A stretch of 64,000 nucleotides of DNA from Gimesia fumaroli (GTDB taxonomy: Bacteria; Planctomycetota; Planctomycetia; Planctomycetales; Planctomycetaceae), in contig NZ_CP037452.1 in the NCBI RefSeq assembly GCF_007754425.1, positions 1,087,501 to 1,151,500 on the forward strand, read 5' to 3'. The notes under the pieces were generated by a model. That model was given only the letters and a program-made list of their open reading frames with translations. It was not told the DNA's origin and made no database searches. Position 1 is the first letter of the stretch. Each line of letters starts with the position of its first letter. The translations under genes and the position numbers were made by a program. Shown one piece after another: positions 1 to 64,000 of the stretch.

Positions 1-408
1 AGCTTTTAATGCGAACACGCCAGGAAGCAGCAAGAGGAGCAAGCCAAAGCCTCGATTATAACCATGCATGGGGTTGGGTTCATTCAGCGAGAATGAAAAC
101 AAGATGAGAGCCAGGAGAATAAGCCATCTCAGATACCAGCACGATTTTTTAAGCATGAATAGAAATAGCCGCAGGTTGCTGTAGTGTTGAATTGCTCTCA
201 ACTCTGATTCTGAAAAAATATCATCTAGTGGGAGCCGGTCAGGAATCGTACCATTGAGAATAGCATCGATATCATCTGTATTCAGTTCGATTTCAACAAA
301 CCCAGAGGATTCCAGTTCGCGCAGCGCATCTTGTGCAGAGGCAGCCTGAATACATTCTGTCCTGCGTTTGCCGGACGGGTTCGTTGCCGTATAGAAATAA
401 TCGGGCAT
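1..408 (-). CDS. Membrane protein with GspF-like N-terminal segment (3' end outside window)
   Basis: I read this frame directly; it is open for 136 codons from an ATG at 408 and runs off the left edge, so the C-terminus is missing. The first 45 residues (YFYTATNPSGK, then AASAQDALRELESSGF) resemble the small N-terminal region of type II secretion GspF-like proteins, with a tyrosine/alanine strand, a glycine turn and an A-S-x-x-x-A-L-x-x-L helix. This is a resemblance only. Residues 91-108 (starting WYLRWLILLALI) and about 121-134 look like two membrane helices separated by a short polar stretch with NPNPMHG. The gene is divergent from the SMI1/KNR4 gene at 550. No function is recognised. Confidence 0.7.
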   Translation of the reverse strand, partial: MPDYFYTATNPSGKRRTECIQAASAQDALRELESSGFVEIELNTDDIDAILNGTIPDRLPLDDIFSESELRAIQHYSNLRLFLFMLKKSCWYLRWLILLALILFSFSLNEPNPMHGYNRGFGLLLLLLPGVFALKA

Positions 409-549
409 GAGAATCAAGCATTTACAGATGAAATAGGGTGGTGAAATTTATATGCTGTATGGACAAATGGTAACAAGGGGCGGGCGCGAACTGCAACCAA
501 AGCATTCGCGTCACCCAATCAATGTTAGTCCAGAAAAATTCAGTAAGCG

Positions 550-966
550 ATGAACGAACAAACTTATGAAGCCTTTTATCAAGCCCATGTTGAAACTCAC
601 AATGTCCTGGGATGCTCAGAAAACGAAGTGTCGGTATTAGAGCGAATGCATGGCGTTCGACTGCCGGAGGACTACAGACGGTTTCTGGTCCTGATGGGAC
701 GAGAGGCTGACATTCGCCATTTGATTGGCAGCCATTATTTGTTTCCTCAACTAAATGATCTTCAACAATGGGGAAAAGAGCTTCTGGCGGGACGTCAAAT
801 GCAAGAGTTGCCTGAGAACTCGTTTGTCATCATGATGCACCAGGGATATCAGTTTTATTTTCTCTGGAATGGAGGCGTGTATTATTTTCTGGAGGGGGAA
901 ACTGAATTTGAAAGACGATTTGATTCCTTCACAGAATGGTTTTGCTGCTACACGTTTCCGGAATGA
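550..966 (+). CDS. SMI1/KNR4 (SUKH) family protein
   Basis: A 138-residue protein with the SUKH fold pattern. An N-terminal helix precedes ENEVSVLERMHGVRLPEDYRRFL, where the L-P-x-D/E-Y-x-x-F-L motif is the family hallmark. Later come the hydrophobic strands FVIMMHQGYQFYFLWN and the C-terminal SFTEWFCCY helix. Known SUKH proteins are often immunity proteins against polymorphic toxins or plain protein-binding modules. No toxin gene lies within the sequence visible here, so a housekeeping or orphan immunity role cannot be distinguished. There is no strong Shine-Dalgarno before the ATG. About 235 bases follow before the next gene without a supported gene. Confidence 0.75.
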   Translation: MNEQTYEAFYQAHVETHNVLGCSENEVSVLERMHGVRLPEDYRRFLVLMGREADIRHLIGSHYLFPQLNDLQQWGKELLAGRQMQELPENSFVIMMHQGYQFYFLWNGGVYYFLEGETEFERRFDSFTEWFCCYTFPE

Positions 967-1201
967 AACCGCGGGAGTGTCGCCGATAGATGTCTGGCAA
1001 AATATGATCGACTTGGATCGAACGCAATTGCCGTGAAATCTTCGAGTGCTACATCTACTCATTACTCAAAAAATCGGTAACTCACAGGAAAACTTGCGTG
1101 CCGAGCTCATTCGAGTCTGTTGCCTCTACTGGACATCCCGCTTGCACTCTGTCATGCTGGATAGTAGCGAAAATATGTTGCAATCATGAATTCCGGAGAC
1201 G

Positions 1202-2533
1202 ATGGAAATGAGCGATCAGACTGAGAATCATTCCCCCAACAAAAACCATTCTGTATCGCGTAGAACGTTTCTGCGCGAGGCGAGTACGGCGACCGCGGCG
1301 GGGTTGGCTGTGGCGCCGGCGGTTTGGGCTGGTGCTGGAAAGAATACCGACACATTGCGCGTGGGGCTGATTGGTTGTGGCTCCCGTGGTTCGGGTGCCG
1401 CGGTGAATGCGATGCAGGCGGATTCGAATGCGCGGCTTGTCGCGATGGCCGATATTTTTGAAGACAAACTGAAAGCGAGTGCGGCACGCATTCAAAAATC
1501 GATCGGCGATCAGTATGCCGTCGATCCGAGTCAGGAATTTGTGGGCTTCGATGCTTATGAAAAATTATTAAATACCGACGTCGATGTCGTGCTGCTGACC
1601 ACGCCCCCGCACTTTCGCCCCGCTCATCTGAAACGCGCCATCGAAGCCGGCAAACATGTCTTCGCCGAAAAGCCGGTCGCCGTGGATGCGCCCGGCGTGC
1701 GGTCGGTGATGGAAACGTGCCGCCTGGCAAGGCAGAAACAGCTTTCGATCATGTCGGGCCTGATGCTGCGTTACAGTAAGGCGATGCAGGAAACGGTCAA
1801 TCGCATTCACGACGGACAGCTTGGAAAGATTGTGACCCTGCAGACCAACTACAATATCAATGGCCTCTGGTCCCATCCCCGCAAGCCCGAATGGAGCGAC
1901 ATGGAATGGCAGTTGCGCAACTGGTATTACTTCACCTGGATCTCAGGAGGCCAACTGGTGGAGCAGCACGTGCATGGACTCGATTTGATGTCCTGGGTCA
2001 TGCAGGAAGAATATCCGGTCAAATGTTTTGGGCTGGGCGGCCGACAGTCGCGGACCGATCCGTTGTATGGTCACATCTTTGATCATCATGCCATCTGTTA
2101 CGAATACGAGGGGGGCGAGCGCTGTTTTGCCTTTTGTCGCCAGCAGGATGGCACCGACATCAACACGTCGCAACTGGTCTTCGGCGAAAAGGGAACCGCC
2201 GATTTGAATCGGAATACGCTCAGCGGTGCGAAAACCTGGCGTTACAGCCGGGCCCGCGGCCGCGCCAGAAACGGCGTGCAGGATCTACCCTACGTGCAGG
2301 AACACGCGGCCCTGTTCAACAGCATTCGGACCAGTTCGCCGCTCTGCAATGGTGAGTACGCAGCCAAAAGTTCGCTGATGGCCATCATGGGCCGCATGGC
2401 TTCGTACACGGGAAAAAGCGTGAGCTGGGACGAAGCCTGGAATTCGAAAGAAGACCTGACGCCGCCGGAATACACGTTCGGACCTTTACCAGTCGCCCCC
2501 GTCGCCTTACCCGGCAAGACCAAGTTTTTTTAA
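1202..2533 (+). CDS. Tat-exported Gfo/Idh/MocA family oxidoreductase
   Basis: A 443-residue NAD(P)-dependent oxidoreductase-like protein. A twin-arginine signal (SRRTFLRE, residues 19-26) is followed by an alanine-rich hydrophobic stretch ending near residue 43, so it is probably exported by Tat. The Rossmann fold starts at residue 53 with GLIGCGSRGSG (glycines of the nucleotide-binding loop), and AEKPVA near residues 155-160 is the conserved E-K-P of the family. The C-terminal half holds the usual substrate-binding beta sheet, with an EQHVHGLD segment. Planctomycetes carry dozens of these, presumed to act on sugars or sugar acids. The ATG at 1202 has GGAG seven bases upstream; an in-frame ATG at 1208 is possible. 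The gene stands alone and the substrate is unknown. Confidence 0.92.
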   Translation: MEMSDQTENHSPNKNHSVSRRTFLREASTATAAGLAVAPAVWAGAGKNTDTLRVGLIGCGSRGSGAAVNAMQADSNARLVAMADIFEDKLKASAARIQKSIGDQYAVDPSQEFVGFDAYEKLLNTDVDVVLLTTPPHFRPAHLKRAIEAGKHVFAEKPVAVDAPGVRSVMETCRLARQKQLSIMSGLMLRYSKAMQETVNRIHDGQLGKIVTLQTNYNINGLWSHPRKPEWSDMEWQLRNWYYFTWISGGQLVEQHVHGLDLMSWVMQEEYPVKCFGLGGRQSRTDPLYGHIFDHHAICYEYEGGERCFAFCRQQDGTDINTSQLVFGEKGTADLNRNTLSGAKTWRYSRARGRARNGVQDLPYVQEHAALFNSIRTSSPLCNGEYAAKSSLMAIMGRMASYTGKSVSWDEAWNSKEDLTPPEYTFGPLPVAPVALPGKTKFF

Positions 2534-2606
2534 ACATGTAGTGAAAGCGATGAGACTGTCTGGTTCTCTCTAAGTGGGGCGGTGATGCCGAGGTCGATTT
2601 TTTGCT

Positions 2607-2634
2607 ACCACGAAAATCACGAAAGACACGAAAA
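2607..2634. repeat. Intergenic CACGAAA triplet repeat (9-bp period)
   Basis: Three copies of CACGAAA start at 2609, 2618 and 2627, an exact 9-base period, in the gap between the oxidoreductase and the next gene. Motifs of this kind (alternating 'cacgaaa' steps) turn up between genes in many planctomycete and verrucomicrobial genomes, as far as I recall; that is memory, not a search. No protein or RNA role is visible. It could be a degenerate mobile or REP-like repeat. Confidence 0.5.
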
Positions 2635-2698
2635 GCAGGAGCTCACATTTACAATAGATATTCGTGATTATGGCTGAAGTGATCGGGAGACTTAACTG

Positions 2699-3334
2699 TT
2701 GAACCACGAACTTATTGAAACTTATCGGGATCTCATCGGTGAATTAGAGGGATCACTCGAACCGGATGAAGCTGCCATTCATGGGTTGCTGGTTGAGATC
2801 GAAGCTGATGCCAACCTGAGTCAAGTCGAGCAGGCATTTCTGCGGGGCTATATGGGTTATCACTTTCTGGACGTTCTCACGCAGGTGGACTGTGAAGCGG
2901 AATTCAGAGGCATATTGGCACACGATCCCGATCACGATCTCGCCAATCTATACCTGGGTTATCAGACGTTTGATATAGGAAACTACGCCACGGCGATGGA
3001 ACAGTTTCAGAAAATCAATTTGGATCCGCATTTTCTCTGGTCACAGATCAAGATCAGGGAACTCATCGTTTGTTGCCACCTGCATTTGCAACAATTCCTC
3101 GAAGCAGAGGAATTACTGTGTCCGGTTCTCAGGCAGGCAATGGAACTCGACAGTAATGACGATTATGCGCATCCGATTGAGCTGCTGGAGGCGTTGGCAG
3201 AATGGCATGCTGAATTCAGTGCCGTGATCGGGGCTGATGCCTGGCAATGTGATATCAAGCTATTGATGGATGTCTTACAAAAATATGATTTGACGGATAC
3301 ATTCGCGGAGCAACTCGCGCAGATATCTCCTTAG
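2699..3334 (+). CDS. TPR-like helical protein of unknown function
   Basis: A 211-residue, acidic, all-helical protein starting at TTG, with no ATG nearby in frame. Residues from about 75 to 115 (ILAHDPDHDLANLYLGYQTFDIGNYATAMEQFQKI) have the A-x-x-x-L-G-x-x-x-x-x-x-x-Y-x-x-A spacing of a tetratricopeptide unit, and a second, looser helix pair follows. There is no signal peptide or membrane segment, so it is probably cytosolic. The family is not recognised. Confidence 0.65.
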   Translation: MNHELIETYRDLIGELEGSLEPDEAAIHGLLVEIEADANLSQVEQAFLRGYMGYHFLDVLTQVDCEAEFRGILAHDPDHDLANLYLGYQTFDIGNYATAMEQFQKINLDPHFLWSQIKIRELIVCCHLHLQQFLEAEELLCPVLRQAMELDSNDDYAHPIELLEALAEWHAEFSAVIGADAWQCDIKLLMDVLQKYDLTDTFAEQLAQISP

Positions 3335-3450
3335 CGAACTGGGGTTTATGTGACTGGCTCATTCCGGGATTGGGGCTTTGTTTCAAATTGGGTATACTTC
3401 GGTATGCGCCGGTTTCTCGATTTACCAGAAGACAGGAAGGATGTTGTCGA

Positions 3451-4002
3451 ATGGCCCCGCTATTGGAAACACAAAATACTGTGCGGCGTCGGTTCCGGAC
3501 GGCACTGCTGGCTGTCACGACACAATTATTGATTCTGTTTGCTTCGCATCACGTGTGGTCCGGTCAGCCTGAGATGATGGTCTCGGCTGATGGTCCTTTC
3601 CCGACACAAAAATACGGCCCCGGTGAAGGCATCTATGTCGGTGAATTACTGGTTTCCGGAGAAACGTTTCATAAATGGAATCTGAATGTTTCGGGTCTGG
3701 CTGAGGTGCGGTCTCTCAATACCAGTCGGCACGATGATGAATTCAACGTGGGTGTGTCGTTTGTGTTTCCCGGCAAACCCGGCGATCGAAAACTTCAAGT
3801 GACCGCCCGTCTGCTGGATGAATGTGGAAACGTACTAGAGAGCCGGTCACGCATCTGTGGTGATGCCCGGAATAGTACGGGGAATCATTATCTGGGCTTT
3901 TACATGCCACCGGCCCGATATAATTCCGAAACAGTACGGTTCAAAGGTTGCGCGCAGCTGCGGATTCACCGGGTTGAAGTAACTCTGGCCCCGGTGAAAT
4001 AA
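3451..4002 (+). CDS. Exported protein of unknown function
   Basis: A 183-residue protein if started at the ATG at 3451, which has AGGAAGG about ten bases upstream; the open frame extends back to 3370. The chosen start gives an N-terminal signal: basic RRRFR, then a hydrophobic run (ALLAVTTQLLILFA) and a probable cleavage near VWSGQ. The mature part is beta-rich, with alternating hydrophobics (FNVGVSFVF, LQVTARLLDE, LRIHRVEVTL), and has two cysteines that could pair. The fold looks like a small all-beta sandwich, but I cannot name a family. Confidence 0.6.
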   Translation: MAPLLETQNTVRRRFRTALLAVTTQLLILFASHHVWSGQPEMMVSADGPFPTQKYGPGEGIYVGELLVSGETFHKWNLNVSGLAEVRSLNTSRHDDEFNVGVSFVFPGKPGDRKLQVTARLLDECGNVLESRSRICGDARNSTGNHYLGFYMPPARYNSETVRFKGCAQLRIHRVEVTLAPVK

Positions 4003-4131
4003 GTCGGCCTGGCTGTCATTCTTGAAATAATTGGCAATGCAGTCACTTTTTTCGTGATGTTTCTTCCTGCTTCCCGCCTGAGTCTCCAGTGGATTGTTTG
4101 ATCCGAAAACTGTTGCTGGAGAGACTTAGTG

Positions 4132-4449
4132 ATGAAAACTCATTTTTCCCGTACGCGGACTGTGATCTGCTGGAGTGTGCTGATTTATTCGGTCCTGTTT
4201 CTGCCCTATTGTCATTGGCTCTTCGAATTTCGAAGAGGCGGATGTATGGACGGGAATTTACTCGCTCTCCTCATTTTCTGTTATTTTACCACGCTGTTCA
4301 TTTCTGCGGTGGGCCTCATCGATACCATCGTGCTGATCATCCGCGGCATCTGGGATCGGATTTCTCCCCCGTTTTTCTTCCGTGTCTTTATTGTCAATCT
4401 CGGTCTGTTTGTACTGATGTGGTTGTTATTCGTTGCGAGTTTGCATTGA
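4132..4449 (+). CDS. Small three-helix membrane protein
   Basis: A 105-residue integral membrane protein. Hydrophobic spans are at about residues 10-30 (ICWSVLIYSVLFLPY), 42-70 (LLALLIFCYFTTLFISAVGLI) and 80-103 (FFFRVFIVNLGLFVLMWLLFVASL). The ATG at 4132 follows GGAGAG by about nine bases and is preferred over the GTG one codon earlier. The next gene starts 48 bases downstream, so the two membrane genes may be co-transcribed. No family recognised. Confidence 0.6.
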   Translation: MKTHFSRTRTVICWSVLIYSVLFLPYCHWLFEFRRGGCMDGNLLALLIFCYFTTLFISAVGLIDTIVLIIRGIWDRISPPFFFRVFIVNLGLFVLMWLLFVASLH

Positions 4450-4497
4450 TGGAAATACGTGAACCGTTCCGCATTCTTTCGAGAGAGGCCAAAACCG

Positions 4498-5016
4498 ATG
4501 AAACTTGTTGAAGCGATGCCGACGTTTACCCGGTGGTATCTGTCGCTGGTTAAGATGCCTCGGATGCCTTACGTCGCCTTTGGGGTGGCGTGTGTCATTG
4601 GGACGGCAATCACGCCCGTTGCCCTGATAGTGACTGGCTCCTCTTTAGCCACAATTTTTGCCACGATTTTGGTCTTTTTTCTGTTCGTTCCCCTCTGGTT
4701 ACCGGTGCTTGCCGGGGATCTCTCACTCCTGTACTGGAGTGAGAAACAACGGCCGTTTCGACCATCGCTCATATTGCGTTTATTGATTCTGGCGCTGGTG
4801 ATGGAAGGGTTTTATCTGATCAACCATTATTCAAATCCTCCTGCAAAACCGCCTCATTCCGCAAAAAATGAAGAAATAATGAACCAAGTCATTTTCATGA
4901 GTCTCTATGGGGTACAGAGTGTGCTGCTGCTAGTATTGGAACCGGGGCTGCGGTGGTTATTGAAGAGGAGGAGCATTTCGATAGAGATGCGAAACGAAAC
5001 CCAAGATACACCCTGA
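4498..5016 (+). CDS. Four-helix membrane protein of unknown function
   Basis: A 172-residue membrane protein. The ATG at 4498 has GAGAGG nine bases upstream and is preferred to a GTG at 4459. Hydrophobic spans lie near residues 23-43 (YVAFGVACVIGTAITPVALIV), 48-70 (ATIFATILVFFLFVPLWLPVL), 90-106 and 133-150, with an RWLLKRR basic turn at the cytoplasmic end. It sits 48 bases after another small membrane protein. Nothing in the sequence identifies a transported substrate or an enzyme. Confidence 0.6.
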   Translation: MKLVEAMPTFTRWYLSLVKMPRMPYVAFGVACVIGTAITPVALIVTGSSLATIFATILVFFLFVPLWLPVLAGDLSLLYWSEKQRPFRPSLILRLLILALVMEGFYLINHYSNPPAKPPHSAKNEEIMNQVIFMSLYGVQSVLLLVLEPGLRWLLKRRSISIEMRNETQDTP

Positions 5017-5079
5017 ACCTGTTTGAGGTTCTGGTGTCATCCGTATCGACAACTTCACCCCCTTTGATTACGAGGGCTT

Positions 5080-6345
5080 ATGACAGATTCCGGTGATTCG
5101 ATATTCAATGCAGCAGATGTGCAAAAACGGCTGGAAGTGATAAATCAGCAGATCGCAACGGAATCGGAATCTGCGGTTTTAAGCCCCTTATTGTTTGAAC
5201 GGGCACAACTCCGGCATTTTCTGGGTGACGATTCGAATGCGTTAGCGGATTGTTTCTCTGCCTCGCATTTCACATGGGGTGATCGGCTGGCGCTGTCGCG
5301 GATTCATACCCTGATTTCACAAATTTATCTGGAGTACGAGCAGAAAGAGAAGGCCCTCTGGTGGGCGATGTCAGCCGTGGATCGGGGGCCCGAGAGTGTC
5401 GAGGCTCAATTTATCCTGGGCCAGGTACTGGCATTCAGTGAGTTTCGGCGTCCCGCCGTCGATTGCTTTCGAAAGGTGCTTGCACTTGAGCCTCGGCATC
5501 AGGCGGCTCAGTTGGCATTGGGAGTGAGTTTGCGCGAGACCAGTCATCATTATTTTGAAGATGCGATTGCGGTCTTAACCACCTATGTTGCTGATTGGCC
5601 CGATGACGCCGATGGATGGTTTGAGCTCGCGTATGCCACCTATATAGCCGAGATTCTTCCCGGTAGAACTCAGGGTGCGTCGCAGGAATTGTTTCAACAG
5701 GTTCGGACGTGTGCCGGTTATGAAAAACATGAATTCCGTATTTATCGATGCCTGAATGAAGTTGACGATTGTGAAGAAATGAAAGCCGCTGTAGGTATCC
5801 TTCCGGAGAAAGCAGAACTGGAGACGTTGGCACCAAACGCGGTTACGGCGTATGCACTGCGGTGTGTCTGGCGTGTGGGACCCTTTCTGGCTTGTGTTGG
5901 AAATGAGGCGACAGAGGAATATAAAAAAGAGATCGCAGAGGAATCATTCCCGAGTCACTTCCTGAGTGGGAATTTGGTGGCCTGCGTCGTGACAGCCGCG
6001 TTTCGGTATACAGTGCAGATGATCAAGGAAGTGAGAAAAAACGAATTCGATGAAGCCATCGATTTGGCAGTGCTGGCTGCTGAGGCAGCAGTCTACGCGA
6101 CCTACCTTTATCAACGGGCGATGCCGGATCAGACTGTCAGTAAGACAGCCGCTAGCGAGCTGGCGCAAGCAACGCGGGATGATTTTCAGAGACTGCAGGG
6201 AATTGATGTTGATCAACTAGATGACTATCGAGAGAACGGTCCACTGGGAGATCTCTGGCAAGACCAGCCTCCAGACTGGTATCGGTCTGTCCGGAATGAC
6301 TACGAACAAAAGCGGGCAGAATGGAAGTTGGAGATTATAGTATAA
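5080..6345 (+). CDS. TPR-repeat protein
   Basis: A 421-residue soluble protein whose first 190 residues form tetratricopeptide-like helix pairs. Examples are ALWWAMSAVDRGPESVEAQFILGQVL and AVDCFRKVLALEPRHQAAQLALGVSL, with the A-L-E-P-x-x-x-x-A-x-x-x-L-G signature. The C-terminal half is helical without clear repeat spacing. There is no signal peptide. The start ATG follows GAGG by seven bases. Such proteins usually act as protein-interaction scaffolds; the partner is unknown. It is convergent with the lipoprotein gene ending at 6362. Confidence 0.7.
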   Translation: MTDSGDSIFNAADVQKRLEVINQQIATESESAVLSPLLFERAQLRHFLGDDSNALADCFSASHFTWGDRLALSRIHTLISQIYLEYEQKEKALWWAMSAVDRGPESVEAQFILGQVLAFSEFRRPAVDCFRKVLALEPRHQAAQLALGVSLRETSHHYFEDAIAVLTTYVADWPDDADGWFELAYATYIAEILPGRTQGASQELFQQVRTCAGYEKHEFRIYRCLNEVDDCEEMKAAVGILPEKAELETLAPNAVTAYALRCVWRVGPFLACVGNEATEEYKKEIAEESFPSHFLSGNLVACVVTAAFRYTVQMIKEVRKNEFDEAIDLAVLAAEAAVYATYLYQRAMPDQTVSKTAASELAQATRDDFQRLQGIDVDQLDDYRENGPLGDLWQDQPPDWYRSVRNDYEQKRAEWKLEIIV

Positions 6346-6361
6346 AACAATGACATTCGTC

Positions 6362-8536
6362 TCAGTCATCCTGGATTGCAGCCACGATCTGGCGGGCCAG
6401 TTGTTTTTCTTCTGGCGTGAAGGTGGGTTTCAGTTTGTGATCTCGGATTGTGCCCTTCGGGTAAGGGCTGTATTCCAGCGGAGTGCCTTTGGTCAACTCC
6501 TGCGTGACTGCATACAGGGCAGGTAACTTTTCGAGCCTGTCCTCAATCCGACTGGCGATATTGGTGGCCTGCGTCAGCTCGCCCGCTTCAATCAGGGCCG
6601 TGACCAGATTTCGCGCACATTCCGGGTTCAAACGGGTCTGTTCCAGCTTTTTAATCATCTTTTTGGCGGCAAGCCGTTCTTTCTGGGATTCTGGCGGATC
6701 CTGAAGTTCCCGAAATTTACTGGCCAGTTTCAAATGCAGCTCTGCCTTCAGCTCTGGAATCGATGTCTGTTGAGTCAACTCACGAGCCCACTGACGTTCT
6801 ATGGCTTTCTGCAGCGCAATGTAGGTCGTTCGTAAAACTCGGGCCTGGTATTTTGTTTCTGCAGAAAAATTCAAAGCCACATCGCAGGCTGCCTGGAATT
6901 TCTCTCGTTTGATCAACTGTTCGCAGAGATATCCCGTATAAACGCTTTGTTCTTTTTGTTCGTTTAGTAGCTGTGTCACTGCGAGTGCCCGTTCGAGTTG
7001 ATCTGCATCCAGCAGCTTTTCGATCATCTTTTCGTAAACATATTTGTCGGAGTGCCAGTGGTGGGGTGAATCATGGTATTGTCTGGATTCGGGACCCGTG
7101 CATTGAAAGCCGGTGTCGTCCATTTTCTGAAGTACTGCAAACGCCTGGTCCAGTTCGTTTGTTTTCAGCAGTTGAACAACCAGTGGCGCCAGTGCCGCCG
7201 AACGGTGGTAACCGTCTTTGATTTTCAAAGCGATCTCCCGTGCCTGGTCGAACTGACCTTGATTCGCCAGATGAAACGAAGCAGCCGCGTAGATGTCGGC
7301 TTCCGGAAAAGTCTCTGTGAGCTGCAGAGCCTGTTCCAGATCTCCCTGTTTCAACTGATTCTCAATCAGCTTCTTGAAGAACTTGTAATAGCGGAAAACT
7401 TCGATGTCGAGCTTTGCGGCGTACTCTTTGATCTGATCCAGGTTACCCTGTTTCAGCAGTTGACCAGCAAAGCTGGCCAGGGTTGAAAAGCGTTCTTTTT
7501 CTTCCTCCTCGTTTTGTGCGGCCTTGTTGACGAGCAGAATGACTTCCTGCGCCCGTTGTGGCTGGTTGAGTTCTAAAAGCTTATCGGCAATATAATAAAT
7601 GGCTCTGGTTTGGTAATCGAGGTACTCCATTTCCTGTGCCACCTGGATGGCCTGTTCGATGTTGCTGGAGTCCTTCAGTTGACGGGAGATATCGTAACGG
7701 AGTGAATCATAGGGATCGACTGCCCCCTGGCGAACCAGGCTCATCGCCGAGCCTATCTGTCCCGCTTTCAGCTGAGACCGCGCAAGGGTACCCGCGGCAA
7801 TCTGTTGATACTCTGCAGAGCGAAGTTCCCGCAGGAGTGCTGTTGCCTGAGGAATCTGATCGAGATTCGCCCTGCGGACAGCGACACAACATAACGTCAG
7901 TTCCCGTTCATCGGCGAGTTGTGACCGGCTCTCTTCTATCGCCTGTTCGATGTCGGCCTCGGTTTTCAATGTACCGGACAGTAATTGGACCACCTTGTAT
8001 TTGGAATTCAAGTCGGTCATCTGTTTCACGATGTTGCGGGCCTGTGTGACAGCACCATCTTTGATCATTTTCGAGGCGATCCGGTGCTGCGCCCTGCCAC
8101 GTTCAGCCGGGGATTTCATTTTTCCCGCGAGCTTCAGTGCCTGCGCATTCCGGTCTGTATAAATCAGTTTGAGGATTTGTCGTTTCTGTGTCTTCTTTTG
8201 TCGTTCCGGTGTTCGGATCAGGCGAATTGTCCGGCTGGCGTAAGAGAGATCCTCGGCATCAACGCATGCCACGGCTGTTTGAGACAGAGCGAAGTCTTTT
8301 TCATATCCTGAGGGTTGATGCCGGGTAACAAAGAGCAGCAGGTCTTCCGGAGTCTCCCAGGGTTGAGGGGCCTGGTCTGGTGCACCATTTGCCTCTGTTG
8401 TTTTGTCAGAGTCCACTTTGGGGGAGATAGACGGCGTGCTGACTTCCTCTTTCGTTTCGCAGCCTGTCAGCAGGCACAGGCAGACAACCCAAAGAAGTGA
8501 CTGTCTCTTAAAGTGAGGCGACGTATTTCGATCCAT
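6362..8536 (-). CDS. Large TPR-like lipoprotein
   Basis: A 724-residue protein with a lipoprotein signal: basic KRQ, hydrophobic LLWVVCLCLL and lipobox L-T-G-C with the lipid-carrying cysteine at residue 26. A short S/T/P-rich linker (to about residue 60) leads into some 650 residues of regular helical hairpins, for example QALKLAGKMK, QARNIVKQM, QALQLTETFPEADIYAAASFHLANQGQFDQAREIALKI. Paired helices of about 34-38 residues with alanine at the packing positions suggest TPR or SEL1-like repeats. It is probably anchored to a membrane facing the periplasm. No enzyme motif is visible. Confidence 0.75.
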   Translation of the reverse strand: MDRNTSPHFKRQSLLWVVCLCLLTGCETKEEVSTPSISPKVDSDKTTEANGAPDQAPQPWETPEDLLLFVTRHQPSGYEKDFALSQTAVACVDAEDLSYASRTIRLIRTPERQKKTQKRQILKLIYTDRNAQALKLAGKMKSPAERGRAQHRIASKMIKDGAVTQARNIVKQMTDLNSKYKVVQLLSGTLKTEADIEQAIEESRSQLADERELTLCCVAVRRANLDQIPQATALLRELRSAEYQQIAAGTLARSQLKAGQIGSAMSLVRQGAVDPYDSLRYDISRQLKDSSNIEQAIQVAQEMEYLDYQTRAIYYIADKLLELNQPQRAQEVILLVNKAAQNEEEEKERFSTLASFAGQLLKQGNLDQIKEYAAKLDIEVFRYYKFFKKLIENQLKQGDLEQALQLTETFPEADIYAAASFHLANQGQFDQAREIALKIKDGYHRSAALAPLVVQLLKTNELDQAFAVLQKMDDTGFQCTGPESRQYHDSPHHWHSDKYVYEKMIEKLLDADQLERALAVTQLLNEQKEQSVYTGYLCEQLIKREKFQAACDVALNFSAETKYQARVLRTTYIALQKAIERQWARELTQQTSIPELKAELHLKLASKFRELQDPPESQKERLAAKKMIKKLEQTRLNPECARNLVTALIEAGELTQATNIASRIEDRLEKLPALYAVTQELTKGTPLEYSPYPKGTIRDHKLKPTFTPEEKQLARQIVAAIQDD

Positions 8537-8673
8537 CTGAAAAACTCGATTGAACTGAGTCGGAAATCCCTTATCCAGATACTCATTTTGTCTGCCTCAA
8601 GCCGACAAAGCAATACAGGATTTAACAAACGCACGAGATCAGATTCACCACTAGAGGGAAGTCCTTGTCTGCC

Positions 8674-10692
8674 TTAGACTTCCCAGTCGGTTGCCTCGAT
8701 GCCCATGCGGGTGGCGCGGAGGGCGCTTTGTGAGGTCTGCATGGGCATCTCGGTTTTGGCGATCTGCTGGAATTTGGTTTGTAAAATCCGGGCGAAGGTC
8801 GCGGCCAGGGTGGCCTCGTCGTCGTCAAAGCCGCCGTGACTGAGGGAAGTGGAGTACGATTTCGGATCGGCGTCGTTCGTATTCGGCGAGCGAACCCAGT
8901 CTGCCGATTTTCGCTTGAAGAATTTTTGCAGGTCCGGGTCTTGCTCAATAAATTTCTGCATGCCGAGAATCGGTTCCCCGTCGCGGAGCAGGGGGACGCG
9001 GGCTTTGTCTTCAAACGCGTTAGAGACAAGGTACAGGAGCGACTTGTGATAGATCTTCGCACAGTGGTCATCCCGCTCAGCTTTATCGGTCAGTGTGAAC
9101 AGTGCGAATTGCGAGAGGCTGCCGGTTTGGACTGCGGGCTGATAAGTTTCTTTGAAAAGCTCGACAGTGCAGGCGGGCGCCCACATCGTGCAGGTGGAAA
9201 CAGATTGTCCCAGGCCGGTTTTGTTTTTCATGGGACCGCTTTTGATTTTCCCTTTCGAGCACAGAAGCTGGACCAAAGGAGCCATGAAGATGGAGCCGGC
9301 GCTGTGACCGGCGATATGCAGTTCAATCGAGTTGTCGTCCTTGATCAGTTTTTGCAGGTGATGCGCCATTTTTCGCGCGCCCCCTTGGGCACTGGTAGAC
9401 GCAGCCAGTGCGTTCTCTTTCATTTCATCCCACTGTGCTTTACCCGTAAGTAGGCGTGCCAGTGGTTCCAGGGCGTCGTCCAGTCGGTCCAGCATGAAAT
9501 CTTTCGCTGTATCCAGCAGGCCTTCCGTGCGGCGTTGTTTCAAGGCGTCTTTCAGAATATTGACCAGCGTGGTCCAATAATCGGTTTTCCAGATGAAGGC
9601 CAGTGGATAAATTTCGGACTCAAGCAGCACTTCCCGATAGTCGGCAACACGTTGAATGGCGGATTTTTCATCGGTCAAACCGCCGTGGGCGTACAGCAGG
9701 ATGCGTTTCTTTTTCCAGCCAGCGGTCACGCGGGGAATGTCCTGCTCGAAGATATTTTTGACCGCGTCTTCGGAAGTCCCATATGTGCCGGTTTCCCGGA
9801 GTCGGCCATCATTGCCGATGCTAATAATATGCGGCCTGATATCATGAAACGTATAGCCCACACTCGAAGTGGCGACTTCTGCATTGGCACGGGCGATGGC
9901 GCCAGCAGTTTGCAGTTCAATGGGGACTCCCAGTCGAGCGACCCAGACGTCGGTTCCGTTCTCCAGCCAGTCGGCGTAGGTGATTTTAGCGAAGCCACCC
10001 CGTCCCCAGTTTGTAGACCACGAGTTTTGAATCCAGAAACCTTCGCTGTCGTAGGCGACGATGGCAAACGCGTGGCCTCCCAGCGTTTTGGTTTTGTGGG
10101 GGATGGTTCCGTCGGAGCCAATTTTGTTCCAGCCTTCATGCACGATGGCAGTCGCGTACAGAACCTCTGCTTCCTGAATTGCGCAGTGCATGGCGACGAG
10201 ATCACGGTGATTTACACGAAAGTAAGCACCGAGGGGCCGGTGTTTAGAATCATCGGCGCGTGCGGGGGTCAGGTTGTCATCTGCGCGTCCGGCTTTGTAA
10301 GGCCAGAGTTCTTCCGTGCAGACGCCGTGCTTGTGCCAGCCTTTCATTGCACCGCGTGCACTGGAGCCGGAATACCCTTCGCCGGGCCATTCATCGTAGC
10401 GTTTGGCCATTTCATACAACATGCGGGAACTGACGGGGGTAGCATCGGGAACCACTCTGCGTGTCATAAGCAGATAGTTGACCACCGTGGCCAGTCCAAA
10501 ACCGGTGCAGGCCCCTTCGACGCCCTGGTCCAGTACGGGAACATTTCGTTGTTGATAGTCTTCCAGCGAACGATACGTGGGTACTTCCGTCAGGGTCGGG
10601 ACAAACATCCGGTCGCGAAAGTCGAGTGTATCAGGTCGGGCATCCAGTGTCCGTTCTGTAAGCGTGACAGGTTTGGATTTTTTGCGAGCCAT
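8674..10692 (-). CDS. Papain-like (C1) peptidase fused to an alpha/beta-hydrolase-like domain
   Basis: A 672-residue two-domain protein without a signal peptide. Residues about 20-260 are a C1-type cysteine peptidase: oxyanion glutamine Q56 and nucleophile C62 in DQGVEGACTGFGLA, catalytic H207 in LGGHAFAIVAYD, and N223 in IQNSWSTNWGRGGF. Residues about 325-670 look like an alpha/beta hydrolase: ILLYAHGGLTDE (HGG oxyanion region, 336-338), then IAGHSAGSIF with the nucleophile elbow G-H-S-A-G and S464; H619 (SLSHGG) is a possible catalytic histidine. GAGGG lies ten bases before the ATG. No prodomain is evident. The fusion suggests degradation or processing of a protein and lipid/ester substrate, or use of the hydrolase fold for binding. 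The role is unknown. Confidence 0.85.
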   Translation of the reverse strand: MARKKSKPVTLTERTLDARPDTLDFRDRMFVPTLTEVPTYRSLEDYQQRNVPVLDQGVEGACTGFGLATVVNYLLMTRRVVPDATPVSSRMLYEMAKRYDEWPGEGYSGSSARGAMKGWHKHGVCTEELWPYKAGRADDNLTPARADDSKHRPLGAYFRVNHRDLVAMHCAIQEAEVLYATAIVHEGWNKIGSDGTIPHKTKTLGGHAFAIVAYDSEGFWIQNSWSTNWGRGGFAKITYADWLENGTDVWVARLGVPIELQTAGAIARANAEVATSSVGYTFHDIRPHIISIGNDGRLRETGTYGTSEDAVKNIFEQDIPRVTAGWKKKRILLYAHGGLTDEKSAIQRVADYREVLLESEIYPLAFIWKTDYWTTLVNILKDALKQRRTEGLLDTAKDFMLDRLDDALEPLARLLTGKAQWDEMKENALAASTSAQGGARKMAHHLQKLIKDDNSIELHIAGHSAGSIFMAPLVQLLCSKGKIKSGPMKNKTGLGQSVSTCTMWAPACTVELFKETYQPAVQTGSLSQFALFTLTDKAERDDHCAKIYHKSLLYLVSNAFEDKARVPLLRDGEPILGMQKFIEQDPDLQKFFKRKSADWVRSPNTNDADPKSYSTSLSHGGFDDDEATLAATFARILQTKFQQIAKTEMPMQTSQSALRATRMGIEATDWEV

Positions 10693-10938
10693 GAGGATTG
10701 ATCCCTCTTCAGTAGAATGCTGTTTGTAGAAATGTGCTACTATGTATTGGTGTTCGAATTTATCTTACTGGTTGGCGGGTAGGGATCAAGCAGAATTTCT
10801 GGGAAATGTGAGCTCTCGTTCATGTGGGGGAGTAGACGAAGTGAACCTGCTTGCGTTTTACTTTGTCGTTACGAGGATTTAAGAAAACATGTATGAAAAA
10901 TTCAGAAGCGAAGCAGGTCTTCTCAACAGGAAGCGTTA

Positions 10939-11514
10939 ATGATGAGTCAGTTCAAGGAAGAATTTAGCTGGTACCCCTATTTTTTGATCATTGATCTGGA
11001 GGCGACCTGCTGTAATCAGCAGTCAGTTCCCCGCAATGAGATGGAGATCATTGAAATCGGTGCTGTGATGGTCGACTACGATTCGCTGTCGGCGGTCGAT
11101 GAATTTCAAACGTTTATTCAGCCGGTCCGGCATCCTCAGTTGACGCCGTTTTGTACTGAGCTGACCTCAATTCAGCAGTCCGATGTGGATGATGCACCGC
11201 TGTTTGCGGCAGCCATCAATTTACTCAAAGAGTGGATGGCCTCTTATGAACCGGCGTTGTTCTGTTCCTGGGGTGATTATGATAAATCTCAGTTTGAGCA
11301 GGACTGCCGATACCACCAGATCCCCTATCCTTTTCCGTCCGCCCATCTCAATCTCAAAACACAGTTTTCACGGTCACAGGGTTACTCTAAAAAATATGGC
11401 ATGACGGGTGCTCTGAAACGGGCTGGAATCTCTTTGGAAGGGACGCATCATCGCGGGATTGATGATGCGCGGAATATGGCTCGTCTGATGCCCTGGATTG
11501 TTGGCAAAAAATAG
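10939..11514 (+). CDS. DEDDh 3'-5' exonuclease, ERI-1/RNase T-like
   Basis: A 191-residue single-domain exonuclease. Motif I is IIDLEATC (D19, E21), motif II lies near SWGDYDKSQFE (D113 or D115), and motif III is HHRGIDDARNMARL (H171, D176), giving the DEDDh metal-binding set. The arrangement and the cysteine after E-A-T resemble the ERI-1/KapD group that trims structured RNA 3' ends or degrades short RNA; DNA cannot be excluded. The start has tandem ATGs at 10939 and 10942 with AGGAAG upstream. It stands alone, with about 245 bases of gap before it and 350 after. Confidence 0.88.
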   Translation: MMSQFKEEFSWYPYFLIIDLEATCCNQQSVPRNEMEIIEIGAVMVDYDSLSAVDEFQTFIQPVRHPQLTPFCTELTSIQQSDVDDAPLFAAAINLLKEWMASYEPALFCSWGDYDKSQFEQDCRYHQIPYPFPSAHLNLKTQFSRSQGYSKKYGMTGALKRAGISLEGTHHRGIDDARNMARLMPWIVGKK

Positions 11515-11864
11515 TGGTAGACGCCGGGGTTCGTATTACGTTTATAGATCTGTGAGTGGCGCTAATTTACCGGCTCAACTTTGTTTGATTGATTTGAGGA
11601 GTGATCCTCGGTCCGATCTATAAAAAGCGGGAAGTAATTTAAACTCACTATTTGCTTTCGTCTCGCCGGTCGTTTATAATGACCTGTTCATAGGTTCTAG
11701 GAGAATCTGCCCGTTTGACTGCTGATTCATAATTGACTTCGTCATGGTCAGGGTAGAAAATAGAAATTAAGCTAAGACCATTCGCTAAGCCACGATCTGA
11801 AATAAAAATCCCATCAAAACTGCATCAGGCTGGGGAAACGATAATCACATTAAGGGAGTTATCG
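11515..11864. other. 350-base gap upstream of a DUF1559 gene
   Basis: No open frame here looks coding. It contains the promoter-like pair at 11652-11680 and an AAGGGAG ribosome-binding site just before the ATG at 11865, leaving a leader of roughly 175 bases. I see no strong terminator for the exonuclease gene. Confidence 0.5.
11652..11680 (+). promoter_or_regulatory. Candidate sigma70-type promoter for the DUF1559 gene at 11865
   Basis: TTGCTT at 11652-11657 and a perfect TATAAT at 11675-11680 are separated by 17 bases. The -35 box matches only at TTG, so the call rests on the -10 box and spacing. The predicted start near 11687 would leave a leader of about 178 bases. Confidence 0.4.
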
Positions 11865-12854
11865 ATGCGCAACAAAGTAACAAATTTCAAGCACTCATCT
11901 CACCGTGGATTTACTCTGATTGAGTTATTAGTGGTTATGGCGATTATTGCCTTGCTGGCTGCCATGTTGCTGCCTGCAATTCAACGAGCCCGTGAAAGTG
12001 CCCGCCGCACACAGTGTATCAATAATCTGAAGCAACTGAGTCTGGCGGCTTTCAATTACGAGAGTGCCTTCCGCTGCTTCCCCGCAGGCTGGATTGATGG
12101 GACGGTTCTGGATGATGATGGGCAGCCTACTAATGATCCTCCTTACCAGAATGCCAATGTCGCGTTTCCCGAACCAGTTATGTTCCCTGTCCGTGATCGT
12201 TCGGTCCAAAATCAGAACCAGCAGTATCGATTGACCGAGTGGGAGCTGTCTCCGTTCTGGGGTTGGCAGGCGCTGATACTGGCAGAAATGGATCAGGGGA
12301 CCGTCAATATTAATTACAACTTAAGTAAATTTTCTGATGACAGTAAAAACGCCAGCACGGTCGCTATTGAGAGTTATATCTGTCCCAGTGCCACTCTGCC
12401 GACGAATCGGCCCCGCGGTCTCGGGTATTCCAGTTATCGAGGAGTCGGCGGGCGCCTGGAAGGGTTCACCGGTTATGCTCCTTACACTGCCAGATTTCAG
12501 GGGGGAATCTTTGGTAACAACAGTGCTACCAAACTCAATGATATTTCAGACGGTCAGACGAACACACTGATGTTTGGTGAATCTTCGTTTGGTTTCTGGG
12601 CCGACAGTCATAGTGCGGTCTCAGGATTTGTGGAAGCAAGTGACGGAACTGATTTTCATGGCGCTCAAAATTTTGACGGGACGCCGGAAGTGACTCAAGC
12701 ATACCATCTCACCTTTGGTTCCCGGCACGATGATTTAGCTCATTTTGCCTTAGCCGATGGTTCTGCAAAATCGATGGCAAAAAATATTGATACCAATCTC
12801 TTCCGACAGCTCTGTATCCGCAACGATGGAGAGCGGGTTACGGGAGAGTGGTAA
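11865..12854 (+). CDS. DUF1559 protein with prepilin-type N-terminus (H-X9-DG family)
   Basis: A 329-residue protein. The N-terminal [25 protein letters not shown] is a type IV pilin/pseudopilin signal with peptidase site G^F and E at +5. Next comes the family core, [26 protein letters not shown], and the C-terminal [11 protein letters not shown] segment carries the D-G of the H-X9-DG motif. DUF1559 proteins are hugely expanded in planctomycetes and are thought to be cell-surface pseudopilins; their function is undefined. AAGGGAG precedes the ATG. The gene is single and converges on epmA. Confidence 0.92.
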
Positions 12855-12900
12855 ACGAAGAACAAGACTCGGTGAGCTTTCGTTCCTGAATGTTCATAGA

Positions 12901-13962
12901 TCAGGCGCGATTAAAGGGGAAAGCGATGACCTCTTGCAGCGCCTGCTTTCCCAGCGCCAGCATGATTAACCGATCGATGCCCAGCGCAGTCCCCGCGCAG
13001 GCGGGCAAACCTGCTTCCATCGCTTGCAGCAGGTAACTTTCTGCAGGCAAAGCAGGGCGATGTTCTTTTTCGCGCAGCTTGGATTGCACTTCGATGCGTC
13101 TGCGTAATTCAACGGCATCAGTCAGTTCGTGATACCCGTTGCAGATTTCGATTCCCTGCAGGTACAGTTCAAATCGTTCTGTGACGCCCTCTGATCCCGG
13201 CCCATCATCATAACGAATCTGTGCCAGTGCGGCTTGCTGGGGAGGAAAATCATAGAGGAATACAGCGCCATATTGGCTGAGTGCTGGCTCTACGAGTTCC
13301 ACCAGCAGTAAATTCTGCCAGCTCAAGCAGTCAGCGGTATCGAAATCAGCGGGGATTGAAATCTGGTGCTGTTGTACCATCTGTTCAAACTGCTCTGCCG
13401 ATGATTGCAAAGCAGACAATCCGGCAAATTTTTGAAACGCGTCCTCGTAACTGAAACGCGCAAAAGGCTGCGCGGGGAGTTCCTGTTGCGTACCCTGTTC
13501 TGAACCAGAGGCAGCCGTCGCAAACACGTGTCGCACAAGTGCTTCGACAAACGTCATCTGGTCGTGATGCGTTTCTCCCCGTCGATACCATTCCAGCATG
13601 GAAAATTCCGGGTTGTGTCGTTCTCCCCGTTCTGCCTGCCGAAAGGCGTGCGTGATCTGATAGATTTGATCCGCGCCCGCGGTCAGCAGCCGCTTCATGG
13701 CAAACTCTGGGGAGGTTTGCAGGTAGCGTATCTCCGATCGCGCGCCCGCGTTTGAACTCGCAGCTCCTTCCTCAGAATTCCATCCGGCGGTAAAGGGGTC
13801 GATATAAGCATCAACAACACTATCACGAGAAAGAATCGGCGTTTCCACTTCCCAATAGCCGCGCGTTTCAAAGAACGTCCGAATCGCCTGCAGCAGACGA
13901 CTGCGTTGCTGTAATGTTTCGATGGATGCGGTGGGAAGATATTCCGGGACAGGCTGATTCAT
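12901..13962 (-). CDS. epmA: Elongation factor P--(R)-beta-lysine ligase (EpmA/GenX/PoxA)
   Basis: A 353-residue class II lysyl-tRNA-synthetase-like protein lacking the anticodon-binding N-terminal domain, the right size for EpmA. Motif 2 is seen in RYLQTSPEFAMKRLL, then ITHAFRQAERGERHNPEFSMLEWYR. Motif 3 is GTALGIDRLIMLALG near the C-terminus, with the ending EVIAFPF typical of the lysine group. EpmA adenylates beta-lysine and attaches it to a conserved lysine of elongation factor P, which helps ribosomes through polyproline. Neither efp nor the aminomutase epmB is in this window. It converges with the DUF1559 gene and lies 36 bases after the DUF1499 gene on the same strand. Confidence 0.9.
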   Translation of the reverse strand: MNQPVPEYLPTASIETLQQRSRLLQAIRTFFETRGYWEVETPILSRDSVVDAYIDPFTAGWNSEEGAASSNAGARSEIRYLQTSPEFAMKRLLTAGADQIYQITHAFRQAERGERHNPEFSMLEWYRRGETHHDQMTFVEALVRHVFATAASGSEQGTQQELPAQPFARFSYEDAFQKFAGLSALQSSAEQFEQMVQQHQISIPADFDTADCLSWQNLLLVELVEPALSQYGAVFLYDFPPQQAALAQIRYDDGPGSEGVTERFELYLQGIEICNGYHELTDAVELRRRIEVQSKLREKEHRPALPAESYLLQAMEAGLPACAGTALGIDRLIMLALGKQALQEVIAFPFNRA

Positions 13963-13998
13963 ACTCAGAAAACCGATTTCCAGAAGAGAGGTTAAGGT

Positions 13999-14457
13999 TC
14001 AGTCATGACTGTTTTCGAACATTTGGCGAATGGTTTCCATTCGTTTACGATTCGCACCCATGTCGGAATATCCCACACGAGAAGCCGAGCGAACGTGAAT
14101 CACATTCTGACGCGAGTCGAACAGGAACTCAACGTCGTCAACAAATCGAAAACAGAGAGAACGGAATTCTGCGTGAAGATAGTCTCCTTCTTGCGTGATG
14201 ATCTGGCATCTTGGCTGTTTGTTGAGAATTTCAGTTAAATGCTGTAATGCGTCTGACTGGGAGCCGGAATACGAAAGGGGACCGATCTCATGTGAGGCAG
14301 ATGTGTCCTGGGAGCAGACACAGTTGGGTGAATCGGGGCAGGGGCTTAAACGTCGATCGGTGACCCCCAGGTTTTCGGGCGGGCCGCTCAGAGTATTCCA
14401 CAGAACAATACCAAGATAGGCAGCTAATAAAAAAGGGACGCACCAGAAAAGAATCAT
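13999..14457 (-). CDS. DUF1499 family protein
   Basis: A 152-residue protein with one N-terminal membrane helix (FWCVPFLLAAYLGIVLW) and then the DUF1499 signature. That signature is RLSPCPDSPNCVCSQ with paired cysteines, LHAEFRSLCFRFVDDVEFLFD, and the C-terminal VIHVRSASRVGYSDMGANRKRMETIR. The family is widespread, membrane-anchored and of unknown function. It lies upstream of epmA on the same strand with a 36-base gap, so the two may be co-transcribed, and 44 bases downstream of the large coiled-coil gene. Confidence 0.88.
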   Translation of the reverse strand: MILFWCVPFLLAAYLGIVLWNTLSGPPENLGVTDRRLSPCPDSPNCVCSQDTSASHEIGPLSYSGSQSDALQHLTEILNKQPRCQIITQEGDYLHAEFRSLCFRFVDDVEFLFDSRQNVIHVRSASRVGYSDMGANRKRMETIRQMFENSHD

Positions 14458-14501
14458 TTTTCTAATACGCCTCCCTTTGGATGTTGATTGATGTTGAGCG
14501 G

Positions 14502-17500
14502 TTATTGGTCTTCTTCCAGTTCAAAATCGGAGAATCCGTCTTGTTTTTCTTTTTGACTCATTGTGTCGTCCTGGCTGATCTTAGCCCGGGCACTTTTCAA
14601 CAACTGTTCTTCGAGTGATTGTAGCTCTTCCTCTTCGGCAGACAACTGTTCCAGTTGCTCCTGGATGCCTTTTATACTACTTAAGGCGTCTTCCAGTGGT
14701 TCCTCGACCTCTTCTACTACGCTTTCCGATTCTTCGACCTCTGTGACTGCCTCTTCTTCGCGCTCCACGGCTGGAGCTGTTTTTGTTCGTTTCCACAGTT
14801 TTGTCAGTGACTTCTTCTTTTCAGGGAATAATTGCTTTGTTTCCTGATACCCGCGCAGGAACTGGGCAATGGAAGCAATGCCGACCGCTAAAGCCGCCCA
14901 TTTAAATATTCCCAGGCTGTTCGCACCCCAGATCGATTCCGCAAAGATAATAATGCAGGTTAAAACACAAATGCCCGCCAGTACGCTTTTGAATACCAGG
15001 TCGGTTCGCTGATGTTTCAGGGAGTGTCGGGCAATTGCCATCCGGGCTGAATAGTTGGCAGCATCCCGGAAGGAATTCATGGCGTCGCGGACCGCTTCTT
15101 TATCCTGGGAGTGAGTGGGGGCTTTCTTTAATGTCTCCAGCTTCTCTTCCATCGACATACTTGCCGTGGGGGGCTGCGTTTCCAGAAGGTTGCTGGTCAC
15201 CAGGGGGCAGCTCGCTCCTATTTCTAATCCTGCTTCCGGGTTAGCTTTCACTGAACTCGCTTCAGACGGAGTGCTGCCTCCTGATTTTCCCCCGCGGGAA
15301 CGTTCCAGTAATTTTTCCATATAAGCGGCAATCGAGTCTGAATCATCTGCATCGGCCAGTTCCAGAGAATCTTCCTGCTCGGTGTTGGCTTCGGTCTCCG
15401 TTGTCTGAGCCGTCTCTGTGGGACTCTCATCAGTGGCCTGCTCTGAATCGACAGATTCAGGGTTTGTCTTTTGGGTGAATAAGTCGAGTAAGCTACCTGA
15501 TTTTGCTGCTGGTTCATCATTGGTTTCCGACTCCTCATTGGCAGAGTTTTCCATAAATGACTGTAGCAGAGAACCAGAGGCCTCTGGTATTTCTTCAATC
15601 GACTCTGTTGAAGCGTGTTCTTGGTGTTCCGTCTCCAAAGCAGGGCCGATGGTCGCTTCTTCCGGATTCAGGCCGACTTCGGCCATCAGGCTTTCACGCT
15701 CGTTTAACTGCTCCTCACGAATTTGAATGATGCGTTCACGATCCTCAAGCTCTCCCTGGTCTTTTTGAATTTGTAAACGCTGCGATTCCAGGTTGTCTCG
15801 CTGGCGGCTGATCTCTTCACGGTCAATCATCAGTTGATCATGATCCAAAGCCAGCTTCTCTTTTTCTTTGGCGAGTTCATCGAGCGCATCTTGTTGATCC
15901 GTTGGGCCTTGTTCCTGCTCCGGTGCTTGCTGTTCCCGAGCATTCAGTTGTTCTTCTCGTGCCTGTAACGCTTCCTGTTGCTGTTCCAGTTCGGCACGCA
16001 GTTGCTCCAACTCGTTGTGCTGTTCGGTGAGACGATCCTGTTCGACTGAATCTGTGGGCTGATCGACCGGCGCGTCGGCCGTTTGGTTTGATTCTACTTT
16101 CTGCTCGCGGGCAGTCAGTAGTTCCTCACGGTCGGCTAAAGACTGTTCCCGCTCTGTCAGTTCCTGTTTCTGGAGGTCCAGCTCAGCCTGATACTGTTCG
16201 AGCCCCGCCTGCTGCTCTACCAGCTGTTCGCGTTCCGCTTCGAGTTCGGCGAGTGCTGTTTCGGATTGCTCGTTTTCCGTGGCTTTGGCAGCCTGTTCTG
16301 TTTCGAGCGTGGCTTTCTGTTCGTTGAGTTCTTCACGGAGTGTTTCGAGTTGCTTCGCCTGTTCGGCTAAAGACTGTTCCCGCTCTGTCAATTCCTGTTT
16401 CTGGAGGTCCAACTCAGCCTGATACTGTTCGAGTCCCGCCTGTTGCTCGACTAACTGTTCGCGTTCGGTTTCCAGTTCGGCGAGTGCTGTTTCGGACTGT
16501 TCATTTTCCGTGGTTTTGGCAGCCTGCTCAGTTTCGAGTGTGGCTTTCTGTTCGTTGAGTTCTTCACGGAGTATTTCGAGTTGCTCCGCCTGTTCGGCTA
16601 AAGACTGTTCCCGTTCTGTCAATTCCTGTTTCTGGAGGTCCAACTCAGACTGATACTGTTCGAGTCCCGCCTGTTGCTCGACTAACTGTTCGCGTTCGGT
16701 TTCCAGTTCGGCGAGTGCTTTTTCGGACTGCTCGTTTTCCGTGGCTTTGGCAGCCTGATCTGTTTCGAGTGTGGCTTTCTGCTCGTTGAGTTCTTCACGG
16801 AGTGATTCGAGTTGCTCCGCCTGTTCGGCCAGAGACTGTTCCCGCTCTGTCAGTTCCTGTTTCTGGAGATCCAACTCAGACTGATACTGTTCGAGTCCCG
16901 CTTGTTGCTTGACTAACTGTTCGCGTTCCGTTTCGAGTTCGGCGAGTGCTTTTTCGGACTGTTCGTTTTCCGTGGCTTTGGAAGCCTGGATTGTTTCGAG
17001 TGTGGCTTTCTGCTCATTGAGTTCTTCACGGAGTGATTCGAGTTGCTCCGCCTGTTCGGCCAGAGACTGTTCCCGCTCTGTCAGTTCCTGTTTCTGGAGA
17101 TCCAACTCAGACTGATACTGTTCCAATCCTGCTTGCTGCTCAACTAACTGTTCGCGTTCAGTTTCCAGTTCGGCTTGCCGTTCTTGATGTTGTTGTTCTT
17201 GCGATTCAATTGCATTGGCACGAGATTCTAACGCCGTCTGATCTTCTTCCAGACTGGTTCGTGCGTTCTCCCACTCCAGTTTTTCTGTTTCAAAATGCGT
17301 ACGCTGTTCTTCAAGTTGGCTTAGCTGAAGCGTATATGTTTCACGCTCAGCTTCCAAATCTGCTGTTTTGGAATCAAGTTCCGACTGGAGTTGATCCAGG
17401 GTGGTCTGCTGGTCGTTTAGTGTATTTTGTCGTTCTGCGATTTGTGATTCCAGTTCCTGCAAAGTGGAACTCTTTTGCTCGAACTCCTCGCGGACGGTTT

Positions 17501-18656
17501 GCGTTTCCTGCTGCTGGCGATTCAACTCTTTCGTCTGACTTTGCAGAAGCGTCTGTTGTTCAGCCAGTTCATTGCGGGTTGCTTCGAGCTGCGCCAGTTC
17601 GTCCTGCAGTTGTACTTTTTGTTGTTCCAGTTCCTGCTGTAGCTCGGTCTGATTTGTAGTCGCCTGTTGTTGTTCTTCTAATTTCTGCTTTTGTTCAGAA
17701 AGCGCGGCTGTCTGTTCCTGAAGTGATTTCTCTTGTGTTTCCAGATCTTCCGACCACGACTCAAGCCGCTGACGTTCCTCAATCAGATCCTGCTCTGCCT
17801 GTGTGCAGGTCTGTTGTGTTTCAAGATCAAGCCAGGCATGGAACAGATCTCGCTGCTGTTGTGTCAGTGCAGCCTGCTCCCCTTTCAGAGACTGCTCGAG
17901 ATGTTGCAGTTGTTGTCTCTGCACATTCACCTGATTCTGTTGTGTCAGCAGTTGTGCCTGTTCCTGTGACATTTCCTGCTTCAAAAGATCTAACTGCTGC
18001 AGTTTTTGATCCAGCTCCAGAATAGATTCGTCAAACGATGGGTGTAAATCGTGAGTTGGTTGAGCAGGGGGCGGTTCAGGGGCATTCACCTTCGGGTCAA
18101 TTAAAAAACGTTCATGCAACTGATGCAGCTCTGTTTCCTGTAACTCCATTTCCCGTTGCAGCTCAACCTGTTCTGATTCGATCTTTTGCAACAATTTCTG
18201 ACGTTCAGCCAGCATCTGTTGAACTTTGGCAACGGCTTGCAGTTCTTCCGGAATTTCAATACCCGTTTCTGCTATGGGTGAGTGTTCGGTATGCGCCGGT
18301 TCCGGCTTCAGATCAACGGCCACTTCGGAAATGGATTCGACCTGAAAGCCGACGGGTCCGACAAAAAACTTCATGTCGGCGGTTAAGGTGATCTGACGGA
18401 TTGGCCGGTCGTTTACCCAGACGCGCGGATCGATGGCTTGCAGGGTTACTTCATCTGTTCCCACATGAATGCAGGCATGTTGTTCGGCGATGCCTGGAAT
18501 TTCAATCCGAATCGGACACTCCGCCGAGGACCCGATCTGGTAGTCGCCGCGCGTTAATTCCACGGCTGCTATTTTATGTGTCAAAGGCAACAGCGAAACC
18601 AGAAGCTCGCTTGATTTCTGTGCCGCCGGTGAATGTGGGGATGATGTGGTTAACAT
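14502..18656 (-). CDS. FHA-domain coiled-coil membrane protein with 77-residue tandem repeats
   Basis: A 1,384-residue protein from the ATG at 18656, which has GGGAG eight bases upstream. The frame is open to 18782, but that stretch overlaps a promoter. Residues about 33-108 resemble an FHA domain (RGDYQIGSSAECPIRI, then VWVNDRPI), which would bind phosphothreonine. Residues about 170-1000 are nearly continuous coiled coil rich in E, Q and L. Within this, about 490-840 is a 4.5-copy tandem repeat of exactly 77 residues (11 heptads). An acidic linker follows, then two membrane helices at about 1220-1240 and 1247-1265 and a second coiled coil to the C-terminus. The two helices probably form a hairpin, leaving both ends cytosolic. 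A long tether or cytoskeleton-like role is inference; no family name is recognised. Confidence 0.85.
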   Translation of the reverse strand: MLTTSSPHSPAAQKSSELLVSLLPLTHKIAAVELTRGDYQIGSSAECPIRIEIPGIAEQHACIHVGTDEVTLQAIDPRVWVNDRPIRQITLTADMKFFVGPVGFQVESISEVAVDLKPEPAHTEHSPIAETGIEIPEELQAVAKVQQMLAERQKLLQKIESEQVELQREMELQETELHQLHERFLIDPKVNAPEPPPAQPTHDLHPSFDESILELDQKLQQLDLLKQEMSQEQAQLLTQQNQVNVQRQQLQHLEQSLKGEQAALTQQQRDLFHAWLDLETQQTCTQAEQDLIEERQRLESWSEDLETQEKSLQEQTAALSEQKQKLEEQQQATTNQTELQQELEQQKVQLQDELAQLEATRNELAEQQTLLQSQTKELNRQQQETQTVREEFEQKSSTLQELESQIAERQNTLNDQQTTLDQLQSELDSKTADLEAERETYTLQLSQLEEQRTHFETEKLEWENARTSLEEDQTALESRANAIESQEQQHQERQAELETEREQLVEQQAGLEQYQSELDLQKQELTEREQSLAEQAEQLESLREELNEQKATLETIQASKATENEQSEKALAELETEREQLVKQQAGLEQYQSELDLQKQELTEREQSLAEQAEQLESLREELNEQKATLETDQAAKATENEQSEKALAELETEREQLVEQQAGLEQYQSELDLQKQELTEREQSLAEQAEQLEILREELNEQKATLETEQAAKTTENEQSETALAELETEREQLVEQQAGLEQYQAELDLQKQELTEREQSLAEQAKQLETLREELNEQKATLETEQAAKATENEQSETALAELEAEREQLVEQQAGLEQYQAELDLQKQELTEREQSLADREELLTAREQKVESNQTADAPVDQPTDSVEQDRLTEQHNELEQLRAELEQQQEALQAREEQLNAREQQAPEQEQGPTDQQDALDELAKEKEKLALDHDQLMIDREEISRQRDNLESQRLQIQKDQGELEDRERIIQIREEQLNERESLMAEVGLNPEEATIGPALETEHQEHASTESIEEIPEASGSLLQSFMENSANEESETNDEPAAKSGSLLDLFTQKTNPESVDSEQATDESPTETAQTTETEANTEQEDSLELADADDSDSIAAYMEKLLERSRGGKSGGSTPSEASSVKANPEAGLEIGASCPLVTSNLLETQPPTASMSMEEKLETLKKAPTHSQDKEAVRDAMNSFRDAANYSARMAIARHSLKHQRTDLVFKSVLAGICVLTCIIIFAESIWGANSLGIFKWAALAVGIASIAQFLRGYQETKQLFPEKKKSLTKLWKRTKTAPAVEREEEAVTEVEESESVVEEVEEPLEDALSSIKGIQEQLEQLSAEEEELQSLEEQLLKSARAKISQDDTMSQKEKQDGFSDFELEEDQ
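16131..17175 (-). repeat. 231-bp in-frame tandem repeat, about 4.5 copies
   Basis: The same block recurs with its gactgt landmark at 16141, 16372, 16603, 16834 and 17065, an exact 231-base period. It encodes 77 residues, and 77 is 11 heptads, so each unit keeps the coiled-coil register. Copies differ by scattered substitutions, for example at the Q-A-S/Q-A-A position, but no indels are seen. Confidence 0.95.
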
Positions 18657-18779
18657 CCTGTTTGCTCCCAAAAAGCGCTCTGAACGAATTTCAATTCTGT
18701 GGAATCGCATCCCTGCCAACCACCGTGCATGTGATATCAAAGTGGATGATTCTAAAAAGAAACATACTATTTCTACTGG

Positions 18780-18808
18780 CATATACCTTGGAAAACAGAG
18801 TCGGTCAA
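18780..18808 (-). promoter_or_regulatory. Candidate promoter of the FHA/coiled-coil gene
   Basis: On the minus strand, TTGACC (18808-18803) and TATATG (18785-18780) are 17 bases apart, matching consensus at 5/6 and 4/6. Transcription would begin near 18774, about 118 bases before the ATG at 18656. The in-frame ATG at 18782 falls inside the -10 box, which argues that it is not the true start. Confidence 0.5.
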
Positions 18809-18973
18809 ACTTTTGGGGCTGCCCAGGTGGAGGGATTTATCTTAAATAAAAAGTTTTGGTGTCTGGGCGGGAAAGTAGTGATTGTAGTGATAAAACGTCC
18901 GCCATTTTTTCGTGGATTCTGGTGAAAAACAGACAAAATTGCTGATCAATACCGTCTCTATGAGTAGAGTCCT

Positions 18974-19002
18974 ATGACATCAGCAGCCGGGATGCCTATA
19001 AT
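18974..19002 (+). promoter_or_regulatory. Candidate promoter of the zinc-ribbon membrane protein gene
   Basis: ATGACA (18974-18979, 5/6) and TATAAT (18997-19002, 6/6) have a 17-base spacer. The predicted transcription start near 19009 lies downstream of the longest possible start codon at 18974, so translation more likely begins at 19085. Confidence 0.55.
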
Positions 19003-19084
19003 GGTAAAGGCCTTTTTGTTCAAAGATGCAGGTCCATTTACCTTCAACCTCAGGCTTACCACCCCCGAACACGGTACAGATTTT

Positions 19085-20227
19085 ATGGCTGACTGGCTGA
19101 AAATTCCGTCGAAAAAAAAACGCCGTGAAGAGGATATTCCAGAGCCTTATGAAATTGTGTGCGTTTGCGGAGTGAGTCTGTCGGGCTATCGTCGTAAGAC
19201 CCCCTTTCGGCATGCCTGTCAGCAATGTGATGAAGTTTATTTCATCCTTCCCCGCAACAGTTATCCTGCGCCCAAGGCCCGCAAAAAGAAAAAGCAGGTT
19301 CCTGCATCGCAGCAGTTTGCCGAATTGATTCTGAATACACCTTTCATGGCGAAGCTCAAGGAAAAACGCAAGCAGAAACAGGCGGCTGCGCAGAAAGCCG
19401 GAGAGGCCGCCGCGAAAGCGACCACAAAACCGAAAGTGTCCCCCTTCGAATTACCGCCGCCGCGTACAAAGCTGATCACTCCGTTCAGAGGAATTCTGGC
19501 GGGTATCGTGTTGATTGTGGGACTAACAGCATATGGGATTCTTCACAGTCGTAAATTAGATCAGGCGTCGGAAACACTCAAAACCGCCACCATCGCAGGC
19601 GAAGACCTGCTTAAACAGGGAGACTTGCCAGGCGCGAACAATGCCTATCTGGACGCGTTTCACGCGCTCAATGTGCTGGGGCGGACCGATCAGAGGGCCA
19701 ACGAGATTCGTCAGACTTCGCTGGAATTGCAGGCCATCAATTCACAAGCCGTCTCCCCGCTGTTTGAAATTGCAGATGAGGCGGTGACCAAGATCAAACA
19801 AAGCGATGCAGAAAGCTGGGAATCACTGTTCGATGTGCGGTATGCGGGAACCTGGATGATCTTCGAAGCATCTCTGGTTCCGCTTGCAGAGGACCCGGAA
19901 ACGCAGGAGCCTCGCTATCGTTTGAATTTTCCGGTGCTGCTGGATGAATATACGTTGTATCTGGAACTGACGTCGCCGAGTTTTCTTGAGTATCTCAAGC
20001 GGCATCCCGGGCAGCCTCTCATCTTCGCCGCGCAGATGAAGGGCTTTCAACAGGAGGCCGATCAGAGTGATACAGGCATTATTGAGCTCGATGGGAAAAC
20101 CACGTTTTTATGGTCACATCTGGATTTATACGAGCAGTTGGGAATTCAGTTCGATGAATTCCACAATCGCGAGCACATTGAACGTCTTCTCACTCAACAA
20201 ACCCAATTCCTGGGACTGTCGAAATGA
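19085..20227 (+). CDS. Zinc-ribbon-like membrane protein of unknown function
   Basis: A 380-residue protein from the ATG at 19085; the frame stays open to 18974, but a good promoter overlaps that part. After a basic N-terminus (KKKRREE) comes a four-cysteine pattern, VCVCGVSLSGY then HACQQCDEVYF (C-x-C ... C-x-x-C), likely a small zinc ribbon. A lysine/alanine-rich linker follows, then one membrane helix (GILAGIVLIVGLTAYGIL), a TPR-like helix pair (AGEDLLKQGDLPGANNAYLDAFHAL) and a beta-rich C-terminal domain. The last base pairs overlap the next gene as ATGA, so the two are translationally coupled. The family is not recognised; it appears planctomycete-specific (inference). Confidence 0.7.
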   Translation: MADWLKIPSKKKRREEDIPEPYEIVCVCGVSLSGYRRKTPFRHACQQCDEVYFILPRNSYPAPKARKKKKQVPASQQFAELILNTPFMAKLKEKRKQKQAAAQKAGEAAAKATTKPKVSPFELPPPRTKLITPFRGILAGIVLIVGLTAYGILHSRKLDQASETLKTATIAGEDLLKQGDLPGANNAYLDAFHALNVLGRTDQRANEIRQTSLELQAINSQAVSPLFEIADEAVTKIKQSDAESWESLFDVRYAGTWMIFEASLVPLAEDPETQEPRYRLNFPVLLDEYTLYLELTSPSFLEYLKRHPGQPLIFAAQMKGFQQEADQSDTGIIELDGKTTFLWSHLDLYEQLGIQFDEFHNREHIERLLTQQTQFLGLSK

Positions 20228-21798
20228 AAACACAGAATCGAATCCGAGTTTGTTTCTGCCTGCTGCTGTCTCTGATCCTGTATCAGGGGATTGCTGCCGC
20301 CGCGGATCGCAGTATCGAAAATTTCGTCAGCCAGCGCGAACAATGGAAGAAGCTGCTGGGCGTCACTCAGACCTTAGAGGGCCGTCTTTCGACGTTTAGT
20401 TCCAAGTCGTTGCGATTTCGTAATTGTCCGATTCCGTTTTATTTTGCGGGTCCGATTCCGAAGCTGGACTCGACTTTCAAAAATGTCGAAGTGACAGGCG
20501 AGCTGGCACGGGAAAACGGGCGGATCATATTCAGAGTTCAGTCACTCAAAAAAATGCCGACCGATGTCGAATATTTTGTCACCGAAGAAACCAAAATTGA
20601 CCGAAGCAAACCACGGGAATGGTATACCCTGGCGGATTGGGCCAAAAAGCGGGCTGCATTCTACGATGATAAAGAGCTGACTCAGAAAGCACTCACCGCC
20701 TATCAAAACGGAATTGATCTTGAGTACCGTCAATTGTTGGTCAAGCAACCGAAGTTGCTATTGAAGCTGGCCGATCGTGCACAGGAATTTCAACTCGATC
20801 CACAGCTTGTGAATGCATTCAAGCACGAGGCATTGGTCCTGGAATGGCAGGAACTACAGAAACAGAAAAAACCGGACCTGGGACCGTTCATCACTCACTT
20901 ACTTGAGTATTTTCCAACGGCCAAAACGCCTCAGAAGCAGGATATGCCGGCGGAACGCAAGCAGTATCTGGAAAATCAGACAGAGGTATTTAACCAGGCA
21001 GACCAGAAGAAACGTGAGCGGCTGGTACGCTGGTTCTATTCTCAGATCCTACTGGAAGGCATCTTGAAAAATCTGTCTGAAGGGGGCAGCAATGGTTTTG
21101 AGATTGCAGCACGGATTGAAAAACAACTGCCGGAACGCATGGATCTGGTCAAGCAATATCAGAACATGCAACTCGATTTCGATTTCAATCGGGTGGGCGA
21201 GCTGGCTCGTCAGTATGTGTTGGATCTTTCACAGGAATATCAGAAGCGGGGCAATCCGAAAAAAGCAAAACAGACATTGATTAACTGGCTGCAACAACGC
21301 CGCAAAAAACTGGATGCCGGTGATGCCGACGGCCGCGTTCGGCTGGCCCGCGATCTGATCGAACTGACCAGTGATCAACCGGCGGCGACGAAACTGCTGC
21401 TGGAGGCCTGGAAATTGAATCCCAAGTCAGCCGAAACAGCGGCCCTGCTGGGACGTCTCGGGTTCATGCTGCAGAAAGACAAATGGCTCAATCCGGAAGA
21501 AGTCAAAGAGTTTCGCGATGACCCGATTCGCAAGGCCATTCGCAACGGTACGGTCATCGCTGGTATGAATCGCAGCCAGGTCAAAAAAGCGTTGGGGGCA
21601 CCTACGCAAATCGGTCGCAGTATTTCCGGCGGTGCGATCAACGAGTTATGGATTTACGGCGAAGCCAGCAATCAGAGTTTGATTATTCAACTGGCGCGCA
21701 AGCAGAATGCTGACGAATTCAAAGTCATCCGTATCAAAAACGCACAGCGCGCTCAGTCCCCGATTCAAGAAGCCAACCCTGCCACATCCGTCGAATAA
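20224..21798 (+). CDS. Exported helical protein of unknown function
   Basis: A 524-residue protein whose ATG overlaps the stop of the preceding gene (ATGA), showing a two-gene operon. The signal peptide (KTQNRIRVCFCLLLSLILYQGIAAAA) probably cleaves after the alanine run. The mature protein starts with a beta-rich part to about residue 120, followed by long helices with TPR-like spacing (YDDKELTQKALTAYQNGIDL, KRGNPKKAKQTLINWLQQRRK). The last 90 residues (NGTVIAGMNRSQVKKALGAPTQIGR) resemble the small SmpA/OmlA-type 'start-of-barrel' fold, where M-x-x-x-x-V-x-x-x-L-G-x-P is typical. It may cooperate with the zinc-ribbon protein in the cell envelope. Confidence 0.7.
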   Translation: MKTQNRIRVCFCLLLSLILYQGIAAAADRSIENFVSQREQWKKLLGVTQTLEGRLSTFSSKSLRFRNCPIPFYFAGPIPKLDSTFKNVEVTGELARENGRIIFRVQSLKKMPTDVEYFVTEETKIDRSKPREWYTLADWAKKRAAFYDDKELTQKALTAYQNGIDLEYRQLLVKQPKLLLKLADRAQEFQLDPQLVNAFKHEALVLEWQELQKQKKPDLGPFITHLLEYFPTAKTPQKQDMPAERKQYLENQTEVFNQADQKKRERLVRWFYSQILLEGILKNLSEGGSNGFEIAARIEKQLPERMDLVKQYQNMQLDFDFNRVGELARQYVLDLSQEYQKRGNPKKAKQTLINWLQQRRKKLDAGDADGRVRLARDLIELTSDQPAATKLLLEAWKLNPKSAETAALLGRLGFMLQKDKWLNPEEVKEFRDDPIRKAIRNGTVIAGMNRSQVKKALGAPTQIGRSISGGAINELWIYGEASNQSLIIQLARKQNADEFKVIRIKNAQRAQSPIQEANPATSVE

Positions 21799-22072
21799 GG
21801 ACGTCTGAACTGGTCAACCTTATATCTCTGCGATGGGGGTTTCTGTGTGAAATTCAGTTCAGATCCAGTGGTTTGCCTCAATCAACATTGTCAGAAATCG
21901 GGCCAGTCACTATGGTTTAGCGGCCTGTAATTCCGCTGTATTGTTGGTGTGTGCTCTCCTGCTTGTCAGAGTCGTCTGATTCTGCAAAGGGGGGCTTTTT
22001 CGGCGAGAATACCAGCTCGATGTCAGTGGTGAATTACGGCTCAATATTGCCCCTCAACAAGGACTGTATGCG

Positions 22073-23431
22073 GTGACGGAAATGGAATTGACGCCCAGTA
22101 AAGAGCTGCCCCCTCTGTATCATGACTCCTCTTTCTGGGGCATGACGGTCACCCAGTTCTGGGGCGCCTTTAATGATAATCTCTATAAACAGCTCGTCTT
22201 ATTGTTCTGCGCGCAACAGGCATTACAGGCACAAACCAGTGATCAACAGGGAATCGCCCTGGCGGTCTTCGCTCTGCCGTTTGTCTTCTTTTCCGGTCTG
22301 GGAGGCTGGTATGCCGACCGCCACTCCAAACGCACGATTGTCATCGCCTGCAAAGTCGCGGAAATTGTCATCGCCCTGTTGGCGATGGCCGCGTTCTTTA
22401 CCGGACATTTACTGCCGCTGCTGGTAGTTCTCGGCTTGCTCAGTACGCAAAGCGCCATGTTCGGGCCGGCCAAGTATGGGATTCTGCCGGAAATGCTGCG
22501 TGATGATGATCTGCCGCAGGCCAACGGCGTCATTCAGATGACCACCTTTCTGGCGATTATTTTCGGAATGGCGTCGGCCGGTTTTGTGAAGCAGGCCTTT
22601 CCGGATGCACTCTGGAAAACCAGCTATTTCTGTATCGCGATTGCCGTGATCGGTACGATCTCCTCGTTCTGGGTTCGCAGAACGCCGGTGGCGCATCCCG
22701 GGCTTCCTTTTCGCTGGTCGACACTGGGTATCAACGCAGAAACCCGCACCTTACTGATCCAGGATCGCCGCCTGCTGTCGGTGCTGTTGATCTCTTCGGT
22801 CTTCTGGTTCGTGGGTGGCATCATTCAACCTCTGGTCAATATTTTTGGCATCGGTCAACTGCACCTCAGCGTCAGCCGCACGAGTCTGATGGCTGCCTGC
22901 ATGGGCGTGGGAATCTCGGTCGGGTGTGTGATGGCGGGCCGCGTTTCTCATAAACGGGTCAACTTTAAACTCGTCACCATCGGTGCCTGGGGCATCGTGG
23001 CTTGTCTTGTCGTGATGTCGGGCATTGGCTGGTGGGGACCTGCTGACGGCGTGGAAACGCTGAAAGAAGCCGACACCTCATTATGGAATTCCTTCATCCC
23101 CAAAAACGCGGCCGAATGGATGGCCCGCTCGGTGCTTACGCTGCTTGGCTTCTTTGCTGGCCTGTTCGTGGTGCCGCTGCAGGTGGAACTGCAGACTCGG
23201 CCTCCCAAATCGCAAAAAGGCCGCATGATAGGCACTATGAATCTGATCAACTGGGTCGGCATTGTGCTCTCCGCCCTGTTTTTCGGGATCTTTACGACCG
23301 TTTGCAATGCGCTCCACTGGCCGATGAGCCACGTATTTCTGTTTCTGGCTCTGGTGATGCTACCCATCGCGGTCTTGTATCACCCCAAAGATGAAGTCCT
23401 GGCTCATAGTGCCCCTGAACTTTCAAACTAA
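22073..23431 (+). CDS. MFS transporter, LplT/lysophospholipid-flippase-like
   Basis: A 452-residue major facilitator with about 12 hydrophobic spans. TM1 carries FWGAFNDNLYKQLVLLF, close to the F-x-x-N-D-N-x-x-K motif of LplT and acyltransferase-linked MFS proteins. GGWYADRHSKRTIVIACK matches the MFS loop 2-3 signature. The C-terminal half has GVGISVGCVMAGRVSHKRVNF and GRMIGTMNLINWVGI. LplT relatives move lysophospholipids across the inner membrane for re-acylation. Here no acyltransferase domain or gene is adjacent, so the substrate is inferred. The GTG at 22073 has AAGGA nine bases upstream and is preferred to the ATG three codons later. Confidence 0.82.
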   Translation: MTEMELTPSKELPPLYHDSSFWGMTVTQFWGAFNDNLYKQLVLLFCAQQALQAQTSDQQGIALAVFALPFVFFSGLGGWYADRHSKRTIVIACKVAEIVIALLAMAAFFTGHLLPLLVVLGLLSTQSAMFGPAKYGILPEMLRDDDLPQANGVIQMTTFLAIIFGMASAGFVKQAFPDALWKTSYFCIAIAVIGTISSFWVRRTPVAHPGLPFRWSTLGINAETRTLLIQDRRLLSVLLISSVFWFVGGIIQPLVNIFGIGQLHLSVSRTSLMAACMGVGISVGCVMAGRVSHKRVNFKLVTIGAWGIVACLVVMSGIGWWGPADGVETLKEADTSLWNSFIPKNAAEWMARSVLTLLGFFAGLFVVPLQVELQTRPPKSQKGRMIGTMNLINWVGIVLSALFFGIFTTVCNALHWPMSHVFLFLALVMLPIAVLYHPKDEVLAHSAPELSN

Positions 23432-23512
23432 GGCTTGACCAGCGTCTGAGATCAAGCAGAATGAAGAGAGAAGCGTTTCTTCCGTTGAATCCACAATCCG
23501 AGCAGAGCACCG

Positions 23513-24124
23513 ATGACCAGACAATTTGAATTCAATCCCACTAATGTCAATACAATCCTGGATCAGACCTGGCAGCACCTGACCTCAGCCGTTGAGACGG
23601 AAACCCATCCCTGGCGATTGGGAAATCTGGCGACTGTCACCGCAGACAGACCTCGCGTGCGGACTGTCGTACTAAGGGACGTGCAGCGGGGAGAACGGGA
23701 GCTCATCTGTTATACGGATCGGAGGTCCGATAAAGTTGCCGAATTACAAGCGTCCCCCTGGATCGAATGGGTGACCTACGATCCCGTCACACGAGTGCAG
23801 ATTCGTCTGCGAGGCATCGCGACCGTGTACATAAACGATGATCGAGCCGCACAACACTGGGAGAACAGCAGTCTTGAGCATCGTCGGAGCTATATTACAG
23901 TTTCCGCACCGGGCACCAAGGCGGAGAGCGCCGTGCCCAATCTGCCGGATTTTCTGTTTGATCGTCTGCCTAATGATGAAGAAGCTCAGTTGGGTTTTGA
24001 AAACTTTGCGGTGATTGTCTGCCGCATCGAACATCTGGACTGGCTGCAGCTCCGCCGCAATGGTCATCTCGCGGCCCAGTTCCTCTGGACCGACAAATGG
24101 GAAGGCCATTGGAAATACGCATGA
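23513..24124 (+). CDS. Pyridoxamine 5'-phosphate oxidase-like flavin-binding protein
   Basis: A 203-residue split-barrel protein. The order RVRTVVLRDVQRGERELICYTDRRSDKVAELQASPWIEWVTYDP matches the FMN-binding half of the PNPOx family (R-x-V-x-L-R, then T-D-x-R-S-x-K). The C-terminal IEHLDWLQLRRNGHLAAQFLW is the usual closing strand pair with the W-L-x-L motif. Length fits. It lacks the exact C-terminal pyridoxamine-binding R-L-x-P ending of true PdxH, so it is more likely one of the PNPOx-like flavin or heme-binding proteins than the vitamin B6 enzyme. Confidence 0.8.
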   Translation: MTRQFEFNPTNVNTILDQTWQHLTSAVETETHPWRLGNLATVTADRPRVRTVVLRDVQRGERELICYTDRRSDKVAELQASPWIEWVTYDPVTRVQIRLRGIATVYINDDRAAQHWENSSLEHRRSYITVSAPGTKAESAVPNLPDFLFDRLPNDEEAQLGFENFAVIVCRIEHLDWLQLRRNGHLAAQFLWTDKWEGHWKYA

Positions 24125-24173
24125 ACATGATGTATCTGCAACAAAAACATAATCAAATTAGAGGCATGCTTTG

Positions 24174-25214
24174 ATGTCAGGACAACGCTGGATAACAATC
24201 GGTCTGCTGCTCGGATTGGCGTTGCTGGGGTTTGCATTACTTTCGCCTGCCGTTTTTCGATCACGAGAAGCGGCCCGCCAGACACAGTCAAAAGATAATC
24301 TGAAACAGATCGGTCTGGCTGTTCTGAATTATCATGAGACTGAAGGCAGCCTCCCACCGGGCGGCATCATCCGCGAAGACGATACCGCCATGCAGGGCTG
24401 GATGACGATGATCCTCCCTTATGTTGATGATACCCCTTATTTTAGCTGGCTGGACCTGAATGAATCCTGGCAAAGCCCTCGGAATACGTTCGTTTTTGGT
24501 ACGGCACTTCCTGTTTTTTTAATTCCAGGAGTCAATGCGCGTCTGACTGCCTCTGGTTTTGGACTGACCTGTTACCAGGGGAACCCGAATCTTTTGTATC
24601 GCAACAGCGGTGTGACTTTTAGCCAAATGAAAAACGGAACCGCACATACCTGGCTGGCAGGCGAAGTGACTGGTAATTTTCAGCCATGGGCCTATCCCTT
24701 CAACTGGCGGCCTCTGGGAACAAAGCTGTGTGCAGGGCCCGCCAGTTATGGATACCCCGAATGGAACGGCGGTCATCTGTTGTTCGCTGATGGCAGCGTT
24801 TCCTTTTTTTCACAGGAAACTTCTCCCGAAATCTTGAAACGCTTTGCGGCAGCCCCTCCCATCGCGACCGCGGAGCAGATAGCCACCCCCGACCAGGTTT
24901 TTCAAACGGGGCCCTTTCAGTTGGAATCCATCAAGCTCGAGTCTGATACAGAAAGCAAGCACAACTACTTTGGCAGAGCGCTGAAAAACAGTGAAGCTAA
25001 GCTGCTGCTTATTCAAGTGTTTTACGTTGAGAAAGGAGCATCGACACAAAAAACAGGTGGCCCGTCTCCGCAGCTTCTGTTAAGCGTTGATTCCAGTACA
25101 GACATTGCCCAGGCATTAAAAGAAACCTCAATGGCCGAGGACGCGACCTCCGAACAGTTAGCAGCGAATGTGAAAACATTACAGACGCTACAGCAGAAAA
25201 TGGTGCCGAACTAA
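24174..25214 (+). CDS. DUF1559-family protein lacking a canonical prepilin signal
   Basis: A 346-residue protein; the ATG at 24174 follows GAGG. It has an N-terminal membrane helix ([20 protein letters not shown]) but no G-F-T-L-x-E prepilin site. It still keeps the DUF1559 core: [36 protein letters not shown] and, near residue 205, [15 protein letters not shown] 140-residue C-terminal extension ends in a helix, [19 protein letters not shown]. The same extension occurs in the gene at 26007, so the two are duplicates. The family is surface-associated and of unknown function. It is followed by the first copy of the membrane-protein family at 25302. Confidence 0.85.
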
Positions 25215-25301
25215 GAGAATGGCTCTTGCTTTTCCAGCTAAAATTACGAACCTGCTTTCGTTTCATCGTGCAATTTCGAGATCAATAGAATGACAATTTG
25301 A

Positions 25302-25943
25302 ATGAATACGATTCAAGCTGAAGCAAACCTCGAGCCTTTCGAAACAAGTGATAAAATTCGCTCCTTAAAACAGGTCAGATTGGGAGTGGCAATTGAATTT
25401 GCTGGTTTTGTACTCATCCTGCTTTCCATCATCGCAGGACCAGTAATTGCTATCGGCAGGCTTCCTCCGTTATTCCACTTAGTCTTCCGATTTATCAGCC
25501 TCTCTGGTGCGATTTTGATGGTATTGGGGCCCATTGCCTGTCTGACAGTTCCTGAAGAAGCACAAGCCAGGAAGATCTTGATGGCCTCTATCGGGGGTAA
25601 GATCGTCAATGTCGCCGCCTTTATCATAGGCTACTTTTATTCGGAATCATTTGGTGACATTTTTCAATTTATTCTGAGTATTTTCAGTGCCCTGGGCTAC
25701 ATCTTCTTTATTTCGTTCATGGCAAAAATAGCGTTGTATATTCAATCAAGGGAGCTACAAACAGAAGCCCAGGGATTTTTTGCTTTCGCCATTTTTATGT
25801 TACTTGGATATATTTTCATAATGATCGGTGCGTTCTTTGGTATCATGATAGGAGCGATTTTGATTCCGTTCGTTGCGCTTTGGATGGCGATTCTCTATCT
25901 CAAACTACTCGCGAAATTATGGGTTGCCCTCTCGCCAACATAA
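25302..25943 (+). CDS. Membrane protein, copy 1 of a local paralogous family
   Basis: A 213-residue membrane protein with five or so hydrophobic spans. It shares with the genes at 27190, 28109 and 28906 a soluble N-terminus ending in L-x-Q-x-R-x-G, an R-L-P-P turn (residues 53-56), the L-G-P-I-A-C-L-T-V-P-E-E loop after span 2, and F-M-A-K-I-A-L-Y-I after span 4. It is the most diverged copy. It follows the DUF1559 gene at 24174 by 87 bases and precedes a second DUF1559 gene. I do not recognise the family. Confidence 0.72.
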   Translation: MNTIQAEANLEPFETSDKIRSLKQVRLGVAIEFAGFVLILLSIIAGPVIAIGRLPPLFHLVFRFISLSGAILMVLGPIACLTVPEEAQARKILMASIGGKIVNVAAFIIGYFYSESFGDIFQFILSIFSALGYIFFISFMAKIALYIQSRELQTEAQGFFAFAIFMLLGYIFIMIGAFFGIMIGAILIPFVALWMAILYLKLLAKLWVALSPT

Positions 25944-26006
25944 TCATTTCAAATTCAGTGTCTGATACCACCGTCTGGGAGTCCTTCAGTGGAAGGAGCT
26001 TTTAAA

Positions 26007-27074
26007 ATGGCTCAGCAACGTCGAGCAGGTCTGACCTGGGTGGAGCTGTTCATTGTGATCGGCATTCTGACGCTGATGATGGCCTTACTCCTGCCAATGG
26101 TTCAGAACGCTCGAGAACAAGCCCGTAAGGCGAGTTGGAAAAATTATCTGAAGTCTATCGGTCTAGCACTTCACAATTATCATGATACATATCGGTTCTT
26201 CCCCCCTGGCGGGATCATTCGAGAAGACGATGTTGCCATGCATGGCTGGTTGATGATGATCATGCCTTATCTGGATGCCAATCCGCTATCTGTCATGATT
26301 GACTATGATCAACCCTGGGGGCACCCGGCAAATATTCCCGTTTTTAAACGTTCGATCCCTTATTATATGATTCCCGACGTAGATTTAGGATTGACCAGTG
26401 CCGGTCATGGTTTGACTCAAGTGCTGGGGAATCCGAATCTGATGCACCGCAACAGTTCGGTGAGACTCAGAGAACTGAAAGGAGGGGCTGCCCATAACTG
26501 GTTTGCGGGAGAAATCGCTGGCAATTATCAGCCATGGGGGTATCCATTTAACTGGCGACCGCTGGGAACCAAACTGTGTGATGGGCCAGAGAGTTTCGGT
26601 CACTCTGCCTGGGACGGCGGTCATCTGCTGCTTGTGGATGGTCGTGTCTCTTTTTTTTCGGATGAGACCTCTCCCGAAATTTTAAGACGTCTGGCAAATG
26701 CGCCCCCTGTTGCGACCAGAGACCAGACCGCTGTCCCGGACAAGACTTTTCAAATCGGTAATTTTTACTGGGACCGTTTTGAACTGCAGTCTGATCCGCA
26801 AGGGAAGAACAAATATCTGGTGCAGGTCTTGCATAATCCAACGGGGACGCCGTTGCAAATCAATGTCCACGTCACAAAAAGATTTACTCCCGAAGAATTG
26901 ACATATCATAAAACCAGTATTGAAGTTCTGCATTTATTATCGCAGATCACTCCGTCTACCGACGTCGCCTCGACTCTCAAAGCCACAACCCTCGCGGAAG
27001 CGACGAGCCCCGCACAGTTTGCAGCGAATGTGAAAACGCTGGAATCGCTGCAAAAACAATTGCTGAAAAAATGA
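26007..27074 (+). CDS. DUF1559-family protein with variant prepilin signal
   Basis: A 355-residue protein; the ATG at 26007 sits after AAGGAGC, while the GTG at 25989 would put that site inside the gene. The N-terminus RRAGLTWVELFIVIGILTLMM is a recognisable but variant prepilin segment (G^L-T-W-V-E). The core (NAREQARKASWKNYLKSIGLALHNYHDTYRFFPPGG), the shared IIREDD-AMHGW block and GGHLLLVDGRVSFF are near-identical in layout to the gene at 24174. So is the C-terminal extension ending in QFAANVKTLESLQKQ. This is a tandem duplicate whose N-terminus kept the pilin-type signal. Confidence 0.88.
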   Translation: MAQQRRAGLTWVELFIVIGILTLMMALLLPMVQNAREQARKASWKNYLKSIGLALHNYHDTYRFFPPGGIIREDDVAMHGWLMMIMPYLDANPLSVMIDYDQPWGHPANIPVFKRSIPYYMIPDVDLGLTSAGHGLTQVLGNPNLMHRNSSVRLRELKGGAAHNWFAGEIAGNYQPWGYPFNWRPLGTKLCDGPESFGHSAWDGGHLLLVDGRVSFFSDETSPEILRRLANAPPVATRDQTAVPDKTFQIGNFYWDRFELQSDPQGKNKYLVQVLHNPTGTPLQINVHVTKRFTPEELTYHKTSIEVLHLLSQITPSTDVASTLKATTLAEATSPAQFAANVKTLESLQKQLLKK

Positions 27075-27189
27075 TGGTTTCATTCTGCTGGCAGACAAAA
27101 TCTTGTGTCTGGTGCTGCGTCTGCTAAGATGTTTCTCTGTCGAATAGGAACAACCACTATTTTTGAGTGAAGTCAGAGATCTGGGAAGC

Positions 27190-27849
27190 ATGAATAACGA
27201 ATCAGAAGTAGCGTCGAACTCAGATCGGACTTCGGGTGAGCAATGGCTTCAGGGAACCTCGACATCACTGAAACGGACCAGGCAGGGATTTACTCTGTTT
27301 CTTTACGGCTGCATTCTGGTCTGCCTGGCGGCGCTGGGAGTACTCTATTTTGAGTTCAGCACAGAACTGATGTCTGTGGTCATGCAGGTCCTGCCTGTCA
27401 CGGCGCTGATGGGAAATCTGATTATTTTCGCAGGGGCTCTGTTACTTTTCTCAGTGCCGACAGAAGTCAATTCCCGCGGTTTACTCATCGGGGCGGCAGT
27501 CGGCTTTTTCGCCAAAGTGATTTTTGCGGGAACCGTCTTTTGGGGTCCTGGATTTCTGGGGCTGCCCTTGGCACTCTGCCTGAAGTTGGCAGCATATATT
27601 GGTTTGATTCTGTTTGCGCTATTCCTGAGAAACTTGCTGTTGTATCTCAATCGTTCCGATCAGTTGGTGAAAGTCTACGGCCTGTTGGTAACGTCGGTGT
27701 TGTTTCTGCTGGGATCCTGGTGCATGGAACTGATGATGGATCTCGGATTGATCAAAATCACTTTGATCCACATTTACTCGGTGATGCTGGTGGGATTGTT
27801 TCTGTATCCCTGTCTGTTCTATAGCCTCAAAAAAGTATTAGCCCCATGA
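27190..27849 (+). CDS. Membrane protein, copy 2 of the local paralogous family
   Basis: A 219-residue membrane protein from the ATG at 27190, with GGGAAG upstream; a TTG nine codons earlier is open but unlikely. The N-terminal SGEQWLQGTSTSLKRTRQGF matches the family block G-E-x-W-x-x-x-x-x-S-L-x-x-T-R-x-G. Spans run at about 39-57, 69-92, 99-117, 125-146, 158-180 and 188-208. The loop after span 2 is S-V-P-T-E and differs most from its neighbours. It follows the second DUF1559 gene by 115 bases. Confidence 0.7.
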   Translation: MNNESEVASNSDRTSGEQWLQGTSTSLKRTRQGFTLFLYGCILVCLAALGVLYFEFSTELMSVVMQVLPVTALMGNLIIFAGALLLFSVPTEVNSRGLLIGAAVGFFAKVIFAGTVFWGPGFLGLPLALCLKLAAYIGLILFALFLRNLLLYLNRSDQLVKVYGLLVTSVLFLLGSWCMELMMDLGLIKITLIHIYSVMLVGLFLYPCLFYSLKKVLAP

Positions 27850-28032
27850 ATGAAATCGAACTCGCGGGCCATAGCAGCGTAAGAGTTTATCTTCAACCAG
27901 GCAGTATGATCAAACACAGTAAGACGAGTTAGCAACACAATTCACAGTGAGAAGAAAACATTAGAAGATCCTTTGTAGAGCAGTCATTCCAGATTGGAAT
28001 TTCGACAAATATCGCTTTGGATTTGATTTCAA

Positions 28033-28064
28033 TACTATACGGCGGTCAGGTGTTTTGTATAGTA
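28033..28064. promoter_or_regulatory. Inverted repeat upstream of the gene at 28109
   Basis: TACTATAC at 28033-28040 is the exact reverse complement of GTATAGTA at 28057-28064, with 16 bases between. The half-site spacing (24 bases centre to centre) would suit a dimeric regulator, and a mRNA hairpin is also possible. It lies 45 bases before the start codon of the third paralogous membrane gene. Confidence 0.35.
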
Positions 28065-28108
28065 GGTGCAGAATTATATTTTTTGAGGGATAGGAGATCA
28101 GGAGCCTG

Positions 28109-28792
28109 ATGATGTCTGATGAAACCGATGCCGCAGAAATGAATCTGAGAGAAGCGGCATTATCATCAGGTGAGCTATGGATTCGGGAAGGCTCTGCTTC
28201 GTTGAAACAAACGAAACGAGGCCTGGATCTGGTCTACTTTGGTATCGGGCTCGTAGTTGTTTCAATATTAGCGGCCTTGTATCTTCTGCTGACATCGCGA
28301 CTGCCAATAGTATCCATGACGGTGCTCCCTTTCGTGGGATTGTTAGGGTATCTGATGATCTTTGTGGGGCCGATCTTATGTCTGGCCGTTCCCGAGGAAT
28401 CGGGGACTCGTGGTTTACTCGTTGGATCGGCCGTCGGTTTGAGTGCCAATCTCATCTATTATGGCACAGATTTCTTTGACCCTGGTTTTTTAACGATGCC
28501 CATGCGACTTTTCTTGAAGCTCGCATCTGTGGTCGGGTTGATTCTGTTCGTTCTGTTTATAAAAAAACTGACGATGTATATTAATCGACCGGATCTGACC
28601 GCGAAAGCACAGTATCTGTTGGTCACAACGGTTCTGCTTTTGATGGGAGTCTGGTTAGTTTATTTTCTTGAGCATCTCCGCATCTTTTTCAATGTCAGCC
28701 CACTCATCATTACTACAGGGATCATATTGGCGTTGGTGATTTATACCTATATTGTGGGGAGCATCAAGGAAGAGTTAATTTCACCGTCTTAA
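28109..28792 (+). CDS. Membrane protein, copy 3 of the local paralogous family
   Basis: A 227-residue membrane protein with tandem ATGs at 28109 and 28112 and AGGAGC upstream. It has the clearest family pattern: SSGELWIREGSASLKQTKRGLD at residues 19-40, a hydrophobic hairpin, FVGPILCLAVPEESGTRGLLVGS at about residues 90-112, and LFVLFIKKLTMYINRPDLTAKAQYLLV at about 148-174. The long soluble N-terminus and the positive K-K/R-P-D loop suggest the N-terminus and that loop are cytoplasmic. Function unknown. Confidence 0.72.
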   Translation: MMSDETDAAEMNLREAALSSGELWIREGSASLKQTKRGLDLVYFGIGLVVVSILAALYLLLTSRLPIVSMTVLPFVGLLGYLMIFVGPILCLAVPEESGTRGLLVGSAVGLSANLIYYGTDFFDPGFLTMPMRLFLKLASVVGLILFVLFIKKLTMYINRPDLTAKAQYLLVTTVLLLMGVWLVYFLEHLRIFFNVSPLIITTGIILALVIYTYIVGSIKEELISPS

Positions 28793-28905
28793 TCAGTTTC
28801 ATTGACTCGTTCATTGCAAGTACCAGCCAATGACTGGCAATCTGGAGAATAGACTGTGACCTCAGATGTAGCCACATGGTTCTAACATTTTAAAGGAAAG
28901 ATTAC

Positions 28906-29583
28906 ATGTCAGAGGAATTCAGTATCGAAGGAAATGTTCCGGAAGAAGCCGCTCTGACTCCGGGTGAGCAATGGAACCTGGAAGGATCTGCTTCCTTACG
29001 GCAGACCCGACTTGGGCTGACTTTTGAATATGTCGGTATTGCCTTGATGCTTTTGTCGGTACTGGGAGCTATGTTCGTCGCGATAGCCAGGCTGCCGCCG
29101 ATTCTGCTGCTGATAATGCCCTTCGTCATGATTGTCGGTGCGCTGATGATGTTCGTCGGGCCGATTATCTGCCTGGCGGTTCCGAAAGAATCGGGGGCTA
29201 AGGAACTATTGATCGGTTCGGTTGTCTGCCAGTTTGCGAATATTTTCTATTCCGTGACCGAATTTTTCATCCCGACGTTGATTCCCGCTCCCTTCAAAAT
29301 TGGGTTGAATTATTGCGGAATTTTCGGCTTGATCCTCTTTATTCTGTTTATGAAAAAACTCGCCCTCTATATCAATCGTCAGGATCTCTCGTCGAAAGCC
29401 ACCCACGTGCTGGTGTTTGGAATCTTTATGGTGATTGCTTCCATTATGATTATTTTTTTATTGCTTGCACAGATGATTCCTCCGTTGAGCATTGTTCTGC
29501 TTCCCATCGGTGCGCTGATTGCTTTTGTGATGTATGCCAATCTGATCGGTTATTTGAGAAAGGCGTTGGCCCTGAGGACCTAA
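28906..29583 (+). CDS. Membrane protein, copy 4 of the local paralogous family
   Basis: A 225-residue membrane protein with AAAGGAAAG before the ATG. It shares TPGEQWNLEGSASLRQTRLGL, RLPPILLLIMPF, FVGPIICLAVPKESGAKELLIGS and LFILFMKKLALYINRQDLSSKA with copy 3. It also shares R-L-P-P with copy 1, so it links the diverged copy 1 to copies 2 and 3. It ends the expansion; a new promoter follows at 29706. Confidence 0.72.
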   Translation: MSEEFSIEGNVPEEAALTPGEQWNLEGSASLRQTRLGLTFEYVGIALMLLSVLGAMFVAIARLPPILLLIMPFVMIVGALMMFVGPIICLAVPKESGAKELLIGSVVCQFANIFYSVTEFFIPTLIPAPFKIGLNYCGIFGLILFILFMKKLALYINRQDLSSKATHVLVFGIFMVIASIMIIFLLLAQMIPPLSIVLLPIGALIAFVMYANLIGYLRKALALRT

Positions 29584-29705
29584 GAATTGTTCCCACACTT
29601 GTATATCAATTGTGGAGTGGCGGCTATTTTTCCCCAAATTCCGGCTTCTGGAATCAAAAATCTGAATTTCTTTACACTGAATCGCGTTCGGGCCGGGGGC
29701 TCAGC

Positions 29706-29734
29706 TTGACGCATAAATTCAGGGGCAATATACT
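29706..29734 (+). promoter_or_regulatory. Sigma70-type promoter of the 29810-32675 unit
   Basis: TTGACG at 29706-29711 and TATACT at 29729-29734 match the consensus at 5/6 each with an ideal 17-base spacer. Transcription would start near 29741, about 70 bases before the first gene of a tightly packed three-gene unit. Confidence 0.6.
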
Positions 29735-29809
29735 CGCGCGATGGACTTATTTATCTCGTTGTGAGAGAATGAGTTTTGGACTATTTCATATTTACTGCGA
29801 GAGACTCTC

Positions 29810-30775
29810 ATGAAGAGCGAACATAGACACGATCTGCAAACCAACGACCTGGGCAAACTGATGGTTCAGGCAGAACCATTTGTGGAAAAATACGGCGTGA
29901 AAGCAATCGTGGCAGCCGGTGTTATTTTTGTTGCCGTGCTGGGCTATTTCGCCTGGTCTTCCTCGCGAACGGACCAGGCAGCAGAAGGCTGGACCCGATT
30001 AGCCGCCTGTACGTCTACTGAGGATTTTGAAACCGTTTCCGAAGAATTTTCCGGCACCAGTGTCGGGCAATGGGCGTTGGTCCACGCAGCAGAAAGCCAT
30101 CTGCAATCCGGCATTCGCAATTCGTTTACCGATCGCAGTGCCGGGGATCGTGCTCTGGGAGATGCGAAAGAACAATTTCAGCAACTGCTCGATTCCGCCA
30201 GCACCTTGCCGGAAATTCGTGAGCGTGCCCTGTTTGGAATGGCCCGCACTGAAGAATCCGTGTCGGATGGTGATCTGAAAAATGCGATCGAACTCTATCA
30301 AAAGTTGATCCAGGAATATCCCGATTCCATCTTCCGGAAATTGGCCGAGCAACGCGTGAAACCAGAGGAAGGCGAAAAAGTCGCTGTTCTGGATCAGGAA
30401 GAAACCAAGAAATTTTACAAATGGTTCCATGCTCAGACTCCCAAACCCGGTGATCGTCAGCGACCCGGATTTAATATGCCGATGCCTGGTGCCGCACCCG
30501 GCGGCGCACCCACGGGTTCAAGTGAAACCCCCGGCCTTCCGGCACTTCCCGGGCTCCCAAGTCTGCCCGGGCTTCCCGATCCCATCACGTCTTCTCCTTT
30601 GACCGATGACAACAAGACGGACGAAACAAAACCGGGCGACGCCAAGCCAGAGGCACCTGCCAAAGCAGATTCAAAATCAGCTGAAAAGCCGGCTGCTTCT
30701 GAAGAGTCTGCCAAAAAAGCGGAAACTCCCGCTGAAAAGCCGAAGTCGGAACCAGCGACCGAAAAGAAACCATAA
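29810..30775 (+). CDS. YfgM-like membrane-anchored TPR protein with low-complexity tail
   Basis: A 321-residue protein with a cytosolic N-terminus, one membrane helix (residues 31-48, IVAAGVIFVAVLGYFAW) and a periplasmic helical part to about residue 185. That part contains TPR-like pairs such as LKNAIELYQKLIQEYPDSIFRKLAEQRV. The layout matches YfgM/BamD-like ancillary proteins. The C-terminal third is disordered: a proline/glycine stretch with repeated LPGLP units, then K/E/A/P-rich sequence. It is the first gene after the promoter at 29706, and its stop overlaps the start of the pseudouridine synthase gene by one base (TAATG). Confidence 0.75.
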   Translation: MKSEHRHDLQTNDLGKLMVQAEPFVEKYGVKAIVAAGVIFVAVLGYFAWSSSRTDQAAEGWTRLAACTSTEDFETVSEEFSGTSVGQWALVHAAESHLQSGIRNSFTDRSAGDRALGDAKEQFQQLLDSASTLPEIRERALFGMARTEESVSDGDLKNAIELYQKLIQEYPDSIFRKLAEQRVKPEEGEKVAVLDQEETKKFYKWFHAQTPKPGDRQRPGFNMPMPGAAPGGAPTGSSETPGLPALPGLPSLPGLPDPITSSPLTDDNKTDETKPGDAKPEAPAKADSKSAEKPAASEESAKKAETPAEKPKSEPATEKKP

Positions 30776-31800
30776 TGTCCGACGAACTTTCGTCACCTCC
30801 TGAGCTCTCCAGCGAACCGATTGAAATTACAGTCGAGGCACGCGCTCATGGCTGGCGGATCGACCATTATTTGTGTCGCCTGTATCCCAATTACACACGT
30901 GTGCTGTTTCAGAAAGCGATTAAGCAGGAAGCGGTACTCGTCAACGGTTTGCCCGTCAAAGCGGCGCGGCGGATGCGTGTGAACGATCGTGTTTCTGTGC
31001 GCTTGCCCGAGATGCCGGACAATCAGCTGCCTCCGGAAGATATTCCGATCGACATCGTTTACGAAGACGACTGGATTGCCGTCATCAATAAGCCATCGGA
31101 TATGATCGTGCATCCGGGAAAAGGGAATTACGCAGGCACTCTGGCAGGAGCCCTGCAGCACCACTTCGATCAATTGAGTGACGTCGCCGGCCAGTATCGC
31201 CCAGGCATAGTACATCGACTTGATCGAAATACGAGCGGCATCATGGTGGTTGCCAAGGATAATCAGGTGCATGCGAAGTTGAGCGCCCAGTTTGAAAAAC
31301 GGGAAGTTCAAAAGGAATACCGGGCGATTGTCTGGGGCCGCGTGGAGTTCGATACCGACTACATCGATACGTTCATGTGTGTGCATCCCCGTGCACGGGA
31401 AAAGATGATTGTCTGCGATGAGGGGGGGAATGCCCGTAATGCGTTTACCTATTACGAAGTGATCGAACGCTATAAAGCATTTACCTATGTGAAGCTCAAG
31501 CCCCGCACCGGGCGCACGCACCAGTTGCGGGTTCATATGCAACATATTGGTCATTCCATCGTGGCGGATCGCGTCTATGGTGGCCGGATCGCGTTGAAAA
31601 TGAAAGACCTGAGTGTCGAAGCCGAAGCGGCAGCAGTGGAGCAGGAGAGTGATGTTTTAATCGAGCGCCAGGCACTTCATGCATATTGTTTGGAATTTAG
31701 TCATCCTCAGAGTGGAAAACCGATGAAATTTGAGGCACCATTACCGGAAGACATGGAAAAAACACTGGCCGCGTTAGACCAATACCAGAAGGAAGAATGA
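30775..31800 (+). CDS. RluA-family pseudouridine synthase (RluD-like)
   Basis: A 341-residue enzyme with an N-terminal S4 RNA-binding domain (about residues 17-80, ending RRMRVNDRVSVRLPE) and the RluA catalytic domain. Motif II is GIVHRLDRNTSGIMVVAK with catalytic D150. KLKPRTGRTHQLRVHMQHIGHSIVADRVYGG is motif III. The S4 plus RluA layout is that of RluC/RluD, which modify 23S rRNA; the target site here is inferred. It overlaps the stop of the upstream gene by one base, and its own stop overlaps the next start as ATGA, so it is the middle of a coupled operon. Confidence 0.93.
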   Translation: MSDELSSPPELSSEPIEITVEARAHGWRIDHYLCRLYPNYTRVLFQKAIKQEAVLVNGLPVKAARRMRVNDRVSVRLPEMPDNQLPPEDIPIDIVYEDDWIAVINKPSDMIVHPGKGNYAGTLAGALQHHFDQLSDVAGQYRPGIVHRLDRNTSGIMVVAKDNQVHAKLSAQFEKREVQKEYRAIVWGRVEFDTDYIDTFMCVHPRAREKMIVCDEGGNARNAFTYYEVIERYKAFTYVKLKPRTGRTHQLRVHMQHIGHSIVADRVYGGRIALKMKDLSVEAEAAAVEQESDVLIERQALHAYCLEFSHPQSGKPMKFEAPLPEDMEKTLAALDQYQKEE

Positions 31801-32675
31801 AGATGAAACTCGCTAAAGTTTTGTTGTCAAACGGAGAACGTCATGTTGCCATCGTGGAAGAAAACGGCGTTCAGCTTCTGGATCTCAGTCAGGTCGATCA
31901 CTGTCATCGCTTATCAGATATTTTGTTTGCGCCCGATCCCATCGGACTGGCGAAATTTCTGATCAATACGGAACTGCCTCCTGTTCCCTTTAATCAGCTG
32001 GAATTTCTGGCACCCATTGACCATCAGGAAGTCTGGGCGGCCGGCGTGACGTATAAACGGAGTCAGGTCGCTCGAATGGAAGAGTCCGAAACGGCTGCGT
32101 CTCACTACGATCAGGTTTATACGGCGGACCGTCCGGAGCTGTTCTTCAAGGCAACGCCCAATCGGGTCTGCGGTCCGAATCAACCCGTGCGCGTGCGTTA
32201 TGATAGTCAATGGTCCGTGCCCGAACCCGAATTGGCACTGATCGTTTCCCCGGATTTACGACTTGTTGGCTACACGGTTGGCAACGATATGTCGGCCCGT
32301 GACATCGAAGGCGAAAACCCGCTGTACCTGCCTCAGGCAAAATTCTATAAAGACTGCTGTGGCCTGGGCCCCTCTGTTCTGCTGCATGAAAAACCGCTGG
32401 AACGGGAAGCGACAAAAATTATTCTGACAATCGAACGCGGCGGTGAAGAAGTTTTCCAGGGGAAAACCTCTGTCGCCGAGATGGCTCGCGGGCTGGAAGA
32501 TTTGATTAGCTGGTTAGGGAAAGAAAACGACTTCCCCAGTGGTGCGATTTTATTAACGGGAACCGGCATTGTGCCCCCTGATGAATTCACGCTCGAAGAT
32601 CGTGATATCGTCTCGATCGAAATCAGCGGGATCGGTACCCTGATCAATCCGGTTGTCAAAGACGCTGCACCCTAG
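31797..32675 (+). CDS. Fumarylacetoacetate hydrolase (FAH) family protein
   Basis: A 292-residue member of the FAH superfamily. The C-terminal metal-binding core shows VPEPELALIV (E-x-E metal ligands), LVGYTVGNDMSARDIEGENPLYLPQAKFYKDCCGLGPSV (D and K of the active site) and GAILLTGTGIVPPDEF. Family members hydrolyse C-C bonds in diketo acids, or act as hydratases or decarboxylases on sugar-acid and aromatic breakdown products; the substrate is unknown. The start overlaps the pseudouridine synthase stop (ATGA); an ATG two codons later is equally possible. Its stop shares the palindrome CTAG with the stop of the convergent kinase gene. Confidence 0.9.
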   Translation: MKMKLAKVLLSNGERHVAIVEENGVQLLDLSQVDHCHRLSDILFAPDPIGLAKFLINTELPPVPFNQLEFLAPIDHQEVWAAGVTYKRSQVARMEESETAASHYDQVYTADRPELFFKATPNRVCGPNQPVRVRYDSQWSVPEPELALIVSPDLRLVGYTVGNDMSARDIEGENPLYLPQAKFYKDCCGLGPSVLLHEKPLEREATKIILTIERGGEEVFQGKTSVAEMARGLEDLISWLGKENDFPSGAILLTGTGIVPPDEFTLEDRDIVSIEISGIGTLINPVVKDAAP

Positions 32676-33595
32676 TTGTTAATTGCTTTGAGCGCGGGTG
32701 CTCTGGTTTGCAGAACTGCTTCGATTTCCGCCAGCGAGGGCAGTGCATCCCGATTTCCCAATCGCTCGCATTTCAGGGCCGCCGTCACGCACGCGAATTG
32801 CAACACGCGCTTTAGAGGCCACTCTTCCAGAATGGCATAGAGCAACGCGCCGCTGAAGACGTCGCCTGCGCCCGTGGTATCGAGCGAGAGCACAGGCAGC
32901 GCCGCACAATGCAGGCAACCTGCTTCCGTAAACAGCCACGCCCCGCGCGTGCCATCGGTAATGGTGACGATCTCAGGTCCTTGTGCCAGCAATTTCCTGC
33001 CGGCGGCGTGTACGTCGTCGGTTTGCAGGTACTCGGTGATGAATCGCCGGGGGCAGTTCATCACATTCAGATAAGGAATCAATTCCGGCATGCCCGGTTT
33101 TAAGGAGCCCGTATCCAGGGAGACGAGCGCACCGGCCTGCCGCGCCAGCCGGGCTGCCTGCAGACTGGTTTCCGGCGGCCAGCCATCCAGGTGCACGGCT
33201 CTGGTCTGGCGAAACGGTGTCTCATCCAGTTCGCTCGGCGGCAGCCAATGCTGGGGCCGATAGCAGGCAATTGTGCGGGTTCCCGCCTGTTCGTCGATCC
33301 AGACCTGCGCATAGCCGGAACGCGTTCCGGGTAACATGCGGCTGGCAGAGAGGTCCAGGTTTTCCGTAGCGAGGTCTTCGGCAATCAGCGGGCCATATTG
33401 ATCGTCGCCCCAACTGCCGAGAAATGCGCACTGCTTACCGAATCGCTTGAGCAGAACCTGTGCGGTAGGAACCGGACCACCAACCTGATAGGCGTCGCTG
33501 ATGATATTGGTTTTTGTATCCTGATCCGGATGTTCTGCTAACACTACCAGATGATCCACGACCACTAAACCGACGCCGACAACATCATACTTCAT
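32672..33595 (-). CDS. PfkB-family carbohydrate kinase
   Basis: A 307-residue ribokinase-type sugar kinase. GGPVPTAQVLLKRFG (residues 39-53) is the N-terminal PfkB pattern, and DTTGAGDVFSGALLYA (239 on) is the anion-hole and catalytic motif with D245 as base. YQVGGP resembles that of sulfofructose, ribo- and fructokinases, so the sugar is not determined. Its TAG stop overlaps the convergent FAH gene stop by four bases. A 38-base gap separates it from the GNAT gene upstream on the same strand. Confidence 0.9.
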   Translation of the reverse strand: MKYDVVGVGLVVVDHLVVLAEHPDQDTKTNIISDAYQVGGPVPTAQVLLKRFGKQCAFLGSWGDDQYGPLIAEDLATENLDLSASRMLPGTRSGYAQVWIDEQAGTRTIACYRPQHWLPPSELDETPFRQTRAVHLDGWPPETSLQAARLARQAGALVSLDTGSLKPGMPELIPYLNVMNCPRRFITEYLQTDDVHAAGRKLLAQGPEIVTITDGTRGAWLFTEAGCLHCAALPVLSLDTTGAGDVFSGALLYAILEEWPLKRVLQFACVTAALKCERLGNRDALPSLAEIEAVLQTRAPALKAINN

Positions 33596-33633
33596 AAACG
33601 GGCTGTTCTATTTTTCGAATGCATGCAGGGTTG

Positions 33634-34110
33634 TTACAGTTTCTTCTCCCAGAAGAGGGCCTGCCCCATTTCCGGATCAAGTTCATAGCCGGAAAATCCA
33701 AATTTGGAATACGCGGCGCGGGCACGCTCATTACCTTCCAGAACTTCCAGAGTGAGTTTACAGCATCCGCGTGCTTTAGCAATGGTCTCGACGTGATCAA
33801 ATAACTGCCGGGCCAGCCCCTGTCCTCGATAGCCGGATGCCACAAATACATCATGGATATTGAGCAAGGGTTTGCAGGAGAATGTGGAGAAGCCTTCAAT
33901 GCAGATCACAAGCCCTGCAGGTGTTTCATTTTCAAACGCCAGTACCACGAAGGTATCCGGCCGCCCGTGTAAAGTGCCTGCCAGATTGTATCGCACATCC
34001 TCCGGCAGCGGTTTTCCGCCCCCTTCAGGGCTGTGCGCATAACTGTTTAAAAGGAATACGACCGCGTTGGCATGTTCGGGATCACTCAGATCCGCTTCGA
34101 AGATTTTCAT
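33634..34110 (-). CDS. GNAT-family N-acetyltransferase
   Basis: A 158-residue acetyltransferase. The acetyl-CoA loop is NIHDVFVASGYRGQGLARQLFDHVE (R-G-x-G-x-A with V-x-x-x-x-R upstream). The C-terminal motif is CCKLTLEVLEGNERARAAYSKFGF (E-V-x-x-x-N-x-x-A-x-x-x-Y-x-x-x-G-F). The N-terminal substrate part (residues 1-60) gives no specificity. It lies upstream of the PfkB kinase on the same strand and is divergent from the HisA-like gene. Confidence 0.9.
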   Translation of the reverse strand: MKIFEADLSDPEHANAVVFLLNSYAHSPEGGGKPLPEDVRYNLAGTLHGRPDTFVVLAFENETPAGLVICIEGFSTFSCKPLLNIHDVFVASGYRGQGLARQLFDHVETIAKARGCCKLTLEVLEGNERARAAYSKFGFSGYELDPEMGQALFWEKKL

Positions 34111-34143
34111 CAGGTTTTCTTTTCCTTGAGGAATCGGGTAATG

Positions 34144-34172
34144 TTGTCTGTCGAAGCTATTCTTTTTCTAAT
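34144..34172 (+). promoter_or_regulatory. Candidate promoter of the HisA-like gene
   Basis: TTGTCT (34144-34149, 4/6) and TCTAAT (34167-34172, 5/6) with a 17-base spacer, about 110 bases before the ATG at 34283 and in the divergent gap with the GNAT gene. Confidence 0.35.
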
Positions 34173-34282
34173 GTTTATTTTAATCTGTCATGCAAAATTT
34201 AGGGAGCTTCTTTTTCAGAAAGAGTGTGGCTTACAATTGAAAGATGGTCTCTTTATTTTACAGAGAAACTTAAAGTACAGCG

Positions 34283-35026
34283 ATGAAAATTATTCCGGTC
34301 CTGGACATTCTCAATCAAACGGTCGTGCATGGCATCGCCGGTCAGCGCGACCTGTATCAGCCGATTCAGAGCCGTCTGACGGGTTCCAGTCAGCCCCTCG
34401 ACATTGCCCGCGCGTTGCGGTATGAATTTGATTTGACCGAATTCTATGTGGCCGATCTGGATGCGATTCTGCATCAAAGGCAGAATCGGGATCTTTACGA
34501 GTGTCTTCTGGAAGAGGGGTTCACGTTCCTGCTCGATTGTGGTCTGCGGTCTGCCAGTGATGCCGGGCCGCTGAGTTCGCTGGAAGGCGTCTCCATCGTT
34601 GCTGGTCTGGAAACCATCAATAGTCCTCAAGAGCTGAAGACACTGGTGCAGCAGTGGGGCGCAGCGCAGACAGTTTTCAGTCTCGATTTGAAACAGGGCG
34701 AGCCGCTCGTCAGTCCGTCATCAGAGAATCTGTTTGCGAATTTGAGTGACCCGCTGGATGTTGCAGAGCTTGGTCTCGAGCAAGGGGTGCAACGAATGAT
34801 TCTGCTGGACCTGGCACAAGTTGGAACGGGGACGGGAACCGGAACGGAAGCACTCTGTCAAACCTTACGCCATCGCCATCCCGCACTGCGGCTGATTACA
34901 GGTGGCGGCATCAGTCAGGCCGCCGATCTCCTTGCGCAGGCAGAACTCGGTGCGGACAGTGTCCTGGTGGCATCTGCTTTGCACGATGGACGTATCGGGA
35001 GAGACGCAGTGCTCTCCCTTTTCTAG
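34283..35026 (+). CDS. HisA/HisF-related TIM-barrel protein
   Basis: A 247-residue (beta-alpha)8 protein of the HisA type: strand 1 MKIIPVLDILNQTVVHG with D8, strand 2 FYVADLDAI, SIVAGLET, VFSLDLKQGEP, MILLDLAQVGTGTGTG, and the phosphate site RLITGGGIS with ADSVLVASALHDGRI. True HisA has stricter motifs around each half barrel. This form is closer to the 'HisA/HisF-related' group found in methanogens, methylotrophs and planctomycetes alongside tetrahydromethanopterin-linked C1 genes. That assignment is from memory of the family; no other C1 gene is in this window. A repeated GT run (GTGTGTGT in protein terms) sits in loop 6. Confidence 0.75.
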   Translation: MKIIPVLDILNQTVVHGIAGQRDLYQPIQSRLTGSSQPLDIARALRYEFDLTEFYVADLDAILHQRQNRDLYECLLEEGFTFLLDCGLRSASDAGPLSSLEGVSIVAGLETINSPQELKTLVQQWGAAQTVFSLDLKQGEPLVSPSSENLFANLSDPLDVAELGLEQGVQRMILLDLAQVGTGTGTGTEALCQTLRHRHPALRLITGGGISQAADLLAQAELGADSVLVASALHDGRIGRDAVLSLF

Positions 35027-35124
35027 ACTGTGTCCAGTTTTACTGTAGCGTCTCCAAGGTCATCTGGACCGAGTATATTAGAATGAGACACGCTATGATA
35101 AAATGTGATGCGCTCTAGAGCAGG

Positions 35125-37038
35125 TTATTTCAGCAGATCGGGGAGTGCTTTTTTCAGATCGGAGACGGTCGCACTCCGATTGACGACCTTGCCCGATTTG
35201 TCGACGAGAAACATGGTCGGCAATGAGATCACGCCGAAGTCACGCGCCGGGGCACTTTCCAGTCCCCCCTCTTCGTGAATATGAGCCCAGGGAACTTTGT
35301 GCTGTTCGATATACTTTTCGGCTAACTTGGGAGTCGCATCAAGGTTGATACCCAATACGTCAAAACCCTGGCTGTGGTATTTGCTGTAAAGCTCCTGGAT
35401 TTGCGGCAGATCTTCCGTGCAGGGTTTGCACCAACTGGACCAGAAGATGACCAGCAGCACTTTGCCACGATATTGCTTCGCGTTAATGCTGCCGCCACCG
35501 AGAGACGTTCCCGCTAAGTCGAGTTCTTTGCCCGCCAGATTCATCCGTCGCAAGGCGCCGGCGCCGCGGGTTCCTGCTTCCGAGCTGGCATGGCTTTCGA
35601 CCAGTTTCGTATACCATTTTTTGGACTCCGCGACTTTTCCGCTGAATTCCTGCGTGACCGCCAACTGCAGCATCGCTTCGGCAGAATCGTCTGAGTTGGG
35701 GTACTTTTTAATGAAGTCTTCCAGCTGCGTCAGCCACCAGGTCTGCACATCGCGGAGTTTATCGCTTTGAGTTGTCTGCAACTGTGAACTGTAATCTGCC
35801 AGCAGTGTGCGATAGGTGACATAAGCGACCAGATCCTGATCCTGTGAGTTCTTCTGAACCTGATCTCGAATTTTCTGCAGCTGTTTTAATCCGTCCCGGT
35901 ATCCGACCGTCTGGACGGCTGCGGCCAGCCCATCAACCATTTGCCGCGTCCATTGTGACCGTTCGTCTTCATTTTTCGAAGCGGCAATCAGCTTTTCAAT
36001 AATCACAACACGGTCGGCATTGTATTTGGCAATCGCCTGGGGGCCTTTGTCCGGAGTCGGGCTGTTCTGATCGAGTTTCTGAAGGTCATCCAGTAGGCTC
36101 TGCATCTCTTTGGAAAGTCCTACTGTCGAATTTGTAGGCAAACTGGCGTTCCCCGCAACCGGCTGCATCAGGGTTCCCCCTTCGGTCACCTGCATCGATT
36201 CGCCTTCAATTGGCAGAGGAACCTGAGTCAGTCGCCAGACATCGCCGACGCGAATCAGTTCGCCAAATTGAATCAGGCCGCTTTTGCCTTTGGTATCTAT
36301 GATGGCCATCACATTTTCGAAGACATGCAAATCTTTGTCCGTTTTGATGCTATCTGCGGGGATCAGCCCGGGCATGGCTCCGTCAAAGCGAACCCAGACT
36401 GTGTCCGGGGTGATCATTTTGGTTTTGGCAAGCATGGCAGGAATTTCCTGCGGCGCTCCCTGGGCCGATTCACGAATTTTATCGGCAAAGGGATTCTTGA
36501 TGCCGGCATCGGCGACTTCGTCTTCCGTGATCAAGAGCGACTGGAACAGCTTTGTATTGTTGCTGGCTAAAGCGGCGATGGCGACTCTGGTGACTTCCTC
36601 AGCAGAGATCATTTTCCATTCGTCAATCACGCCGTCTTCATCTTTATCAATGCCCCAGCGCGTTCCCGCCAGATTCATCCAGCGTGAGCCATCGACTTTA
36701 TTATTAAAGTTGGCATCGATATCCCGATAGACTTCCAGTCCACGATTGAAGTAACGCCATTGATCTACGACATTATCGCCGTTGGTGTCCACGAAGCGTC
36801 TCAAGACTTGACCATTCGGGCCATACACAATCCAGCCCGAACTGTTTTTGTTCTGCTCGACCTCGACCTTACAACGGCTGTATTCCGACTTTTCCGGAAT
36901 TTCGATTTCGACGTCTTTTTGAATTGGCTTGAACGTCAACGCCAGTTCAACAGACGGGGCATCAGCCGCCGGCAGTGAACTCGAGAACAAAATGAGGGAA
37001 GCGAATACTGTTAAGAACGAGATTCGACCAATAGACAT
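35125..37038 (-). CDS. Exported TlpA-like thioredoxin with calcium-loop motifs
   Basis: A 637-residue exported protein. The ATG at 37038 has GGAG ten bases upstream and gives a clean signal peptide (GRISFLTVFASLILFSSSLPAAD); an ATG nine codons earlier is rejected. Three EF-hand-like or thrombospondin-3-like loops occur at residues 84-92 (DTNGDNVVD), 106-116 and 131-139 (DKDEDGVID), each followed within a few residues by W. A helical middle region with TPR-like hairpins follows. The C-terminal thioredoxin fold carries the redox motif W536-C-K-P-C540 and cis-proline ISLPTMFLVD, typical of TlpA/ResA disulfide reductases. It probably works in the periplasm or on the surface; its target is unknown. 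Confidence 0.88.
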   Translation of the reverse strand: MSIGRISFLTVFASLILFSSSLPAADAPSVELALTFKPIQKDVEIEIPEKSEYSRCKVEVEQNKNSSGWIVYGPNGQVLRRFVDTNGDNVVDQWRYFNRGLEVYRDIDANFNNKVDGSRWMNLAGTRWGIDKDEDGVIDEWKMISAEEVTRVAIAALASNNTKLFQSLLITEDEVADAGIKNPFADKIRESAQGAPQEIPAMLAKTKMITPDTVWVRFDGAMPGLIPADSIKTDKDLHVFENVMAIIDTKGKSGLIQFGELIRVGDVWRLTQVPLPIEGESMQVTEGGTLMQPVAGNASLPTNSTVGLSKEMQSLLDDLQKLDQNSPTPDKGPQAIAKYNADRVVIIEKLIAASKNEDERSQWTRQMVDGLAAAVQTVGYRDGLKQLQKIRDQVQKNSQDQDLVAYVTYRTLLADYSSQLQTTQSDKLRDVQTWWLTQLEDFIKKYPNSDDSAEAMLQLAVTQEFSGKVAESKKWYTKLVESHASSEAGTRGAGALRRMNLAGKELDLAGTSLGGGSINAKQYRGKVLLVIFWSSWCKPCTEDLPQIQELYSKYHSQGFDVLGINLDATPKLAEKYIEQHKVPWAHIHEEGGLESAPARDFGVISLPTMFLVDKSGKVVNRSATVSDLKKALPDLLK

Positions 37039-37186
37039 ATCACAGGACTCCGATTCCGTTGGCACGCATACTTTAAATAGGCTGACAAACTACAGTGTCG
37101 CGATTTTAGTAGAAAACCGGTCTATAGGTCACCCTCAATTTTCAGGATTCCCGGGAAAGCCACCTGTATCACATCAAATGGCCGGT

Positions 37187-40100
37187 TTAATTTAACAGCA
37201 GACCGGCATAACCGACGACGCGGGAGAGATCACCTGTAATCTGACCCGAAGTGGTATAGCCAACTTGTTCTACACGACTCAGCTTACCCATTTTTTGGAG
37301 TGTTTTCATCACAATGACGGCCGGCAGGACGCCGCACATCGAAATATGGTGTTCCTGAACTACTTCCAGCAATCCATCCGGATCCATGTTGCGCATTTTC
37401 TCCAGCGCCAGTTCATCCAGTCGACGATTTTCCGCATCGGTGGCGAAATGATTCATGTCGCTGGATATCAGCAGCAGCGGAGGTTCATCCAATCCCTGAA
37501 TCACATGCGACAGACCTTCGGCAAATTCTTCACAGCGTTTCAGATTGCCTCCACCAATGGCGATTCCCACGACCTGTGAATTGGGGGCCAGCCGTTTGAT
37601 CATCGGGAGCTCGACTTCAATGGCGTGTTCGCGCCGGTGGGCGGCGGCGTCCCGTTCCAGTCCTGGTATCTGCTCCGATAGTGTTTTGGCCAGATCGCCG
37701 TTCGATTCCAGTTCACCGTTCGGTAACTGCCAGACTCGATGCGGGGCGACGGCCCACTCGACTCCTTCACGCGTATGCTTGGGGCCGATAACAATAATTG
37801 TGGCTGGGAATTCGATTCGTTTCAGAACGTCGGCGGCAATTTTCCCGGAATACATCCAACCGGCATGGGGGACCATCGCAGCTGCCCAGCGTTCGGGGGT
37901 ACCCGGTTCATGGAACAGGTCATTCAATTGCCCTTCGAGCGTGCCCGGATCGGCGGGATAAAACGTGCCGGCAACACCGGCTGGTCTGATTGCTGGCCCC
38001 AGTTCTGAGCGGGGACGATTCACAATTTGAAAACGGGAGGCCGCGGTCTGAACTGCCAGGCTGAATATCTGAGCTGACTCGGGTTGCGTGATTCCCACGG
38101 CCTGTTGTGCCGCGTCGATCAGTTGGGCAGCTTCCTGTTCGCGCTCAAAGAACCAGCCTGTTTTCTGACCTTCAATCAACAACAGGCTGCGGTTTTGTGA
38201 ATCGAAATCGGTAAGGTCCGCAGCTTCCACGGTGCCGTGCATTGCGGGATCGGAAGCCAGAACCAGTTTGACCTGAAATTCTCCCGGGCGCAGATTCAGC
38301 CGTGCAATGTTCTGCACCAGTTGTTGACAGAGTGAGAACACTGTTGACTGCATCGGAAACGATTGTTTCAACGTCCATTTTGTAAGTGCCAGTTCTTCGT
38401 CGGTGTCTGTTTTCGTCAGCAGCAGCGCCACGCCTTGAATGTTGGTATCTGAAACGTGAGGGCAGTAGTACATGGGGACCTGCCCGCTCATTAAAGCTTC
38501 AATGGTTGATTGCACGTACTGCAAGTATTGTGCAAATTCGCGTTGTTCTAATATTTTCTGACTGGCAGATTCAACTGGTGCTGTTGTCATCTCTGCTAAT
38601 TTGGCGGAACAGGAAATCCCCTGATAGCGTAAGAGGGTGGTCCCCGGGTCTTTCCAGGCAGTCGGGGGGAGTCCTGCTTTGATACAGGTTTGATTCAGAA
38701 ACTCTTCCGCGTTCCAGCCATGATCGAGGGGAACGCCGGGCAGCAGTAAACCGCTGCGACCGTCGGCTCGAATCTGCAAACCGTGCAGACCGACCGTGAC
38801 TGCATTGACGCGATCGGTGCCCTGTTCTTCGACCACTTCCAGTTCGGAGAGCAGCCAGACTTCGAGATCGAGCTGTGTTAATTCACTGGAAGAAATCGGA
38901 GGAAACCGGGGATCATCTTTGGCCGCTCGAACTGCTGCCTGATGCAGGGCCTGTCCCAGCGGCAGTGGTTGTCCGAAGTTCCCACAGCAGGAACGGAGTT
39001 GTCCCTGTCGTTTCAAGCTGACAAACGCCCCGTTGACGACCATCTCTTCCAGTTCACCCAGCGTCAAGTCTTCGGGCTGGGTCTGTGTGGCAGTGCCCAC
39101 GACGACGGCCGCCGCCTTCTGTAAGAGTTTTTGTTCATGCTCGCTGGAGAGTTCAATGTCGCGCGGTGTTTGATTAGCCTGCATCGGTGAAGAACCTTTC
39201 TCTGGACCGGCCTGTTGAGAGTGAGTGTCGGTATGTTGTTTTAGCATCGCCTGGATATCAACGGGCAATCTTTTTTGGCCCCATGTGCCAGGCTCGTCAT
39301 TAAAGTGACCCGCAATTTGAGTGCCACAGTAACGACATTGATTCTGGTTCAAAGCATATTTGCCTAATTGGTACCAGTTCCGTTCAATCAGCGTCTGCTG
39401 GCATCCGGGACAATAGGTGCTCTGTCGTGCGGCATCGTTGACGTTTCCCGTATAAACATATTTGAGTCCCGCTTTGAGCGCGATCTCGCGTGCACGTATC
39501 AGGGTTTCAGGGGGAGTGGCACCGCGATCCAGCATGCGGAAGTCCGGATGGAAGGCGGAAAAATGCAGCGGCACTTCGTCGCCAACATTGTCCAGAATCC
39601 AGTCGCACATCTGCTGAAATTCACTGCTGTCGTCATTGGCTTGTGGAATCACGAGATTTGTGATTTCAAACCAGACGTCGGTTTCCTGTTTTAACCAGCG
39701 CAAGGTATCCAGGACCGGTTGCAGATGCGACAGGGTGACCCGGTAATAAAACTCTTCCGTGAACGCTTTCAAATCGATATTGGCAGCGTCGATATGTTCA
39801 AAAAAATCAGCCCGCGCGGATTCGGTAATATACCCGGCCGTGACAGCGACAGTTTTCACGCCCCTCGCGTGGCAGGCTTTGGAGGTTTCGATGGCGTATT
39901 CCGACCAGATAATCGGATCGTTATAAGTAAAGGCGACACTCTGGCAACCTAACTCCTCAGTAACCTCGGCAATTTCTTCAGGCAGAGCCCGTGCACTGAG
40001 CCGCTCGATTTCCCGGGATTTGGAAATGTCCCAGTTCTGACAGAATTTGCATCCCAGATTACAGCCTGCTGTTCCGAAAGAGAGCACACTGGAACCCGGA

Positions 40101-40363
40101 TAAAAATGGTTCAACGGTTTTTTCTCGATGGGATCGACGCAGAATCCGGTGCTGCGGCCATAGGTGGTCAAAGCCATCTTGCCGCCGACGTTCTGCCGAA
40201 CGAAGCAAAAACCCCGGTCATTTTCTGCCAGGGCGCAGGCACGCGGACATAAGTCGCAGACGATTTTTTCCCCGTCACGGTGCCACCACCGACCCGGGTA
40301 GAGGCCTTGCGCGAGATCGGCTGGCTGGTCTGGCGTAAGAATAGGGAGCGTTTTTTTGGTCAT
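37187..40363 (-). CDS. AmmeMemoRadiSam fusion: radical SAM + AMMECR1 + Memo domains
   Basis: A 1,058-residue fusion from the ATG at 40363; longer in-frame starts to 40495 are low-complexity leader and rejected. Residues 25-360: AmmeMemoRadiSam-type radical SAM enzyme, with cysteine-rich CDLCPRAC (36-43), the 4Fe-4S motif C101-x3-C105-x2-C108 and a C-terminal C-x2-C pair. Residues about 405-590: AMMECR1 domain (GAFVSLKRQGQLRSCCGNF, DPRFPPIS). Residues about 595-785: unassigned. Residues 790-1058: Memo domain, with PHAGWMYSG (H833), REHAIEVELP (H913), SSDMNHF (H972) and MCGVLPAVIV (C1010) as in metal-binding Memo1. The three families usually sit as adjacent genes and their joint reaction is unknown. 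Confidence 0.93.
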   Translation of the reverse strand: MTKKTLPILTPDQPADLAQGLYPGRWWHRDGEKIVCDLCPRACALAENDRGFCFVRQNVGGKMALTTYGRSTGFCVDPIEKKPLNHFYPGSSVLSFGTAGCNLGCKFCQNWDISKSREIERLSARALPEEIAEVTEELGCQSVAFTYNDPIIWSEYAIETSKACHARGVKTVAVTAGYITESARADFFEHIDAANIDLKAFTEEFYYRVTLSHLQPVLDTLRWLKQETDVWFEITNLVIPQANDDSSEFQQMCDWILDNVGDEVPLHFSAFHPDFRMLDRGATPPETLIRAREIALKAGLKYVYTGNVNDAARQSTYCPGCQQTLIERNWYQLGKYALNQNQCRYCGTQIAGHFNDEPGTWGQKRLPVDIQAMLKQHTDTHSQQAGPEKGSSPMQANQTPRDIELSSEHEQKLLQKAAAVVVGTATQTQPEDLTLGELEEMVVNGAFVSLKRQGQLRSCCGNFGQPLPLGQALHQAAVRAAKDDPRFPPISSSELTQLDLEVWLLSELEVVEEQGTDRVNAVTVGLHGLQIRADGRSGLLLPGVPLDHGWNAEEFLNQTCIKAGLPPTAWKDPGTTLLRYQGISCSAKLAEMTTAPVESASQKILEQREFAQYLQYVQSTIEALMSGQVPMYYCPHVSDTNIQGVALLLTKTDTDEELALTKWTLKQSFPMQSTVFSLCQQLVQNIARLNLRPGEFQVKLVLASDPAMHGTVEAADLTDFDSQNRSLLLIEGQKTGWFFEREQEAAQLIDAAQQAVGITQPESAQIFSLAVQTAASRFQIVNRPRSELGPAIRPAGVAGTFYPADPGTLEGQLNDLFHEPGTPERWAAAMVPHAGWMYSGKIAADVLKRIEFPATIIVIGPKHTREGVEWAVAPHRVWQLPNGELESNGDLAKTLSEQIPGLERDAAAHRREHAIEVELPMIKRLAPNSQVVGIAIGGGNLKRCEEFAEGLSHVIQGLDEPPLLLISSDMNHFATDAENRRLDELALEKMRNMDPDGLLEVVQEHHISMCGVLPAVIVMKTLQKMGKLSRVEQVGYTTSGQITGDLSRVVGYAGLLLN

Positions 40364-40639
40364 AGTCGTTGTGGATAGCGAAACGGCGTTGAGAAAGGAA
40401 GGGAGCCCTGTCCTTTTAGAATAATTCATTCCGCAGGGCAGGGCCAACAGTATGTTGAAATTTCTGACCGGGAACGCGAATAGAATCTCCGTCATCCCCC
40501 AGTCGGCAGGAACCTTGCATCAATTTCTTTCACAGCCTGCTGCAGTTGTTACTGTGCTTTTCGGCTCTTCTCGGGTATCATCAGAACCCCTGAATCGACT
40601 CTTTGATGACCCTATCTATTATACGAAACTGTCCCGCTA

Positions 40640-41332
40640 ATGTTTGCAGATTATTATTGGTTTTTTGTGGCAGCGACCTCATATTTGGCTGGTTCGGTCC
40701 CATTTGGGCTGCTGACGGCCAAAATAGTGGCCGGAACCGATATCCGCAAAGTGGGTAGCGGCAATATTGGTGCCACGAATGTGGCGCGGACACTTGGGGC
40801 GAAATGGGGGATTCTGGTTCTGCTGCTGGATGCCTTGAAGGGGTTCTTGCCTGTTTTATTTATTCCGGCGTTGTTCGTGAGTTCTGATTCTCCCGATTTT
40901 GACCATGCCCGCGTATTGAGCGGCGTTGCCACGATTCTCGGTCATATGTTTCCGATCTGGCTCGGTTTCCGGGGAGGCAAAGGGGTTGCTACAAGTCTGG
41001 GTGTGATAATGGTACTGGGGCCCTGGTCCACTTTAATCGCCGTCGGTGCTTTTGCCTTGACCTTTCTGGTCACGCGCATTGTGGCACTCAGCTCGATTCT
41101 CGCAGCGCTCGCCTTTGGTCTGGCCCAGTTTGTACAACTGGATGCGTCGACCTTTACGCACCAGAAATGGAGTCTCGCTCTTTTCAGTATCGCCGTTCCA
41201 CTTTTAATTATCGTGCGTCACTGGAGCAACCTCGGCCGGATTCTGCGAGGAGAAGAAAAGAAGTTTCAGTTCGGCGGCCGGAATAAGGCGGCAGAAAGCC
41301 CTTCAGAAATCAAACAGGATGAAGAAGCGTAG
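40640..41332 (+). CDS. plsY: Glycerol-3-phosphate acyltransferase PlsY
   Basis: A 230-residue integral membrane enzyme that transfers acyl from acyl-phosphate to glycerol-3-phosphate, the first step of phospholipid synthesis. The three PlsY motifs are present: SGNIGATNVARTLG after TM1, GHMFPIWLGFRGGKGVATS (with catalytic H and the G-G-K-G-V-A-T loop), and HWSNLGRILRGEEKKF at the C-terminus. About five membrane helices fit the family. A 20-residue polar tail after residue 210 is an extension. It is divergent from the AmmeMemoRadiSam gene. Confidence 0.95.
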   Translation: MFADYYWFFVAATSYLAGSVPFGLLTAKIVAGTDIRKVGSGNIGATNVARTLGAKWGILVLLLDALKGFLPVLFIPALFVSSDSPDFDHARVLSGVATILGHMFPIWLGFRGGKGVATSLGVIMVLGPWSTLIAVGAFALTFLVTRIVALSSILAALAFGLAQFVQLDASTFTHQKWSLALFSIAVPLLIIVRHWSNLGRILRGEEKKFQFGGRNKAAESPSEIKQDEEA

Positions 41333-41408
41333 TTGATTTCTGGAAAGATCAAGCCAGCAGAATAAGATCGTCCTGATCAAATCGCTGACTCTGATATTTT
41401 ATTACGCG

Positions 41409-41429
41409 ATTCCTGTTTCTTACAGGAAT
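41409..41429. terminator. Hairpin between convergent genes, possible terminator
   Basis: ATTCCTGT (41409-41416) pairs with ACAGGAAT (41422-41429) across a five-base loop, lying between the convergent ends of plsY and the BON-like gene. No T-run follows in either direction, so intrinsic termination is uncertain. Confidence 0.35.
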
Positions 41430-41439
41430 GAGGTCTCGG

Positions 41440-41673
41440 TTAAGATTCCACTCGGATATTGTTCGTCAGGGCATACTGATCGATTTCACTTAACGCAGCA
41501 TGTGTTGCCAGCTGTTTGTGGTAAAAAGAATCAGTACGTCCCGAGAGTACAACAATCTCTCCCAGAATATCTACTTTTAACGAATGAACCTGACTACCAG
41601 TGCGAAATGTAATCGTCTGTTCAATCTTTTCTGAAAGTTTCCTGGCCTTCTGTGAATACGTTTCAACTGTCAT
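41440..41673 (-). CDS. Small BON-domain-like protein
   Basis: A 77-residue protein from the ATG at 41673, preceded by a near-perfect AAGGAGGA; the in-frame ATG 15 codons earlier is rejected. The pattern SLKVDILGEIVVLSGRTDSFYHKQLATHAAL (strand, G-x-V-x-L-x-G-x-x-x-x, then helix) fits the BON fold, and the preceding helix plus F-x-T-G-S-Q also agree. There is no signal peptide. BON domains bind phospholipid surfaces or act as small modular adaptors. The strong ribosome-binding site suggests it is well expressed. Confidence 0.72.
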   Translation of the reverse strand: MTVETYSQKARKLSEKIEQTITFRTGSQVHSLKVDILGEIVVLSGRTDSFYHKQLATHAALSEIDQYALTNNIRVES

Positions 41674-42059
41674 AAGCAATCCTCCTTGAAATAAGTTGAT
41701 GTTCCGACAGACAATCACTTGTGTTCCAGCCAGCGGCGAGATCTATGCTGTCGCAGGACTCAAGGCGGGTAACTCTGAAGCAGTAACTCTTGATCGGCAA
41801 GCGGCTAACACGGTTCCACCAGAAGCGGAACACAAATCCATTTTCTGTTATTTTAAATCCTCAGTGGGAGAACTCGTTAAAATCGATCTCTAACATCAAT
41901 CAAAACTGACTTAAGGTTCCTGTCGCTTAAGCAAGTAAGTTCAATCACTCCGACTGATTCTTAATGATGTAAATTTATCGACCGACACCTCGTTCGTCAA
42001 ATAAAAATCTTAACGAATGTTTTGATTCGCAGGAAATACCTCGTACCTGGAGCAGGTTT
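41674..42059. other. 386-base gap without a supported gene
   Basis: A 65-codon open frame at 41696-41893 on the plus strand has no ribosome-binding site and no coding character. The gap presumably holds the leader of the BON-like gene and the 3' end of the esterase gene. I see no clear promoter or terminator. Confidence 0.5.
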
Positions 42060-43394
42060 TTATTTCCCGTCGGCTTTTGCGTTCCAGATCCAGACCAGAG
42101 CCTCGGGCAGGACCGCTTTGCCGTGGCGACTGCTGTGCATGCCGTGGCCGGTGACGAACCAGAAGTCGTAACCGCTGTAAGCCAGGGCGGCTGCCATCCG
42201 CTCGTTGTTCAGAAACCAGTTTCCCAGCTTGTTGTCCAGGTCATTATCGCCATCCTGCAGAAAGACCTTGATGGGCTTGGGAGGATCCAGTTTACGAATC
42301 AGCCCGGGATAATCATGGGCTGTTTTCCAGGGACCAAACTGATCGAGGGGGATCGTATTCTCTTTTCGGGAGGGATAATCATTAATGCCTCGGAAATCAC
42401 AGAAACTGCCGACAAAGGAGATGACCTTCTGAAACAGGTCGGTCCGATGCCAGGCGGCGGTGAACGCACAACTGCCGCCGGATGAGGCACCGCAGATCAA
42501 ATGGTCTTCCGGTTTCTCGGAAATCCGATACTGCTTGCGCACGACGGGGAGCATTTCTTCATCCAGAAACGTCGCGTATTGTGCGGTACAGGTATCATAT
42601 TCATTGCTGCGGTTCCGGATACCTGGCTTGCCTTTTGTTTTCGTGGGAATCACACCGGGGTTGATAAAGACGGCGATCGAGACCGGGATTTTTTTCGCGT
42701 GGATCAGGTTGTCGAGCACAATGGTGGCGTTTCCATCGCCGTGGCAGTATCCGCCTCCGTCGGTGAATACAATCAGTTTGGCGGGATCACCGGTTTCTGA
42801 GTACTGTGCGGGCACATAGACCCACCAGTCGCGGACCGTGCCCGGATATTGTTTTGTGCTCTTGAAAACGGGCATCTGGGTTAGTTTGCCTTGCGGAACT
42901 CCTTCCTGTCGAATGCTTTCTGGTTTCCAATCGTAGCTTTCAAAACCAAAGCGACTGAATCGGCCCGCGGGTAAACGACGGCCATTCACGCTATAGCGAT
43001 AATGAACCGAGGAAAAATTGGGAAAGCGTTCTACGCGGGCGAAGTAACCGGAATCTCCCAACTCGATCATGGGCCACTGGCGGTCTTTTTCAGCAAAGAT
43101 GATAATATCATCGCCCGGTTTCGCTTTTAAAAACCAGCCTGCATAGCCACCACCATCGTCAGTCTTCTGAATTAAATGGCGGTGGTTGCCTTGGGTTAAG
43201 TCTTTTTCTTTCTGATAGCGTTTCAGGAAATAATCGAGGACCTGTTTCTGATTCGCCTGACTGGCGGGCGATTTTAACAGCTTTGAGACATCTTCCAGAT
43301 TTTGTGGGGCTGCTGACACGGAACTGATGAAAAATAACAGTATGACTGCCAGTGACGCAGTTTGAACTGTTGAGCGGCAAACAGAAAATCGCAT
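42060..43394 (-). CDS. Exported esterase, enterochelin-esterase (Fes)-like
   Basis: A 444-residue protein. The ATG at 43394 has CAGGAG nine bases upstream and yields a signal peptide (SLAVILLFFISSVSAAP). An N-terminal beta-sandwich-like part (to about residue 165) is followed by an alpha/beta hydrolase: KLIVFTDGGGYCHGDGNA, SIAVFINPGVIP, LICGASSGGSCAF with nucleophile serine in G-A-S-S-G-G, and a catalytic histidine in TGHGMHSSRHG. This layout is that of Fes/putative esterase family proteins, abundant in planctomycetes. The substrate could be a siderophore, a carbohydrate ester or other; nothing here decides. Confidence 0.88.
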   Translation of the reverse strand: MRFSVCRSTVQTASLAVILLFFISSVSAAPQNLEDVSKLLKSPASQANQKQVLDYFLKRYQKEKDLTQGNHRHLIQKTDDGGGYAGWFLKAKPGDDIIIFAEKDRQWPMIELGDSGYFARVERFPNFSSVHYRYSVNGRRLPAGRFSRFGFESYDWKPESIRQEGVPQGKLTQMPVFKSTKQYPGTVRDWWVYVPAQYSETGDPAKLIVFTDGGGYCHGDGNATIVLDNLIHAKKIPVSIAVFINPGVIPTKTKGKPGIRNRSNEYDTCTAQYATFLDEEMLPVVRKQYRISEKPEDHLICGASSGGSCAFTAAWHRTDLFQKVISFVGSFCDFRGINDYPSRKENTIPLDQFGPWKTAHDYPGLIRKLDPPKPIKVFLQDGDNDLDNKLGNWFLNNERMAAALAYSGYDFWFVTGHGMHSSRHGKAVLPEALVWIWNAKADGK

Positions 43395-43659
43395 TCCACG
43401 ATGCTCCTGAAAATATTTAAAGTGAGTGAGTTTCATTGATTTCTTACGGACGGCAATCGCGCCTGTCTGTCAAGATACATGTTTTGTTGAACCTATTACA
43501 CTACGAGACAGGCCGTTTTGCAATTCACTTGCCTGTCCATCCTCAAATCTTCCGATTCGTCTGAGAAATTGGATTCTGTCCGTTTGGATCGACTATGGTT
43601 CCAGCTACAATGAGAGTAGGAATGGACCGTAATTATGCGAGAAAGGCAGTTTTAGGACG

Positions 43660-44172
43660 ATGACGCTCGATCCACATCATGCTGTGTATGTTGGCAGTTT
43701 TGACCCACCGACATTGGGGCACTTGGATATTGTAGAGCGCGGTGCTCTGATTTATTCCAAGATCACGGTGGGCATCGGGATTAACCCTGACAAACGCCCG
43801 CTGTTTTCTCCCGAGGAACGCCAGCAGATGCTGCAGGGGTTGTTAGCCGCCTTTCCGAATGTGGAAGTCAAATGTTTTCAGGGGCTGGCGGTCAATTTCG
43901 TGCAGGAATGTGGAGGTGGCGTCATGCTGCGAGGCCTGCGCACGTTGACCGATGTGGAAGCTGAGTTTACCATGTCTCTGGCAAACAGAACCCTGGCCTC
44001 GGACATTGAAACCGTCTTTCTGATGGCCAGTGAAAAATATACGCATATTTCCAGCTCTCTGATCAAACAGATCGCCCAGCTGGGCGGTGATGTGGCAGAA
44101 GAAAAACTCAAAGATTTTGTGCCGAAACAGGTCGTTGGCCCCTTGGTCGAAAAATTTGCTTCCCGAACTTAA
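43660..44172 (+). CDS. coaD: Phosphopantetheine adenylyltransferase
   Basis: A 170-residue nucleotidyltransferase catalysing the penultimate step of coenzyme A synthesis. GSFDPPTLGHLDIVERG contains the T/H-x-G-H nucleotide-binding motif; VMLRGLRTLTDVEAEFTMSLANRTL (R-G-L-R, E-x-x-x-A-x-x-N) and EKYTHISSSLIKQIAQLGG (I-S-S-S-x-x-K) are the other CoaD signatures. AGGA lies before the ATG. The redoxin gene starts 52 bases downstream and has its own strong ribosome-binding site. Confidence 0.96.
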   Translation: MTLDPHHAVYVGSFDPPTLGHLDIVERGALIYSKITVGIGINPDKRPLFSPEERQQMLQGLLAAFPNVEVKCFQGLAVNFVQECGGGVMLRGLRTLTDVEAEFTMSLANRTLASDIETVFLMASEKYTHISSSLIKQIAQLGGDVAEEKLKDFVPKQVVGPLVEKFASRT

Positions 44173-44224
44173 AACGAAACTGGAATCTGCTTCATTGGTA
44201 GATTGAAAAAAAGGAGAACATACG

Positions 44225-44818
44225 ATGGTAAAAACCGCTTCAACAATGCTGCCTTTAGGAACACAGGCTCCCGATTTTTCATTGCCGAACGTCGATGGCA
44301 AAGCGGTCTCCCTGAGCGACTTTCAGGATTCCAAGGGTTTGCTGGTGATCTTTATGTGCAACCATTGCCCGTTTGTCATTCATCTGCGCGAAGCACTGGC
44401 AGCGTTTGCAGACGAGTACATGGCCAAAGGCATGGGCGTGGTCGGCATCAGTTCCAATGACGTTTCATCACACCCTGATGACAGCCCTGAAAAAATGATC
44501 GAAGAAGCAAAAACGGCCGGTTACAATTTCCCTTATCTGTATGATGGAACTCAGGAGGTTGCCAAAGCCTACAAGGCAGCCTGCACTCCCGATTTCTTCC
44601 TGTTTGATCAGGAACAAAAACTGGTCTATCGTGGACAGTTCGACGATAGTCGCCCGGGGAATGATAAACCTGTGACCGGTGCCGATCTCAAAGCAGCCTG
44701 CGATGCCGTTATCGCCGGTGCACCTGTGACGGAAAATCAGAAACCCAGCATCGGCTGTAACATCAAATGGCAGGAAGGCAAAGAACCCGAATATTTCACG
44801 GGACAACCTGCCGTCTAG
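44225..44818 (+). CDS. Thioredoxin-fold redoxin (AhpC/TSA-like)
   Basis: A 197-residue cytosolic protein with AAGGAG before the ATG. APDFSLPNVDGKAVSLSDF leads to LLVIFMCNHCPFVIHLREAL, where the C-N-H-C pair replaces the usual C-x-x-C of thioredoxins. VGISSNDVSSHPDDSP and ACTPDFFLFD (with cis-proline) complete the fold. This is the 'thioredoxin family protein' group with C-N-H-C-P-F, common in bacteria, whose partner is not known. It is followed by a strong terminator at 44843. Confidence 0.9.
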   Translation: MVKTASTMLPLGTQAPDFSLPNVDGKAVSLSDFQDSKGLLVIFMCNHCPFVIHLREALAAFADEYMAKGMGVVGISSNDVSSHPDDSPEKMIEEAKTAGYNFPYLYDGTQEVAKAYKAACTPDFFLFDQEQKLVYRGQFDDSRPGNDKPVTGADLKAACDAVIAGAPVTENQKPSIGCNIKWQEGKEPEYFTGQPAV

Positions 44819-44842
44819 CACTTTCTAATTCAACGAGACCCG

Positions 44843-44876
44843 ACTCTCTTCACCTCGCTGTGAAGAGAGTTTTTTT
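44843..44876 (+). terminator. Intrinsic terminator after the redoxin gene
   Basis: An 11-base-pair stem (44843-44853 with 44860-44870), six-base loop and a run of seven T ending at 44876. It lies 25 bases after the redoxin stop. Confidence 0.88.
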
Positions 44877-45350
44877 ATGCGTCTCGATCCTCTGAATTTA
44901 AAGTCGAATCAAGTAGTCAAAAACAAATCTTCAAGTGAGAAAGTCGTATCTCTCACGGGTTGTGCTTACCAGTGGAACCAGAACCAGATGTTTGATCAAA
45001 AGTTGTTTTTCATCAAATAGTTGTGGTTATGCAGCGATCTCAAGTGAACGGACTGGAGAAGCTTTAACGGGCTGCTCTTCGCGCGTGCAATATGAACAGC
45101 GTGCCACTGCTTACTTTGATTAATTCGCAGAAAATTCTGTCGAATCCTGTGGATCGTTTCAATTCGTTTTCGTTTTCCTATTAGAGACTCTATCTAAAGG
45201 GACGACTCGCTGTCTTGAGTCGTCCGGTTGATCAACTCTTTTGTAGGGCGGGCCTTCGTCAATACAAAAATCAACCATGCGTCTGGTGGCTTCCGTCGAT
45301 CAGTTCGAAAGGGCTGCGCGCAAGCACTTTACGCTTCAGGAGAACTCATC
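44877..45350. other. 474-base leader and gap upstream of the peroxidase gene
   Basis: No gene is supported; the peroxidase frame is open upstream to 45228 but lacks a ribosome-binding site there. The region holds two adjacent inverted repeats at 45200-45236 and ends with AGGAG eight bases before the ATG at 45351. Confidence 0.55.
45200..45236. promoter_or_regulatory. Hairpin plus adjacent palindrome in the peroxidase leader
   Basis: GGACGACTC (45200-45208) is the reverse complement of GAGTCGTCC (45217-45225), with an eight-base loop. It is followed at once by the perfect ten-base palindrome GTTGATCAAC (45227-45236) and then CTCTTTTG. It could be an operator pair or an RNA structure acting on the heme peroxidase gene 115 bases downstream. 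Confidence 0.4.
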
Positions 45351-47624
45351 ATGCTATTTCGAAAACCAAATCGTCATCGCAGGGCCGCCCGTCAATCAAC
45401 TCATTTTTCAGCCGTTGAGCACCTTGAAGATCGTCAACTTTTGTCGGCGGTGAATTCCCTCTCAACAGACATTATCGATTCAGATACGGAGTGGAATACC
45501 GTTACCGAATACGCGTCCATCGATGGGACTGGCAACAATATCGACAATCCGGAACTCGGAAGTCCCGGTACACAGCTCATCAGGCTGGCCGAAGCAGCCT
45601 ACGGCGATGGCCTGTCGACTCCTGCCGGTGAAGACCGCCCGAGCGCCCGCGAAATCAGTAATGTCATCGCTGCGGTGAATTCAGAGGAAACCAACGACCG
45701 TTTCCTGACAGACATCTTCTGGGTCTGGGGACAGTTCATCGATCACGATATTACGCTGACTGAAGCCGCTCATGATGAAGACGGCAATCCGCTGGAATCA
45801 TTTCCGATTGAAGTACCAACGGGTGACGTTTACTTCGATCCGGATGGCTCCGGGGATGACGTGATTGGTCTGAACCGATCTGCTTTTGAAGTAGACGAAG
45901 ATGGTGTGCGGCAGCAGGTCAATCAGATTACCGCATTTATCGATGGTTCGATGATCTACGGTTCGGATGAAGAACTGGCGGCCCAGTTGAGAACCTTCGA
46001 AGGGGGAATGCTGGCAACCAGTGATGATGGCCTGTTGCCATACGGAGATGACGGATTCTTTCAGGCGGGCGATATTCGCGCCAATGAGAACGTGGCATTG
46101 ACTTCGATGCACACAATCTGGGTTCGCGAGCACAATCGGATTGCTGCAGAACTGGCGGCGGAAAACCCGGATCTGACCGATGAAGAACTGTATCAACAGG
46201 CTCGGCAGATTGTGATTGGCGAGTTACAGGCGATTACGTTCAATGAATTCCTGCCAGCATTATTTGGCACCGGGGTCGTCAGCGAATACACGGGATACGA
46301 TTCCACAGTCGATCCCAGTATCGCCAATGAATTTTCCAATGCCGCCTATCGCTTCGGGCACACAATGTTGTCGTCCGAACTGCTGCGGCTTGACGAGAAC
46401 GGGAACGTTTCCGATGAAGGCAATCTTGCGTTGTTGAACGCATTCTTTAACCCGAGCGAACTGGAACAAAATGGAGTCGATTCCCTGTTGCGCGGGGCCA
46501 CTGTGAATGTGGCACAGGAAATCGACAACGAACTCGTCGATGACGTTCGCAACTTCCTGTTTGGTCCTCCGGGGGCAGACGGTTTCGATCTGGCGTCGTT
46601 GAATATCCAGCGTGGCCGCGACCATGGACTGGCAGACTACAACGCAACACGCGTTGCCTTGGGGCTGTCTGAGGTGGAAAGCTTCTCCGACATCACATCT
46701 GATCCGGAAGTTGCCGCTAAGCTGGAACAACTATATGGCACAGTCGACAATATCGATTTGTGGGTCGGGGGTCTGGCCGAAGATCATCTGCCGGGATCAA
46801 GTATGGGCGAGACGTTCACGGCCATTATCGTCGATCAGTTTGAACGGCTTCGTGATGGAGATCGCTTCTGGTATGAGAACGTGTTCTCCGGTGATGCGCT
46901 CGACGAAATCAGCGGTACGACACTGGCCGATGTGATTGAACGTAACACGGATGTCTCAGGGCTGCAGGAAAACGTGTTTTTTGCTCCCACTGTCATGCGG
47001 CTCGATCTGGCAGTAACCGGTTCCAACGACGTCACCATTCGCGAGAAAAACGGGAATCTGGAAGTGATTGACAACAGAACGCGGCAGGTGATCGGCAGTC
47101 AGTCACTGGGCAGCGTGGAACGTTTGATGCTGACGAGTACCAATAACGGATCGCAACACGTCACCATTGAAGGGATTACCGTCGCAGAACTGCCCGGTGG
47201 TCTGGTCGTCGAAGCGGGGAAAGGCCGTGCTGACACATTGATTGTGAATGGCACAAACCAAAGCGACACGATCTTCGTGAACGAGGATTATGTTGATGTC
47301 AGCGGCATGCAGCTGGAATTCACCGGCATGGAGCGGATTGTGATTCGAGGCACGGACGCGGATGACACGATTGAAGTGGCTGATGGACTGGAAATTGATG
47401 TCGATGTGCAGGATGACATCGGCCGCGATCATATGCATGAGAGACGCCATAGAAGAGAGCAGTTGGCGCATCGTCCGGACGATCACCGCCCCACACAAGG
47501 GCCGAACCGGCAGAGGTCTGGGGATGCCGATGGCGACATGCCGCCAGAAATGCTGGATCAGGTCTTTGCTTCCAACGACCTTGATCCTGTATTAGGAATG
47601 CCTCCTGGCAAACGCCGTCCTTAG
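45351..47624 (+). CDS. Exported heme peroxidase (animal/peroxidasin-type) with LEPR-like N-terminus
   Basis: A 757-residue protein from the ATG at 45351 (CAGGAG upstream). The basic N-terminus leads to VEHLEDRQLLSA (residues 22-33), a variant of the planctomycete LEPR-x-L-L surface-protein motif. Residues about 55-560 are an animal-type heme peroxidase: distal histidine H132 in GQFIDHDITL, catalytic R259-E260 in IWVREHNRIA, proximal H337 in YRFGHTML, and SLNIQRGRDHGLADYN, a family hallmark. After about residue 570 come beta-rich repeats with N-G-T-N-Q-S-D-T pieces and a His/Arg/Asp-rich tail (HMHERRHRREQ). Such enzymes use H2O2 to oxidise halides or phenols, or to crosslink proteins; the substrate is unknown. 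Confidence 0.92.
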   Translation: MLFRKPNRHRRAARQSTHFSAVEHLEDRQLLSAVNSLSTDIIDSDTEWNTVTEYASIDGTGNNIDNPELGSPGTQLIRLAEAAYGDGLSTPAGEDRPSAREISNVIAAVNSEETNDRFLTDIFWVWGQFIDHDITLTEAAHDEDGNPLESFPIEVPTGDVYFDPDGSGDDVIGLNRSAFEVDEDGVRQQVNQITAFIDGSMIYGSDEELAAQLRTFEGGMLATSDDGLLPYGDDGFFQAGDIRANENVALTSMHTIWVREHNRIAAELAAENPDLTDEELYQQARQIVIGELQAITFNEFLPALFGTGVVSEYTGYDSTVDPSIANEFSNAAYRFGHTMLSSELLRLDENGNVSDEGNLALLNAFFNPSELEQNGVDSLLRGATVNVAQEIDNELVDDVRNFLFGPPGADGFDLASLNIQRGRDHGLADYNATRVALGLSEVESFSDITSDPEVAAKLEQLYGTVDNIDLWVGGLAEDHLPGSSMGETFTAIIVDQFERLRDGDRFWYENVFSGDALDEISGTTLADVIERNTDVSGLQENVFFAPTVMRLDLAVTGSNDVTIREKNGNLEVIDNRTRQVIGSQSLGSVERLMLTSTNNGSQHVTIEGITVAELPGGLVVEAGKGRADTLIVNGTNQSDTIFVNEDYVDVSGMQLEFTGMERIVIRGTDADDTIEVADGLEIDVDVQDDIGRDHMHERRHRREQLAHRPDDHRPTQGPNRQRSGDADGDMPPEMLDQVFASNDLDPVLGMPPGKRRP

Positions 47625-47747
47625 TGACTGGTTGATTGCCTTCTGCAAATCACTTTGAGCTACCCCCGCCTTCACCGGGCCTGGAACTTGATCTCCTGAT
47701 CTGGGTTCCGGGTCTGGTAAGGAGCCGGTGATGAGGCCTGCCAAACA

Positions 47748-48179
47748 CTAGTTCGAAGTGAGCTGGAAGTCGAATACGTTCTCGCCTGCTTTGACTTCTT
47801 CGGTCAGTGTGGACTTCGTGTTGTATTTCGCTGGAATCGTTTCTTTGAATGGTGCCGCGCCTGCGCCACCTTCTTCTTCAGAACTATCGGACTGCGCAGT
47901 TGCGATGCTGATTTTATGCGTGCCGATTTTGGCACCTTTGGTATCACCGACATAGACCAGTTCATATTTGCCGACATCGTCAGTGGTGCCCATCGAAGAA
48001 CGTCCCTCTTCAGGGCTAAACACAACCATCACTCCTGCCAGCGGTTTTTCATCCATGGTGACGGTGCCAGTTACCGTGCCCCGGTCGGGTTGATCACTGG
48101 GGGTATCTGAACATCCAACTGAGATGAGGCACAGAAGTGGGAAGAGAAAACGAATTCTCCCTTGAGTTACGACTGTCAT
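47748..48179 (-). CDS. Small lipoprotein with carboxypeptidase-regulatory-like (transthyretin-like) fold
   Basis: A 143-residue lipoprotein. The ATG at 48179 has AGGAG upstream and gives basic TQGRIRF, hydrophobic FLFPLLCLISV and lipobox S-V-G-C. The rest is a single beta sandwich: GTVTGTVTMDEKPLAGVMVVFSPEEG, GKYELVYV, GTHKISI. This is the carboxypeptidase-regulatory-like pattern (G-x-V-x-x-x-G-x-P-L-x-G-x-x-V). Genes like this commonly follow DUF1559 genes in planctomycetes, and here it lies 215 bases downstream of one on the same strand. Confidence 0.85.
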   Translation of the reverse strand: MTVVTQGRIRFLFPLLCLISVGCSDTPSDQPDRGTVTGTVTMDEKPLAGVMVVFSPEEGRSSMGTTDDVGKYELVYVGDTKGAKIGTHKISIATAQSDSSEEEGGAGAAPFKETIPAKYNTKSTLTEEVKAGENVFDFQLTSN

Positions 48180-48394
48180 TAAAAATCTCCTGAACGCGAT
48201 GAGCTTTATTGAAAAGCTGGAAATTGGATAAGATGAGAAGGGCAATCATAGAAAGGCCACGCTGACTGTACAAGTTAGTGTCGCTGTCCGGTCCGGATTC
48301 CTGTTTTATGAGATAAATAAAAAAGGGACAAGCAATTATAGTAACTGCTTGCCCCTTATGAATCACCGACTTCAGTGCGTTCTAAGCCTGGTGC

Positions 48395-49399
48395 TTAAAA
48401 TTCACCAACAACATTACCGTCATCGATTCCGATCAGATACTCGAGCGTACTGTCGTTCGGAATGGTTGCGGCATTGTGGTCAATATTTTCGCTGAGGAAT
48501 TTAATGCGGCCATCGCCAAACAGGAAATGCGCACCGCCGACATGGCGGCTGCTGAAGGCAATTCTTCCCTGCCCTGAAGAGGCATTGGCGTTAATTGGTG
48601 CGGCACCACCTCCAAAAATGGAGATCAGTCCCTGGTTGGAACTGGAACCATCAGAACTGATGGCAGGGCCAGTAGCGTTATAATCACGAGCTGCATACAG
48701 GGCACCGGCAAATGCTTTGTTGTTACCAAGTTTGTAAGCACGTTCGCCAACCAGGATGATATTACTGCTGCCGTCTGATAAATCACGCATCTTGACGGAA
48801 CTATTGCGGAAAAAAGCACCATTGGCTGTATTTGTTGGGTTGGTTCCCTGGTCTTTTTTCAAACCATAGGAGTTGTTTGATGCAATATAGTTCGTCACAG
48901 CCAGACCGTATTCTGAGCCACCCGTTGCCTTGATTCTGCGGCCTGCTTCGTCATGAATTGGTGGGCCGGTGTCTGAGGGGCAACGGAAGACAGGCAGTGT
49001 CTGCTGCATCGTGGTACGAATCGTGGCATTATTGAGTACCGTTGAGATTGGAACGGTGCCTACATTCAGCTGATTGAACAGCGGTGCCTGATCGAGATAA
49101 GGCAACAACATGGCATTCCAAGCCCAGTGGCCTTCGTTGTCAACTACCACGCCGCCATTGGAAGGCAGGATCTCTTCTACATACCCGGGAGGAAATGTGC
49201 GGAATGTTTCATGATAGTTGTGCATCGCAAGCCCAATTTGCTTCAAATTGTTTTTACAGGTGCTTCTGCGGGCGGCTTCACGTGCCTGTTGGACAGCGGG
49301 CAAGAGTAATGCAATTAAAATCGCAATAATGGCGATTACGACCAATAACTCAATCAGGGTAAAACCCCGTTGAGAACGCGAGCGACTGAACTTGTTCAT
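48395..49399 (-). CDS. DUF1559 protein with classical prepilin signal (H-X9-DG family)
   Basis: A 334-residue protein with a textbook N-terminus: [38 protein letters not shown], cleaved after G with E at +5. The core has [28 protein letters not shown], and the C-terminal [17 protein letters not shown] carries the D-G of the family motif. Probably displayed on the cell surface by a type II secretion/pilus-like machine; the role is unknown. AGGAA precedes the start. It is paired with the lipoprotein at 47748 and divergent from the sigma-factor gene. Confidence 0.94.
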
Positions 49400-49873
49400 A
49401 GAGTCGTTCCTGTCTTTCTAAACCGAATCCGGATAACAATATCTTCAACTGGAATAATGAATAAAAAAATAGTCCAGAGAAACGCAAAACTCTGAGAATC
49501 AGGCCTCTATTCAAGCAACCTGATGGAAAGGGAGTTGAGGAAATGCTTCACCAATTACCTAGGGGTTAGTGAACAATATTCAAGTTGCCCTCATTAAGCA
49601 TTCGTATGCAAAAGCAGTGGTTTACCTGAGTTTTTTCAAAAATAAACGGTTTCCACACAAATAAGCCCTGTTTCATGTTCGCATGTCACTATTTTGCATG
49701 ACGGATTCCTTAATCTAGTTTAGAATCGACAAGCGAGTGGCGAGTTTTCGTATTAAAGATCATTTATGAATAGAATTCGGAAGTAAGTCGGCGGAAGTTT
49801 GTACGATAGCTTGATAGGGCGGCTTCGTTTTTTGTCAGAAGCTGAGAGTTTGTATCGTTAAAAAGAAGGTATC
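49400..49873. other. 474-base divergent gap before the sigma-factor gene
   Basis: A/T-rich region between the DUF1559 gene (minus) and the ECF sigma gene (plus). Several weak -10-like boxes exist (TAGAAT near 49721), but no pair with convincing -35 and spacing. An ECF-type promoter cannot be recognised without knowing the sigma factor's own motif. No coding frame is supported. Confidence 0.5.
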
Positions 49874-50431
49874 ATGAGCAACGATCTGGAAAATGCCGCC
49901 TTGCCCGACGATTTACATATGCAGTTTCTGCATGTGTTTACACAGCATCGGAATCAGATTTATTCCTATATCTATTCTCTGCTGCCTAATCGGGATGATG
50001 CAGAAGACGTTTTTCAGCGAACCAGCCTGATCCTCTGGAAGAAGTTTCCGGAATATGATGCGACATGTAGTTTTTTCTCGTGGGCCTGTGGTGTAGCCTT
50101 CTATGAAGTGAAAAACTTTATTCGAGTTGCACAAAGAAAACGGTTACAATTTCGAGAAGATGTGATTCAGCAACTGGCTGATGAAAGAGCTGGGGTTCCT
50201 CAGCTGAAATTCAATCAGCGGGCCACTGCCTTACAGGACTGCATCAAAAAACTGAAGGAGAAAGATCGTCAACTGGTGGATCAGGTCTACCGGGATCAGA
50301 CTCCAGTGAAAGATGTCGCCGAAACAGTCGGGTCCGCCGTTCAAACATTATATAACAGGCTCAACCAGATTCGTCAGCAATTAACTCACTGTATTGAACG
50401 CACAATGTCTTATACAGGAGAGGGAAAATGA
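49874..50431 (+). CDS. ECF-type sigma-70 family RNA polymerase sigma factor
   Basis: A 185-residue sigma factor with region 2 (LLPNRDDAEDVFQRTSLILWKKFPEYD, then FFSWACGVAFYEVKNFIR) and region 4 (LVDQVYRDQTPVKDVAETVGSAVQTLYNRLNQIRQQL). It has no regions 1 or 3, so it is an ECF type. The layout fits the planctomycete/verrucomicrobial subfamily encoded with FecR-like and cytochrome/DUF1501 genes. The next gene overlaps its stop by four bases (ATGA), which strongly suggests a sigma/regulator pair. Confidence 0.92.
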   Translation: MSNDLENAALPDDLHMQFLHVFTQHRNQIYSYIYSLLPNRDDAEDVFQRTSLILWKKFPEYDATCSFFSWACGVAFYEVKNFIRVAQRKRLQFREDVIQQLADERAGVPQLKFNQRATALQDCIKKLKEKDRQLVDQVYRDQTPVKDVAETVGSAVQTLYNRLNQIRQQLTHCIERTMSYTGEGK

Positions 50432-52125
50432 ATCAAAGCAATAAGCAAAACGAACTCCTGTATGAACTTTTCGGCGCGCTGTGTAACGAAAGCATTACAC
50501 CAGAGCAACATCAACAACTGCAGGAAATTCTGTCTACAGACTCCGATGCCCGATTGAAGTATTTTAACTACATGGAACTGCATCTGAATCTGGAGCGGTT
50601 GCACGATGAACAGCCAGAGCCAGAGATCGATTTTCATTTTCACACACAGACACTGCCAGCAGTTGGAGCTAAGGCTCCTGCAAGTCGTCCGGCAAAAGCA
50701 CCTCAGGCGTTGTGGCTGCTATTGACGACTGTCTGTGCTGCGGCCGTCATTGGACTTCTGTTTCTGAAACAGACTCCTGAAACACCCCGGCAAATCAGCC
50801 TGGATGTGGTACCAGAGAATATTTCTGTTGCTAAAGTCACGCAAACTGCAGCCGTGCGGTTTGCAGAAGGGGCACCGTTCCTGAAAGTCGGCTCGTGTAT
50901 CGATGCTTATCAGGAATATGCGATTTCTGAAGGACAGATACAGCTTGTATTTTCCAATGGTGCGGAAGTCATCCTGACAGGACCGGCTGTGTTTGAAAGT
51001 GAAGGGGACGAGCATCTGGCGGTTCGCTTAGGTTCCTGTTCTGTGTTTGCTCCTGAAGGCGCCGAAGGCTTTACGGTGGAAACGCCGCTTTCCAATGTCG
51101 TCGATTATGGTACCCGGTTTTCTGTAAATGTTTCGGAAGCCGGTAATACGGATGTGCAAGTCATCGAAGGCGAAACCGATGTCCGACCGATCAAGCTGGA
51201 TGAGAATTCCGGGGTTGCCGCCAAGCGCTTAACCAAAGGCATGGCACAACGTTTAACAACCAACAACGGTCTTGTTGTGAATGAGATTCCCTTTGACCGT
51301 GCACAATATGTTTCCAAATTACCCGATCGTGTGATTTCATATAACACGACTTTAGGGCCGCGCCGCAAAGCAGAAGATCTGACGAGTGTCAAAATTCAGC
51401 GCGGGGGAACTGCTTATGAGTACGCGGTCGAGGATTTGATCGGGATTGAGCTGACACATTACAAAGGCAGATCCTTTCTGACCCGAGACGATGGCGTTGA
51501 TCCTGCTACCGATGGGAATCCGCTGACGTTACGCCGGCATCTGCTGGATCAGGATCGCAGTCTGTTGACCGGAGTGGTGAATCCCTTTGGTTCAGAAACG
51601 CCGCTAACAGAACCTCCCGTGATGAATGAAGTCGAAGATCCGAACCAGCCTAATACACCCGGGATGGCAATTCGGTTTCGCGAGCCCGTCGTGAATGACG
51701 CAGGGCCGGATATTGTTCTGTTTGATCTGCAGGTCATCGTGCATGCCACAGCCGGCGATGCATTTTATGTCAGTCCGTTACCATTCACTTCGAAACGGAA
51801 AACTCACAAAATTGAGCAGTTTGATATCGACCTTGCTTCACCTGAAGCGAAGCCGTTAGAGAAATTCTGGTTACACTTGTTTAATAAAAATCAACAGACA
51901 GGTATTGGTTCCCGCAGTGAGCTGGAATCTGCTTCCGGCAACGGAGGCAACCTGCATATCGTCGGTGCCAAGGCATTGGCGGTCGGCATTGATCTGTCTG
52001 ACCTGGGTTTTGCTGAAGGGGAAACTGTCGAAGGTTTGTTTATTCAGGATGCCCAGGATAACGCTGATGTGATTGATCCGGTATTTATTGCCGGGCTCCC
52101 CCCTTTGAAACACTCCAAAAAATAA
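50428..52125 (+). CDS. FecR-domain transmembrane regulator
   Basis: A 565-residue protein coupled to the sigma factor gene (ATGA). Its cytosolic N-terminus (LYELFGALCNESITPEQHQQLQEIL) resembles the short zinc-free anti-sigma segment of this planctomycete group. One membrane helix follows at residues 90-108 (QALWLLLTTVCAAAVIGLLFL). Then comes a FecR domain, with EGQIQLVFSNGAEVILTGPAVFE and FTVETPLSNVVDYGTRFSVNVSEAGNTDVQVIEGETDVRP. The C-terminal 250 residues form a beta-rich extracytoplasmic domain of unknown type. The likely role is signal relay from the envelope to the sigma factor; the signal is unknown. Confidence 0.88.
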   Translation: MNQSNKQNELLYELFGALCNESITPEQHQQLQEILSTDSDARLKYFNYMELHLNLERLHDEQPEPEIDFHFHTQTLPAVGAKAPASRPAKAPQALWLLLTTVCAAAVIGLLFLKQTPETPRQISLDVVPENISVAKVTQTAAVRFAEGAPFLKVGSCIDAYQEYAISEGQIQLVFSNGAEVILTGPAVFESEGDEHLAVRLGSCSVFAPEGAEGFTVETPLSNVVDYGTRFSVNVSEAGNTDVQVIEGETDVRPIKLDENSGVAAKRLTKGMAQRLTTNNGLVVNEIPFDRAQYVSKLPDRVISYNTTLGPRRKAEDLTSVKIQRGGTAYEYAVEDLIGIELTHYKGRSFLTRDDGVDPATDGNPLTLRRHLLDQDRSLLTGVVNPFGSETPLTEPPVMNEVEDPNQPNTPGMAIRFREPVVNDAGPDIVLFDLQVIVHATAGDAFYVSPLPFTSKRKTHKIEQFDIDLASPEAKPLEKFWLHLFNKNQQTGIGSRSELESASGNGGNLHIVGAKALAVGIDLSDLGFAEGETVEGLFIQDAQDNADVIDPVFIAGLPPLKHSKK

Positions 52126-52204
52126 TAGCGAACTTAATGTGATGTGACCCGAGGATAGAAATCGTTTTGTCTTCCGCATCGAAATAATGAAAGAGGCCTT
52201 GTTC

Positions 52205-55200
52205 ATGCGACTCCTTACACTAAGTCTGTTTCTTTTCGTTTCTGCAAATCTGGTGAATGCTGCAGAAAAAACGAAACCGGACAAAGCGGCGGCAGTGGAT
52301 CAGAAGCAACTCCACTTCTTCGAGAAAGAAGTACGCCCCCTGCTGATCAAGCACTGTCTGGAATGTCACGGCGAGAAAAAGCAGAAAGGGGAATTACGAC
52401 TGGATTCCCTCAAGGCCATGTTGCAAGGGGGCGAAAGCGGACCGGCCATCGTTCCCGGTAAGGCGCATGAAAGCCTGCTGGTGGAAGCAATTAACTTTGA
52501 ATCCTTTGAAATGCCACCGGAACAGAAACTGTCAGACAAAGAAATTGCCACGCTAACCCGCTGGGTCACCACAGGTGCTTACTGGCCTGATAACGCCGGT
52601 TTTGTAATCAAGCAACGAAAGAACGAAACGTTCTTTACCGAAGAAGATCGCAGTTTCTGGGTGTTTCAGCCTGTGAAACAAACCAAAGTTCCCGCAGTAA
52701 AAGCAGAGGCCTGGTCGAAGAACCCGGTTGATGCCTTCATTTATGCTCGTTTGAAAAAAGAAGGACTGACCCCCGCTGGTGAAGCGGACCGTACAACGTT
52801 GATTCGACGTGCCTATTATGATTTAATCGGTTTGCCGCCTACGGTAGAGCAAATCAATGCTTTCGTGAATGATCCGTCTCCCGACGCCTGGCCTCGCTTG
52901 ATTGATGAACTTTTAGAGAGTCCGCACTACGGCGAAAAGTGGGCGCGGCACTGGCTGGATGTCGTACGTTACGCCGAGTCCGATGGGTTTAACCAGGATG
53001 CATTTCGTCCGCAAATCTGGCGTTACCGAGACTACGTGGTCCGTTCCTTCAATAGCGACAAGCCGTACTCTCAGTTCGTCAAAGAACAGTTGGCCGGTGA
53101 TGAAATTGCCCCGGAAGATCCCGAGGCACTGGCGGCGACCGGTTTTCTCAGACATTATCTTTACGAATATAATCAACGCGATTCCCGTACGCAGTGGAAT
53201 GATATTCTAGACAACATCACCGATGCCACCGGCGATGTGTTTATGGGGGTCAGCATGGGATGTGCCCGCTGTCACGATCACAAGTTTGATCCTATTCCGC
53301 ATCAGGACTACTACCGCCTGCGTGCCTTCTTTGCTCCGCTCATGCCTCGCGATGATGTTCCTTTTGTCACACCACGTGAACTGGCAGAATACAATCAGAA
53401 ATTAGATGCCTGGGAAAAGAAGACGGCGGCGATTCGTAAACAAATTGACGAATTGACGAAGAGCACACTGGAAAAAGCCGCGAAAAGTCAGATTAAAATG
53501 TTCCCGCCTGACTTGCAGGAAGTTATGGCCAAACCGGAACTGGAACGGACTGCACTGGAACATCAGTTGGCAGATCTCGTACAGCGTCAGGTCGACCTCA
53601 AGCAGAAATCCGCTTTGGGATCGCTCAAAAAGAGTGAGAAGCCCAATGGGAAAAAATACAATGAGCTGCTCAAGGAACTGGCAGCCTTTGATGATCTGAA
53701 ACCAAAACCATTGCCGACCGGCATGAGTGTAACCGATGCGCGCGGCGCAGCCCCCATCACAACCATCCCCGATGATCCGGAACATCGCCCGATTGATCCC
53801 GGCTTTCTATCTTTGTTAAAGCCAGGCGAAGCGGAAATTGTCCCGATTTCAACGGCCCCCCATTCTTCAGGCCGCCGCACAGCGCTGGCCAACTGGATGG
53901 TCGATCCTCAGAACCGATTGACCACGCGTGTCATGACGAATCGAGTGTGGCAGTATCACTTTGGTACCGGACTGGTTTCGACTGCCAATGACTTCGGTCA
54001 TATGGGCGAATCACCCACCCATCCCGAACTACTGGACTGGCTGACCAGTTATTTTGTCGACAACGGCTGGAGCATCAAAAATCTGCACCGTCTGATCATG
54101 AATTCGCAGACCTATCGCCTGTCTGCGTTTCATCCTGCGGCGAAACAGGCAGAACTCAAAGATCCACAAAACCGTCTGCATTGGCGTGCCAATATTCGCC
54201 GACTGAATGCAGAGGATATTCGTGATTCGGCACTCTTCCTCTCAGGTGAACTCGATATGAAACTGGGAGGTCCCAGTGTCAGAGCCAGCCAGACACGCCG
54301 CAGTATCTATACGATTATGAAACGTAACGTACAAGACCCAGTTTTAGGTGCATTTGATTTGCCCGGCGGGATTAAAAGCGTCGCGCAACGGGACGTTACA
54401 ACCACGGCAAATCAGGCCCTGTTAATGATCAATGGTGACTGGTTCCTCAAACGAGCAAATGCGATGGCCCGTGCTTTGAAAGCCAAGTCCTTTGCCAATG
54501 ATCAAGAGCTGATTACGTATTTGCATAAGAAGACGTATGGCAAAGCCCCCGAACCTGCTGAAGTTGAGTTACTGTCCGGGTTCCTGAAGTCTCAGGAAAA
54601 ACGCATCAAAGCCGAAGCTGACAGCCAGGAACAAACTTTTATCGGTCAAATAACACAAACGACCGGCGAAGCCGTCAAGCTCGGGAAAGGTTCTACACTG
54701 AGCAACCTGCATGTTGCCCAATCAAAATCGCTTCCCGATCAGGATTTCACGATCGAAGCTTACGTGCAATTAGAGTCGATCTATGACAATGCCGCCGTCA
54801 GTACTATTGCCTCACAATGGACGGGAAACAACAAACAGCGAGGCTGGTCGCTGGGCGTGACCAGCAAGAAGTCGGCTTACAAACCTCGGAATTTGATTCT
54901 ACAACTGGTGGGCAACAACAAGGCCGGGAAACTGACCTATGAAGTGGTGCCCTCCAACCTGCACCTGGAATTGAACAAGCCTTATTATGTTGCAGCGACT
55001 GTTAAAATTTCTGAAGCCGGTGAATCGGGAATTCAGTTTTACGTGAAAGAACTGTTTTCCAAGAAACCGCTCCAGAGCGTCTCTGTCAAACATAAAGTCA
55101 TCAGTGACTATCGTCCTGAGAACAATCTGGTACTGGGCGGACGCGATAAAACATCTGGCAGTAACTGGAATGGCCTGCTGGATAACGTGCGGCTGTCGGG

Positions 55201-55438
55201 AGCTGCATTGAGTCAGGAAGAACTCCTGATTCAAGATAGTGGGAAAAACCCCTCAGCGACGATTGCGTTCTGGCAATTCAATACCAAGAGCGGACTTTTG
55301 AAAAACAGTCTGGCAAATGCACTGCATATCTTGCCTCCCTCTGAAACTTCGATGGGCGCCAGCGATGCTCGCCATCAGGCACTGGCAGATTTATGTCACG
55401 TCTTCTTGAACTCCAATGAATTTCTCTACATCGATTAA
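52205..55438 (+). CDS. Planctomycete cytochrome / DUF1549 / DUF1553 protein with inserted LamG-like domain
   Basis: A 1,077-residue exported protein. The ATG at 52205 follows AAGAGG and gives the signal peptide RLLTLSLFLFVSANLVNAA. Residues about 36-115 form the cytochrome-like domain with heme-binding C51-L-E-C-H55. DUF1549 follows (FIYARLKKEGLTPAGEADRTTLIRRAYYDLIGLPPT, then GCARCHDHKFDPIPHQDYYRL, a second C-x-x-C-H). DUF1553 runs from about residue 560 (TRVMTNRVWQYHFGTGLVSTANDFGHMGESPTHPELLDWL). A concanavalin/LamG-like beta domain of roughly 220 residues sits just before the last 20 residues. It is paired with the DUF1501 gene 41 bases downstream. Extracellular redox or polymer-handling is inferred. 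Confidence 0.9.
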   Translation: MRLLTLSLFLFVSANLVNAAEKTKPDKAAAVDQKQLHFFEKEVRPLLIKHCLECHGEKKQKGELRLDSLKAMLQGGESGPAIVPGKAHESLLVEAINFESFEMPPEQKLSDKEIATLTRWVTTGAYWPDNAGFVIKQRKNETFFTEEDRSFWVFQPVKQTKVPAVKAEAWSKNPVDAFIYARLKKEGLTPAGEADRTTLIRRAYYDLIGLPPTVEQINAFVNDPSPDAWPRLIDELLESPHYGEKWARHWLDVVRYAESDGFNQDAFRPQIWRYRDYVVRSFNSDKPYSQFVKEQLAGDEIAPEDPEALAATGFLRHYLYEYNQRDSRTQWNDILDNITDATGDVFMGVSMGCARCHDHKFDPIPHQDYYRLRAFFAPLMPRDDVPFVTPRELAEYNQKLDAWEKKTAAIRKQIDELTKSTLEKAAKSQIKMFPPDLQEVMAKPELERTALEHQLADLVQRQVDLKQKSALGSLKKSEKPNGKKYNELLKELAAFDDLKPKPLPTGMSVTDARGAAPITTIPDDPEHRPIDPGFLSLLKPGEAEIVPISTAPHSSGRRTALANWMVDPQNRLTTRVMTNRVWQYHFGTGLVSTANDFGHMGESPTHPELLDWLTSYFVDNGWSIKNLHRLIMNSQTYRLSAFHPAAKQAELKDPQNRLHWRANIRRLNAEDIRDSALFLSGELDMKLGGPSVRASQTRRSIYTIMKRNVQDPVLGAFDLPGGIKSVAQRDVTTTANQALLMINGDWFLKRANAMARALKAKSFANDQELITYLHKKTYGKAPEPAEVELLSGFLKSQEKRIKAEADSQEQTFIGQITQTTGEAVKLGKGSTLSNLHVAQSKSLPDQDFTIEAYVQLESIYDNAAVSTIASQWTGNNKQRGWSLGVTSKKSAYKPRNLILQLVGNNKAGKLTYEVVPSNLHLELNKPYYVAATVKISEAGESGIQFYVKELFSKKPLQSVSVKHKVISDYRPENNLVLGGRDKTSGSNWNGLLDNVRLSGAALSQEELLIQDSGKNPSATIAFWQFNTKSGLLKNSLANALHILPPSETSMGASDARHQALADLCHVFLNSNEFLYID

Positions 55439-55479
55439 TCATTCGTGACTCACGATAGTAATAGCGGAAAGATAGACTT

Positions 55480-56931
55480 ATGAGCAATCAATCACCACAG
55501 GCATTTCCTGATTCGACGATGAGCCGACGTCAACTGCTGTATTCGGCTGGTGCCGGTTTCGGCGGGCTTGCCTTGAATGCGATCATGGCGGAACAGGCCA
55601 ATGCGGCTGCCAAAGCCAGTGCTAAACCACTGTCGCCTCTCTCAGCCAAACAGACACACTTTCCGGCGACGGCGAAAAGTGTCATCTTCCTGTTTATGGA
55701 AGGGGGCCCGAGCCATATCGACCTGTTTGATCCCAAACCACAATTGCAGAAACTGGCCGGGAAACCGCTTCCGGAGAGTTTTAAAAAACCGATTACCGCG
55801 ATGGGCGAAATCAACGCACCACTGCTTCCTTCCCAACGAAAATGGAAACAGCATGGCGAAGCGGGAACCTGGATTTCCGATTGGTTGCCCCACACCGCGA
55901 AGTGCGCCGACGACATTGCTGTCTTACGCGGTTGCTGGACGAACGGAATCAATCATGCAGGTGGCGTCTGTCAGATGAATACCTGCATTCCGCTCGCCGG
56001 ACGTCCTTCTTTAGGCAGTTGGGTGACCTATGGTCTGGGAACGGAAAATGAAAGCCTGCCTGCATTCGTTGTGATTCAGGACAACAATGGAACTGTGGTC
56101 AACGGTCCGCGTAACTGGGGAACCGCGTTTATTCCTGCCGTTTATCAGGGGACGCGTTTGAATACCGGGAAAACACCGATTTCCAATTTGTACCGGCCCG
56201 AAGAAATTTTCCCATCCCAGGAATCCGGCAAGCTGGACTTACTGGCGCAGTTAAATAAACGTCATGCAGAGTCGCGAAAACAGCAGTCGGAGTTGGCTGC
56301 CCGGATGGAGTCTTATGAGCTGGCGTTTCGCATGCAGGCTGCTGCTCCGGAAGCCGTCGATCTGACGCAGGAAACGGAAGCCACTTATAAGATGTATGGC
56401 ATGGATGAGAAAGAGACCAAGGTCTATGGTACGAACTGTCTGTTAGCACGTCGTCTGGTCGAGCGGGGTGTCCGCTTTGTTCAACTTTACAATGGTGCCG
56501 GTAGTAAATGGGATTCTCATTCCGGCATCGAGAAACGTCATGCGGCGCTTTGCAAAGGCATGGATAAATGTGTTTCCGGTCTACTGACCGACCTCAAGCA
56601 ACGCGGCCTGTTAGATTCCACGCTCGTGGTCTGGGGCGGCGAATTTGGTCGAACTCCCATGAGTGAAAAAGGAGACGGCCGCGATCATAACCCGACCGGG
56701 TTCACTATGTGGATGGCGGGCGGCGGTGTCAAAGGCGGCCAGACCATTGGTGGAACCGATGAGCTGGGGCTCTATGCGGTGGAAGACCGGATGCATGTCC
56801 GTGACATTCATACCAGCATTTATCACTTGATGGGCCTGAGCAACATGAAACTCGAATACCGCCACAAGGGAAGCCCGGAACGACCCACCTTGAACGAAGG
56901 TGAGTTCATGAAAAAACTGGTGACTGGTTAG
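55480..56931 (+). CDS. DUF1501 (sulfatase-like) Tat-exported protein, first copy
   Basis: A 483-residue protein with a twin-arginine signal (MSRRQLLYSAGAGFGGLALNAIM, residues 14-36). The alkaline-phosphatase-like DUF1501 fold is seen in VIFLFMEGGPSHIDLFDPKP, GKPLPESFKKP, then LRGCWTNGINHAGG, VRFVQLYN, GLLDSTLVVWGGEFGRTPMSE and GRDHNPTGFTMWMAGGG. D and H residues in these blocks suggest metal binding as in sulfatases, but the sulfatase formylglycine motif is absent. DUF1501 proteins are nearly always encoded beside cytochrome/DUF1549/DUF1553 proteins; their substrate is unknown. A terminator follows at 56977. Confidence 0.93.
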   Translation: MSNQSPQAFPDSTMSRRQLLYSAGAGFGGLALNAIMAEQANAAAKASAKPLSPLSAKQTHFPATAKSVIFLFMEGGPSHIDLFDPKPQLQKLAGKPLPESFKKPITAMGEINAPLLPSQRKWKQHGEAGTWISDWLPHTAKCADDIAVLRGCWTNGINHAGGVCQMNTCIPLAGRPSLGSWVTYGLGTENESLPAFVVIQDNNGTVVNGPRNWGTAFIPAVYQGTRLNTGKTPISNLYRPEEIFPSQESGKLDLLAQLNKRHAESRKQQSELAARMESYELAFRMQAAAPEAVDLTQETEATYKMYGMDEKETKVYGTNCLLARRLVERGVRFVQLYNGAGSKWDSHSGIEKRHAALCKGMDKCVSGLLTDLKQRGLLDSTLVVWGGEFGRTPMSEKGDGRDHNPTGFTMWMAGGGVKGGQTIGGTDELGLYAVEDRMHVRDIHTSIYHLMGLSNMKLEYRHKGSPERPTLNEGEFMKKLVTG

Positions 56932-56976
56932 TCGTTCCTAAGTCTCATTCTGAAAAAGAGTTACGTGATATATGCG

Positions 56977-57015
56977 AGGGTTTGAGTGTCTCAAGATGCT
57001 CAAACCCTTGCTTTT
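56977..57015 (+). terminator. Terminator between the two cytochrome/DUF1501 modules
   Basis: AGGGTTTGAG (56977-56986) pairs with CTCAAACCCT (56999-57008) over a 12-base loop, followed by TGCTTTTT. It lies 45 bases after the first DUF1501 stop and ends the first unit. Confidence 0.7.
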
Positions 57016-57074
57016 TGCATAAACCAGATAATTTCACTCTTTTCCTTGAATCAAACTCGTTTGAAAATCCTCTC

Positions 57075-57105
57075 TTGCACTTACGCGTTAAACCGATACT
57101 ATAAT
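57075..57105 (+). promoter_or_regulatory. Candidate promoter of the second cytochrome/DUF1501 module
   Basis: TTGCAC (57075-57080) and TATAAT (57100-57105) with a rather long 19-base spacer, just after the terminator. The leader to the ATG at 57221 would be about 110 bases. Confidence 0.35.
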
Positions 57106-57163
57106 ATATAAGCAACTCTAAGATATTATTGTTCTTTGAGTGCGATGTGCCCTCCATAAAATA

Positions 57164-57184
57164 CTATCCCGTCATCAGGGATAG
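57164..57184 (+). other. Perfect seven-base-pair hairpin in the leader of the second module
   Basis: CTATCCC (57164-57170) pairs with GGGATAG (57178-57184) over a seven-base loop, 37 bases before the ATG. It may act on mRNA stability or translation; no known riboswitch is recognised. Confidence 0.35.
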
Positions 57185-57220
57185 CCCACACTTAAACCAT
57201 AACCAAGAGAGTCTTCTTCT

Positions 57221-60130
57221 ATGAACGGGCGACTTTTCCTGGCGTGTCTGTTTTCAGTTTCTTTTAGTCTGAGTGCTGCTCAAGCCGAAGACACTGCAAA
57301 AAAAACGGATACCCTCTCTTTTGAAAATGATGTGCGCAAAATTCTCAAAATTCACTGTCTGCACTGTCACGGTGAGAATGGTGAAACTGAGGGGAGTCTC
57401 GACCTGCGTCTCAAACGTCTGATGGTCAAAGGCGGCGACAGCGGCCCCTCCATCGTTCCCGGAAAAAGTGGCGAAAGCGAATTAATTGCCCGCATTGAAG
57501 CCAAGGAAATGCCCCCCGAAGGCAAACATATGCCCGAGGAAGAACTGGCGATTCTCAAACGCTGGGTTGATCAGGGTGCACACACGCTGCGACCAGAGCC
57601 GGAAAAAATTGACGCTGATTACGTTTTCCCGGATGAATTGGCGTTCTGGTCTTTTCAACCGGTGAAAAATAATGCCGTTCCCAAAGTCAAACAATCCAAA
57701 CTGGTTCGCCAGCCCGTGGATGCGTTTCTCTTGTCCAAGCTTGAAGAGAAAGATCTGACCTATACTTCAGAGGCTTCAAAAGCAGCACTGGCGCGTCGTG
57801 CATTTTTTGATCTGATCGGTCTGCCTCCGACACCTGCAGAACTGAAACAGTTTCTCAATGACAAAAGCCCCGACGCTTACGAAAAAATGATCGACCGTCT
57901 ACTGGCATCAAAACACTATGGCGAACGTTGGGGACGTCACTGGCTGGATGTTGCCGGCTATGCGGACTCTGAAGGTTACAACAACAAAGATATGGAACGT
58001 CCCTGGGCATATCGTTATCGCGATTATGTGATCCGCGCGTTCAATGAAGATAAACCCTACGATCAGTTTCTGCAGGAGCAACTGGCGGGCGATGAAATGG
58101 TCAAGCCCCCCTATCATAAGCTGAAGCCGGAAGAAATGGAAAAACTGGTGGCGACCGGATTCCTGCGGATGGCCCCGGATGGTACGGGAAGCAACCCCGC
58201 CGAAAAAGAGGTCGCGAAGAATCAGGTGATTACGGATACGGTGGATATTGTCTCGTCATCGATTTTGGGTTTGACGGTCGCGTGTGCCCAGTGTCACGAT
58301 CACAAATACGATCCCATTCCTCAGAACGACTACTATCGCTTCCGCGCCATTTTTGAACCGGCGTTTGACTGGAAAAACTGGCGAACGCCCGCAGCGCGTC
58401 GTATTTCGATCATGTCGGATGCAGACCGAAAAATCGCCAATGAATTTGAAGCCGAGGCAAAAAAAATCCTCGCGGAACGCACCGAACTGGTTAACAAGTT
58501 TATCGACCGGACATTAGAACGCGAGCTGTTGGATGTTCCCGAAGAGAAACGGGACGCAATGCGCAAAGCTTATAAAACAACCGGAAAGAAACGAACCAAA
58601 GAGCAGGTCGCCATGCTCAAAGAGTATCCGCGGATTAACCGTCTGTCGGCCGGCTCGCTGTATTTGTATGACCGGACTCTGCATGAGCAATCCGGCAAAG
58701 AAACTCAGAAAGCCAAAGAACTGGCCAAAACGCTGGTCGAAAAAATCAAAAAAGAAACGCTGGAGAAAATTCCGGAAGCACAACGGGCAGCCGCATTAGC
58801 AGCCCAGAAAGCGGATGCGAAAAAACGGACGGAAGAACAAAAGAAAATTATTGCCGAATTTCCGGCGCTGTTGGTTTCCACTTCCAACCTCGCGGAGTTT
58901 GATAAGGCAGGGGCCGCACAGGTCCAGCATCATAAGGATGAAGCCAAACGGTTCATGGAACTGAAAACGACGGCGATTCTGAAGGAGTACAGCGACAAAG
59001 CAACTGCGATCCGCGACAAGAAACCGAAAGAAGAGTTCATTCGGGTGTTGACGGAAGTGCCCGGCAAGGTCCCTAAAACCTTCTTCTTCAATCGAGGTGA
59101 TTTCGAGCAACCCAAGCATGAATTGTTGCCGGCCGGCCTGACGGTGATTAAATCCAATCTGGAAAAAACGGTTGAGATCCCTGCCGTTAATAAGGAATTG
59201 CCGACCACCGGGCGCCGATTGGCATATGCGAAGTATATCACCAGCGGCCAGCATCCTCTGACCGCACGGGTTTTCGTGAATCGACTCTGGCTGCATCATT
59301 TCGGCAAAGGCATCGTCGCCTCACCCACCGATTTCGGAAAGCTGGGCATCCCTCCAACACATCTGGAACTGTTAGACTGGCTGGCGAACGACTTCGTATC
59401 GCATGGCTGGAAAATCAAACGTCTGCATAAAATGCTGATGACGTCCACCGCTTATAAGCAAAGTTCGCAACGTTCCGACGAATACGATGTAGCCGACCCG
59501 GACAATCTGCTTTACGGACATATGCCCGTTCGCCGTCTGGAAGCGGAAACGATTCGCGATTCCATTATCGCGGTCACCGGAAAACTCAAAACCGACCTGT
59601 ATGGTCAGCCTGTACCCGTGAAAGAAGATGAAGTCGGACAGATCGTTGTCGGCGTCGCAAACGTTGATTCGGCGGGCCGCCAGGGAAAAGCGATCAAAAT
59701 GGATGATCGCAAATTCCGTCGCAGTATCTATGTGGCCGTCAGTCGCAGTAAGCCCCTGGCGGTGCTTGATATGTTCGATGCTCCGAAAATGGAGCCGAAT
59801 TGTGAAAAGCGTTCTTCTTCCACCGTCGCGCCACAATCCCTGTTGATGATGAACAGCGGCTTTATGGTCGAACATGCCGAATATTTTGCAGAGCGACTGG
59901 AAAAAGAACAGGCCGGAAATCAAGCCGAACAGGTCAAACTAGCCTGGATGCTTGCGTTTGGAAAAGAACCTTCCACTGAAGAAGTGCAGCAGTCAGTCGA
60001 ATTTATCAAGTCGCAGGTCCCCCAGTTCAAGACAACAGCGAAGGCTGCCGGTAAAACGCCGGAGCAACTGGCACTGGCAACCTTCTGCCAGGCATTGTTG
60101 AGCAGCAACGGGTTTCTGTATGTTGACTAG
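57221..60130 (+). CDS. Planctomycete cytochrome / DUF1549 / DUF1553 protein, second copy
   Basis: A 969-residue exported protein (signal RLFLACLFSVSFSLSAAQA). C46-L-H-C-H50 is the heme motif of the cytochrome-like domain. DUF1549 follows (PVDAFLLSKLEEKDLTY, RRAFFDLIGLPPTPAEL, CAQCHDHKYDPIPQNDYY). A long charged helical insert of about 230 residues (KKILAERTELVNKFIDRTLEREL and following) comes next, then DUF1553 (TARVFVNRLWLHHFGKGIVASPTDFG) ending SNGFLYVD. It lacks the LamG-like insert of the first copy but has this longer helical insert instead. It is paired with the DUF1501 gene at 60195. Confidence 0.92.
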   Translation: MNGRLFLACLFSVSFSLSAAQAEDTAKKTDTLSFENDVRKILKIHCLHCHGENGETEGSLDLRLKRLMVKGGDSGPSIVPGKSGESELIARIEAKEMPPEGKHMPEEELAILKRWVDQGAHTLRPEPEKIDADYVFPDELAFWSFQPVKNNAVPKVKQSKLVRQPVDAFLLSKLEEKDLTYTSEASKAALARRAFFDLIGLPPTPAELKQFLNDKSPDAYEKMIDRLLASKHYGERWGRHWLDVAGYADSEGYNNKDMERPWAYRYRDYVIRAFNEDKPYDQFLQEQLAGDEMVKPPYHKLKPEEMEKLVATGFLRMAPDGTGSNPAEKEVAKNQVITDTVDIVSSSILGLTVACAQCHDHKYDPIPQNDYYRFRAIFEPAFDWKNWRTPAARRISIMSDADRKIANEFEAEAKKILAERTELVNKFIDRTLERELLDVPEEKRDAMRKAYKTTGKKRTKEQVAMLKEYPRINRLSAGSLYLYDRTLHEQSGKETQKAKELAKTLVEKIKKETLEKIPEAQRAAALAAQKADAKKRTEEQKKIIAEFPALLVSTSNLAEFDKAGAAQVQHHKDEAKRFMELKTTAILKEYSDKATAIRDKKPKEEFIRVLTEVPGKVPKTFFFNRGDFEQPKHELLPAGLTVIKSNLEKTVEIPAVNKELPTTGRRLAYAKYITSGQHPLTARVFVNRLWLHHFGKGIVASPTDFGKLGIPPTHLELLDWLANDFVSHGWKIKRLHKMLMTSTAYKQSSQRSDEYDVADPDNLLYGHMPVRRLEAETIRDSIIAVTGKLKTDLYGQPVPVKEDEVGQIVVGVANVDSAGRQGKAIKMDDRKFRRSIYVAVSRSKPLAVLDMFDAPKMEPNCEKRSSSTVAPQSLLMMNSGFMVEHAEYFAERLEKEQAGNQAEQVKLAWMLAFGKEPSTEEVQQSVEFIKSQVPQFKTTAKAAGKTPEQLALATFCQALLSSNGFLYVD

Positions 60131-60194
60131 AATCGATTGACATTGAATCAGCTTTAAAATTTATTGACGCCTGGTATCAGATCGGTATCGAATT

Positions 60195-61658
60195 ATGAAT
60201 CATAAACCAACTATCTCAGCCGCCCATTCCCGCCGCCACTTTCTGGCGACCAGTTCCATGGGCATTGGTTCTGTCGCGTTATCCTGGTTATTGAATCAGG
60301 AACAGTTACAGGCCAAGACTCCCGTGGTGCGGCCTGAGCTGGAGAAGAAACATTTTGACCTGAAGCTGAAGCCCACGCATCACGCTCCCAAAGCGAAAGC
60401 CATGATCTCCATGTTCATGCAGGGCGGCCCCAGTCATCTGGACATGTTCGACCCCAAGCCAATGCTGCAAAAATATGACGGCAAGAAATTCCCGGGCGAT
60501 ATTAAATATGACAATGCCGCCCAGGCGAGTTCCAAAGTGCTTGGCAGTCCCTGGAAATTCAGTAAGCATGGCGAATGTGGTACCGAATTATCGGAACTAT
60601 TGCCCGGTTTGAGTGAAGTTGTGGACGACATCGTACTGATGCGGTCGATGCATACCGGCGTGAATAATCATGGTCAGTCGATTTATGCGATGCACAGTGG
60701 TCGGATCCTTCCCGGTCGGCCGACCTTGGGAAGCTGGCTGACTTACGGATTGGGTTGTGAATCTGAAAACCTGCCCGCGTATATCGCGATGGTGGACCCG
60801 GGCGGCGCACCTGTGCTCGGCGTAGATAACTGGACCAACGGTTGGCTGCCTTCCCTTTATCAGGGAACCGTGATTCGTCCTAAAGAGCCACGGATACTGA
60901 ATCTGAATGCGCCCCCGCACCTCAGCGGAACAGCGCAGGAAAAATATCTTGATTTCCTCGGTAAACTGAATCAACGTCATCTGAATCAGCATCCGGGCGA
61001 AGACGATCTTTCTGCCCGCATCGCCAGCTATGAATTGGCAGCCAAGATGCAGACCGCGGCGACGGAAGCACTTGACCTGAGTAAAGAAACGAAAGCCACG
61101 CAAGCCATGTACGGGATTGATGTGCCCGAATCAGCCGAGTTCGGCAAACGTTGTCTGATCTCCCGCCGCTTAATTGAACGTGGCGTGCGTTTTGTGCAGA
61201 TTATGACCGGGAATCAGCACTGGGATCACCACACCAGTATGCGAACTTCGCTGCCACGAACCTGTAAACGGGTGGACGTGCCTTCTGCCGGCCTGGTCAA
61301 AGACCTGAAGCAACGCGGTCTGCTGGACGAAACGCTCGTGCATTGGGGCGGCGAAATGGGACGTTTGCCTGTGATCCAGAATGACGCCGGCGTTGCGAAA
61401 CAGGGCCGCGATCATAACACCTACGGCTTCAGCATGTGGCTGGCGGGCGGCGGTTTAAAATCGGGTATGACATACGGCGAGACTGATGATTTCGGTCACT
61501 ATGCGGTGAAAGATAAGGTCAGCCATAGTGATTATCACGCGACCTTGATGCATCTATTCGGCCTCGATGCCGAGCGACTGACCTTCACCCGCAATGCTGC
61601 AGAGCAGACACTGATTGACGGTCAACCCTGTCGCATTGTGAATGAAATCATTGCCTGA
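60195..61658 (+). CDS. DUF1501 (sulfatase-like) Tat-exported protein, second copy
   Basis: A 487-residue protein with a Tat signal (HSRRHFLATSSMGIGSVALSWLL, residues 11-33). DUF1501 blocks are MISMFMQGGPSHLDMFDPKP, LMRSMHTGVNNHGQS, GVRFVQIMTGNQHWDHH, LVHWGGEMGRLPVIQ and GRDHNTYGFSMWLAGGGLKSG. It differs from the copy at 55480 mainly in the middle. It lies 64 bases after its cytochrome partner and ends at a strong terminator. Confidence 0.93.
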   Translation: MNHKPTISAAHSRRHFLATSSMGIGSVALSWLLNQEQLQAKTPVVRPELEKKHFDLKLKPTHHAPKAKAMISMFMQGGPSHLDMFDPKPMLQKYDGKKFPGDIKYDNAAQASSKVLGSPWKFSKHGECGTELSELLPGLSEVVDDIVLMRSMHTGVNNHGQSIYAMHSGRILPGRPTLGSWLTYGLGCESENLPAYIAMVDPGGAPVLGVDNWTNGWLPSLYQGTVIRPKEPRILNLNAPPHLSGTAQEKYLDFLGKLNQRHLNQHPGEDDLSARIASYELAAKMQTAATEALDLSKETKATQAMYGIDVPESAEFGKRCLISRRLIERGVRFVQIMTGNQHWDHHTSMRTSLPRTCKRVDVPSAGLVKDLKQRGLLDETLVHWGGEMGRLPVIQNDAGVAKQGRDHNTYGFSMWLAGGGLKSGMTYGETDDFGHYAVKDKVSHSDYHATLMHLFGLDAERLTFTRNAAEQTLIDGQPCRIVNEIIA

Positions 61659-61691
61659 GTTCAGTCAGTAAATGTGCCGATACATATCGAT

Positions 61692-61723
61692 AAAAAACGC
61701 CCTGTTGAACCAGGGCGTTTTTT
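61692..61723. terminator. Bidirectional intrinsic terminator
   Basis: ACGCCCTG (61697-61704) pairs with CAGGGCGT (61711-61718) over a six-base loop, flanked by six A on the left and six T on the right. It therefore serves both the DUF1501 gene and the convergent RidA gene. Confidence 0.9.
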
Positions 61724-61750
61724 GTTTGACTCATCAATGTGGGTGCTGCA

Positions 61751-62944
61751 CTATTTCGCAGGTACCACGATCATATCCAGCAGCAGAATTCGATTCGGAA
61801 TGCCTACGCTTTTCACCGTGGCTTTAGAGGCGGCCGGCGGTCGGTTCGGATTGTAGTATTCCTTGCGGATTTTGCCGAAGTCGCCGCTGATTTCATTTTC
61901 CGAAACATAATACGTGGCTTTCACCAGATGCTGCATATCGCTATGGGCTTCCCCGACGATTTCCTTCAGCTGATTGAAAACACTGTGAATTCGTGTGCTG
62001 TTGTTGCCAGGTTCTTTGGAAGTAATTCCCGAGACATAAATCCGGTCACTGACTTCTGCAATCGCGACCCGACTGTAAACGGGAGAGGCTTTCATACCAG
62101 TGGGTGTTTTATAGGTGACGGTCTCCGTCGGACGAGACGCAGGTGCCTCACCCGGCAGGGCGACGATCATTTCAATTTCAATCGGTAGCGAAGAATACCA
62201 TTCGACGAGTGAGATGGGATGCTTGCTATCATACGGGAAAAAACCGTCGATGACCTGACTGGCTGCTGTTGCCTCGGACATTGGAGTCAGAAAGGCTTTG
62301 ATCTGGATGATATTTTCCGGTGAACCTCCCAGGTACTTGATCGTTTGAAATAGTTCTTCCATTGTCTTTTTGGTGGACTCAGCCAGGGTGTCAGCTTTGA
62401 CCGCCTGACCTGAGATGTAGGCGGTGCGCCCCGCCGGTAGTAAAGCGGCACGGAAGCCGGAAACGTCATCGTTAAATATCACTGCTTTCGACAGTTTCTG
62501 ATTTGAACCTGTTACCGCGACGGCATCCATGGCGACCAATACTTTGGGATCAGATAGCTTTGTCACGATAAAAGTGCACGCGGGTTGAGCTGGTAACTTT
62601 AGTTCCTTGATCAGCCGTTGCACCTCCTGGATCAGGTCTTCATGGGTGACATAGATATTCAATTTCACCAGTTGGTTCAGACTGCTGTCCACTTTTTCCA
62701 GTAGGTAATTCAAATTCTTGAGCACGAGCACACATTGATCGCTGCCACTTTCTGAAGTAATCCGACCCCCTTTAATATTTAAAGGCAGGATTTGAGATGT
62801 GTGTACCAATACATCGTCTTTGACAATCACACAGAGCGAAGTCCCTGTTTTTGACGAGGGCTTATAATAAGAGACCTCGGCAGTGACCCTGCCTGTCATT
62901 GACATCAACAATACAGCAATCAGCGAATTTGTTAAGAATTTCAT
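61751..62944 (-). CDS. Exported multi-domain RidA (YjgF/UK114) family protein
   Basis: A 397-residue protein; the ATG at 62944 directly precedes a signal peptide (KFLTNSLIAVLLMSMTGRVTA), and an ATG five codons upstream is also possible. The mature protein is built of RidA-like units. The first is weak, about residues 30-150 (VLVLKNLNYLLEKVDSSLNQLVKLNIYV). The second is about 155-270 (TAYISGQAVKADTLAESTKKTMEELFQTIKYLGGSPENIIQIKAFLTP). The third is about 275-395 (RIYVSGITSKEPGNNSTRIHSVFNQLKEIVGEAHSDMQHLVKATYYV). RidA trimers deaminate reactive enamines in the cytosol. Export and fusion suggest a different, perhaps binding, role. It lies downstream of the hydrolase gene at 63018. Confidence 0.85.
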   Translation of the reverse strand: MKFLTNSLIAVLLMSMTGRVTAEVSYYKPSSKTGTSLCVIVKDDVLVHTSQILPLNIKGGRITSESGSDQCVLVLKNLNYLLEKVDSSLNQLVKLNIYVTHEDLIQEVQRLIKELKLPAQPACTFIVTKLSDPKVLVAMDAVAVTGSNQKLSKAVIFNDDVSGFRAALLPAGRTAYISGQAVKADTLAESTKKTMEELFQTIKYLGGSPENIIQIKAFLTPMSEATAASQVIDGFFPYDSKHPISLVEWYSSLPIEIEMIVALPGEAPASRPTETVTYKTPTGMKASPVYSRVAIAEVSDRIYVSGITSKEPGNNSTRIHSVFNQLKEIVGEAHSDMQHLVKATYYVSENEISGDFGKIRKEYYNPNRPPAASKATVKSVGIPNRILLLDMIVVPAK

Positions 62945-63017
62945 GGATGGTTTCACCATTCTGAAAGGTTTGATTTTCAGTTCATTCCGAAGTGGCGCGC
63001 TTCGAAATCGGATCGTA

Positions 63018-64000
63018 TTATTTTACGCGCCAGAATTCATCAAAGAAATTGGCATCCACGACTTTGCCCGGATATTGGCTACTCGCTGGCGTACGCAAGT
63101 CGATGATCGCCCAGTCAGGCAGCATCGGCACCTGTCGGGCATTATTCAAATAGGCATATTCGCGATAAGTAAATCCACTGTTGAGGACCACATATTTCTC
63201 GGGGTTCAACGGATTCGGGAAAATCAGAACCGGAGCATGATGATCGGCAGGATATTGCTTATCGCCTACGACAATCGAATCCTTGTTCCATTGAATCGGC
63301 AGCTTGTCCACAATCTTTTTGATGAGTTGATTACTCTGGGGATCGCCCCACAGCACCAGGTTGCTTGCAGCGATTTCTTTGTCGGTAATTTGAGAATCTT
63401 TCAAAACGCGAGCATCGCCGCGAAACTGCTGACGCCAATGCACGATGGCGTGTTGCATTTCTGACTGAACCCATTTGTCAACAGTCGGTGAAGCACACGT
63501 TCCGGAAGGGGAGACAAAAATAAAGGAATCCATGAAGGCATCGTCAATGGGGCCTTGCAGATTATGTTTTTTAACGAGTTGACCCGGTTCATAAACGGCG
63601 GGCCCCAGTTGCCAGACGGAATTTGCTCTGTGAAATGAAACATTCCAGGACCGGTCTGATTTCGGACGCGGTGCTTCGAGTTGGACGCCGTCAATTTCGA
63701 CGGTGACTGGTTGCGTCATATCCAGCGGCGACTCTCCTGCTGCCATCTTCAGTGTGAATCCGGTGACATTGTTGGTTTTGACTTCAACCCGATTTCGCGA
63801 ACGCAGACGAGCATCAATCTGCGCCTGTGTCCATTCTTCTTCCATCGCATCCAGTGTGACCCATGCCATCCGATTATATTTTAAAGTATAGGCCACCAGA
63901 TGCACGGTGCGGGGAATACGTTGACGGCCCACGCGTGCGAGGGAATCCATTTTGTCTTCGATGACCAGTTTGGAATCAGGGTGAATCTTGTGTGCCGTGT
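63018..64000 (-). CDS. C-terminal part of a probable prolyl-oligopeptidase-like hydrolase (5' end outside window)
   Basis: The frame is open from the right edge of the window to the stop at 63018, 327 codons; an ATG at 63950 is internal, since codons upstream of it remain open and read TAHKIHPDSKLVIEDK. The visible part has VHLVAYTLKYNRMAWVTLDAM followed by EWTQAQIDARL, a beta-rich region to about 170 residues on, and VLWGDPQSNQLIKKIVDKLPIQW with YPADHHAPVLIFPNPLNPEKYVVLNSG. This C-terminal layout matches, from memory, large planctomycete proteins annotated as prolyl-oligopeptidase-family hydrolases. The catalytic domain is not in the window, so the class is tentative. The RidA-type gene follows on the same strand. 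Confidence 0.6.
   Translation of the reverse strand, partial: TAHKIHPDSKLVIEDKMDSLARVGRQRIPRTVHLVAYTLKYNRMAWVTLDAMEEEWTQAQIDARLRSRNRVEVKTNNVTGFTLKMAAGESPLDMTQPVTVEIDGVQLEAPRPKSDRSWNVSFHRANSVWQLGPAVYEPGQLVKKHNLQGPIDDAFMDSFIFVSPSGTCASPTVDKWVQSEMQHAIVHWRQQFRGDARVLKDSQITDKEIAASNLVLWGDPQSNQLIKKIVDKLPIQWNKDSIVVGDKQYPADHHAPVLIFPNPLNPEKYVVLNSGFTYREYAYLNNARQVPMLPDWAIIDLRTPASSQYPGKVVDANFFDEFWRVK

Follow-up and report, generated by a model that had tools for sequence, protein, structure and literature searches.

Gene and domain architecture

The analysed stretch, hereafter the window, covers 64,000 nucleotides of the Gimesia fumaroli contig NZ_CP037452.1 and carries, at 37187..40363, one unbroken minus-strand frame of 1058 amino acids. 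This open reading frame had been reported in an earlier note on the same DNA; the frame is real, and its strand, which was left unstated there, is minus. The features of the gene are as follows, with AMMECR1' denoting a second AMMECR1-fold domain.

37187..40363, minus: whole gene, 1058 aa, four-domain AmmeMemoRadiSam fusion (ORF, Pfam and NCBIfam)
39254..40291, minus: radical SAM domain, residues 25-370 (TIGR04337)
40040..40063, minus: radical SAM CX3CX2C motif, C101/C105/C108 (invariant in 29/29 rows)
38618..39106, minus: AMMECR1 domain, residues 420-582 (TIGR04335)
38981..38998, minus: AMMECR1 LRxCxG motif, LRSCCG, residues 456-461 (C459 invariant in 29/29 rows)
38033..38557, minus: AMMECR1', second AMMECR1-fold domain without LRxCxG, residues about 603-777 (fold and profile-profile comparison)
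38234..38251, minus: motif of AMMECR1' itself, DPAMHG, residues 705-710 (D705, H709 and G710 invariant in 38/38 rows)
37196..37987, minus: Memo domain, residues 793-1056 (TIGR04336)
37865..37867, minus: Memo metal ligand H833, equivalent to MEMO1 H49 (alignment to MEMO1)
37775..37777, minus: Memo metal ligand H863, equivalent to MEMO1 H81 (alignment to MEMO1)
37334..37336, minus: Memo metal ligand C1010, equivalent to MEMO1 C244 (alignment to MEMO1)

Pfam placed Radical_SAM at residues 98-245, AMMECR1 at 437-582 and Memo at 795-1055, and all three Pfam and all three NCBIfam models scored above their curated cut-offs. The radical SAM component model TIGR04337 gave 593.7 bits (cut-off 220), the component A model TIGR04335 (AMMECR1) 130.1 bits (cut-off 99) and the component B model TIGR04336 (Memo) 251.5 bits (cut-off 26), which identifies all three as members of the AmmeMemoRadiSam system. 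The two model collections thus agree with the proposal of the earlier note that a single chain carries the three components, with radical SAM first, AMMECR1 next and Memo last; this domain content is well supported. The genome of the window has a single Memo match and a single AMMECR1 match at E ≤ 0.001, both within the fusion gene. The longest ATG frame at the gene encodes 1102 aa; the start at 40363 is preferred because in another genome (G014, locus L002) the open frame starts only four codons ahead of the 1058-aa start position.

A same-genus search found a match spanning residues 1-1058 in 14 of 16 other genomes. One of the other two has a partial match (219-1058) near a contig edge, and no fusion match was found in the second, a genome that is 76% complete. 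None of the 30 matches assigned a locus contained an internal stop. A frameshift splitting the gene, as the earlier note had considered, was not found, and assembly error was rejected as the source of the fusion since the frame is intact in 14 of these 16 genomes. Furthermore, radical SAM and AMMECR1' share one frame in 31 of 38 loci from named genomes. An assembly or frameshift artefact is therefore extremely improbable.

Radical SAM and Memo domains

The cluster motif of the radical SAM superfamily, CX3CX2C, is present as C101, C105 and C108 in 29 of 29 rows, and from this motif the domain is predicted to bind a 4Fe-4S cluster and to cleave SAM. Two further cysteine sets (C36/C39/C43/C53 and C318/C321/C343/C346) are invariant in the same 29 rows. 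The motif and both extra sets also occur in all 12 comparison rows, ten of which are standalone genes outside the fused family; the extra cysteines are therefore normal for such enzymes.

In the model of the full chain, the best radical SAM fold match was pyruvate formate-lyase activating enzyme (3cb8, E 8.6e-10), which gives the domain a PFL-activase-like fold. This match would favour a reading of the radical SAM part as a glycyl-radical activase that acts on another protein, with AMMECR1 and Memo repairing or regulating it. However, the PFL activase model TIGR02493 gave only 58.7 bits against a cut-off of 231.75, whereas TIGR04337 scored far above its own, and we regard an activase role as very unlikely.

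According to PMC11081632, the iron of human MEMO1 is held by H49, H81 and C244, and H131 and H192 are described as near the metal site and non-coordinating. Alignment to MEMO1 pairs these three ligands with H833, H863 and C1010. The earlier note had listed H833, H913, H972 and C1010 as ligands: H833 and C1010 stand, H913 and H972 align with the non-ligands H131 and H192, and H863 had been missed. All five residues are invariant in 29/29 rows. The Memo part thus keeps the His/His/Cys metal site, and binding of iron or copper is predicted. Human MEMO1 (3bcz, 7kq8), which has the same site, also headed the fold matches of the full model (E 1.1e-19), with a structural-match identity of 20-22%; it differs in lacking the covalent link to AMMECR1 and radical SAM that Memo has in the fusion.

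A second AMMECR1 fold between AMMECR1 and Memo

The earlier note had suggested that residues about 595-785 may be a fourth domain, and a true fourth domain does lie between AMMECR1 and Memo. A Pfam search with the intervening stretch alone (residues 583-792) found, at best, an unrelated family at a chance-level E of 0.064. PF01871, the Pfam AMMECR1 family, was not listed for AMMECR1' at E up to 10, a range in which the HMMER filters remove most matches above 0.1. Two other assignments were rejected. Residues 595-785 are not a normal part of AMMECR1 or Memo, as both profiles match nearly end to end without them, and hhalign related the stretch to neither Memo (E 0.29) nor radical SAM (E 0.11).

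For residues 603-777, the top Foldseek and VIA matches were 1vaj (PH0010), 1zq7 (MM0484) and 1wsc (ST0229), the three solved AMMECR1 proteins, whose fold AMMECR1 and AMMECR1' both share. The Foldseek TM-scores were modest (0.40-0.55; rmsd 7.1-7.4), and identity to AMMECR1 in the profile alignment was about 9-10%. Unlike these structures, AMMECR1' has no LRxCxG motif (0/38 rows, versus 24/24 AMMECR1 rows), for which reason we file residues 603-777 as AMMECR1-like and not as a family member. The profile link to AMMECR1 depends on diversity: it is lost (E 0.13) when only 13 same-genus rows are used. The AMMECR1' profile gave E 0.06 against six unfused-type AMMECR1 rows, and 4.5e-4 or 1.9e-3, depending on the alignment, against the second AMMECR1 copies of the split systems described below. 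Since a PDB search with the AMMECR1' alignment profile gave no match at E 10, the assignment rests on fold and profile-profile comparison. AMMECR1' scored 56.5 against AMMECR1 of its own family and 41.0 and 31.3 against the split-system copies; the higher own-family score, which depends on alignment make-up, would fit an origin by internal duplication.

Taken together, the chain almost certainly reads radical SAM - AMMECR1 - AMMECR1' - Memo, with an old fold occupying a new position as the fourth domain. Because it is a second AMMECR1 fold in the same chain, the 1:1:1 stoichiometry that the earlier note had deduced from the fusion is contradicted.

Six residues of AMMECR1' (P670, Q672, D705, H709, G710, R725) are invariant in 38/38 rows. 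Over nine non-independent same-genus pairs, dN/dS of residues 600-790 was 0.08-0.24, similar to that of Memo (0.075-0.20), whereas that of the linker 373-405 ranged from 0 to 0.81. With its own invariant residues and a Memo-like dN/dS, AMMECR1' does not resemble a copy in decay in these alignments. These features argue against the domain being a mere spacer, that is, a dead duplicate with no binding role that sets how far AMMECR1 and Memo lie apart. What would suit a spacer is the absence of LRxCxG from all 38 rows, the low identity to AMMECR1, and a dN/dS above that of radical SAM in 9/9 pairs and above that of AMMECR1 in 8/9. We consider a spacer rather unlikely and AMMECR1' probably a working partner.

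Distribution of the fused family

Named genomes were scanned with two peptide patterns of AMMECR1' as the query, a scan that is silent on fusions without these patterns and through which alone phyla other than Planctomycetota were covered. It returned 38 loci, of which 34 are titled as planctomycete lineages, three only as 'bacterium' and one as Candidatus Nealsonbacteria. The nearest named relatives are Gimesia MAGs. The radical SAM domain on the contig titled Nealsonbacteria (L107) groups with Pirellulales rows, and this contig is likely mis-binned.

AMMECR1, AMMECR1' and Memo lie in one frame in 36/38 loci, and the remaining two run off the contig end. Radical SAM is in the same frame in 31/38; four loci are truncated by the contig start and three (L100, L106, L110) are without it, which corresponds to 3 of the 34 relatives that can be scored for this domain. 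In each of these three genomes, radical SAM is encoded separately, by a frame of 372-463 aa that lies beyond the fetched stretch.

Within Planctomycetota, we sampled 392 genomes with the AMMECR1' profile, 392 with radical SAM and 382 with AMMECR1. The AMMECR1' profile matched 15/392 genomes, 14 of them in frames >1000 aa, and radical SAM matched 213/392. The remaining match, in genome G045 (L050), lies in a 705-aa AMMECR1-AMMECR1'-Memo frame with a separate radical SAM gene adjacent; the radical SAM part is thus detachable, being separate there and in the 3/34 relatives. Among the matches listed, at least 15 genomes have radical SAM frames >1000 aa, namely the same 14 AMMECR1' genomes and G397, whose frame contains radical SAM, AMMECR1 and Memo with ~190 aa between the last two, a stretch in which the first AMMECR1' model had no match.

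At the AMMECR1' position in L046, L048 and L056, the stretch gave E 0.044 against AMMECR1, inside the shuffle range, and E 0.11 against the other AMMECR1' rows; these values do not mark it as AMMECR1-like, though it lies at the same place, and this applies to the stretch of G397 as well. In G347 (L048, 2622-5764), two frames take the place of the one chain, the first with radical SAM and AMMECR1 and the second with the intervening stretch and Memo; they overlap by 100 nt and reflect either a real split or a frameshift.

Phylogeny of the domains

Quick IQ-TREE runs, made without bootstrap, were used for the three known domains. In the Memo tree, the fused family forms one side of a branch with SH-aLRT 99, with five outside rows, one of them very long-branched. 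In the AMMECR1 tree, it again lies on one side of a branch (SH-aLRT 94, just below the mark of the program; eight outside rows). In the radical SAM tree, one branch (99) contains all fused rows together with L048, L050, L065 and L072, which are split or cut. As some rows inside this branch are split or contig-cut, the four-domain label requires five changes on this tree, of which at least three are forced. The shared ancestry of the family is well supported, and the trees would fit a single origin of the fusion with later splits.

Comparison with unfused and split systems

The fusion shares with AmmeMemoRadiSam systems (TIGR04337, TIGR04335, TIGR04336) all three components with their motifs; it differs in joining them in one chain and in adding a second AMMECR1 fold. 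Among the other systems fetched from the phylum are separate genes, as in L067, and reverse-order Memo-AMMECR1 fusions without an AMMECR1' match, as in L059, L063, L064 and L068.

The AMMECR1 survey matched 183/382 genomes. At least 28 of these, counted by eye, have an AMMECR1 frame of 476-642 aa and, immediately after it in the same orientation, another AMMECR1 frame of ~190-250 aa. All 16 that were fetched (L121-L136) consist of Memo-AMMECR1 and a standalone AMMECR1, with LRxCxG in both copies. These split systems resemble the fusion in that two AMMECR1 units accompany each Memo in the neighbourhood. However, they use two genes with reversed domain order, keep both cysteines and have no fused radical SAM. 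Since their second AMMECR1 keeps its cysteine, it differs in state from AMMECR1'. A ratio of two AMMECR1 units to one Memo is seen in two unlike gene layouts.

Two genomes, G045 (L050 and L063) and G387 (L051 and L138), carry an AMMECR1'-type system plus a Memo-AMMECR1 gene of the other type. Because both types are co-resident there, they may have different jobs.

Proposed mechanism and significance

Memo and AMMECR1 have human relatives, and both, together with the radical SAM partner, are widely conserved. To our knowledge, no joint chemistry has been established for the three. Burroughs and colleagues (2019, J Biol Chem) are said to have proposed nucleotide bases or isoprenoids as the targets of modification by Memo systems. 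In the open-licence literature we found no earlier description of the full fusion or of AMMECR1', though a mention in Burroughs et al. 2019 is possible. The system itself is already known; what is new is the full fusion with an AMMECR1-fold copy that lacks the cysteine motif.

Our main reading, to which we give a probability of roughly 0.6, is that the protein forms an AmmeMemoRadiSam system in one chain, whose AMMECR1 units work as an asymmetric pair. We infer both the pairing and a hand-over of an intermediate between sites. The radical SAM part would make a 5'-deoxyadenosyl radical that activates a substrate. AMMECR1 and AMMECR1' would form an asymmetric pseudo-dimer in which one half bears the reactive cysteine and the AMMECR1' half is re-tooled for substrate binding or Memo docking. 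The iron site of Memo could perform a second redox step afterwards, and the fusion may hold an unstable intermediate local.

All parts probably serve one pathway; a radical step followed by a Memo step on one substrate is put forward more tentatively. The earlier note had concluded that the components act on one substrate, which the fusion makes likely but which is too strong as stated, given the separate radical SAM genes in 3/34 relatives and G045. The same separation, together with the uncertain placement of the domains relative to each other in the full-chain model (pTM 0.63), would also suit domains that share only regulation and dosage, one chain carrying out two or more reactions without hand-over. 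Against this, AMMECR1, AMMECR1' and Memo are in a single frame in 36 of the 38 loci, the other two being cut by contig ends, and the trees of the three domains agree on one family. An exception to the one-frame point is G347, in which AMMECR1 and the stretch after it fall in different frames. We consider shared regulation and dosage alone unlikely. A bolder form of the asymmetric-pair reading is doubtful: that AMMECR1' has its own site (PxQ, D705, H709, R725) in an obligate asymmetric AMMECR1 pair, that the machine, at least in this phylum, comprises one radical SAM, two AMMECR1 and one Memo, and that the fusion is a self-contained radical/iron enzyme passing one intermediate from site to site.

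With a natural one-chain version, only one protein, and not three, would have to be expressed, assayed and crystallised. That AMMECR1 works in pairs is suggested by the doubling of its fold, which takes the form of a fusion here and of neighbouring gene pairs in at least 28 further genomes of this phylum; the idea is testable in the simpler split systems.

Gene neighbourhood

After removal of five duplicate loci, no neighbour was common to the whole fused family (47 loci compared). Of the 38 loci with 800 nt of upstream room, 11 have a tandem DUF3467 gene immediately upstream of the fusion and in the same orientation (10 by a different gene choice), namely L087, L089, L090, L093, L095, L096, L098, L099, L100, L106 and L108. 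Its product is a possible partner of the fusion; in the genome of the window, however, the tandem DUF3467 gene is far from the fusion gene, and it plays no part in the mechanism proposed above. About 120 nt downstream of the fusion and on the same strand (window 35125-37065, minus) lies a gene for a 646-aa protein with a C-terminal thioredoxin-like domain, and a similar gene adjoins the fusion in five Gimesia-type loci. In addition, window 45228-47624 (plus) encodes a 798-aa product that contains an animal haem peroxidase domain (E 7.9e-171).
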